Of a stretch of 37,746 nucleotides of DNA, positions 1 through 37,746 are shown one piece after another. Both the position numbers and the translations under genes were made by a program. Under the pieces are notes generated by a model. It was not told the DNA's origin. It saw nothing but the letters and a program-made list of their open reading frames with translations, and ran no database searches. Numbering within the stretch: the stretch's first letter is position 1; each line of letters opens with the position of its first letter. This DNA is from Crocinitomicaceae bacterium (lineage in GTDB: Bacteria > Bacteroidota > Bacteroidia > Flavobacteriales_D > Sanyastnellaceae), in assembly GCA_002720375.1 (NCBI GenBank), contig PBIE01000053.1, positions 1 through 37,746 on the forward strand. Direction: 5' to 3'.

Positions 1-1320
1 CGTGGAAGAGGACATGCTGATGTCCTCGTCGCCTTCCTGATAGGGCACGAAATTGAAAAAGACGAAGAACATTTCATCCCCAGTCAAGTCCCCGTAATAC
101 ACCGTTTGCGGGGGGTCATTTGGGTTAAACGGATTGTCGGCCGTGTTGTCGTAGGACGCGATGGCCTCCATCGTATACCCAGCTGGAACCTTGGTCAAGG
201 TGGGGAAGGTGAACATGCCCTGCCAATTGAAGTCCCATTCTGGAATGGAAATCAACGGAATGGTGTCCAACCCATTCGGTGAGGTGGCAAACACCTCCCA
301 GGAGGCCCCAATCAAGTGGCTGTGGGGCGTAATGTTGAGCAGGCTTAAATCAGCGGGTATGAGGTACTCGCCATGGAACGTTTTGACCTGATTTGGGGGA
401 ATCACAAACGGCTCGCCAATAGACCAAGGCCCCATAATGCCCGTGGTCACTTCCCGTTCAATTTCTTCATCACAGAAGAACAGATTCAACTCCGTCTGGT
501 CCGTCTGATCCACACCAGTAGGGCCATAGTGCATTTGCAACAGCAAATCGCTCCCGGCGGGAATTATCCGTCCCAATCCCTCCGGGTGGATTACAGCCTC
601 TATGCCCGGAGCCCAACCAGCAAAAAAGTTCTCGTAGGCATCAAACCCGAAGTCCCCAAAGCTTTCATACCCCATGCCTGGGCTCGCAGCATCCAATTCT
701 TGAGCGGTCCCAGAAATGTCAATACCAAGAATGGCGTGATGTGCGATAGCCCCATTGCCGGTGCGAACCTCAACGGCCCGAATGGCCACGTCCTCGTCAA
801 AGTCAGTTGGAATGACAAACACTTGGTACTGTTCTGTATTGTCTCCCTCATGAACGTAGGGATCGGGCATTCCGATAACCAAATCTGGTGTACCAACTTG
901 ACTCCCTTCCGGAAACACCGGCACCCCAGGATTGTCCGCCGGATTCCCCTCGGGCTTACCCGCGTCAATCCATGCGCTCAAGGTCTCAATGTCATCCTGA
1001 CTAAGGGACCGTTCACCAAGAAAATGCTGGTACTCAGGGTCAGGCGTCCAAGGGGGCATGTATCCGATGGAAGTGACATACTCGATGAACTCACCATAAG
1101 CAGCAATTTCTTCGTAAGTCGTGAAGGGCATGGGGCCAATTTCACCGGCCCGGTGACACTCCGTGCAATTCGCGTGAATGATGGGGGCGACATCGGCATG
1201 GAATGTCACCCCTTGACCGAGGGAGGTCAACACGATAGCGCTAAGAAGACCGAGAGAAAAGAAACGCAAGTACAAAGAAGTTAAGGTCTTTTGTTGAGCC
1301 GAATCCCCTCGATGGGACAT
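1..1320 (-). CDS. Secreted cytochrome c / copper type II monooxygenase-like protein, copy 2 (3' end outside window)
   Basis: The frame is open from an ATG at 1320 to the window edge (440 codons), so the C-terminus is missing. After a hydrophobic N-terminal segment (about residues 16-36) there is a haem c motif, CTECH (52-56). The rest resembles the bacterial PHM/DBM copper type II monooxygenase fold. All six expected copper ligands can be seen: HH in IAHHAIL (about 194-195), His in LLQMHY (about 264), HxH in TPHSHL (about 333/335) and Met in GDEMFF (about 417). It aligns along its whole length with the protein at 1748-3217. The proposed ATG lies 40 bp inside the 3' end of the redoxin gene, which suggests translational coupling. 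Predicted location is periplasmic or extracellular. The substrate is unknown, and hydroxylation activity is inferred from the family only. A C-terminal module like that of its paralog probably lies outside the window. Confidence 0.85.
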   Translation of the reverse strand, partial: MSHRGDSAQQKTLTSLYLRFFSLGLLSAIVLTSLGQGVTFHADVAPIIHANCTECHRAGEIGPMPFTTYEEIAAYGEFIEYVTSIGYMPPWTPDPEYQHFLGERSLSQDDIETLSAWIDAGKPEGNPADNPGVPVFPEGSQVGTPDLVIGMPDPYVHEGDNTEQYQVFVIPTDFDEDVAIRAVEVRTGNGAIAHHAILGIDISGTAQELDAASPGMGYESFGDFGFDAYENFFAGWAPGIEAVIHPEGLGRIIPAGSDLLLQMHYGPTGVDQTDQTELNLFFCDEEIEREVTTGIMGPWSIGEPFVIPPNQVKTFHGEYLIPADLSLLNITPHSHLIGASWEVFATSPNGLDTIPLISIPEWDFNWQGMFTFPTLTKVPAGYTMEAIASYDNTADNPFNPNDPPQTVYYGDLTGDEMFFVFFNFVPYQEGDEDISMSSST

Positions 1321-1757
1321 CCGACCGCATCTGTGAGTGGAATTTGGACAGGCTGACCCGACAAAACATCCCGCAACGCATGTTGCAAGTCTCTTTTGCG
1401 GGTTTTCGGCCGTCTCTTGCCAGGAGCGAAGTACCGGTCATTGAGTCTTCCGCGGTAAACAATGGAATCACGCTCGTCAATCACAAAAGCCTCAGGGGTC
1501 CATCGGGCATCGAGTTGGGATGCCCAGCCGACTGTATCGGGAAGCAGCTCCATGTTGAGTCCGTACTTGTCTCCAAACTCGGCAATCTGATCTGGCCGTG
1601 TCGAAGGGTTCGGAAAAACGCCGAAAAACTCAATGGGCTCACCACTGAACTCCTTCTCAAGCAATCGCATTTCATGGCTCATGTTCTGACATATGGGGCA
1701 GAGCGGCGCAAGAAACAAGATGACCCGCCACACGGGTTTCGCAATCGTCATTCGCAT
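1281..1757 (-). CDS. Redoxin / thioredoxin-fold protein between two copper monooxygenase-like genes
   Basis: This 158-aa protein starts on a beta strand leading into the active-site motif CPIC (residues 20-23). It continues with AhpC/TSA-like segments, including a TPEAFVID stretch around the cis-Pro region and an IVYRGRLNDR strand. It ends in a TDAVGCPIEG segment of the kind seen in redoxins associated with c-type cytochromes. I see no signal peptide, which is odd because both neighbours are exported. The start ATG at 1757 overlaps the stop of the upstream monooxygenase-like gene by 10 bp, and its 3' end overlaps the next gene by 40 bp, so the three genes look translationally coupled. In other bacteria, redoxin, cytochrome c and copper monooxygenase domains can occur in one polypeptide; here they are split. 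A disulfide-exchange or electron-transfer role for the neighbours is inference. Confidence 0.8.
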   Translation of the reverse strand: MRMTIAKPVWRVILFLAPLCPICQNMSHEMRLLEKEFSGEPIEFFGVFPNPSTRPDQIAEFGDKYGLNMELLPDTVGWASQLDARWTPEAFVIDERDSIVYRGRLNDRYFAPGKRRPKTRKRDLQHALRDVLSGQPVQIPLTDAVGCPIEGIRLNKRP

Positions 1758-3217
1758 GGGGTTCCATATTGACCGAGAAGAAAAAGAACATCAGATACAG
1801 TCACGGCATCATCCCCGTCGAGGTCGATGGAACATGCCAACAGACAGCCGAAATCAGCCAAAAGAAGAAGCACATCAGAGACCCCAACAATCAGGTCGCC
1901 GTTCAGGTCTGCAGGACAGGGGGACGTTGGTCCCAAAGCGACAGACTCATCCCCTTCCTCAAACAGGACCAAGTCGATGAACACAAAAAACATTTCATCT
2001 GTAGTGCCCTCACCAAACCCGACCCATTCGGGTGGGTCATTTGGGTTTGCGGGGTTGGATGCCGTGTTGTCATAGGTCGCCTCTCCATGCAAGGTGTAGC
2101 CTTGCGGAATCTTTTTTAGAAAGGGAAAAGTGAAATAGCCTTGCCAGTTGAAATCCCATTCTGGAATAGAAATCAAGGGGATCGTGTCTTGGTTATCCGG
2201 CGAGGTGGCATACACCAACCATGATGACCCGATCAGATGACAATGCGGAGCAATGTTCAGTAAACTGACATCATCGGTCACCGGCATGGTGCCGTGAAAA
2301 GAGGACACCTCGTTAGGAGGGAGGAGAAATGGGGCATCGAGATGCTGCGGCCCCATAATGGCCGTGTACACTTCTCGCTCAACTGGGACATCGGAAAGGA
2401 AAACGTTCACCTCTGTCAAGTCAGAAGCCTCGATAGGCGATGGGCCGTAGTGCATCTGAACCAGGACGTCTGCGCCAGAGGGAATTGTGCGGCCGATTCC
2501 TGGAGGGTAATTCACCGGTAGTGCTCCGGGCACCCAAGCACCAAAAAACGAACTCAGCGCATTGAAGCCGAATCCACCAAACCCCTCATAGCCCGGATCC
2601 GGGTCTGCGTCATCCATTTGGGCCGCAGTCCCCGAAACATCCAACCCTAAGATGGCGTGGTGCGCGACCTCATGGTTTCCAGGCAAAACCTCTAAGGCCC
2701 GAATGGAGACATCGCCATCAAAGGCCGTGGGAAGAACAAAAACCTGATACTGGTCGGTCATGTCGCCACCGTGCACATAAGGCTCCGACATGGCCAATAC
2801 ATGATCTGGCATTCCGATTTGACTTCCATCGGGGAAGTCAGGTAGTCCCGGATTGTCGTCGGAGTTGCCCTCGAGTTTACCGCCATCGACCCATGCACTC
2901 AAGGTTTCAATTTCCTCAACCGTCAAGACCTTTTCCCCCACAAAATGAGCATACTCCGAATCAGGCGTCCAAGGGGGCATATAGCCGATTGAAGTCACAT
3001 ACTCAATAAACTCGCCATAGGCCGCAACTTCAGCATAGTTCGTGAATGGCATCGGGCCGATTTGCCCCTCCCGATGACAAGAGGTGCATTCGTTAAAGAT
3101 GATTGGCGCCACATCCTCATGGAATGTCACCACTTGCGCCGATGCAAGTGAAAAGAAGCACACGGCAGCCAATAAAAAGAAACAGCGAACCAAAGGTGTT
3201 GAATTGATTGCTTTCAA
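1748..3217 (-). CDS. Secreted cytochrome c / copper type II monooxygenase-like protein with dockerin-like C-terminus, copy 1
   Basis: This is a complete 489-aa protein. A signal peptide (about residues 1-28, ending ASAQ) is followed by a haem c site, CTSCH (44-48), with Met56 or Met80 as possible axial ligand. A PHM-like copper domain then shows HH (186-187), His256 in QMHY, HxH (325/327 in PHCH) and Met409 in DEMFF, matching the CuH and CuM ligand sets of the family. Residues 434-489 form two EF-hand/dockerin-like loops with four cysteines. The start appears to be TTG at 3217: an in-frame stop lies 27 codons or fewer upstream, no ATG intervenes, and only this start gives a full signal peptide. 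It is first in a leftward three-gene set with overlapping ends. The substrate is unknown. The paralog at 1-1320 is very similar. Confidence 0.88.
   Translation of the reverse strand: MKAINSTPLVRCFFLLAAVCFFSLASAQVVTFHEDVAPIIFNECTSCHREGQIGPMPFTNYAEVAAYGEFIEYVTSIGYMPPWTPDSEYAHFVGEKVLTVEEIETLSAWVDGGKLEGNSDDNPGLPDFPDGSQIGMPDHVLAMSEPYVHGGDMTDQYQVFVLPTAFDGDVSIRALEVLPGNHEVAHHAILGLDVSGTAAQMDDADPDPGYEGFGGFGFNALSSFFGAWVPGALPVNYPPGIGRTIPSGADVLVQMHYGPSPIEASDLTEVNVFLSDVPVEREVYTAIMGPQHLDAPFLLPPNEVSSFHGTMPVTDDVSLLNIAPHCHLIGSSWLVYATSPDNQDTIPLISIPEWDFNWQGYFTFPFLKKIPQGYTLHGEATYDNTASNPANPNDPPEWVGFGEGTTDEMFFVFIDLVLFEEGDESVALGPTSPCPADLNGDLIVGVSDVLLLLADFGCLLACSIDLDGDDAVTVSDVLFLLGQYGTPCE
1751..1918 (-). other. Dockerin-like C-terminal module with four cysteines
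   Basis: Residues 434-489 of the copper monooxygenase-like protein hold two calcium-loop-like repeats (D-x-N-x-D...D and D-x-D-x-D...D) separated by FGCLLAC. The cysteines sit at 434, 458, 462 and 488, giving C-x23-C-x3-C-x25-C. The spacing is identical in the module at 7421-7585. Calcium binding is inferred from the dockerin-like pattern. A role in anchoring or sorting is speculation based on its terminal position in two unrelated exported proteins. Confidence 0.75.
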
Positions 3218-3276
3218 GGTAACGACTATTCCGCCGGTTCATAAAAGGACAGATTGCGACTTGGTACATTGAGCCC

Positions 3277-5037
3277 ATGCAATTGACCTCGTTGGATTGG
3301 AGTATCATCGGAATGGTGCTGGTGATTGTGTTGAGCATCGGCTGGTGGGCTGGAAAACAGGGCAAAGCCCATGCAGAAGACTATTTCCTTGGCGGACGGT
3401 CTATGCCTTGGTGGCTCCTCGGCACCTCTATGGTGGCCACCACATTCAGCGCAGACACGCCCAACCTCGTGACAGACTTGGTTCGACAACAGGGCGTGTC
3501 AGGCAACTGGGCATGGTGGGCGTTTCTGTTGACTGGGATGGTCACGGTTTTTGTCTACGCGAAACTGTGGCGCCGCTCGGGCGTGCTGACCGACATTGAA
3601 TTCTATGAGCTTCGATACGGGGGCAAGGCAGGGGCCTTCCTCCGGGGCTTCCGGGCCATATATCTAGGTTTGGTATTCAATGTCTTGGTGATGGCCACTG
3701 TTAGCCTTGCCGCCATCAAGCTCGGCAGCATTCTGCTGGGCTGGCCCGGCTGGGTGACCCTGACGGTGACATGCGGGGTCACTTTGTTCTTCAGTGTGTA
3801 TGGTGGATTGAAGGCCATCCTCTGGACCGATTTATTTCAGTTCCTCCTCGCCATGGGCGGTGCCATTGCGGCTTGTATTTACATCGTATGCCTCCCAGAA
3901 GTGGGCGGAATTGATGGGCTAATGGCCCACCCCAATGTCGTTGGCAAACTGTCTTTTTGGCCAGAGTTTGACGATCCGGACGTTTGGATTCCCGTGTTGC
4001 TCGTTCCCCTCGCCGTGCAATGGTGGGCGAGTTATTATCCGGGTGCCGAACCAGGAGGAGGGGGATACATCGCGCAGAGAATGTTCAGCGCCAAGACAGA
4101 AAAAGACGCTGTGGGTGCCACGTTGCTGTTCAATGCCGCCCACTACGCACTCCGCCCTTGGCCATGGATTTTGGTTGCCTTGGCATCATTAATCGTATTT
4201 CCAGATCTCAATTCCATTGCCACCGCTTTTCCGTCTCTTGCTGCGGATAAAGTCGGACATGATGTCGCATATCCCGCAATGCTGAGCTTGCTGCCATCGG
4301 GAATGCTTGGCTGGGTTACCGCTTCTTTGCTAGCCGCCTTTATTTCTACAATGAGCACCCAAGTCAACCTCGGTGCCAGCTACCTCGTCAACGACGTCTG
4401 GGTGCGGTTCATTAAACCAAGTGCCAGTGATGCTCAAAAGGTCGCTGCCGGTCGGTGGGCCACATTGCTCTCACTTCTGGCAGGCGCTTCCTTAAGCTTA
4501 ACACTGACTTCAGCCGTGGAGGCATTCAACCTCTTGCTTTTGCTCGGTGCGGGAACCGGCGGCTTGTTCATTCTTCGTTGGTTTTGGTGGCGTGTTTCCG
4601 CTGGAACGGAAATTGCGGCAATGATCATCTCGCTGGTTGTTGCGGTATACTTCACTTGGATCCATGACGCCCTCGGCTGGTTTCCTCTAGCGGACTGGGG
4701 AAAACTCGTGGCAGGCAGCCTCATCACAACCGCTGGCTGGGTCTTGGCGGCCTGCCTTTTGTCTCCGGAACACCCATCAGTGCTGCAGGGCTTTGTCAAT
4801 GCAGTTCATCCCGGCGGACCTGGGTGGTCAGACTACAGTCCTGAAGGGCCCGATCAAGGGGAGTGGAATGTCCCCAATTCACTGCTTCAAGCCTTTCTGG
4901 GTTGTCTCGCTGTGTATGGAGCATTGCTCGGTGTGGGCAGTGTCATTTTTGGTCATGGCTTGGCAGGCATGGTGTTTGGTGCCATCACAGGACTGAGTGT
5001 CCAAGGCATCCTTGTGCTTCAGAAAAGGACATCATGA
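3277..5037 (+). CDS. Sodium:solute symporter (SSS family)
   Basis: This 586-aa polytopic inner-membrane protein has the features of Na+/solute symporters. The N-terminus has a first helix followed by DYFLGGRSMPWW (about residues 37-48) and STSFSADTP-like sequence (MVATTFSADTP), both typical SSS signatures near the substrate and Na+ path. About 13 hydrophobic segments follow. A GGGGYIAQRMFSAK loop and a STMSTQVNLGASY segment correspond to conserved SSS regions. The ATG at 3277 gives a proper N-terminal helix. Its stop overlaps the next start (ATGA), so it is coupled to the GHMP kinase. The two downstream sugar-activation enzymes suggest a monosaccharide or uronic acid substrate, but the sequence does not identify which. 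It is divergent from the copper monooxygenase set across 59 bp. Confidence 0.9.
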   Translation: MQLTSLDWSIIGMVLVIVLSIGWWAGKQGKAHAEDYFLGGRSMPWWLLGTSMVATTFSADTPNLVTDLVRQQGVSGNWAWWAFLLTGMVTVFVYAKLWRRSGVLTDIEFYELRYGGKAGAFLRGFRAIYLGLVFNVLVMATVSLAAIKLGSILLGWPGWVTLTVTCGVTLFFSVYGGLKAILWTDLFQFLLAMGGAIAACIYIVCLPEVGGIDGLMAHPNVVGKLSFWPEFDDPDVWIPVLLVPLAVQWWASYYPGAEPGGGGYIAQRMFSAKTEKDAVGATLLFNAAHYALRPWPWILVALASLIVFPDLNSIATAFPSLAADKVGHDVAYPAMLSLLPSGMLGWVTASLLAAFISTMSTQVNLGASYLVNDVWVRFIKPSASDAQKVAAGRWATLLSLLAGASLSLTLTSAVEAFNLLLLLGAGTGGLFILRWFWWRVSAGTEIAAMIISLVVAVYFTWIHDALGWFPLADWGKLVAGSLITTAGWVLAACLLSPEHPSVLQGFVNAVHPGGPGWSDYSPEGPDQGEWNVPNSLLQAFLGCLAVYGALLGVGSVIFGHGLAGMVFGAITGLSVQGILVLQKRTS

Positions 5038-6035
5038 GGGACTTTGTCACGTCTGCTCCTGGGCGGCTCTGTCTCTTTGGCGAGCACCAAGACTACCTCG
5101 GTTTACCCGTGATTGCCATGGCAATCAACCGGCGGTGCAAACTGACATGGACGCCCCGAAGTGACACCATCGTCAAGGTGACCAGCGAAGCCTTGGGGGA
5201 CATCTTGGAGTTCGACCTAAACTCGAACACGATTTACGATACGCCATTGCATGTCGCTGTGCGAGAATTAAAAGCACACAACAAAGTTGAACAAAGGGGT
5301 ATGGGTGTGCACATCCAAAGCGACATTCCCATTCGTGCGGGATGCAGCTCATCGACGGCATTGATGACCGCATGGACAGCCGGGTGGTCGCGACTCTTCC
5401 GTGTTTCTGAACTCACAAAAGATTTGGTGCGAAGGTGCCATCGGGCCGAAGTACTTGCCTTCGGTGGCGCAGGCGGAGACATGGACCACTCTGCTTGCGC
5501 CCATGGTGGGCTTCACCGCTTCGGGCATGGTCCTGCTCAACCCTTGCCTCAATTGCCAGGTGCCTTTGTTCTTGGCGATTCAGGACAACCCAAGGACACC
5601 CAAAGACATCTGGCACGCTGCAAGGACGCTAGACTTCCGCTGATGAAGAACCTAGACGCACCACCGAACGATTGGTCCAAAGCGCAAAATGCACTGGCCA
5701 AAGGCACCCGAACCAACCGAGACCTAGAAGCGGAATGGTCAAAAAAAATGGAAACTGCACAGGTCAAAGAGAAAGCGATGGGGAAGGCACTCACCCAGCA
5801 CCACGCTGTGCTCCGTGACGTGCTCGGCCTGTCCACACCGCGTATAGAGGCCATGGCGAACGCGGCAATGCAAGCAGGCGCATGGGGCAGCAAAATCAAC
5901 GGTTCTGGCGGCGGTGGATGCATGTTCGCTTATGCGCCTTCCGACAGGGTAGACGCCATCATTGAAGCCATGCTTCAAGCCGGCGCAAAAGGAGCTTGGC
6001 ATGTCAAACCCGACCACGGAGTATTGTATGAATAA
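5034..6035 (+). CDS. GHMP-family sugar-1-kinase (galactokinase-like)
   Basis: A 333-aa cytosolic kinase predicted to phosphorylate the anomeric position of a sugar with ATP. The N-terminal galactokinase-type signature GRLCLFGEHQDYLG (residues 10-23) is followed by the GHMP ATP loop around GCSSSTA (103-109). A galactokinase-like GGDMDH segment holds the likely catalytic base Asp151, and the third GHMP motif GSGGGG is near residues 290-295. The true start is the ATG at 5034, overlapping the symporter stop. An upstream ATG at 4863 in the same frame would put 57 residues inside the symporter gene and is rejected. It ends 8 bp inside the nucleotidyltransferase gene. The GEHQDYLG motif and Asp151 favour a galactokinase relative over mevalonate kinase. 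The actual sugar (galactose, a uronic acid, arabinose or fucose) is undetermined. Confidence 0.82.
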   Translation: MRDFVTSAPGRLCLFGEHQDYLGLPVIAMAINRRCKLTWTPRSDTIVKVTSEALGDILEFDLNSNTIYDTPLHVAVRELKAHNKVEQRGMGVHIQSDIPIRAGCSSSTALMTAWTAGWSRLFRVSELTKDLVRRCHRAEVLAFGGAGGDMDHSACAHGGLHRFGHGPAQPLPQLPGAFVLGDSGQPKDTQRHLARCKDARLPLMKNLDAPPNDWSKAQNALAKGTRTNRDLEAEWSKKMETAQVKEKAMGKALTQHHAVLRDVLGLSTPRIEAMANAAMQAGAWGSKINGSGGGGCMFAYAPSDRVDAIIEAMLQAGAKGAWHVKPDHGVLYE

Positions 6036-6876
6036 TTTGAACCCCCTCATTATCATGGCCGCTGGAAAGGGAAGCAGGATGCGCTCAGGGGGCAACCTGC
6101 CTGATTGGGTTATTGAAGAAGCCGCTTCGAGACCGAAGGCCATGATCAGACTGGGAAAGGAACGGAAGCCCTTATTGGAGCATCTTGTAGAACAAGCCAA
6201 GTCCGAGGGCCTGCGCAACATCTGTATCGTGATCGGTGAAGAAGACGAAGTCACACCTTCACATTTTGATGCCCATCCGGTGACAGACATCACATTGGAC
6301 TTCGTGGTTCAACGGATTGCGCCGGGCCGAAACAAGCCGGAGGGAACCGCTGAAGCTGTGGAGCTGGCGCTTGACAATTACCCGACATGGAAGGACAGCT
6401 CCGTCACGGTGGCCAACGGAGACAATCTACCCCCAAAAGGCATGTTCCTCGCCATGCAATGTCACCCATGTTGCGTGCCTGCGTTTAACAGCACCCATAT
6501 TGGGCTTCCCCAAGAGCGGGTTCGCGCCTTTGCTGTCATTCGCAGGGGAGATGACGGTGCCCTCATTGGAATTGACGAAAAACCAGACGAACAGACGGTT
6601 GAAGCTTCCCGGTGGAAAGACGGCACTGTCCGGGTCAGCATGAACTATTTCCGCATGCCGTATTCCGATTTGCTCGAAGCAGTCCGGAAGGCGCCGTTGC
6701 ATCCCCAGCGAATGGAGAGAGAACTACCAGTGGCTGTATCCAGTTGGTCAGCACGTCATCCTGGACAAATTCAAGTTTTGCCTTCAGCCGGGGCTTTCTT
6801 GGATTTGACCCATCCTGAAGACATCCTGACCGCAGGGCTAAAATTGGACAAGGGAGGATTTCAACTTCGCGATTGA
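6028..6876 (+). CDS. Sugar-1-phosphate nucleotidyltransferase (NTP_transferase family)
   Basis: A 282-aa GT-A-fold nucleotidyltransferase. It has the nucleotide-binding AAGKGSRM motif (residues 11-18), the RPKAM lysine segment (35-39), a PEGTAEAV base- or sugar-recognition segment (104-111) and the metal-binding aspartate in ANGDNL (129-134). The family couples a sugar-1-phosphate and an NTP to give an NDP-sugar plus pyrophosphate. The ATG at 6028 overlaps the kinase stop by 8 bp, and an earlier in-frame ATG at 5962 would extend into the kinase. The context (symporter, 1-kinase, nucleotidyltransferase in one coupled unit) indicates salvage of an imported sugar into an activated donor. A 16-residue insertion between the glycine loop and the PKAM motif is notable and may help define specificity. 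Base and sugar specificity cannot be read from the sequence. Confidence 0.85.
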   Translation: MNNLNPLIIMAAGKGSRMRSGGNLPDWVIEEAASRPKAMIRLGKERKPLLEHLVEQAKSEGLRNICIVIGEEDEVTPSHFDAHPVTDITLDFVVQRIAPGRNKPEGTAEAVELALDNYPTWKDSSVTVANGDNLPPKGMFLAMQCHPCCVPAFNSTHIGLPQERVRAFAVIRRGDDGALIGIDEKPDEQTVEASRWKDGTVRVSMNYFRMPYSDLLEAVRKAPLHPQRMERELPVAVSSWSARHPGQIQVLPSAGAFLDLTHPEDILTAGLKLDKGGFQLRD

Positions 6877-6907
6877 ACCTAATTCGACTTTAAATTGTCA
6901 TTTCGCT

Positions 6908-7588
6908 ATGAATGTGCAATCCATACCTGTTTTCGGCCTGTTCATGCTCTTTATTTTATCGCTTGGGAATCATAACGTTGGAGCCGCTCAATGCAACACC
7001 GATGACTTCGCCTTGTTGTGCAATGATGGGAACGCAGTCAATGACGCAGTGTTCAATTGCGGCTTCTCTTGCTTTTTGTCCAGCGACATCACGTCTTGCT
7101 TTGCCGAATGCATCTCGGATGCAATACCAGAAATGAGCAGTGGCTGCGTGGGCTGCTTTGCTGACCAAAGCACCTGCGTGACCAACAGCTGCTTTCTCAC
7201 CTGCGCTTTTGGCAGCGAGGCGGACTGCGAAGCTTGTGTTCAGACCAATTGTCAATCCGGCTTCGAAACGTGCGCCGGCATCGTGGATTTAGATGGCGAT
7301 GGGGAGTCCACCGTTTGCGACTGCGACGACGCCAACTCGAGCGTATATCCAGGGGCTCCTGGAACAGCGCAGGGGGTAGACAACAATTGTGATGGCACCC
7401 TGTCGCCCGAAGAACTCGCATGTCAGCTCGATCTCAATGCTGATGGGATTATAACCGTGTCTGATGTATTGACTGTGCTCGCCGAGTTCGGTTGTTTAGT
7501 TGACTGCACAGCAGACGTAAATGGAGATGGCACCGTGACAGTCGCTGACATCCTTGAGATGCTCGGTGGTTTCGGATCAGATTGCTAA
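6908..7588 (+). CDS. Secreted cysteine-rich protein with MopE-like motif and dockerin-like C-terminus
   Basis: This 226-aa protein has a signal peptide (about residues 1-27, cleavage near GAA/Q). The mature part has 22 cysteines. Residues 29-122 contain 15 of them, many as CxxxC or CxxC pairs (51/55, 64/68, 80/83, 95/99, 107/110). Residues 127-163 match the putative metal-binding repeat seen in MopE-type proteins: a DxDGD start, CDCDDAN, a YPGA step and DNNCDG. Residues 172-226 are a four-cysteine dockerin-like module like that at 1751-1918. No catalytic domain is recognised. It starts 31 bp after the nucleotidyltransferase, so it may share that transcript, but nothing links it functionally. 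It could be a metal-binding or disulfide-stabilised surface protein; metal binding is inferred. Confidence 0.8.
   Translation: MNVQSIPVFGLFMLFILSLGNHNVGAAQCNTDDFALLCNDGNAVNDAVFNCGFSCFLSSDITSCFAECISDAIPEMSSGCVGCFADQSTCVTNSCFLTCAFGSEADCEACVQTNCQSGFETCAGIVDLDGDGESTVCDCDDANSSVYPGAPGTAQGVDNNCDGTLSPEELACQLDLNADGIITVSDVLTVLAEFGCLVDCTADVNGDGTVTVADILEMLGGFGSDC
7421..7585 (+). other. Dockerin-like C-terminal module with four cysteines
   Basis: Residues 172-226 of the cysteine-rich protein. Two loops with D-x-N-x-D-G and a trailing S/A-D flank the FGCLVDC linker, and the protein ends on the fourth cysteine. The C-x23-C-x3-C-x25-C spacing equals that at 1751-1918. The host proteins are otherwise unrelated, so the module behaves as an independent C-terminal unit. 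Confidence 0.75.
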
Positions 7589-7595
7589 GCCAGAA

Positions 7596-8765
7596 TCAAC
7601 GGAAAAACCCACGCTGCTCTTGGGCACATTGACGGAGCAGGGGGCTGCAGCGGTAACGTTCTTCGCCATAGCGCGCTCTAAGCCCATCTAAGGTTTCAAC
7701 ACAGCGATCTATACCCACTTCCTCTGCCCATTTCAAAAGGCCTTTGGGGTAATTGACACCACCTTGCATCGCGCGGTCTACATCTTCAGGACTGGCTACA
7801 CCCCAGAACACAGCGTCTGCAGCCTCATTGATGAGCATCACCAAAATGCGCCACAGTATGTCTTGCCCTAAGTCCTTGTCTCGTCGGGGTTCAGCGCGCT
7901 TCGCACCGTCGCCGTGAATATGCCATCCGCGGCCGGATTTGCGCCCCAACCAACCCGCGTCCACATTCCGCTTTTGCGAAAATGATGGTGTATACCTCGG
8001 ATCGTGGTGAAAGGCCTTCCAAACGCTTTCCGTTACGGCGTAATTGATGTCGTTGCCAATTAGATCCATCAAATCAAAGGGGCCCATACGAAAACCGCCA
8101 AGCTCTGTCATGGCCCAATCGATGGTCGCGATGTCCGCTACACCCTCTTCATACAGACGAATCGCTTCACCATAAAATGGCCTTGCGACGCGGTTAACGA
8201 TAAAGCCAGGGGTGTCCTTGGCCACAGCGGGTTGCTTGCCCCAATCCCTCATCAACGTCGCCATCTCCTCTACCAAACCGTCTTTCGTCTGCAATGCAGG
8301 CACGACCTCAACCAAGGGCAGGAGGGGAGCGGGATTGAAAAAGTGAAGGCCGATCAATCGATGAGGCGAATGCAAGCCAGCGGCCAACCGCGTGATGGAC
8401 AAGCTCGATGTGTTGCTCGCCAAAATCGCGTCGCTGGAAACCACAGATTCCAGTGCGGCAAACAGGCCTTGTTTAACCGCCTCGTCCTCCACCACGGCTT
8501 CGATGACCAAGCCACTTTGGGTACACGCGGTCACGTTTGTGGCGGTGCGGATACGACCCAAGATTCTTCCGGGTTCACCGGCATCAAGCCGCCCCTTCTC
8601 TACGAGCCGCTTAAAAATGCGATCGAGATTGGCCATTGCTCGCTTCAAGGCGGATTCGTCGCGGTCAACAAGGACCACACTGTGCCCAGCTGTAGCAGCG
8701 ATTTGGGCGATGCCCTGGCCCATGGTTCCCGCGCCTACGACGCCGACCTCAATGTTCTGTTCCAT
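7596..8765 (-). CDS. 3-hydroxyacyl-CoA dehydrogenase (3-hydroxybutyryl-CoA dehydrogenase type)
   Basis: A 389-aa NAD-dependent dehydrogenase oxidising 3-hydroxyacyl-CoA to 3-oxoacyl-CoA. The Rossmann motif GAGTMGQG (about residues 10-17) and a VDRDESAL acidic turn bind NAD. The SNTSSLS serine region, GLHFFNPAP with the catalytic His, and DTPGFIVNR with a conserved Asn follow. There are two C-terminal 3HCDH domains: one around FRMGPFDLMDLIG, and a second around 300-370 with GVNYPKGLLKWAEE. This arrangement resembles PaaH-type enzymes of phenylacetate and fatty-acid catabolism, but the protein is shorter than the roughly 500-aa PaaH. A GTG one codon upstream is possible; the ATG at 8765 is preferred. 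It converges on the cysteine-rich gene with a 7-bp gap. No paa genes are nearby. Confidence 0.9.
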   Translation of the reverse strand: MEQNIEVGVVGAGTMGQGIAQIAATAGHSVVLVDRDESALKRAMANLDRIFKRLVEKGRLDAGEPGRILGRIRTATNVTACTQSGLVIEAVVEDEAVKQGLFAALESVVSSDAILASNTSSLSITRLAAGLHSPHRLIGLHFFNPAPLLPLVEVVPALQTKDGLVEEMATLMRDWGKQPAVAKDTPGFIVNRVARPFYGEAIRLYEEGVADIATIDWAMTELGGFRMGPFDLMDLIGNDINYAVTESVWKAFHHDPRYTPSFSQKRNVDAGWLGRKSGRGWHIHGDGAKRAEPRRDKDLGQDILWRILVMLINEAADAVFWGVASPEDVDRAMQGGVNYPKGLLKWAEEVGIDRCVETLDGLRARYGEERYRCSPLLRQCAQEQRGFFR

Positions 8766-8864
8766 CACCTACAAAGGAAAGGACCACGGCAATGAAGCCC
8801 AGCACTATAGGATTGGGCATTCCCAGCCTCCTTGTGTTGATTGTCGACAAAGCAAACGATTTAC

Positions 8865-9260
8865 ATGTCCGCACGATGCCTGTCCTGCAAAAAACCGTTG
8901 GAGGTAAAAAAGAATGGCCCCTACTCGGGAGACTTCTGCTCCGAGTACTGTTTTGCCACCCATCCAAGAAGCACCCGCCATAGCACCACCCCGCTTTGGC
9001 GAGCCCAAAGGCCGAAAAACAGCCGCAGAGAAATCGACAAGATTTTGAAGCGAAACCACGGCATCCTAAAGGCATTCAAGGCGTGGAGCCACCCGGGCCA
9101 AACCTGCTCAGACATTGGGGGACTGCAGTGGCTCAAAAGCAAAGGGTACGATTTCGACGTCCACACCCACCTTGGGCTTCACCCCGATGGAGCCACCGAA
9201 ATATGGTGTTATGACCAAGGATTGCGAATCTTTCCGGGAGGTGGCGCACACCCCATTTGA
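8865..9260 (+). CDS. Conserved-type small protein with N-terminal zinc-ribbon-like motif
   Basis: A 131-aa cytosolic protein of unknown function. Cysteines in CLSCKKPL and FCSEYCF (within the first 30 residues) form a CxxC...CxxxC pair set like a treble-clef or zinc-ribbon knuckle. A basic linker follows, then a region RREIDKILKRNHGIL and a C-terminal part with THLGLHPDG and a WCYDQGLRIF end. The layout (zinc knuckle, NxxIL-type helix, CYDxG-type end) resembles a small family I associate with Bacteroidota, but I cannot name it. The ATG at 8865 is preferred over an in-frame TTG at 8841. It is divergent from the dehydrogenase gene and abuts the helicase gene tail-to-tail with no spacer. Confidence 0.7.
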   Translation: MSARCLSCKKPLEVKKNGPYSGDFCSEYCFATHPRSTRHSTTPLWRAQRPKNSRREIDKILKRNHGILKAFKAWSHPGQTCSDIGGLQWLKSKGYDFDVHTHLGLHPDGATEIWCYDQGLRIFPGGGAHPI

Positions 9261-10541
9261 TCACCGTCTTTTTTTCTTTCTCTGGCTTCTATTGGACTGC
9301 GGCCTCCGCTTCTTTTCGTGAAAAGCCCCTTTAAAATTTGGATCTGCTTTCCGCTTTTCTCGGTCGATGGCGCGTGCCATTGCCTGCGCCTCCCATTTCG
9401 GGGTGGATTCAATGGACACCCCTTCGGGCAGCGAGGACATGGAAAGCGGGGTCCCAAGAAGCGTTTCAATCCGCCGCAATGCAGCCATTTCACTGGGGTC
9501 AACGAAGGTGATTGCCCGCCCCTTTCTCTGGGCCCTGCCTGTACGACCAATTCTGTGTATATAGTCGTGGGGATCTTTGGGAACAGTGAAATTGATCACG
9601 AGGTCCAACTGGGGTACATCAATGCCCCGGCTCGCAACATCAGTCGCGACAAGAAAGCGCAAATCACCTTCTTTGAACTGATCCATAGCGTGAATCCGTG
9701 AATTTTGTCCCTTGTTGGCATGAAGAGTTCTGACTGAGGGCGAAATGTCTTGTGCTATTCGCAGACCAATCCGTTCTGCCTGGTCCTTTTCCCTAACAAA
9801 CAGCAAGGCCTGCCCATCAAATTCTTCCCCATGGAGCAGATTGACCAAGAGGTTAAGCTTGGTGCCAAAATTGTCCGCATGGAACCCAGACTGTGCTACG
9901 GTCTCAACCGGTGTACTTTGAGGAGAGGCCTCGACCCGGGTCGGCCACAACAAGAATTCCTCCGCCATGGCTTCTGTCTTTGGTGGATAAGTTGCCGAGA
10001 ACAGCAGATTCTGCCGTTTGGTCGGCAGAATTTCCAGAAGTTTCCGGAGCTGTGGCATAAAGCCCAAATCCATCATCCTGTCGGCCTCGTCGAGTACTAA
10101 ATAGCCAATGGAGCCCGTTTGAAAAGCTTGTCGCAAATACAACTCCATGAACCGTCCCGGTGTCGCCACAACCAAGTCCGTTCCGGCCTCAAGCCTTGCC
10201 ATTTGGGCGCGATGCCCAACGCCACCATACACGACTTCGACCCTCAAGTCCGTCCGCGACGCCAGCCTGCTGGCCACCTCGGCTATCTGCAAGGCCAATT
10301 CCTTAGAAGGCGTCAAGACCACCGCCCGAGGGCCGTTTCCTTGGGCATGAGACAACATCCCCATCAGAGGCAACAAAAAAGCCAAGGTCTTTCCAGTACC
10401 GGTCTGGGCTATACCAATTACATCCTGTCCGGACCGAATTCTTGGAATGGCCTTGCTCTGGATTTCCGTGGGTTCAGTGATTCCCATGGCCTCGAGCGCA
10501 TCGAGATATTGGCGGGTCACCTTAAGATCGGAAAAAGTCAT
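9261..10541 (-). CDS. DEAD-box ATP-dependent RNA helicase
   Basis: A 426-aa helicase for ATP-driven RNA duplex or RNP remodelling. In order: Q motif with PTEIQ (about 24-28), motif I AQTGTGKT (45-52), Ia around TPSKELA, Ib TPGR (127-130), motif II DEAD (151-154), motif III SAT (182-184), motif V ATDVASRGID, and motif VI HRIGRTGR. The C-terminus is a short lysine/arginine-rich tail typical of RhlE-like proteins. The start is the ATG at 10541 (MTFSDL...). An open frame upstream to 10691 has no conserved sequence and overlaps the divergent acyltransferase gene, so it is rejected. It may act in ribosome assembly or mRNA decay; the specific RhlE assignment is tentative. Confidence 0.95.
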   Translation of the reverse strand: MTFSDLKVTRQYLDALEAMGITEPTEIQSKAIPRIRSGQDVIGIAQTGTGKTLAFLLPLMGMLSHAQGNGPRAVVLTPSKELALQIAEVASRLASRTDLRVEVVYGGVGHRAQMARLEAGTDLVVATPGRFMELYLRQAFQTGSIGYLVLDEADRMMDLGFMPQLRKLLEILPTKRQNLLFSATYPPKTEAMAEEFLLWPTRVEASPQSTPVETVAQSGFHADNFGTKLNLLVNLLHGEEFDGQALLFVREKDQAERIGLRIAQDISPSVRTLHANKGQNSRIHAMDQFKEGDLRFLVATDVASRGIDVPQLDLVINFTVPKDPHDYIHRIGRTGRAQRKGRAITFVDPSEMAALRRIETLLGTPLSMSSLPEGVSIESTPKWEAQAMARAIDREKRKADPNFKGAFHEKKRRPQSNRSQRKKKRR

Positions 10542-10611
10542 CCAACGTTGTTTATGAAATCGGGCCCAGCAAAGTAACCCCAAGAGAAATGGTCTCCGTT
10601 CCTTTGGGCTT

Positions 10612-11607
10612 GTGAAAGGCGCATTACTCGAACAGTTTCTTGGAAGACCAGAAGTTGACATGGTGTTGGAACGGCTCAGCGATTTCGGCATTGACCTTCC
10701 GCGTCACCCTTCCAACATACAGGCTGAATGGAGCCTTCCTTTTATGAGGTGGGTGGTCAACAACACCACCGACGGCATGGAATCCGCCCTTGAAAAAACG
10801 GACCCGCCAGGCATTATTCTCAGCACACACCGGGACATTGTATGTGACCCCGCCTTGTACAACTTAGCGAGGGTAGAGGCCGGAATGGACACCACCCACA
10901 TCGTCCTTGGCACCAATTTAGCTGACATCCCTTGGGTGCGGGACATCATGGACCTGAACAAGGCGCTCTTCATCGATAGAAACGCAACTGGTAGGGCCGC
11001 ACTTCAACAGCAAATTCAATTGAGCGCCAACATCGCAGAAATCGTTTCAAATGGAAGTAAAGTATGGATTGCGCAAGCTCCAGGTCGAACAAAGAACGGT
11101 GTCGATAAAACCCATCCTGCCCTCCTTCGGATGTTGGGCTTGGCGCACGGTGGTGAAAAGCAAGGCGCATCCGTCCTGAACGGCTTAATTCGGTCCGTCG
11201 CCATTCGCTACGACATCAACCCTTGCGACGGCCGTGTGGTTGCCGAGCGCATTCGGGGCGAAAAGCTCCCCGAGGACGATGTGGCCAGCATGTTAGAGGG
11301 CCTGAGCGGATGGAAAGGGAAGGTTCGGATTGCAGAATCGGCCCCACTCCAGTTTGATGGCACCAAGGGGAAGGAAAGCTGGGTAGCGGCAGCAGAGCAA
11401 GTAGATGAAACGGTATCGAGCCTTCCTGTACGAGGGGTATGGGCGGATGCAGCGGAAGCCAGCTTGCGAAACCCAGAGTCTATTGCCGACTCTGAGCTTG
11501 CCCACAGAATTGACGACATTCGCGAATGGGTCAGAGACCTGATGCCCGAAGTGGACCGCGAAACTGTGCGAGAATGTGCCCTTGAATTGTATCGGGAATC
11601 GACTTGA
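10612..11607 (+). CDS. Glycerolipid acyltransferase (PlsC/GPAT superfamily)
   Basis: A 331-aa protein with the two best-known acyltransferase blocks: H-x4-D in THRDIVCD (about residues 64-71), the catalytic His/Asp pair, and a block III equivalent around AQAPGRTKNG (about 156-165), where the usual FPEGTRS is changed. This suggests transfer of an acyl chain to glycerol-3-phosphate or a lysophospholipid at the inner membrane, though no clear transmembrane helix is seen. The start appears to be GTG at 10612, since no in-frame ATG lies between the upstream stop at 10555 and codon 17. The C-terminal half (about 230-331) is unassigned. It is divergent from the helicase gene (70-bp intergenic) and converges on the SpoU methyltransferase gene with an 8-bp gap. 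Confidence 0.75.
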   Translation: MKGALLEQFLGRPEVDMVLERLSDFGIDLPRHPSNIQAEWSLPFMRWVVNNTTDGMESALEKTDPPGIILSTHRDIVCDPALYNLARVEAGMDTTHIVLGTNLADIPWVRDIMDLNKALFIDRNATGRAALQQQIQLSANIAEIVSNGSKVWIAQAPGRTKNGVDKTHPALLRMLGLAHGGEKQGASVLNGLIRSVAIRYDINPCDGRVVAERIRGEKLPEDDVASMLEGLSGWKGKVRIAESAPLQFDGTKGKESWVAAAEQVDETVSSLPVRGVWADAAEASLRNPESIADSELAHRIDDIREWVRDLMPEVDRETVRECALELYREST

Positions 11608-11615
11608 TCGTCGGA

Positions 11616-12389
11616 TCAGAGCGACCTTGTTCGCCTCGACCAATCGGAGAGAACAATGCCCCCAGCCATGGATGCATTGAGCGATTCACTTCCACCAGCG
11701 CCGGGAATGCGAAGCCGCTGTTCACATGCGTCCCGAACAGCTTTTGAAAGACCGTGACTTTCGCTGCCTACTATGGCGCACCATTTGCGACCGACAGAGG
11801 GCGCCCCCTCCAATGACCACAGTGCGTCGCCATCCATGTCAAGCCCAAAAACTTCAGCAGAAGATTTCGCCAGTTGCACCGCGAGCTCAGGCAAATCAAC
11901 ACGCCAAGTGGCCACACGGAAGACGGCACCCATGGACGCTTGGATTGCCTTGGCATTGAACACATCAACAGTCTGCCGGGACACCCAAATCCCTTTCACA
12001 CCAAACCAATCCGCCGTTCGAAGCAAAGTGCCCAAGTTGCCGGGATCAGAGAGACCGTCCACTGCGAGTCCAAAAGGAACCGATGCGTCATCGAGGGACC
12101 ATGCCTCGGGAGATGGCACAGATTCATCGGGCATGCCAACCACAGCCAAAATACCTGGTGCCGTCTTGAACGCACTCATCCTGTCCATCTCCTTCGATTG
12201 CACAGCCTCGGCATTCCACAAATCCGGACATGCCGAAGCTTCTGTGCAAAACAACCCGTGGATGGGCCAACCACTCTCCAATGCTTCAGCTACGCATTTA
12301 TGGCCTTCGACCACGAACTTTCGCTCCATGTGGCGCGTGTTCCTGTCCCTCAAACTTCGAATGAACAAAATGTCGTTTCGCGTTGGCAT
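11616..12389 (-). CDS. TrmH/SpoU-family RNA 2'-O-methyltransferase
   Basis: A 257-aa SPOUT methyltransferase. The N-terminal substrate-binding part starts DILFIRSLRD and contains FVVEGHKCV. The knotted catalytic domain has motif 1 SDPGNLGTLLRTAD, motif 2 VGSESHGLS and motif 3 IPGAGGSESLNASMA, which bind SAM and hold the conserved Asn, Arg and Glu. Family members methylate ribose 2'-O in rRNA or tRNA; the target nucleotide is unknown. The ATG at 12389 matches the usual N-terminus of the family, and longer in-frame starts to 12482 lie over the divergent outer membrane protein gene. That gene's likely start overlaps this one, so the two genes have almost no shared upstream spacer. Confidence 0.9.
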   Translation of the reverse strand: MPTRNDILFIRSLRDRNTRHMERKFVVEGHKCVAEALESGWPIHGLFCTEASACPDLWNAEAVQSKEMDRMSAFKTAPGILAVVGMPDESVPSPEAWSLDDASVPFGLAVDGLSDPGNLGTLLRTADWFGVKGIWVSRQTVDVFNAKAIQASMGAVFRVATWRVDLPELAVQLAKSSAEVFGLDMDGDALWSLEGAPSVGRKWCAIVGSESHGLSKAVRDACEQRLRIPGAGGSESLNASMAGGIVLSDWSRRTRSL

Positions 12390-14679
12390 GGTTTGCTGCT
12401 TAACCAGGACTGCAAGATGCGTCATGGCATCGGCATTGTTGGGAATGACCGTTGCGCCATGGTCTCTGATGGCCCAAGACACACCTTTGGTTTGGAGTGC
12501 GAAATGGGAGGTGATTCAGCCCGAAGACAGCGCTTCCCAAATGGGGAGCGAGGCTTGGCGTAGCCTTCTCTCGAGCGCGATGATTCTGCGCCCACCCCAG
12601 CGGATTTTAGGCCTGCCTCTACAGCACACAATCAGTCGAATAGTCGGCAAGTGGAAGGCGGCCTATGAAAATGGAGAAGCCGCTCCCAGAGGGAGCGCAT
12701 CCGCCTTTGATCAATTAGCACTTGAACAATCCAGACGGCTGTTTGAGTCGAGAATGCTCCGGATGGGCCACCTCGACGCTCAAGTGCGATTCGACACAAC
12801 CATGTCTGGAAACCGGGTCAATTTGATCATGGTGCTCAAACCGGGCAGCCGTGTGCGTTGCGGAAATATCCAAATCGAAGGTGAGGGGAGCGGACTGACC
12901 ACTAAAGCACTGACGCAAATAGAGCAAGACTGGACCACGTGGTCAGGAAAGTGGCTCGACCTAGACGGCATTGACCGGGCCCGAACTGCCACCTCCAGCA
13001 GACTCCAAGAAAAGGGTTGGTATGGGCTCCTAAGCGATCACCTCCTCCTGTCCATAGACACGACCCAATCAAGGTCTGCAGGAACGGCTGACCTCAGCCT
13101 TCGCGTCCTCCCCCGAAACCTAGCTGGATTGATTTCACCTCACCGGAAAGGGACCATTAAACAGGTGGAAGTTGAGTGGAAGGACGCCAGAGCGTCAAAC
13201 GTTGTTGACACCCTCTACAATGGCATCCGATGGGTCGTGCCTGAAGACCGCGATATCCGGCCCATCGCCCAACACATCACAATCAGACCAGGCGATCGAT
13301 TCAACCCTGCCGAAATTGCCGAAACCAGGCAACTCCTGCGATCCTTGCCCATCGTTGAAGGGGTTGAGCTTGGGGTAGTCGCACTTCCAGACTCCACAGG
13401 AAACAAGGTATGGCCTCTCCAACTCAAAGCAACCCTGAATCCATCCCCCAAAAAGCTGATGAGAATCAACGGCGGATTGACATCTCGTCAAGGCCCCGGT
13501 GGTGAAGTCAAGTTCGCATTATCAGACCTCGATTTCCGTCACCGGATGGAGCGGCTTTCCATCGACATGCAGGCGGGTCTTGAGACCGTGACACCCTACC
13601 TCGACAACACCGGTGGAGGCGCAATTGAACTTGACCCTTGGCTCAACTCTAGAGTACTCGCCGCTGGAATTCAATACAGTGCGAATCGAATCATTCCCTT
13701 TGGTTCAGACCGCTTCCCCAAGTCCAACCGCCCAGAAAGTCGATTGGCGCTTGCCATAAGGGATGAAAACCGACCCAAGTTCAGCAGGACCTATTTGCAA
13801 GTTGCGTTAATTGAACAGTTCGTTGAGAACCCTGCAAAGGGCTCCCGAATAGAATTGCGGCCGCTTGAGATCACCCTGACCGCCAGCCGAATTGAGCCGC
13901 GTTTTGCGCAAGAATTACAAGACCTTGGATCCGGCATCCTGACCTCCACTTTTGCGTCTAGGGCTCTATTTGCCACGGGGGCGAGTTGGTGGTTCCAACC
14001 AAAACCCAGGGCAGCCAAAAGCGCCCTGAGCATTCATGTTGAATTCGAAGCAGCAGGAAATTTGTTCCATGCGATTGACCCCCGCGCTCCTGAAGCCACT
14101 ACGGTCCCGATCCCGACGCTTTTTGGCTCCAACAGTCCCGTAGAAGTCGCGAGATATACACGGTGGGTGGTCGATGTTCGATGGGGGTGGGCCCCTATGA
14201 AACGAACAGGCCTTCACGCCAAGGCGTTTATAGGCACTGCGGCCTCGACAATACCCGGTGCCGCAGTTCCTTTCGAAAAGCAATTTTACGTGGGCGGTCC
14301 CAACAGCCTCCGAGGTTGGCGCGCCATGGGCCTTGGGCCTGGACAGAGTGACCCCAGCTTACAAGGGGTGAGGGGCGATATCAGAATTGAGGCCAATGTG
14401 GAGGGAAGGCATTATATCAACGACTGGATTCAACTCGCCCTGTTCGTGGACGCGGGCAACATTTGGATGACCCGACCGGAAGCAGAGCGCCCCAGAGCTC
14501 ACTTTGTGACTTCTCGATTTCTGGAGGACCTCGGTGTTTCTGCGGGGGGAGGAGTGAGACTGGACTTCGGCTATTTCTTACTGCGCTGTGACTTTGGGAA
14601 GGCGATTAGACAACCTGGCGCAGTTTCTCCCACATCAGAGCGTTGGCGGATTCATCCTGCCGTCTCTCTTCCTTTCTAA
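12388..14679 (+). CDS. Omp85-family outer membrane protein (BamA/TamA-like)
   Basis: About 763 aa from the chosen ATG at 12388. An arginine-containing start and hydrophobic stretch ending SLMAQ form a signal peptide. The middle has POTRA-like segments, including VRCGNIQIEGEG and a second near IKQVEVEWKDA. The C-terminal half is a beta barrel. It carries the Omp85 signature GGPNSLRGW (lid-loop RGx motif), a VDAGNIW strand and GVSAGGGVRLDFGY, and it ends in Phe as expected for a BAM substrate. It probably serves in outer-membrane protein or lipid handling, as in TamA/TamL. In-frame ATGs at 12361, 12370 and 12424 are alternatives. A frame open from 11773 runs antisense to the methyltransferase gene and is not coding. 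accD follows after 26 bp but seems to have its own promoter. Confidence 0.85.
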   Translation: MVCCLTRTARCVMASALLGMTVAPWSLMAQDTPLVWSAKWEVIQPEDSASQMGSEAWRSLLSSAMILRPPQRILGLPLQHTISRIVGKWKAAYENGEAAPRGSASAFDQLALEQSRRLFESRMLRMGHLDAQVRFDTTMSGNRVNLIMVLKPGSRVRCGNIQIEGEGSGLTTKALTQIEQDWTTWSGKWLDLDGIDRARTATSSRLQEKGWYGLLSDHLLLSIDTTQSRSAGTADLSLRVLPRNLAGLISPHRKGTIKQVEVEWKDARASNVVDTLYNGIRWVVPEDRDIRPIAQHITIRPGDRFNPAEIAETRQLLRSLPIVEGVELGVVALPDSTGNKVWPLQLKATLNPSPKKLMRINGGLTSRQGPGGEVKFALSDLDFRHRMERLSIDMQAGLETVTPYLDNTGGGAIELDPWLNSRVLAAGIQYSANRIIPFGSDRFPKSNRPESRLALAIRDENRPKFSRTYLQVALIEQFVENPAKGSRIELRPLEITLTASRIEPRFAQELQDLGSGILTSTFASRALFATGASWWFQPKPRAAKSALSIHVEFEAAGNLFHAIDPRAPEATTVPIPTLFGSNSPVEVARYTRWVVDVRWGWAPMKRTGLHAKAFIGTAASTIPGAAVPFEKQFYVGGPNSLRGWRAMGLGPGQSDPSLQGVRGDIRIEANVEGRHYINDWIQLALFVDAGNIWMTRPEAERPRAHFVTSRFLEDLGVSAGGGVRLDFGYFLLRCDFGKAIRQPGAVSPTSERWRIHPAVSLPF

Positions 14680-14686
14680 AGGCCGT

Positions 14687-14694
14687 TACATTTG
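14687..14694 (+). promoter_or_regulatory. Bacteroidota-type -7 element before accD
   Basis: TACATTTG fits the Bacteroidota -7 consensus TAnnTTTG exactly. No clear TTG is seen at the -33 position, which falls in the end of the outer membrane protein gene. Initiation would be expected only some 5-8 nt before the accD ATG at 14706, giving a nearly leaderless mRNA. Confidence 0.5.
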
Positions 14695-14705
14695 CATATT
14701 GAATC

Positions 14706-15611
14706 ATGGCAGATCAAAAGCAACCAAGCGCTGACCAAGAAGCCGAAAGCCAAGACGGAAATGGCCTCGGATGGTTTCGCCGGATGAAAGAAGGCATCAC
14801 CACCAAGACCGCTGAAAAGAAGGAAATTCCAGAAGGCAATTGGTACAAGTGCCACTCGTGCAAGACTGTTATCGCAAGCCAAGAGCACGAGCAGAATTTA
14901 TGGGTGTGTCCGAATTGTGACCACCACGAAAGGATTGGGTCCGTGCAGTACTTCTCACTGCTTTTTGATGGCGGTAAATTCCGCGAGCTTCAAGCCAAAA
15001 TGACATCAGCCAACCCGCTTGAGTTCAAGGACACCAAAGACTATGAGGACCGATTGAAATCCTCAATGGCCAAAACTGGCCTTAAAGACGCCATCCGGAC
15101 TGGGGTCGGAGAAGTTGGAGGCCGACAAATGGTCATCAGCTCAATGGATTTCAGCTTCATCGGCGGGTCCATGGGCTCCGTGGTGGGTGAGAAAATCGCC
15201 AGGGCAATAGACTATGCCATCAAAAACGGCCTGCCATACGTGTGCGTGACCAAAAGTGGTGGAGCCAGGATGATGGAGGCGGGGCTCTCCTTGATGCAAA
15301 TGGCCAAAACCAGCGCCCGATTGAGCCTGCTCTCCAAAGCTGGTCTGCCTTACATCTGCATCTTAACAGATCCTACGACAGGTGGAGTCACAGCATCATA
15401 TGCCATGCTGGGGGACCTTCACATTGCCGAACCCAATGCGCTCATTGGGTTTGCTGGCCCAAGGGTGGTCAAAGAGACCATTGGAAAGGACCTGCCAACT
15501 GGATTTCAGAAGTCGGAGTTTTTGCTTGAGCACGGATTTGTGGACCGAATCGTACACCGAAAAGATTTGAGAAGCGAGTTGTCGTCTCTTATCGGTATGC
15601 TCACCGATTGA
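14706..15611 (+). CDS. accD: Acetyl-CoA carboxylase carboxyltransferase subunit beta
   Basis: A 301-aa subunit of the cytosolic carboxyltransferase that moves the carboxyl group from carboxybiotin to acetyl-CoA in fatty-acid synthesis. The zinc ribbon is complete (Cys49, Cys52, Cys68, Cys71). The crotonase-fold domain shows [31 protein letters not shown] and [13 protein letters not shown], with typical conserved glycines for the oxyanion hole. Length matches the family. The N-terminal 25 residues are a polar extension, and a WFRRMKEGI segment follows as in most AccD proteins. It partners with AccA, which is not in this window. Confidence 0.97.
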
Positions 15612-15629
15612 TTTTCACGCGATTCGAGC

Positions 15630-15660
15630 TTGCGGATAGAGTCGAGCATCCTTACTTTTG
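15630..15660 (+). promoter_or_regulatory. Bacteroidota-type promoter for rpsO
   Basis: TTG at 15630-15632 and TACTTTTG at 15653-15660 are separated by 20 nt, matching the Bacteroidota TTG...TAnnTTTG layout. Transcription would start near 15666 and give a leader of about 40 nt before the rpsO ATG at 15707. Confidence 0.65.
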
Positions 15661-15706
15661 CACCCCTGAAATCAGGCAGCATTAAGAATATCTAAGAGAT
15701 TTCCAC

Positions 15707-15976
15707 ATGTACCTCACACCAGAAAAAAAACAGGAGTTCTTTACCAAGTACGGAAAGAACGCTCAGGATACCGGAAATTCAGAGGCTCAAATAGCCCTGT
15801 TCTCCTTTCGGATTGCTCACCTCACCGAGCACCTCAAGTCGAACCGGAAAGACGCCAATACACAGCGCTCACTGATCACCTTGGTCGGAAAGCGGCGCCG
15901 GCTTCTAGACTACCTCAAGGCAAAAGACATCGAGCGCTACCGCGCCATCGTCAAAGATCTCGGCCTGCGCCGTTGA
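15707..15976 (+). CDS. rpsO: 30S ribosomal protein S15
   Basis: An 89-aa protein, the standard S15 length. It shows the conserved GNSEAQIALFSFRI segment, the LTEHLKSNRKDANTQRSL helix-turn region that contacts the 16S rRNA central domain, and the C-terminal GKRRRLLDYLK helix. It is an early-binding small-subunit protein that contacts h20-h22 and the bridge to 23S rRNA. It lies upstream of pnp, the widely conserved arrangement. A promoter with a good Bacteroidota match precedes it. Confidence 0.98.
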   Translation: MYLTPEKKQEFFTKYGKNAQDTGNSEAQIALFSFRIAHLTEHLKSNRKDANTQRSLITLVGKRRRLLDYLKAKDIERYRAIVKDLGLRR

Positions 15977-16045
15977 TTCGCTTTAGGGAAACACATCGAA
16001 TTCGTTGCGGCATGGGCACCCGGTCGCACACGAGGACGCTAATCA

Positions 16046-16066
16046 CCTCAGGGAAACGCCTTGAGG
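16046..16066 (+). promoter_or_regulatory. Stem-loop in the pnp leader
   Basis: The arms CCTCAGGG (16046-16053) and CCTTGAGG (16059-16066) form 8 pairs, one of them G-U, around the loop AAACG. It ends 37 nt before the pnp ATG and has no following T-run, so it is not a standard terminator. In E. coli the pnp leader folds into a stem-loop that RNase III cuts for autoregulation. An equivalent role here is inference. Confidence 0.45.
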
Positions 16067-16103
16067 ATATTACGGATGCCCAAATGACAATTCCGTTTCG
16101 GAA

Positions 16104-18230
16104 ATGAACGTAGTAACCAAGACCATCGATTTAGGTGATGGTCGGCCGGTCACAATTGAAACCGGCAAACTCGCCAAGCAAGCCAACGGAAGTGTGGTTG
16201 TGCGCCAAGGCGACACCATGCTCCTCGCTGCAGCAGTGAGTAACCGCGAAGCATCTGAAGGGGTAGACTTCCTTCCTCTCACCGTTGATTATCGCGAGAA
16301 ATATGCATCCACAGGTCGTTTTCCCGGCGGGTTCTTCAAACGGGAAGCACGCCCAAGCGACACAGAAATTCTTGTGATGCGCCTTGTGGATCGCGCCTTG
16401 CGCCCCACTTTCCCGGAGGATTATCACGCTGAAACGCAGGTCATGATTCAACTCATGTCAGCGGACAAGGTGAACATGCCAGACAGCCTTGCCGGTCTCG
16501 CGGCATCCGCTGCCCTCGCAGTGAGTGACATCCCCTTCGATGGACCTATTACGGAAGTTCGAGTGGCAAGGATTGACGGCGAATTCGTCATCAACCCCAC
16601 ATACGAGCAACTAGAACAAGCAGACATCGACATGATGATTGCCGGTTCTATGGACAGCATCGTCATGGTGGAAGGTGAAATGAATGAAGTGTCTGAGGAA
16701 GAGATGGTGGCCGCCATTGAAGCCGCGCACGCTGCGATTAAAGTTCAATGCCAAGTCCAACTCGATTTGGCCGCTGAAGTGCCAAGTTCATCTCCAAAAA
16801 GAGAGTACGAGCATGAGCAGCACGACGACAGCCTGAAGCAGCGCATCCATGATGAGCTTTATCAACAGTACTATGACGCTGCCAAAAATGCTGGAACAAA
16901 AGAGGAACGAGGCAAGACGTTCAAGGCCATCAAAGAAGGTTTTCTAGCTACCATGGGTGATGAGGAAAAGGCGGAGAAGCAATTCATGCTTCGCGACTAC
17001 CTGAAGGCCACACAGAAAAAAGCCATACGCGACTTACTTCTTAATGAAGGCATCCGTTTGGACGGCCGCGGAACAAAAGACATTCGCCCAATTTGGTGCG
17101 AAGTCGACTACCTCCCTGGACCACACGGTTCCTCCATCTTCACCCGTGGAGAGACCCAGAGCCTTACCACATTGACCTTGGGCACGAAGGACGACGAACA
17201 GTTGATTGACAACGCCTTGGTTCGGAAGACTGAGAAGTTCCTGCTTCACTACAACTTCCCACCATTCTCGACGGGCGAAGCACGTCCCATACGCGGCACA
17301 AGTCGAAGGGAAATTGGTCACGGTAACTTGGCGCTTCGCGCGCTGAAGCCGATGCTGCCTTCAGTTGAAGAGTGCCCTTACACCATTCGCTTGGTAAGTG
17401 AAATCCTCGAATCCAATGGTTCAAGCTCAATGGCCACCGTTTGTGCCGGAACCCTCGCCTTATTGGATGGGGGCGTTCCCATGAAGCGCCCTGTCAGTGG
17501 CATTGCGATGGGACTCATCACAGACAAAGAGACCGGGAAGTATGCAGTGCTAAGCGATATCCTCGGCGATGAAGACCACCTCGGAGACATGGACTTCAAA
17601 GTCACAGGGACATCGGAAGGCATCACTGCATGCCAAATGGACATCAAAATCAAGGGATTGTCCTACGAACAGCTCACCGAAGCTCTACTCCAAGCCAAAG
17701 AAGGCAGATCACACATCCTCAGTGAGATGATGAAGACAATGGACAAGCCTCGCGAAGACTACAAGGATCACGCACCGCGCATTGTATCCTTTGAAGTACC
17801 CGCGGAGGCCATTGGGCCCATCATCGGTCCCGGTGGCAAAATCATCAATGAAATCCAAGATACCACTGGAGCGAATGTGACCATCGAAGATGCCGACGGA
17901 AAAGGGTTGGTTGAGGTTTCCGGTGACAACAAGCAAAAGATTGACGCTGCTGTGGCCCGTATTCGCGCCATCGCTTTCCCACCCACAGTTGAAGTAGGGG
18001 AGATCTATGAAGGAGCTGTCAAGACAGTTATGCCATATGGCGCTTTCGTTGAAATCATTCCCGGACAGGACGGTTTACTGCACATATCAGAACTGGAACA
18101 CCACAGGGTAAACCAAGTTACCGATGTCATCAATGAAGGGGACATTGTCAAATTCAAAGTCACCGGACGCGACCCGCGATCGGGTAAGCTCAAACTGAGC
18201 CGAAAGGTTTTATTGCCAAAGCCCGAGTGA
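16104..18230 (+). CDS. pnp: Polyribonucleotide nucleotidyltransferase (PNPase)
   Basis: A 708-aa 3'-5' phosphorolytic exoribonuclease of the cytosol. Two RNase PH-like domains are seen: the first around [15 protein letters not shown], and the second around [12 protein letters not shown], with [18 protein letters not shown] and [13 protein letters not shown] carrying catalytic and phosphate-binding residues. The downstream [17 protein letters not shown] segment contains metal-binding aspartates. A KH domain with GPGGK (near 574) and a C-terminal S1 domain ([15 protein letters not shown]) follow. The length is normal and the order rpsO-pnp-sigma factor is typical of related genomes. The 127-bp gap to rpsO contains a stem-loop. 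Confidence 0.98.
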
Positions 18231-18306
18231 AACGAAACCCTAAAAATTACGTTCTAAGGAAGGTGGCTTACGTCAACCGTCTTTCTTCTATTGATACGAA
18301 TCGCAA

Positions 18307-19176
18307 ATGAGACAGCTCAAAATCACGAAGCAGGTCACCAACAGAGAGACCGCCTCACTCGACAAGTACCTCCAAGAGATTGGTCGTGTAGACCTTATCA
18401 CGGCAGAGGAAGAGGTCGAGCTTGCCCGTCGAATCAAAAAAGGAGACCAGGTTGCGCTTGAAAAAATGACCAAAGCCAACCTCCGCTTCGTGGTGTCTGT
18501 CTCCAAGCAGTATCAAAACCAAGGCCTCTCCTTACCTGACCTGATCAATGAAGGCAATCTCGGCCTGATTAAAGCAGCCCAGCGTTTCGACGAGACACGC
18601 GGTTTCAAATTCATTTCGTATGCCGTCTGGTGGATTCGCCAAAGTATCCTTCAAGCTTTGGCGGAACAAAGCAGAATTGTGCGCTTGCCACTCAACAAGA
18701 TTGGCTCAATCAATAAGATTAATAAAGCCTTTGCCCGTCTAGAACAGGAGTTTGAGCGCCCCCCGACACCCGCTGAATTGGCGGAAGTTTTGGACATGAC
18801 GTTGGACGAGGTCAAGCAAAGCTTGAAGAATGCGGGCCGACACGTCTCAATGGACGCACCTCTGAAAGATGGTGACGAGAGCTCCAGCACGATGTACGAC
18901 GTCTTGCAAACCAATGACACGCCGTCTCCAGACACGGTCTTGATCACGGAGTCACTTCGCAAGGAAATTGAACGCAGTTTGCAAACCCTCACGAGCAGAG
19001 AGGCCGATGTAATTCGGCTGTACTTCGGATTGGGCGGCGAGCACCCCTTAACCTTGGAAGAAATCGGAGAGCGGTTTGACTTAACGAGGGAACGCGTGCG
19101 TCAAATCAAGGAAAAAGCCATCCGCCGTTTGAAGCACACCAGCCGAAGCAGAATCCTCAAGTCCTACCTAGGCTAA
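18307..19176 (+). CDS. rpoD: Primary RNA polymerase sigma factor (RpoD/SigA), short Bacteroidota form
   Basis: A 289-aa sigma-70 protein without the long region 1.1 of proteobacterial RpoD, as is usual for the Bacteroidota housekeeping factor. Region 1.2 is [15 protein letters not shown]. Region 2 includes [27 protein letters not shown] and [13 protein letters not shown], for core binding and -10 (here -7) recognition and melting. Region 3 follows RIVRLPLNK. Region 4 has [10 protein letters not shown] and [16 protein letters not shown] for -35/-33 contact. It reads through to a stop that overlaps the stop of the convergent glycosylase gene by 4 bp. No conventional terminator is seen beyond it. 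Confidence 0.96.
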
Positions 19177-19805
19177 CTGTCCGAGGACATCCAAAGGAAA
19201 CGGCATGCTGCCGTGCGAAACGGGCTCCACAAGAGGGCCCGTTTCTCGTAAGTGGATTTTGGTGACTCACGAGCAATCCCAAAGTGCAATTCCATCGCCC
19301 GCCGAATACCCAAATCATCAACTGGGAAGACATTTGGGCGATTTAATTCGAACATCAAATGCATCTGGACCGTCCACTTCCCGATTCCTTTGACCCGAGT
19401 CCACCGTTCAATAATCTCTTCATCAGATTTGTCTTTAACGCAATTGAAGTCATCAGGACCGGCCATATATCGCGTAGCCAAGCTCATCAGGTAGCGGTGT
19501 TTCTGGCCGCTGACACCAGCATTCCGGTGCTCCTCCATCTTGGCAGCCAAAATTGTTTCAGGAGTCAGCGCACCGCAGTGTAATTCATTCAGCCTATGCC
19601 AAATGGTTGAAGCAGCCTTCACACTTAACTGTTGACCGACGATGGCCCTACACAAACTTTCAAATGCCGATCGCCCTTTAGAGGGGGGTGGATTGGTCAA
19701 GTTTGACACCAAGCCGTGTAGAATGGGGTCGGCCTTGAGGAAGTGCATTCTTGCAGCAGACCAATCCAATTCTGCACACCAAAGTGAAGTCCCAGCCTTT
19801 TCCAT
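19173..19805 (-). CDS. DNA-3-methyladenine glycosylase II-like protein (HhH-GPD, AlkA type)
   Basis: A 210-aa base-excision repair glycosylase. The N-terminal helices include [16 protein letters not shown]. The helix-hairpin-helix motif is [11 protein letters not shown], followed by the catalytic aspartate region [12 protein letters not shown]. The C-terminal [20 protein letters not shown] segment is typical of the family. There are no Fe-S cluster cysteines at the C-terminus, which separates it from MutY/Nth. It probably removes alkylated purines. The ATG at 19805 is chosen over an upstream in-frame TTG at 19814. It is divergent from the beta-helix lipoprotein gene (48 bp) and overlaps the sigma factor gene at the stop codons. 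Confidence 0.88.
19217..19245. other. Perfect 9-bp inverted repeat just past the sigma factor stop
   Basis: GAAACGGGC (19217-19225) and GCCCGTTTC (19237-19245) form a perfect stem with an 11-nt loop, inside the 3' coding end of the glycosylase gene. A smaller palindrome, CGGCA-TGC-TGCCG, lies at 19201-19213. They could help end sigma factor transcription, but no T-run follows, so a terminator call is weak. Confidence 0.3.
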
Positions 19806-19853
19806 CACATGCAAGGTATCCCCAACCGGGCTGCACCTTAGTTTCGCGTCTTC

Positions 19854-21374
19854 ATGTCAACGCAGCACAAAGCCTCACCAGATAGCCAGACGCATGCAGC
19901 ATACGTGCTTTTTTGCGCTGTGCTGCTCTCGCTTACCATCTCGAGTTGCAGTGGCGATAAGCTTTATCTCGGCGCGGACGCCCGTGTTGTGTTCAGTCAA
20001 GACACAGTTCTTTTTGACACGGTCTTCAGCACCATCGGAAGCGCCAGTGAAGCCTTCCGCATCATCAACGACAGTCCCGGCCGCATCCTCCTCGAGGACG
20101 TCGTGCTAGAAAATGGAGGCGAAAGTCCATTTAGAATCAATGTCGATGGCCTCCCTGGCCCTTCCGTAGGAGGGCTGGAATTGAACGACGGAGACTCGCT
20201 GTATGTCTTTGTAGAAGTCACCATTGACCCTGAGAACGACTACGATCTGCCGTTCATAGTGAAAGACCGAATCCGAGTAACAGTCAACGGATACAGTCAG
20301 TACGTTGATCTCATCGCTTGGGGACAGGACGCCTTCTTTCACGGCGCGCCCGGGGGAATAAGCGCACTTGAATGCGATGCCCTTTGGACTGCTCAGAAAC
20401 CTCACGTGATTTATGGCGTGGTAGGAGTCGCCCAGGATTGCAGCTTATCAATCGAAGCCGGGGCCAACATTCATGTGCACGACAAGGGAGGTATTTATGT
20501 AAGCGGTGGCACTCTCAATGTCAATGGGGAACAGGGAAATCCCGTGGTCTTTGAAGGAGACCGTCTCGAACCCGAATACAGTGATGTACCTGGCCAGTGG
20601 GGAATACAAGTAGACACCTTGGTGCAAACGGAAATGGGCGTAACCCAAGCGAGTATTCTTGGAGGGGGCATCTGGATATACGGGTCTCCTGGGAGCACAC
20701 TTCGCCACACCATTCTCCGCAATGGGACCATTGGACTCCAAGTGGATACAACTGGAACGACTGGTGCTGCAGTGACCATAGAAAACTGTATCATCCACAA
20801 CATGACCGCCATTGGTATTCTCGCTCAAGGCGCTCACATGGATGGAACCAATAACTTGGTGTACGATTGCGGACAGGCTTGTGGCGCATTCACTTTGGGC
20901 GGGCGATACCGGTTTACTCACAGCACATTTGCAAACACGTGGTCTGACGGTACGCGAAGCACCCCTTCAGTACTTATTAATGACCACTATGAAGATGCAG
21001 ATGGCAACCTTCAAATTCGCCCGCTCGAAGACTCTCGATTCCTGAACTGCATCCTGTGGGGAAACAATGCAAGCCTACAAGATTTCGACGAACTCGTCGT
21101 CGACCTTGAAGCCGATGTCAATGACCTTCTTCTTCGAGGGTGCGCTGTGGACCTCAGTGCCACAGGAGCAGCGGACTGGATTGTGGAAAGCAGCCTCGAC
21201 GCCACCCCGCCCTTTGTGGACGTATTCGCACGTGACTTCCATCTCGCTAGCGGGAACAGTGAATGGAATGGCGTCGGCATTTCTGCGGGACTGCCGTTTC
21301 TCGCAACGGACCTTGATGGACTGCCAAGGGTTGTCGGCTCCGCACCAGATATGGGCTGCTACGAGCGCCAATGA
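19854..21374 (+). CDS. Right-handed beta-helix lipoprotein
   Basis: A 506-aa predicted lipoprotein. The N-terminus has a hydrophobic segment ending in a lipobox-like SISSC-type site (LTISSC, Cys32), so it is likely anchored in the outer membrane. Residues about 35-160 form a beta-rich domain containing DTVLFDTVFST and an IND...LEDV stretch. The middle has parallel beta-helix repeats typical of pectate-lyase-like folds: GGIYVSGGTLNVNG, GGGIWIYGSPGS, AVTIENCIIHNMTAIGI and RFLNCILWGN. The C-terminus reads DLDGLPRVVGSAPDMGCYE, a common end in such proteins. No catalytic residues for polysaccharide cleavage are clear, so a structural or glycan-binding role is possible. The ABC transporter gene starts 36 bp downstream, suggesting co-transcription. 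Confidence 0.82.
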   Translation: MSTQHKASPDSQTHAAYVLFCAVLLSLTISSCSGDKLYLGADARVVFSQDTVLFDTVFSTIGSASEAFRIINDSPGRILLEDVVLENGGESPFRINVDGLPGPSVGGLELNDGDSLYVFVEVTIDPENDYDLPFIVKDRIRVTVNGYSQYVDLIAWGQDAFFHGAPGGISALECDALWTAQKPHVIYGVVGVAQDCSLSIEAGANIHVHDKGGIYVSGGTLNVNGEQGNPVVFEGDRLEPEYSDVPGQWGIQVDTLVQTEMGVTQASILGGGIWIYGSPGSTLRHTILRNGTIGLQVDTTGTTGAAVTIENCIIHNMTAIGILAQGAHMDGTNNLVYDCGQACGAFTLGGRYRFTHSTFANTWSDGTRSTPSVLINDHYEDADGNLQIRPLEDSRFLNCILWGNNASLQDFDELVVDLEADVNDLLLRGCAVDLSATGAADWIVESSLDATPPFVDVFARDFHLASGNSEWNGVGISAGLPFLATDLDGLPRVVGSAPDMGCYERQ

Positions 21375-21410
21375 ATCCAAAGCAGCCTTTGCTGCGTATG
21401 ACACCGTCGA

Positions 21411-24410
21411 ATGAGCCGCCACATTCTCGACGCCCTCATGCAATTGTTTGCCCTCATCACCCTGAGGGAAGTGGGGTTGGACCGCGGCAGAGAGGTCGTG
21501 GCCAATTTCTTGCGCAGCCGCCTCAACCGCGATTTGGTCACCGAATGGCTCAACACATTCGAATCCTATTTGGTCAGCTATGGCGGCGCTGTAGAATCCC
21601 GAAAAGCCAAGGGCCTGAAGCGAACAGCACTGCGCTCCACTAAAGTTCTCAGGGCCTGCGCTGACATCAATCGAGACCTTCAAGCGAGTGAGAAGGCCCT
21701 TGTTTTTCTGCGCGTTCTCGAATTCGAGATGGCCATCAGTGAGGAACACGTCGAACGCGACCGGCTAAGCAGAGAACTCATTGATCTTGTGGCTGACGGT
21801 TTTGGCATACGTGAAGGCGAAAAAAAATGCTACGAGACCCTCGTCTTCGAATCAGAACAATGGCCCACCATCACCCAGCGCTACCATGAGGCCTTTCTCA
21901 TCGGGGATCAACCGCAGTTGGGCGGCGTAATCAAACAGGGGTGGACCACAGCACTGGCGTGTTTTCGTCACCCAGAATCACAAGTCGTCTTTCTCCGTCC
22001 CATAGGTGCAGGCGCCGTGCAGCTCAATGGCGAGCTTCTCGATACAAACCGCACACAGCCCTTTACACCTGGATCAACATTGCGGCATCCGGGCGCTGCC
22101 CCGCTCCATTTCGTTGACATCCAGCGCTCCTTCATGGAAGAAGAGAACATCCCTGAACTCACGCTCTCCATCGACGAGGTCAGCCATTGGTTTCAGTACC
22201 CAAACAAACAGGCCCTGCATCCATTCAGTGCCACTGCCCAATCTGGCATGCTTGTTGGCGTCATGGGGGCAAGCGGCTCTGGAAAATCCACCCTGCTGCA
22301 CCTTTTGGCTGGCACAGCCGATCCCACATTTGGTCGAGTTGAACTGGATGGAATACCCGTAACAGACAACCGAGCCAATGCCCACATCGGACTTGTACCC
22401 CAAGAGGACCACCTTTTGCCTGAACTGACGGTTAAAGAAAACCTCTGGTACGCAGCAAGGCTGGCACACGGAAAAGAACCCGAAACGGCAACCGCAAAAC
22501 GGGTCGACCAGTGCCTATTGCGCCTTGGGCTCCAAGAGACCCAAGACCTGCCTGTTGGAGATGCCCTAAACAAAACAATCAGTGGCGGACAGCGAAAGCG
22601 CCTGAACATCGCCCTCGAACTGATTCGAGAGCCAAAGGTGCTTTTGGTGGACGAGCCTACAAGCGGACTCAGCAGCAAGGACTCAGAATCCTTGATGGAC
22701 CTGCTCAAACAAATGACCCACACAGGCACGTTGGTCATTGCGGTCATCCACCAACCAAGCGGTGATATTTTCCGCAGTTTTGATGCCCTCTGGGTCTTAG
22801 ACCAAGGTGGCTATCCCGTTTTTACTGGACGCCCCCTCGACGCATTGACCCATTTCAGAACCATTGTCAATCACTTCGATGCTGAACAGGTGGCTTGCGG
22901 CCTGTGTGGTCATGTCAACCCAGAACAAATCTTCAACATCATAGAAGTGCCTGTACTCGATGGAAGAGGCAAGTCCACAGGTCAAAGAAGAATCAGCCCA
23001 AAAGAATGGAATGACTTTCATAACGTGCTGGTCGTCCCGGAATTAGAGAAGGCAGCACCGGACCAAAATCAGACTGTAGAATTTAGGGGTAAAGTCGACA
23101 ACCGCACACCGGGATGGGGGGCGCAGTGGTGCATCCAAGCAGCAAGGGATGTGAACAGGAAGATCAAGAACAAGCAATACTTGTTGATCAACCTCTTGGA
23201 AGCGCCTGTCTTGGCTATCCTCCTTGCCATCCTTCTGCGCGCAACGGAATCCAGCGTCAACTATAACTATGGGGATGCCCAAAACATCCCTCACTTCCTT
23301 TTCGTGTCCGTCATTGTCGCCATTTTCATGGGACTAACGGTCAGCGCTGAAGAGCTGTTTCAAGACCGGCTAATGAGGAAACGCGAAGCGAATCTTCACC
23401 TCAATTGGGGTGCATACCTGACGGCCAAATGCGCTGTTCTATTTTGCATTTCAGCGCTTCAGACAGTGTTGTTTTCCATTTGCGCCAGCGTCATTCTCGA
23501 ATTACCTGGCCACTTTTTCGGCTATGCGTTCACCCTATTCAGCGTCGCAGCTTCCGCCAACCTGTTCGGGCTGATCATCTCCCTGCTCTTCAATAGCGTC
23601 CGTGTAATCTATTTGGCCATCCCATTGTTCATCATCCCTCAATTGATGCTTGGCGGCGCCATTGTTCCCTTCCGCTCCATGCACACCAGCATCGCCAAAG
23701 CCACGGGTGTTCCATGGCCTGCACAGGCCATCATCAGCCGCTGGGGTTTCGAAGCCTTGACCACCATGTACGCTTCTGACAATGCATTTTCTTCGCCTCT
23801 TTTTGGCGCTGAGCAGGGTATGGCCAAGGCTGAATACCTCCGGGACCGATGGGTTCCCGAAATAAAGCGCCATCTGGACCTCGCTCAAGAAGAAGATTCA
23901 GAATCCCTTGTAACTCTGATTAAAGGCCTTGGGCGCTACCAATTGGCTACAGACATCCATATGTCAAGCGGCATCAATTCCGAAGCAGCTTTGGTCATAC
24001 ACAGCCAACTTGACACTTTCAGAAATCGCCAACGTGCTGCCTGGCTCAAGGCCAAGACCGAGAGAGACAGCATTCTTCTCAGGCTTGGCTGGGACAACCA
24101 GTCGACCGTCAAAGCCATCAAGGGGACTGAACTAAATCAAACACTGTTGGACTGGACAACCGAAGCCGACGTCCTTTCCACGGGAATCGCATTGGAAGAC
24201 AACGAAATCCACAACACCAAGGATGCTCTGTACGCCAAAGCCCATTGGCCTGGGTCAGGACCATTTCACGCGGCCCAATCCTGGATAGGCTTGACTGTTC
24301 CCAAGCGCGTAGCCAACTGGATGGTGCTGTGGGCAGGCACATTCATCATGATGTTAGGGTTGATTCTCTGGGGAAACCTTAAACCTCAGGGTCGACCTCG
24401 ACGAACTTAA
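21411..24410 (+). CDS. Large ABC transporter, ATPase and permease fused, with TerB-like N-terminus
   Basis: A 999-aa half-transporter with domains in the order cytosolic N-terminus, ATPase, membrane domain. Residues about 1-140 are helical and resemble a TerB-type domain; about 150-260 look FHA-like (a beta region with PGSTLRHPGA). The ATPase has Walker A GASGSGKST (about 286-294), a Q-loop VPQEDHL, signature ISGGQRKR (about 391-398), Walker B LLVDEPTSGL and the His switch in AVIHQPSGD. This is typical of the ABCG/ABC-2 exporter type. From about 600, five or six membrane helices follow, then a large polar domain (about 800-965) and a last helix before the stop. The substrate is unknown. Its last 32 bp overlap the siaC-like gene on the other strand. 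Confidence 0.9.
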   Translation: MSRHILDALMQLFALITLREVGLDRGREVVANFLRSRLNRDLVTEWLNTFESYLVSYGGAVESRKAKGLKRTALRSTKVLRACADINRDLQASEKALVFLRVLEFEMAISEEHVERDRLSRELIDLVADGFGIREGEKKCYETLVFESEQWPTITQRYHEAFLIGDQPQLGGVIKQGWTTALACFRHPESQVVFLRPIGAGAVQLNGELLDTNRTQPFTPGSTLRHPGAAPLHFVDIQRSFMEEENIPELTLSIDEVSHWFQYPNKQALHPFSATAQSGMLVGVMGASGSGKSTLLHLLAGTADPTFGRVELDGIPVTDNRANAHIGLVPQEDHLLPELTVKENLWYAARLAHGKEPETATAKRVDQCLLRLGLQETQDLPVGDALNKTISGGQRKRLNIALELIREPKVLLVDEPTSGLSSKDSESLMDLLKQMTHTGTLVIAVIHQPSGDIFRSFDALWVLDQGGYPVFTGRPLDALTHFRTIVNHFDAEQVACGLCGHVNPEQIFNIIEVPVLDGRGKSTGQRRISPKEWNDFHNVLVVPELEKAAPDQNQTVEFRGKVDNRTPGWGAQWCIQAARDVNRKIKNKQYLLINLLEAPVLAILLAILLRATESSVNYNYGDAQNIPHFLFVSVIVAIFMGLTVSAEELFQDRLMRKREANLHLNWGAYLTAKCAVLFCISALQTVLFSICASVILELPGHFFGYAFTLFSVAASANLFGLIISLLFNSVRVIYLAIPLFIIPQLMLGGAIVPFRSMHTSIAKATGVPWPAQAIISRWGFEALTTMYASDNAFSSPLFGAEQGMAKAEYLRDRWVPEIKRHLDLAQEEDSESLVTLIKGLGRYQLATDIHMSSGINSEAALVIHSQLDTFRNRQRAAWLKAKTERDSILLRLGWDNQSTVKAIKGTELNQTLLDWTTEADVLSTGIALEDNEIHNTKDALYAKAHWPGSGPFHAAQSWIGLTVPKRVANWMVLWAGTFIMMLGLILWGNLKPQGRPRRT

Positions 24411-24747
24411 AGGGAAGGCCCACAATGTGGTCATAGTCCTCGCCAGCTTCGAGCATGTCCTCGTCGTCTGAATCGAAATACCAGAGGACTTCCAGGCTTT
24501 CACAAGCCTCCAGACGCTTGAACAAGTCCAGCAGACATTTGCTGCTGCTGGTATTGAAGTACTCAAGTTGAATTTGAACAACCATGCCCGTTTCGGCCAC
24601 GGCATTTTCGGCCCATTCGAGAAGGGGACGATAAAAATCCACTGCATTTTCCGGAATGGAGCGACCAGACAAAGTCAAGCGCTTTTCTTCGGCGTCAAAC
24701 AGTATCTCAGGTGTTTTTGCAGTGGCGGCGATGTGAAGAGGACCCAT
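24379..24747 (-). CDS. SiaC-family regulatory phosphoprotein (DUF1987)
   Basis: A 122-aa cytosolic protein matching the SiaC/DUF1987 family. It opens with a TPEILFD strand, then LTLSGRSIPENAVDFYRPLLEW and the LEYFNTSSSKCLLDLF segment. Thr66 in the NTSSS loop is close in position to the phosphorylated threonine of Pseudomonas SiaC. In that system SiaB kinase phosphorylates SiaC, and the unphosphorylated form activates a diguanylate cyclase. Here the likely kinase lies 19 bp upstream. The ATG at 24747 is preferred to a TTG further upstream that would lie inside the siaB-like gene. The C-terminal DSDDEDMLE acidic patch is typical of the family. No diguanylate cyclase is in the window. Confidence 0.85.
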   Translation of the reverse strand: MGPLHIAATAKTPEILFDAEEKRLTLSGRSIPENAVDFYRPLLEWAENAVAETGMVVQIQLEYFNTSSSKCLLDLFKRLEACESLEVLWYFDSDDEDMLEAGEDYDHIVGLPFKFVEVDPEV

Positions 24748-24766
24748 GACCGCAAAATAAACAACC

Positions 24767-25327
24767 TCAGCAAGCCACCTCAACAGAAAAAAACAAGCGG
24801 TTCACATTCCGGTCCTCAATGAGCTGAATCGAAGGCACACCATTGGCATATCGTGCCATGGAAATCCAACCGAGGCCTGCACCTCCACGAGGCGAAAGCT
24901 TCGCAGACTCGAGCATGTTGCGATACAAACCCCGCCATACAAGACTACTCTCCATAGCCTGGTTGCCCAGTTTTTCCTGCCACTGATGGTGCCGTTTCAG
25001 CCATTGCTTGACGCGAAAAACATCGGTTTCTCTTAATGTGTTCACGGTTCGAATCAAGAACCGCGATTCTCCCGATAGGCTCCTCCCGAGCAGACGAAAT
25101 TCAACAGGAGTATTGGGTGCTGAATGGCGCTGAAGATTCTGAACGCACTCAATCAAAGCGCGAAACGGTCTTCGATCGGGCATCCGTTGAACCATCAATG
25201 TTTCCGACTCATTAATCAGCCGGTCAAAATCCCCGGGTTCCGGGGTTCCTGAAAATTGGAGCAGGGGCATCCAACGCGCATTGGTAGGCGCAGACAATCC
25301 AGAACGAGAGACATTGCGAACAGGCAT
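24767..25327 (-). CDS. SiaB-family protein kinase
   Basis: About 186 aa from the ATG at 25327 (an ATG at 25270 would give 167). The HATPase-like fold is indicated by an N-box region, RALIECVQNLQRHSA, and a glycine-rich GGAGLGWISMAR segment near the C-terminus, as in SiaB/anti-sigma-factor-like kinases. Its likely substrate is the SiaC-like protein encoded 19 bp downstream. A much longer open frame to 25672 runs antisense to the methyltransferase gene and carries no conserved sequence, so it is rejected. It is divergent from that gene by about 84 bp. No SiaA-type PP2C phosphatase is seen in the window. Confidence 0.78.
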   Translation of the reverse strand: MPVRNVSRSGLSAPTNARWMPLLQFSGTPEPGDFDRLINESETLMVQRMPDRRPFRALIECVQNLQRHSAPNTPVEFRLLGRSLSGESRFLIRTVNTLRETDVFRVKQWLKRHHQWQEKLGNQAMESSLVWRGLYRNMLESAKLSPRGGAGLGWISMARYANGVPSIQLIEDRNVNRLFFSVEVAC

Positions 25328-25411
25328 AAGGCAGGAATCACATACCCTTACGAGGAAACACGCCAAGGGGTTGCTCTTTGTAGGAACTATCTTGCATCCG
25401 CGCGCGCCACA

Positions 25412-26197
25412 ATGCCAAAAAGCCCCCAACATAAATGGTACGAAACGTGGTTTGACAGCCCACACTATCACAGGTTGTATGGCCACCGCAATACCAAAGA
25501 AGCGAGCACCTTTATAAAAGGCCTTCACCACAAGTTTGGTTGGAAACGACTCCAGCTTTTGGACCTCGCTTGCGGTAAAGGCCGTCATTCTGCTGCCGCG
25601 GCCGGACTTGGACACTCCGTGGTTGGAATGGACCTGTCTCCGAACAGCATAGCCGACGCAAAAAAGATTCACACGGGCACCTCAAACTTGCGCTTTGTCG
25701 AAGGGAACATGCTCGATTTTGACTTGGGCGAGCGATTCGATGGCGTGCTCAACCTCTTTACCAGTTTCGGGTATTTCGACAACCTCAGCGACCACCTCGC
25801 AGTGCTGAAAAGAATTCGACATCATTTGAATGTGGATGGCTTTCTGATTTTGGATTTCCTCAATGTTGAATTTTCCCTCGCACGGCTCATCCCATCAGAA
25901 ACATTGAATAGGGGAGGTGTAGACTACATCATCTCCCGTTCCTTCGGTGACCTTGGGCACGGCATACCCGGCTTTATCAAAACCATCGAATTCGAAGAGG
26001 ATGGCACCCTATACAGCTTCACGGAACGCGTATCGGGAATGGACAGAGTAGCCTTGACCTCCTTGCTAGCAGAAACTGGATTTGTTGTCTTCGACACGTT
26101 CGGCAATTATGACTTATCCGACTGGAAACCAAAAGAGAGTCCAAGACTCATACTCTGCGCAAGAGCATTAGATACCGGCTTCAGTTCAACCATGTAA
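25412..26197 (+). CDS. Class I SAM-dependent methyltransferase
   Basis: A 261-aa Rossmann-fold methyltransferase. Motif I is LDLACGKGRHS (about residues 50-60), with motif post I VVGMDLSPNSI. Motif II lies around RFVEGNMLDFD and the acidic DGVLNLFTSFGYF region. A later LNVDGFLILDFLN strand is motif III. This LACGxGRHS variant is common in Bacteroidota proteins annotated only as methyltransferases. The substrate is not identifiable. The ATG at 25412 is favoured over an in-frame ATG at 25256, which would overlap the divergent kinase gene. Confidence 0.85.
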   Translation: MPKSPQHKWYETWFDSPHYHRLYGHRNTKEASTFIKGLHHKFGWKRLQLLDLACGKGRHSAAAAGLGHSVVGMDLSPNSIADAKKIHTGTSNLRFVEGNMLDFDLGERFDGVLNLFTSFGYFDNLSDHLAVLKRIRHHLNVDGFLILDFLNVEFSLARLIPSETLNRGGVDYIISRSFGDLGHGIPGFIKTIEFEEDGTLYSFTERVSGMDRVALTSLLAETGFVVFDTFGNYDLSDWKPKESPRLILCARALDTGFSSTM

Positions 26198-26240
26198 CCT
26201 TAAAGACAAGTTATGCGTACCAAGGGCCAAAGCATTCCCC

Positions 26241-26342
26241 ATGAAGCGCTTTCGCATTCGCATCACAATCAAGAAGTTTGAACGCATCGAAATGAGCCGC
26301 GACCGCTACGGTTTCGACCTTTTCGAACACTGCCTGAATTGA
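26241..26342 (+). CDS. Possible 33-aa basic small protein
   Basis: A short frame (ATG at 26241, TGA ending 26342) in the 147-bp gap between two convergent genes. The product is strongly basic at its start (MKRFRIRITIKKFERIE) and ends FDLFEHCLN. Third codon positions are rich in C and G, as in neighbouring genes, which hints that it is coding. It ends two bases before the HMG-CoA lyase stop. No homology can be judged by eye. Confidence 0.3.
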   Translation: MKRFRIRITIKKFERIEMSRDRYGFDLFEHCLN

Positions 26343-26349
26343 ATTCAGG
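26333..26349. other. Palindrome spanning two convergent stop codons
   Basis: CCTGAATT-G-AATTCAGG is a perfect 8-bp inverted repeat with a single central base. It covers the stop of the small frame on the + strand and of the HMG-CoA lyase on the - strand. It could be a weak bidirectional terminator or a protein site; no T-run follows. Confidence 0.3.
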
Positions 26350-27217
26350 AGAATATTTCCCTTCGAATCTCTTGAGCACGCTCCAAAGCGTTCTCATCCC
26401 ATTTCTTCTCGGCCCCTCCCCAATCTAAAGGGGCCTTCATCATCACCTCGGTGGGCATATTTCCAACGAGATCATCCTTGGCCATTGGGCACCCGCCGTG
26501 TCCACCCAAGGCGCCATCAAACGATCGGCAGCCACCAAGCCAAGCCGCCTCCATCAATTCACTCGCGTGTTCAGGCCGACCGTGAAGGTGCGCCCCAATT
26601 TCCAAGTAGGGAAGCGCATTCGACACCATCGTGCACACGTCCTTCACCCGTTCCGGTGATGCTTGACCTACAGTGTCACTTAATGCAATTCGTCCAATGC
26701 CAAGTTCTTCATGAAGTCGACCGCACCAATCGCGCACCATCGCAGCACTCCAGTCATCGCCGTATGGATTGCCAAAGCCCATGCTCAGATAAACAACCAT
26801 GGATCTCCCATGCCTATCGACTGCGTTTTTAATCGCATCCAATCTCCTCCAGCCCTCTTCAATTCCCCCTCCAGTATTTCGCCTCTGGAATGTTTCGGAA
26901 ATGGAAAATGGAAAGCCTAAAATATCGGGCCGACCATGCGCCAAAGCATCCTCAGAACCACGGAAGTTGGCCACAATAGCCAAGACACGGGTGTCTGTCT
27001 CTGGCAAGGCGTCGAGTACCTGACCGGTGTCTGCCATCTGAGGAATCGCCTTGGGGGACACAAAACTGCCCGCATCTAAAGTGTCAAAGCCCACTGCCAT
27101 CAGTGCAGACAAGTAAGCCACCTTTCGGTCAGTGGGAATAAAGACATCTACCCCTTGCATGGCATCCCGCGGGCAGTCGGTCAAGTACCAGGAAAGGAGA
27201 GGTTCCGAGGGATTCAT
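26345..27217 (-). CDS. Hydroxymethylglutaryl-CoA lyase-like enzyme
   Basis: A 290-aa TIM-barrel lyase. The N-terminal DCPRDAMQG motif holds the catalytic Arg and metal-binding Asp (usually GPRDGLQ), followed by KVAYLSALMAVGFDTLDAGSFVSPKAIPQMADT. ALSDTVGQASP and the HxH metal ligands in GAHLHGRPEH are present. The signature GGHGGCPMA has the catalytic cysteine. The family cleaves HMG-CoA to acetyl-CoA and acetoacetate in leucine degradation or ketone metabolism. The first motif is divergent (TDCPRDAMQ), and no other leucine-degradation genes are nearby. The ATG at 27217 is preferred to the longer frame from 27256. Confidence 0.9.
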   Translation of the reverse strand: MNPSEPLLSWYLTDCPRDAMQGVDVFIPTDRKVAYLSALMAVGFDTLDAGSFVSPKAIPQMADTGQVLDALPETDTRVLAIVANFRGSEDALAHGRPDILGFPFSISETFQRRNTGGGIEEGWRRLDAIKNAVDRHGRSMVVYLSMGFGNPYGDDWSAAMVRDWCGRLHEELGIGRIALSDTVGQASPERVKDVCTMVSNALPYLEIGAHLHGRPEHASELMEAAWLGGCRSFDGALGGHGGCPMAKDDLVGNMPTEVMMKAPLDWGGAEKKWDENALERAQEIRREIFS

Positions 27218-27319
27218 GGCACAAAGATTGGACAAAACTGAAACCCCAAGACACATCCTCCCGTATTGATGGTCGGTTCCGATACCCGGGCCCTTGATTC
27301 ACAACGTCACGCATACAAT

Positions 27320-27574
27320 ATGGACCTCCGAACTTTCAACCGGCTCCCGCTCGACGAGAAGACCAACTACATGTGGGATCACGGAAACTGCATCTCACAG
27401 CGAATGGTCGAAAATCGCTACATCCTCTGCATTTTCGAAATCAACGGGTTTTACGTTGAGGCCATTTACAGCAAGCAGAACAATCGCGTGAATGCCATCC
27501 TGCCCATCATGGGCATGGACGCCTGGGAAGCGTATGTGGACCAAGTGATTCGCAAGGTGACCGAGATGAACTGA
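27320..27574 (+). CDS. Small conserved-type hypothetical protein (84 aa)
   Basis: An 84-aa cytosolic protein. It starts with a short helix (LRTFNRLPLDEKTNYMWDHG), then a beta-rich core (YILCIFEINGFYVEAIYSKQNNRV), then MGMDAWEAYVDQVIRKV as a C-terminal helix. Small proteins with this order of helix, beta hairpin with FYVEA, and final helix are familiar in Bacteroidota, but no function is known to me. An in-frame ATG at 27266 is less likely because it crowds the divergent HMG-CoA lyase start. Its last 68 bp overlap the ComEC gene on the other strand. Confidence 0.65.
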   Translation: MDLRTFNRLPLDEKTNYMWDHGNCISQRMVENRYILCIFEINGFYVEAIYSKQNNRVNAILPIMGMDAWEAYVDQVIRKVTEMN

Positions 27575-29288
27575 GCCAAATGCTTGCATGCGCTGGCGAT
27601 TTCGCCACCAAAGCGACTTCAGACCATGCCAACCTTCCCCCAATGCTCTCGATAACCGGAAGGGGAGGCCCCATGGAAACCCGCTCCAATAAGGTGCGGG
27701 TTTTCCATTTCAACTCCCCGCTGTTTCCGCAAGTTCTTGATCCGTAAACCGCAGCACCTGTGGATGAATGAACCACAATTTCCCCATCGGAAAAAGCATG
27801 AAAACGCGGCCTGACCCAGTCCATCCAACCAAGCCTCAGGACAAAGAAACAGGCCGCCAAGGCAAGACTCCTGTAACCTCGAAATCGCCAGCACAAGCCA
27901 AGCCCATAAAAGAAGGCAAGGCAAGTCCCCGCCAAGGTGAGAACACACCGATTCGGCACCAAATCCAAGGCGGGCAACAGCTGGTGACCCCACACCACCA
28001 ATTGCACTGCACCATCTGCCAAAAACAAGACCCAAGGAGAGAAAACGGCTGATATTGCTTCAGGCAAAACAATCAGCAGAACAACCAACAGGGACAAAAT
28101 GGGCACAATGGGTGTCATCAGCACATTGGCCGGCAAAAATCCCACAGGCAGCTGACCAAATGCCGGCCAAGCAACAGGCGCAGTAAACACCGTTGCGCAC
28201 AGCGGTATAGCGACCATTACGGACATATTGGAAGGTCGCTTTGTCCGCGTGTGAAACCACAGCAGGATGCCGAGGGTCGCCAGAAAACTAAGCCGTGCCC
28301 TCAAATCCCAGACCAAGTCAGGGTGTTTGGCGAGCATCACCATCCCTAAAATGGCCAATCCAACCATGCCGTCCGGCTTGCGTCCCAAAGCCAGCATGAC
28401 CGAGGCCAAAGTGGCCATTCCGGAAGCGCGAAGGGCAGAGGGAGAAGCACCGCACACAATGGCATAAGCCCAGACCAAAGGCAAGGACAGAAGCCCAGAC
28501 CATCTTCGGTTGACCCCTAAACTGCGCACCAGAGAAGAAAAGAAAAGAAGCACCAGTCCGACATGAAAACCAGACACCGCAGTGAGATGGGCCAACCCCA
28601 GACCAGAAAACGCCTTTCGCACCTCCCATGACATAGACGACTTGTCACCCATTGCAAGCCCCAGAAGAAGTCCCGCTCCTTGAGACACACTGCTGGACTG
28701 AGGCCAGATTCGGCTTCGAACGCGCTGTCGCACCTCGTCCATAGCCCCAAACAATTGGGCCTTGTAGCCTATCCACACGTCGGCTCTTAACGTCTTAATT
28801 GAAACCAAAACGCCATCCACCCCACGCGACTTTAGGTATTGAGCCTCATCAAAATCCCAAGGGTGCACTGGGGACAGAACAGCCCTGCGGCAGCAAAGAA
28901 CAAGGGCCCGCTGCCCTGGGACGACGCCTTGGGGGTCTTCAAGCAACCACCGTGCTCCCCGCTCATCCTCCACCAGTAGCCGGTTTAAATCACCGCGAGG
29001 CGAAAGCCTCCGAAGCCCCTTGAGCTCCACTGCGCTTCGTTCTCCAAAATCCAACAGCACAGCGCCGTCTTGCTCAATGCCATGGACAAGGCAGGCTGCG
29101 ACAAACAGTCCACAAAACGCAGCCCCAAGCGAAACCAAATACCCCCACCTGCATTTTAAAAGCAGGAATGCACCAACACATCCGAGACCAATCAGAGAGA
29201 TGAAGACCCATTGGCTATGCGCCCACTCACGCCCCAAGAGCATACCGAAAACCACACCGATAAACAAGGGAAACAAGAGAGAGTGCAA
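27507..29288 (-). CDS. comEC: ComEC/Rec2-family DNA uptake channel protein
   Basis: A 593-aa inner-membrane protein. The N-terminus has two or three helices and a small OB-like soluble domain (DUF4131 region, with HPWDFDEAQYLKSRGVDG near 145-160). The Competence domain then has GLLLGLAMGDKS, GLAHLTAVSGFHVGLV, the CGASPSALRASGM motif and about eight more helices. It is predicted to move single-stranded DNA into the cytosol during natural transformation. It lacks a metallo-beta-lactamase domain, as is common in this phylum, and is somewhat short. The start appears to be TTG at 29288, with no ATG upstream before the stop. The last 90 or so residues are unassigned, contain an inverted repeat (27673-27708), and overlap the convergent small gene. 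Confidence 0.9.
   Translation of the reverse strand: MHSLLFPLFIGVVFGMLLGREWAHSQWVFISLIGLGCVGAFLLLKCRWGYLVSLGAAFCGLFVAACLVHGIEQDGAVLLDFGERSAVELKGLRRLSPRGDLNRLLVEDERGARWLLEDPQGVVPGQRALVLCCRRAVLSPVHPWDFDEAQYLKSRGVDGVLVSIKTLRADVWIGYKAQLFGAMDEVRQRVRSRIWPQSSSVSQGAGLLLGLAMGDKSSMSWEVRKAFSGLGLAHLTAVSGFHVGLVLLFFSSLVRSLGVNRRWSGLLSLPLVWAYAIVCGASPSALRASGMATLASVMLALGRKPDGMVGLAILGMVMLAKHPDLVWDLRARLSFLATLGILLWFHTRTKRPSNMSVMVAIPLCATVFTAPVAWPAFGQLPVGFLPANVLMTPIVPILSLLVVLLIVLPEAISAVFSPWVLFLADGAVQLVVWGHQLLPALDLVPNRCVLTLAGTCLAFFYGLGLCWRFRGYRSLALAACFFVLRLGWMDWVRPRFHAFSDGEIVVHSSTGAAVYGSRTCGNSGELKWKTRTLLERVSMGPPLPVIESIGGRLAWSEVALVAKSPAHASIWLSSSRSPCESLGPHTLPRRPCP
27673..27708. other. Long inverted repeat in the 3' part of comEC
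   Basis: ATGGAAACCCGC (27673-27684) pairs with GCGGGTTTTCCAT (27696-27708) over 12 bp with one bulged T and an 11-nt loop. On the + strand it lies 98 bp after the stop of the 84-aa gene, with the right arm T-rich. It may terminate that transcript inside comEC. No clear T-tail is present, so this remains weak. Confidence 0.35.
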
Positions 29289-29372
29289 GGAGGCAATTAA
29301 GCAACGACTGCAACCAGCCTAAGCAAATAAGCGCCCGGTTGTTTGTCTCCGTCTAAGTCGGGCTTACAGCCG

Positions 29373-30464
29373 TCAAGCGAAGCGGTCAGTGTCGAGATCG
29401 GAGAACTTCTTTTTTCCCTGCAAGAAGAACGCCCAGACAATGCTTCCGCCATACCAACCCTTCGAATCTGCACCTGCAGCCAAGACTTTACAGGACACCA
29501 TTTCTTTCTGGCGCTTCCCCATCATCTTTTTCCTATTGCGCCTGAAGTCCGCGTGGGCATTAAGGATGGACTTGACAAACGCCAATTTCCCTTCGAGCAA
29601 AAAACGCAAGCCTGCTGCGCCGTCCAAAACCTGCCTAAACAAGATTCTCCAACGAATGCCCGGCCTGTGGTCGTTCTTCAACAGAAGGAACAGGTTGTTT
29701 CGAAAATTCAAAAAGGCCTTTTTTGGATTTTCCTGTTGCAACGTCCCACCGCCCAAGTGGTAAACGTGACATCTCGCAGTCGCACCAACCGTCAGCCCAC
29801 GATTTCTGAGACGCCAGCACAAGTCAATTTCTTCCATGTGGGCGAAGAAATCCTCGTCCAAGCCACCCACCAATCGCCAAGCATGTGTTTGAACAAGAAG
29901 GCATGCCCCCGACGCCCAAAACACAGTCCGGTCTGTATCATACTGACCGTGATCCAACTCATTTTGATCAAACAATCTGCCAGCACAGAACATAAAGCCA
30001 TGCCGATCCATGTAGCCGCCTGCAGCGCCTGCATATTCAAATTCCGCCCTGCGTTCCACCGACCGAATCTTCGGCTGGACTGCCGACCAACCGCTCTCAT
30101 TTGCAGCATTTACAAGTGCGTCCAACCAGCCGGGGGTAACCTCAACATCACTGTTGAGAAGCAATAGCCATTCGGCATCCCAATCGGAGAGCAGCGCGTC
30201 AAGCCCTCGATTGTATCCCCCTGCAAAACCGTGATTTACATCCAATTGCACAATGTGCACAGAGGGAAACACCGACCGCACCATATCAAGGCTACCGTCA
30301 TCTGACCCATTGTCAATCACAAACACACGATCCTCGCCTCGCGTATGGGCAACGACTGAGGGAAGGAAACGCTGCAAATGAACTAGACCGTTCCAGTTCA
30401 GAATTGCCACCGCAACCCGACAGAGGTGTGTTTCTGTTTGGCTTGAATGTTCGCTCCCCATCAT
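29373..30464 (-). CDS. Family 2 glycosyltransferase
   Basis: A 363-aa GT-A glycosyltransferase that transfers a sugar from an NDP donor. It has VAVAILNWNGLVHLQRFLPSV and VIDNGSDDGSLDMV for nucleotide binding, HGFAGGYNRGL, the DxD-equivalent NSDVEV (metal and donor), and the acceptor-side FWASGACLLV and DEDFFAHMEEIDLCWRLRNRG, which carries the catalytic ED(E)-type acid. The C-terminus is amphipathic and basic, suggesting membrane association. The architecture matches the rhamnosyltransferase-like branch, but donor and acceptor are unknown. The start overlaps the GWxTD gene stop (ATGA), and comEC follows after 84 bp. Confidence 0.92.
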   Translation of the reverse strand: MMGSEHSSQTETHLCRVAVAILNWNGLVHLQRFLPSVVAHTRGEDRVFVIDNGSDDGSLDMVRSVFPSVHIVQLDVNHGFAGGYNRGLDALLSDWDAEWLLLLNSDVEVTPGWLDALVNAANESGWSAVQPKIRSVERRAEFEYAGAAGGYMDRHGFMFCAGRLFDQNELDHGQYDTDRTVFWASGACLLVQTHAWRLVGGLDEDFFAHMEEIDLCWRLRNRGLTVGATARCHVYHLGGGTLQQENPKKAFLNFRNNLFLLLKNDHRPGIRWRILFRQVLDGAAGLRFLLEGKLAFVKSILNAHADFRRNRKKMMGKRQKEMVSCKVLAAGADSKGWYGGSIVWAFFLQGKKKFSDLDTDRFA

Positions 30465-31933
30465 CTGGGATTAAAGAACAAGTCCTCAGGTTCCTCCCGA
30501 CTATAAGTGTCACGACGGCCCAACTGATTGATTGAGGTCTCCGAAACGGAATGCCCCAGCTCCCGGGTGCGCAGAATATCGAGCCAATCTGCATTCCTCA
30601 ATTCCTGAGGGTGGTCACTGTGCAACAGTTCAAAGCACTCACCCACGACTTGCGGCGTGTAAAACAAAAACCGACGATTGTTGAACTGTCCCGCCTTGTG
30701 GTAATGCCATATTTCGTAAGGGTAGTACTGGGTTCCATTGTGCCGCTGAACAATAGTGTTTGGCCGGCCATAACGCAACAGAATCCAACCCATATCAGTC
30801 TCATGTCCATCTCGGCTTGGGCAGCTCCCATACTCAGCGTCTGCAATGGCCACCTCTCTCCGATACTCACGCCAAGCACCACCGGGATCTTCAGGGCTCC
30901 GGACTGTCCAAAATTGATCCAAGAATGCCTGCATGGGTTGCAGATCAGCGGCGCTAAGCGTGTACTCGATGGTTCGCCGCTCACCAGCGTCAGCAATGGG
31001 CAACAAGGACTCCAAGGCGGCGTAGAGGCTGTCCTTGCTTTGGTAAGCCAAAACAAAAGGGGAAAGGGTGCCAGCGGCAACCGCTGCATTTTGATCAGCT
31101 GTCCCCACCACTTCAACAAACAAGCTTCGGGCCATCAGCAACACTTGGGCTGGCGATTGAACTTCCAGCACCAATTCATATAAGCCAGAAGGGGGGACTG
31201 GAACAGACTCAAGCACTGGAAGCACAGCACCGCCCTTCTTTCGGATGTACCGGCGCGTGCTCTCAACCCAATCCCCACCCGGCTCCCTGAATCCAGCCAC
31301 AAGCAGAAAAGGACTCCCTTGACCAAACTCTTTTTCCGTGCCATAAAGCTCACAGTAAAACGGAATGAATTCCGCCTCTTCCGAGATGCGCTGGTCAACC
31401 AATGGCAGAATCTCCTTTCCAGAGCGCGTCAAGTTGGTTGGCGGGTCTTGAGCAGGAGCCACGGCCTGAACAAGAAACAAATCACTAATATCCAAAGGAG
31501 CGGGAACATCGATGTGAACCACGGCCTCATGATAGAGCAAAGTGGATTCAGGCAAAGACAAATCCTCCACCTCCAATTCAAGCACATGGGGACCAGGCTG
31601 GAGCGGAATGCGCGCAATGTCCACAAAATCTGACGCGTCAGGAATGTGTCCTGTTCGGGCAGTGGCCTTGGAAAACCCAGCGACTGCCCCGGTGCTGTCA
31701 TATGCGACAACAGTCCACTGGGCAGCAGCACGGACTAGACTGTCTCTGGACATCAGCCAGTGCATCCCATTGGCAATGAATTCCACTTGAACCTCCAGAT
31801 AAGGATTCCCTTCAGGAGACAGGAATTGACGCGTGGAAAGCCGCACACCAGGATTTGAATTCTGCGCAGACACAGTGGCTTGACCAAAGAAGAACAGCGA
31901 AATGCCGAAACACAAAACCCGGAGCCGAATCAT
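30461..31933 (-). CDS. GWxTD domain-containing secreted protein
   Basis: About 490 aa from the ATG at 31933, with a signal peptide ending ATVSAQ. An in-frame ATG at 31954 is an alternative. The N-terminal two-thirds is beta-rich, with no recognised enzyme. The C-terminal GWxTD-type region is marked by GHETDMGWILLRYGRPNTIVQR, then YPYEIWHYHKAG and NRRFLFYTP. The domain is common in Bacteroidota and its function is unknown. It is divergent from the T9SS PKD protein (40 bp) and translationally coupled to a glycosyltransferase, which may hint at a role in surface glycan handling, but that is inference. Confidence 0.83.
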   Translation of the reverse strand: MIRLRVLCFGISLFFFGQATVSAQNSNPGVRLSTRQFLSPEGNPYLEVQVEFIANGMHWLMSRDSLVRAAAQWTVVAYDSTGAVAGFSKATARTGHIPDASDFVDIARIPLQPGPHVLELEVEDLSLPESTLLYHEAVVHIDVPAPLDISDLFLVQAVAPAQDPPTNLTRSGKEILPLVDQRISEEAEFIPFYCELYGTEKEFGQGSPFLLVAGFREPGGDWVESTRRYIRKKGGAVLPVLESVPVPPSGLYELVLEVQSPAQVLLMARSLFVEVVGTADQNAAVAAGTLSPFVLAYQSKDSLYAALESLLPIADAGERRTIEYTLSAADLQPMQAFLDQFWTVRSPEDPGGAWREYRREVAIADAEYGSCPSRDGHETDMGWILLRYGRPNTIVQRHNGTQYYPYEIWHYHKAGQFNNRRFLFYTPQVVGECFELLHSDHPQELRNADWLDILRTRELGHSVSETSINQLGRRDTYSREEPEDLFFNPR

Positions 31934-31973
31934 CCGTACAAATAGCAAGGCCATTAAATTGTCCAACGGGAGC

Positions 31974-34235
31974 ATGATGAACCTGCAAGATACAAGTACC
32001 ACTCACGGCCCCAGATGGGCATTGACAACACTGCTCATAATGCTGTACTCGGGTGCCCAAGCCACCCATCTTGTCGGTGGAGAGATGTACTATGACCATC
32101 TCGGGGGAGACCAATACGAAGTTCACTTGATCATCTACCGGGACTGTGGTCCAACCAACACCAACGGAACCGGATTCGACCTTTCTGCCGCCATAGGCGT
32201 TTACCAAGAACAGAACTTGTATGCCTCGGGCACCATGGACTTGGACTTCAACGCAGTCACCAACATTGACCTCCTCAGCGGAAACCCCTGCGCCATTCTT
32301 CCACCGGGTGTCTGCATTGAACGCGCGGAGTATGTTTCGACCCTGACGCTGCCCCCCAGCGACCAAGCCTACACCATCGTCTACCAGCGGTGCTGTCGAA
32401 ATCCGCAGGTCATCAATCTTGAGGACGCGATGAACACGGGCTTTACGATGTATGCTGAAGTGCCGCCAGTCAACTCAGACCCTTTACTCGACACAGGGTC
32501 CAACTCATCAGCGAGATTTGTCGAATTGCCACAAGCATACGTCTGTCAAGCGCAACCGTTTTCCATCGACCACTTCGCAGTGGACCCGGATGGAGACAGC
32601 CTTCACTTTGCCATTGGCGATGTTTTTATTGGCGGAACATTCGCCGCCCCTTCACCCAATCCGCCAACAGGGCCTCCATTCAATAACGTCAGTTGGACCA
32701 ATGGGTATGGGCCCTATGCACCCTTGGGTCTGGACGATGAAAACTCACTGACCATCAATTCATCCAACGGAACCTTGACCGCAAACCCAACAACAGTGGG
32801 TAAATATGTCATCGGCATTATCGTGACCGAATTTCGCGAGGACGACAACGGGAATTGGGTTTCCTTGGGCACGGTGATTCGGGATTTCACAATCGATGTC
32901 GTCCCGTGCGAGCTCCTGTTGCCCAGCGTGGAGTGGCCGGAACCTTGTTCTGGTCTTGAACTGAACTTCAATATCGATGCCGACCAAGGTGCATTCTACT
33001 GGGATTTCGGAACAGGCACCACACAAGACACCAGTTCTGCACAAAACCCATCGCATGAATACACGGAACCCGGCATCTATACCGTTTCGCTCGTCTACGA
33101 TTTAGAAGGATGCGCTGACAGCCTTGCAGAAGATCTGGCAGTCTCGGAACCTTATTCTGCGGCCTTTTCCTTGGGGCCCGTTTCTTGTACTGTAGATGCT
33201 TGGACACAGCCCATAACCTTCACAGGCGATGATCCCGGAACAGGTTCCTTGTCTTGGACAGTGGATGGCACCGAAATAGGAAATGGTATTGTGCCGGGTA
33301 CATTCACCATGGACCCAGGAGAACACACCATTGCGAATAGCCTGACCAATGAATACGGTTGCATTTCGACAGAATCACTTTCGGTGACTTTACCCGAACT
33401 CCCCCAAGCCGCATTTGAAATGGCAGAACCCCCATGCAACGGCATGGAAATCGCCTTCAATAACATGTCCACTGGGGCCGACCAATTCGCATGGGTCTTC
33501 GATATCGATTCCCCTTGGACTGGAAATACAGAAGAAAGTGGACAAGCCAATCCCACTTGGGCCTATGAAGGGTTTTCGAACTATATCGCACAACTGATAG
33601 CGCAGCCAGGAGAAGCGTGCGCAGACACGCTGCTTCAGGAAGTCATCGTTTTGGCCCAGAACCCCCTTGTCATGGCCTTCGGTGCAATCGAACCCTTGGC
33701 CTGCTCATTGGAAACTGAGGTCGCGTTCTATTTCTACGGGGAATACGCCGACGATGTGACTTGGGACTTCGGCACGGCTGGCTCGGCCACTGGAGATACC
33801 GTAGTGCACGACTTTGGCGAGTCCGGACTCTTTCCGGTCACGTTGACCATCGAAAACGACACTTGCGCAACGGAGCTGACCACAGAATTCGAGGTCTATG
33901 TGCCCGAGCTTATCGCAGCAATCGAATTGGTCATTCCAAATGTGCTGACGCCAAACGCAGATGGCAAAAATGACCGTTTTCGAGTGGGCACACGCCGAGA
34001 GGATGGAAGCGTCAACCTCGCCAACGCATCCTCTTTTACACAATTCAGACTTCAGATATACAACCGTTGGGGTGTGCTCGTTCATGAGTCGGCAGGGCCT
34101 GGCGCATCGTGGGATGGAAGAATAGGAGGAGACCTGGCCGCAACCGGCACGTACTACTACATCCTCAATGCAGACCACAGCTGTTTAGACGAAGAGTTGA
34201 TTGAAATGGGCGAAGTCATCCTCATCACCAACTGA
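31974..34235 (+). CDS. Large exported PKD-repeat protein with T9SS type B sorting domain
   Basis: About 753 aa. A signal peptide ends near GAQA, followed by THLVGGEMYYD and IYRDCG, the usual start of a class of large Bacteroidota surface proteins. The middle has several PKD/Ig-like beta domains, with FYWDFGTGT...PSHEYTEPGIYTVSLV, FAWVFDIDS and VTWDFGTAGS. The last ~100 residues (from about 653) are the gliding motility-associated or type B C-terminal domain: NVLTPNADGKND, LQIYNRWGVLVHES, a WDG and a final TGTYYYIL strand. It should be exported by the type IX system and attached to, or released from, the surface. An earlier in-frame ATG at 31902 overlaps the divergent gene and is rejected. Adhesion or motility is plausible but not shown. 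Confidence 0.88.
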   Translation: MMNLQDTSTTHGPRWALTTLLIMLYSGAQATHLVGGEMYYDHLGGDQYEVHLIIYRDCGPTNTNGTGFDLSAAIGVYQEQNLYASGTMDLDFNAVTNIDLLSGNPCAILPPGVCIERAEYVSTLTLPPSDQAYTIVYQRCCRNPQVINLEDAMNTGFTMYAEVPPVNSDPLLDTGSNSSARFVELPQAYVCQAQPFSIDHFAVDPDGDSLHFAIGDVFIGGTFAAPSPNPPTGPPFNNVSWTNGYGPYAPLGLDDENSLTINSSNGTLTANPTTVGKYVIGIIVTEFREDDNGNWVSLGTVIRDFTIDVVPCELLLPSVEWPEPCSGLELNFNIDADQGAFYWDFGTGTTQDTSSAQNPSHEYTEPGIYTVSLVYDLEGCADSLAEDLAVSEPYSAAFSLGPVSCTVDAWTQPITFTGDDPGTGSLSWTVDGTEIGNGIVPGTFTMDPGEHTIANSLTNEYGCISTESLSVTLPELPQAAFEMAEPPCNGMEIAFNNMSTGADQFAWVFDIDSPWTGNTEESGQANPTWAYEGFSNYIAQLIAQPGEACADTLLQEVIVLAQNPLVMAFGAIEPLACSLETEVAFYFYGEYADDVTWDFGTAGSATGDTVVHDFGESGLFPVTLTIENDTCATELTTEFEVYVPELIAAIELVIPNVLTPNADGKNDRFRVGTRREDGSVNLANASSFTQFRLQIYNRWGVLVHESAGPGASWDGRIGGDLAATGTYYYILNADHSCLDEELIEMGEVILITN

Positions 34236-34253
34236 CCGCCCCATCTTTACCAC

Positions 34254-35081
34254 ATGAACGCCGCGTGGGATAGGGCATTTCCAGATTGCATCCACGATGT
34301 CGCTGGCCGAAGATTTCGAAGCCGAATGCGACTCGGCCTCTCAGCAGTCACCACACTTCCCTGGGCTCAGGATATCGGGAGCACTTCAAACCGAAAGGCC
34401 ATTGAGGAAGTCCTCGACAATACCAAAGCCGGACTGATTGTGCTGGACCTGCCTCCTGGTCACAGCCCTCTCTCAAACAAGGGAAACAACCACTGGACGA
34501 TAGAACGACACACCCGCCAACTGAAGCTGGAAAAGGGAGAGGACCCTGTAGACAAGTGGCCTGCCACCCGAAAAAAGCAACTGAATCGAGCGACCAGAGA
34601 AGGGATGACCGCGGAAGCCAGTCAGGATTTGGATCTCATCGTACAACTCCATCAAGCATCGAGAAAGCGCAAGGACATTCGGAGCAACCCCATTGCACTT
34701 CGAATGCTACTCAATCACCTGCTTGAAGAGCCAGACACTCGGGCATGGGTGGTCTGCGATGCCCAAGGAAAACCGATAGCCGGCGGCGTGTTCCATGGAG
34801 CAGAAGACGGCAGGTGCATCTATGGTTTCGGAGGGCAATTCCGCAGTAATGAAGCCGGAATAAGCAGTCGGGCTACTGTTTTACTGATTGCAACGGCCAT
34901 GCGGCATGCGGCCGACCAAGGGCGGCACACCTTCGACTTCGGTGGTAGCCAAGACAAAGGGGTAGACCGGTTCTACGCGGAATTCGGAGCCCCACGCATC
35001 TCCAAGCACCGGATTGTCCGGATTCACGGTCTCTGGAAACCCCTGCTCAAGTGGCATAGACCAGACCTTTTTCCATCTTAA
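34254..35081 (+). CDS. FemAB/GNAT-like acyltransferase-fold protein
   Basis: A 275-aa protein with the late GNAT signature of the FemAB/BioF2-like group: RAWVVCDAQGKPIAGGVFHG followed by IYGFGGQF, and FDFGGSQDKGVDRFYAEFGA near residues 230-250. The N-terminal part has LVLDLPPGHSP and an RKKQLNRATREGM helix, where the family usually has the first half-domain. Members transfer amino acids or acyl groups to cell-wall or lipid targets; the substrate here is unknown. It starts 18 bp after the PKD protein gene and may be co-transcribed. It abuts the adenosine deaminase gene tail-to-tail with no spacer. Confidence 0.75.
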   Translation: MNAAWDRAFPDCIHDVAGRRFRSRMRLGLSAVTTLPWAQDIGSTSNRKAIEEVLDNTKAGLIVLDLPPGHSPLSNKGNNHWTIERHTRQLKLEKGEDPVDKWPATRKKQLNRATREGMTAEASQDLDLIVQLHQASRKRKDIRSNPIALRMLLNHLLEEPDTRAWVVCDAQGKPIAGGVFHGAEDGRCIYGFGGQFRSNEAGISSRATVLLIATAMRHAADQGRHTFDFGGSQDKGVDRFYAEFGAPRISKHRIVRIHGLWKPLLKWHRPDLFPS

Positions 35082-36119
35082 TCAGGCCCACACTGCGGCC
35101 TTCCGCTCCTCGGGAAGAAAAGACGCATCGCGAGCCCACTGATTGATTTGGCGGAATTCAGATTCACTAAACTCCATGGCGTCTCGAAGCAAGCGATACT
35201 CATCAATGATATCAATGTTCATGATACCGGGATCGTCCGTATTCACCGTCGTCTTGATTCCAGCCTCCATAATCGCGCGGAAAGGGTGCAATTCTTTTGT
35301 CGCGCAAACACCACTCAGCCAATTGGACGTCGGACACAACTCCAAAACGGTTCCTCTGTCTTTTACAAACTGCAACACGGAGAGGTCTTCCAAAATCCGA
35401 ACACCGTGGCCAATCCTGTCAGCATGCAACAGCTCAATCGAATCCCGAATATTCTGTGCCGCCTGAGGCCCCTCAGCTTCGCCTGCATGAACGGTGACGA
35501 AAAAACCCTCGGATTTGGCTTTTTCGAATAAGGAGACAAACGGAGCCGGTCCATACGCGAGCTCATTATCAGCCAAATCCATCGCGAGGAAATCCGCTTT
35601 TTTTTCAATTGCAAAGTCAAGCCAGTACCTGTTTTCTTCAACTGACTTCACACGCTGCAAAAGGCAAATAAGTCCCACCACAATCGGGAAGTCAAGCTCG
35701 GCCCGAGCTACCCCCTTTAAAATCGCCTCGTGCATTGCATCCGGAGTCAATGAAGCGTGGGCATCGCAAAGAAAACTAGGCGCATATCTCAATTCGAGAA
35801 TGCGCACGCCGTTCGACGACATGTCCTCGCAGCACTCATAAGTCATGCGCTCAATGACTTCTGACGAACCCAACAAATCGCGGTGGCCCAAAAAGATATT
35901 GAGCAGCGTCGGCAGATCGCCCACCGGCTCATTAATCAAAAAGTCTCGGCGAAATTCGTCTTCTCCACGCCACTTGCCCTTTGCCTTCAGCAACTCCTTT
36001 AAAAGGGATTGACGAGCGGTCAACTCAAGGTGGCAATGGAGCTCAACCTTGGGGAGGGCGCGAAGGGCATCGTCTGTCATCTCAAATACAAAGGTAGCCT
36101 TCGACGTTGCGCTGTTCAT
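35082..36119 (-). CDS. add: Adenosine deaminase
   Basis: A 345-aa TIM-barrel deaminase that converts adenosine to inosine in purine salvage. Zinc ligands are in KVELHCHLE (HxH, near 27-29), the VTVHAGE His (catalytic Glu follows), RIGHG with the catalytic His, and NTDDPG with the metal-binding Asp. LELRYAPSFL and ELCPTSNWLSG are conserved as well. The length is typical of bacterial Add. The second Asp of TDDPG fits adenosine deaminase. Adenine deaminase-type members share much of this pattern, so the exact substrate is slightly uncertain. The ATG at 36119 is chosen; a later ATG at codon 14 is possible. It is divergent from the 175-aa hypothetical. Confidence 0.92.
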   Translation of the reverse strand: MNSATSKATFVFEMTDDALRALPKVELHCHLELTARQSLLKELLKAKGKWRGEDEFRRDFLINEPVGDLPTLLNIFLGHRDLLGSSEVIERMTYECCEDMSSNGVRILELRYAPSFLCDAHASLTPDAMHEAILKGVARAELDFPIVVGLICLLQRVKSVEENRYWLDFAIEKKADFLAMDLADNELAYGPAPFVSLFEKAKSEGFFVTVHAGEAEGPQAAQNIRDSIELLHADRIGHGVRILEDLSVLQFVKDRGTVLELCPTSNWLSGVCATKELHPFRAIMEAGIKTTVNTDDPGIMNIDIIDEYRLLRDAMEFSESEFRQINQWARDASFLPEERKAAVWA

Positions 36120-36172
36120 TTCCGAAACGCCAACCGAGCAGAATAAGAGGAGGGAGGCTCATCTTGCTCAAC

Positions 36173-36700
36173 ATGATTGGAATCGGAGCACGCATCGCCC
36201 ACCCCAAGTATGGTGAGGGCGCGATTTTTGGAGAATCAGGAACCGCATGGCGCATTTTCTTTCAAGAGCACGGCGAGAAAGAACTAACCAAAACCTACGA
36301 ATCCTATGAAGTCATTGAGGCTGCACCGGAAGAACCCGGAACCGGAATAGAACTCGAAGACGTCATCGCTGCTGTAGAAAATGTCTTCGATCAGTATCTG
36401 GAATCTCCTGATCCAGTAGCCCTCGGAGACAAATGGGAGGGAGGCACCATGGAGTTGAAACCAGCAGATGACGCCCTGAAATCCAAAGAGATTCCAATTG
36501 AAACCTTCTTTCACAAAATTGTCATGCTCCGCGACCGCCTTCGCGTTCTCGAACAGAACATCAACAGCCACGACAAACTTTCGGACGAAGAAAAGGTCAA
36601 CCTCCAACAATATGTCACGCGATGCTATGGCTCACTGACCACCTTCAATGTTCTATTTGAACGAAAAGAGGATTGGTTCAAAGGAGAAAAGAAAGCCTAA
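36173..36700 (+). CDS. Conserved-type hypothetical protein (175 aa)
   Basis: A 175-aa cytosolic protein of unknown function. The N-terminal ~50 residues are an SH3-like beta segment (IGARIAHPKYGEGAIFGESG, then WRIFFQEHGEKELTKTYESYEV), similar in style to small RNA-polymerase- or helicase-associated Tudor/SH3 modules. The remainder is acidic and helical, with a likely coiled-coil pair (residues about 115-150, IVMLRDRLRVLEQNINSHDKLS). I associate this layout with a Bacteroidota protein family, but no function is known to me. The ATG at 36173 is preferred over a longer frame from 36107 that overlaps the divergent deaminase start. Confidence 0.7.
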   Translation: MIGIGARIAHPKYGEGAIFGESGTAWRIFFQEHGEKELTKTYESYEVIEAAPEEPGTGIELEDVIAAVENVFDQYLESPDPVALGDKWEGGTMELKPADDALKSKEIPIETFFHKIVMLRDRLRVLEQNINSHDKLSDEEKVNLQQYVTRCYGSLTTFNVLFERKEDWFKGEKKA

Positions 36701-36746
36701 CACACAAACTGCCCTCACAGTTAAGGTCGGCCTCTCAAAACCAATC

Positions 36747-37746
36747 TTATCTAACCACAGTTAACGTACCCTGAAAATTCTCAGGATATCTCCCGTGCGT
36801 CCATCGGACCGAAACATCCCAAGCATAGACGCCATCTCGCACAAAATGCTCTCCTGCTCCGCGTTGGTCCTGACCTACCCAGTGTTCCTCGGGATCAATC
36901 GATGAGAAAACCACTTCTCCCCAGCGATTGAACACCTGAAAACGGTAGTCTGTCGCACCAAATGCTTGACCAAGTGGCCTGAATCCATCGTTGACCCCAT
37001 CGTTGTTAGGCGAAAATGCATTCGGCACAAACAGGCGGAGGTCCATTTCCGTGAAATGGGCAACCACCTGGACAACACCGTCCTCAGGCAGAACGACACC
37101 CAATGTTTGGGTTTGCGCGCCCACAACATCCTCAGCACCCACGACTTCCCACCGGTCAAACATCCAGTCCGCTGCTGGCTTGGCAACCAGGGATTCTGGG
37201 CCGTCCACCACAAAGCTGTCCTCCCAATGGTCACTCACTATAGCGCGGCCGACAACCTCTACAGAACCCGAACCTACTGGCTCAACATCCACCACGAGGG
37301 TCACGTGTTCCACATACTCAAAGTGGGCGGTCACAGAGCCCCCAGTGTCCACCATCAATGTGGCATCGGCCGATTCAATATCTGGCAGAATGGCATTGCC
37401 TTCATGGCTCCAGTGTGTAAAGGTCCACCAGGCATTTGCGGTGGCCAGAATATCATGTTCCCCGTCAAACAACTCAATTTCGTCAGGGTAGGGTCCTGCC
37501 ACCACACCATTGACAAGAATGTCGCCCACGCCAGTCGGTTCGACGTTGAATACCACAATCTCCGGAGGAACCGGCTCTCCAAAGTGAGCGATGATGGTGG
37601 CATCACCATTGAGGACCAGCTCGATGAGGATGTCTTGGGGCGAATCGATGACAACGTCACCAGACACCACTTCCCAATAGAGAAACTCTGCACCAGTGCA
37701 CTCCTCTTCGGCCTCAAAAGAAATGGGGACGCCTGAAAAGTACCAA
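36747..37746 (-). CDS. T9SS type B exported protein with InlB-like repeats (5' end outside window)
   Basis: The C-terminal 333 residues of an exported protein whose start lies beyond the window. Three units of about 87-90 residues end in AHF (about 37589-37581, 37328-37320 and 37058-37050). They have FTHWSHEG or FDRWEVVG-type strands preceding ADATLMV-like ends, matching the divergent InlB B-repeat pattern. The last ~95 residues are the gliding motility-associated type B sorting domain: VPNAFSPNNDGVND, FQVFNRWGEVVF and DGVYAWDV, ending TVVR. It should be secreted by the type IX system, and its role is likely adhesive or structural. It converges on the 175-aa gene with a 46-bp gap that holds only a weak 5-bp hairpin (36707-36722). 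Confidence 0.85.
   Translation of the reverse strand, partial: WYFSGVPISFEAEEECTGAEFLYWEVVSGDVVIDSPQDILIELVLNGDATIIAHFGEPVPPEIVVFNVEPTGVGDILVNGVVAGPYPDEIELFDGEHDILATANAWWTFTHWSHEGNAILPDIESADATLMVDTGGSVTAHFEYVEHVTLVVDVEPVGSGSVEVVGRAIVSDHWEDSFVVDGPESLVAKPAADWMFDRWEVVGAEDVVGAQTQTLGVVLPEDGVVQVVAHFTEMDLRLFVPNAFSPNNDGVNDGFRPLGQAFGATDYRFQVFNRWGEVVFSSIDPEEHWVGQDQRGAGEHFVRDGVYAWDVSVRWTHGRYPENFQGTLTVVR

Follow-up and report, generated by a model that had tools for sequence, protein, structure and literature searches.

Organization of the locus

The window, that is, the whole stretch of 37,746 nucleotides that was analysed, comes from a marine bacterium of Flavobacteriales type. Three separate genes, in the order A, R and B and not one three-domain chain, lie on the minus strand of positions 1-3217, in agreement with a preliminary description of two cytochrome c/PHM-type paralogues placed around a CPIC redoxin.

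1751..3217 (-): gene A, 489 amino acids; signal peptide, mono-haem cytochrome c, PHM/DBH-type dicopper domain and C-terminal dockerin-like domain
3217 (-): TTG start of gene A; alternative TTG at 3193
1281..1751 (-): gene R, 156 amino acids; thioredoxin-fold redoxin of the 2cvb / PRX-like type, without signal peptide
1748..1751 (-): ATGA, in which the probable R start and the A stop share 4 bp (sequence and orthologue comparison)
1..1269 (-): gene B, truncated at the contig end; cytochrome c-PHM architecture as in A

Gene A is complete, with its stop codon at 1748-1750, and the C-terminus of B falls outside the window because the start of the window is the end of contig C53. Overlaps of 10 and 40 bp had been reported between the genes; these proved to be artefacts of longest-ORF starts, and comparison with orthologues gave a 4-bp ATGA overlap between A and R and none between R and B. 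The mechanical start of R is at 1757, and its second ATG (the Met at 1751 here) is the only one kept in L048 and L058. For B, the mechanical ATG at 1320 shares bases with the codon for the invariant VGC cysteine in R; the probable start is the TTG at 1269, and orthologues of B begin after the R stop at the equivalent position, which leaves a small gap between the two genes. From the ATGA overlap we infer that A and R may be translationally coupled.

The A-R-B order was found again in roughly twelve genomes of the genus. Median dN/dS values were ~0.075 for A, 0.12 for R and 0.066 for B, calculated on unsaturated pairs only as most pairs were saturated at synonymous sites, and they indicated purifying selection on all three genes. 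Given this recurrence and this selection, the arrangement is not due to chance. Positions 3277-7588 of the window contain divergent sodium:solute symporter, small-molecule kinase and nucleotidyltransferase genes, which are syntenic with A-R-B through the genus.

Haem and copper sites of A and B

Exported cytochrome c-PHM-type monooxygenases are referred to below as P. The sample consisted of the top 80 named loci and close relatives, with 127 P in total.

3074..3088 (-): A, haem-binding CTSCH; CxxCH in 127/127
2978..2980 (-): A, Met of MPPW, putative distal haem ligand; conserved in 126/127
2657..2662 (-): A, CuH ligands His-His; 127/127
2450..2452 (-): A, CuH ligand His of MHYG; 127/127
2237..2245 (-): A, CuM ligands His-x-His of PHCH; 127/127
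1991..1993 (-): A, CuM ligand Met of DEM; 127/127
1153..1167 (-): B, haem-binding CTECH; 127/127
736..741 (-): B, CuH ligands His-His; alignment of 127
529..531 (-): B, CuH ligand His; alignment of 127
316..324 (-): B, CuM ligands His-x-His of PHSH; alignment of 127
70..72 (-): B, CuM ligand Met of DEM; alignment of 127

The CxxCH motif and the six PHM-type copper ligands first noticed in both proteins were fully borne out, as nine residues (Cys, Cys and His of CxxCH, the three His of CuH, and the two His and one Met of CuM) did not vary in any of the 127 aligned relatives. A profile built on 28 relatives and searched against solved structures matched human DBH (4zel, 1.4e-7) and rat PHM (1opm, 4.7e-5), with the His ligands aligned. 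The AlphaFold model of A was confident (pLDDT 88.8, pTM 0.85) and PHM-like: structural matching of this AF2 model by VIA-align gave Z scores of 20-21 over about 255-290 residues with PHM and 20.7 with DBH, unrelated folds remaining below 8, which places the CuH/CuM double beta-sandwich fold in A. Taken alone, the window A and B were below the Pfam Cu2_monooxygen and Cu2_monoox_C cut-offs; 21 of the 28 relatives match Cu2_monoox_C. The cytochrome region of the window proteins reached 17 bits for a Pfam cut-off of 27, and the features of a c-type cytochrome were read from the sequence alignment, with CxxCH in all 127 proteins and the candidate distal Met in all except one. Cytochrome assembly genes are present in the host genome.

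In PHM, Arg240 contacts the peptide carboxylate of the substrate. Among the relatives, A, F, N, T or V is found at the aligned position, which makes peptide amidation by A or B unlikely. Cysteines are scarce in the P cores, mostly 0-2 besides CxxCH, which ruled out R as a disulfide isomerase for P.

Export and C-terminal tails of A and B

3137..3217 (-): A, signal peptide ending SLASA before Q (sequence)
1751..1927 (-): A, dockerin-like C-terminal domain, below the NCBIfam cut-off

The end of the A signal peptide, SLASA followed by Q, agrees with the Bacteroidetes Q-rule (PMC5837995). For gene A, scores against the GC-type dockerin NF041540 were 15.9-24.9 bits (cut-off 29). The dockerin-like tail of A also occurs at about 15-16 other places of the genome (17 matches including A), for example at 7415-7585; no cohesin was found in the host genome. 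These tails coexist with 26 T9SS tails in the same genome and are perhaps a second surface-anchoring tail. The tail of the window B is beyond the contig; orthologues of B gave 16-22 bits with the T9SS sorting domain TIGR04183 (cut-off 23) and other relatives 28-32. Both proteins are predicted to be exported, probably to the cell surface or in a surface-attached form. A periplasmic system had been suggested previously. Its exported part stands for A and B, and the term itself is a poor fit because R has no export signal, being most likely cytoplasmic, and because A itself and the relatives of B end with C-terminal surface-sorting or anchoring domains.

Fold and active site of the redoxin R

1689..1700 (-): R, CPIC; first Cys in 63/63, second Cys in 21/21 of the signal-less clade and 27/42 elsewhere (exported forms)
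1317..1319 (-): R, Cys of the C-terminal VGCPIE motif; invariant, 63/63

R matches the AhpC-TSA profile. Its model (pLDDT 90.8) was closest to the Thermus 2cvb group of structures, with Z scores of 17-18 (18.3 for 2cvb), the next group being below 12. True peroxiredoxins have the peroxidatic motif PxxxT/SxxC. R was rejected as one of them, for its site reads FLAPLCPICQN and the NCBIfam peroxidase profile gave 12 bits for a cut-off of 140. The protein carries the features of the PRX-like and 2cvb proteins, namely a Trx fold, the first Cys of CxxC, a cis-Pro (invariant over 63 relatives) and a C-terminal GC motif, and we take this PRX-like type to be CDD PRX_like1. R looks like the PRX-like type of PMC3514251, which has been described without the peroxiredoxin triad. 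Selenocysteine was considered at the in-frame TGA of G117 and G122 and discarded, this TGA being an ordinary stop after GCPIE. Production of an A-R fusion by frameshifting or readthrough was excluded by the frame and by intervening in-frame stops in L052, L060, L089 and L184.

Association of R with the monooxygenases

R is adjacent to or fused with P in 76 cases out of 127 (50 upstream, 22 downstream, 1 counted as both and 3 fused); in the one case counted as both, a stretch of unknown bases interrupts the frame of R. The other 51 P, some located at contig ends, are without R; 25 of the 51 group in a single R-less clade, which indicates that R is unnecessary for P function in general. An R orthologue is present in 56 of the 114 genomes of the window's family and adjoins a monooxygenase in 55 of them, including G118 where it is adjacent at a contig end (L174); G024 has the single orthologue located away from P. 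Co-occurrence across genomes, which the preliminary description had left to such a comparison, is therefore strong. The hosts of P include Bacteroidota, Kapaibacteria, Ignavibacteria, Latescibacterota, Verrucomicrobiota, Planctomycetota, Armatimonadota, Acidobacteriota and Rokubacteria. No third conserved partner gene was detected, and R and P form a two-gene module, because the co-directional neighbours of R/P loci share no common family. The sequence comparison thus identifies the redoxin-monooxygenase pair as a widespread conserved module. Members of genus g14 (e.g. G124:C2:30276-33043) have tandem monooxygenase pairs without redoxin orthologue and provide a natural contrast for the role of R. 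Within the library covered, our literature search found no study of a redoxin-monooxygenase module and no biochemical study of cytochrome-fused bacterial PHM/DBH relatives.

Duplication of the monooxygenase

The proposed duplication into a pair was supported by the tree, in which A and B are sister clades (98%); on this ground, sequence analysis places the duplication near the root of the genus and the neighbour genus g3. In L058 (G008; 8172-8286), A is cleanly absent between the transporter gene and R; the R-B pair is kept, with R first and still without signal peptide. In L169 (G013; 809-2243), A is broken over three frames and R is intact, reflecting either real decay or an assembly error.

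DNA identity between the window and L049 (G001) was 81-91% in B from about position 1130 down (window 1-1130) and 58-80% in A, R and the transporter gene. Between G001 and G009 (L048), it was mostly 80-94% in the transporter gene and A, and 56-75% in B. These identities suggest that B was exchanged by recombination, a breakpoint lying within its coding sequence.

Loss of the export signal of R

The lack of a signal peptide on R had been pointed out from the window alone. It held for every possible start, because an in-frame stop is found 11 codons before the first ATG, and it was further found to be a derived state: signal-less redoxins form one clade (21/21, support 99%), and all of the 42 redoxins elsewhere have a signal peptide or a lipobox. 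These assignments relied on hydrophobicity and on inspection instead of a trained predictor; L098, L108, L113 and L123, marked as signal-less by the script, have plain hydrophobic leaders and were counted by eye as carrying signal peptides. An upstream start of R that would provide a signal peptide was looked for and found in none of the 21 clade members. Twenty extra loci were consistent with this distribution, with 15 P-R loci without signal (g3, g5) and 5 R-P loci with signal (g9, g11, g12).

The simplest reading of these sequences is a single loss of the R signal, at or close to the event that placed R behind P, and this loss on one branch is the new finding here. The active site and the operon position of R persist despite it. 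The P-R gene order was rejected as the cause of the loss, since P-R loci with signals exist (L094, L096, L107, L112, L117) and order alone thus does not force it; gene order and signal changed together once, so that cause and effect are inseparable. R is most likely cytoplasmic in the window lineage, as judged from its sequence, and with the export signal lost it probably acts across the membrane from A and B. The Cys of PHCH (codon 2240-2242 in A), between the CuM histidines, is mostly limited to the lineage with signal-less redoxins, most other proteins having Met at this position.

Proposed mechanism

We propose that A-R-B is an operon derived from a conserved module of P and its dedicated R, in which P has been duplicated and R is now most likely cytoplasmic, and we give this explanation as a whole a probability of roughly 0.6. 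It is carried by the architecture, ligand invariance, fold, linkage, duplication and single loss of the export signal described above. The duplication of P in the window lineage would have produced A, with a dockerin-like tail, and B, with the T9SS-type tail of its orthologues. The three genes would be transcribed together, and A and B would be exported by Sec before haem attachment. As suggested by the fusion of the two domains, the haem of the N-terminal cytochrome may pass electrons to CuH, replacing the ascorbate of animal PHM and DBH. In these enzymes CuH is the electron-transfer site and CuM the O2 site (PMC4846438). Electrons would then move from CuH to CuM, where O2 would hydroxylate a C-H bond of an extracellular substrate. 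R would be a PRX-like thiol-disulfide protein in which the first Cys of CPIC pairs with the second one or with the invariant VGC Cys, and in most relatives it would be exported together with P. A cytoplasmic R would have no direct access to mature A and B, which speaks against the explanation; it might, for example, act on the unfolded monooxygenase before export, or serve the thiol homeostasis of the same physiology.

Alternative explanations

R could be a cytoplasmic maturation or holding factor that keeps the haem-site and CuM-site cysteines of the pre-export monooxygenase reduced, with coupling ensuring co-synthesis. We consider this unlikely in that precise form. The ATGA junction, the retention of both CPIC cysteines in every member of the signal-less lineage vs 27 of the 42 other redoxins, and the concentration of the PHCH Cys in the same lineage are in its favour; however, this Cys is missing from several B of the lineage, including the window B (PHSH), its co-occurrence with signal-less redoxins amounts to one or two evolutionary events, and G008, which has no A, retains R-B. 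It is equally doubtful that R was relocated once from the envelope to the cytoplasm, retaining operon and active site, and has become a cytoplasmic thiol guardian of the monooxygenase before export.

Improbable, too, is a continued, non-classical export of R, either with its first beta-strand MTIAKPVWRVILFLAPL as an uncleaved signal or by carriage with another protein, so that it would serve A and B on the outside like its counterparts in other lineages. R has retained its active site and its gene still adjoins those of exported partners, and every relative outside the signal-less clade has an export signal. However, in the R model the hydrophobic stretch forms the first beta-strand of the core, the protein of genus g5 begins MWKVWVFLAPLCPIC so that no n-region is left, and in-frame fusion to P is impossible where stops intervene (L052, L089, L184).

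We likewise hold it improbable that A and B are electron-transfer or copper-binding proteins, not oxygenases, which have retained the ligands: the equivalent of PHM Arg240 is not conserved, but the full set of six ligands, with the CuM Met, does not vary across many phyla, beyond the needs of a carrier.

Finally, the trio is very unlikely to be the split form of an ancestral redoxin-cytochrome-monooxygenase fusion, as initially proposed, since fusions of the same domain order do exist (L131, Armatimonadota; L132, Planctomycetota; L143, unclassified bacterium) but are rare (3/127) and confined to one distant branch, separate adjacent genes being the common state, so that the fusion-first order is not supported as worded.

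Comparison with known systems

About eight bacterial phyla contain cytochrome-fused relatives of the animal enzymes that hydroxylate peptides and dopamine, and the recurrent redoxin partner of these proteins offers a handle on the maturation or reduction of such dicopper enzymes without ascorbate. The signal loss on one branch amounts to a natural experiment, and comparison of R-P with P-R lineages can reveal whether the redoxin works on the inner or the outer side of the membrane.

PHM (1opm, 1phm) has the same two-domain CuH/CuM fold as A and B (Z about 20-21) and all six ligands, whereas A and B are bacterial and exported, with a cytochrome c fused in front and no conserved Arg at the Arg240 position. 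Human DBH (4zel; PMC4846438), the best sequence match, likewise combines the CuH/CuM core with an extra N-terminal domain; this domain is however a DOMON, and the enzyme is ascorbate-dependent and disulfide-rich, in contrast with the cytochrome c and the few core cysteines of A and B. The Thermus proteins 2cvb/2ywo, 3u5r and 2ywi share with R the fold (Z 17-18), the first Cys of CxxC and the C-terminal GC motif, but the second CxxC Cys is absent from 2cvb as aligned. The three fusions have the same three domains as the window trio, in the order R-cytochrome-PHM, and differ from it in being single polypeptides found in other phyla.
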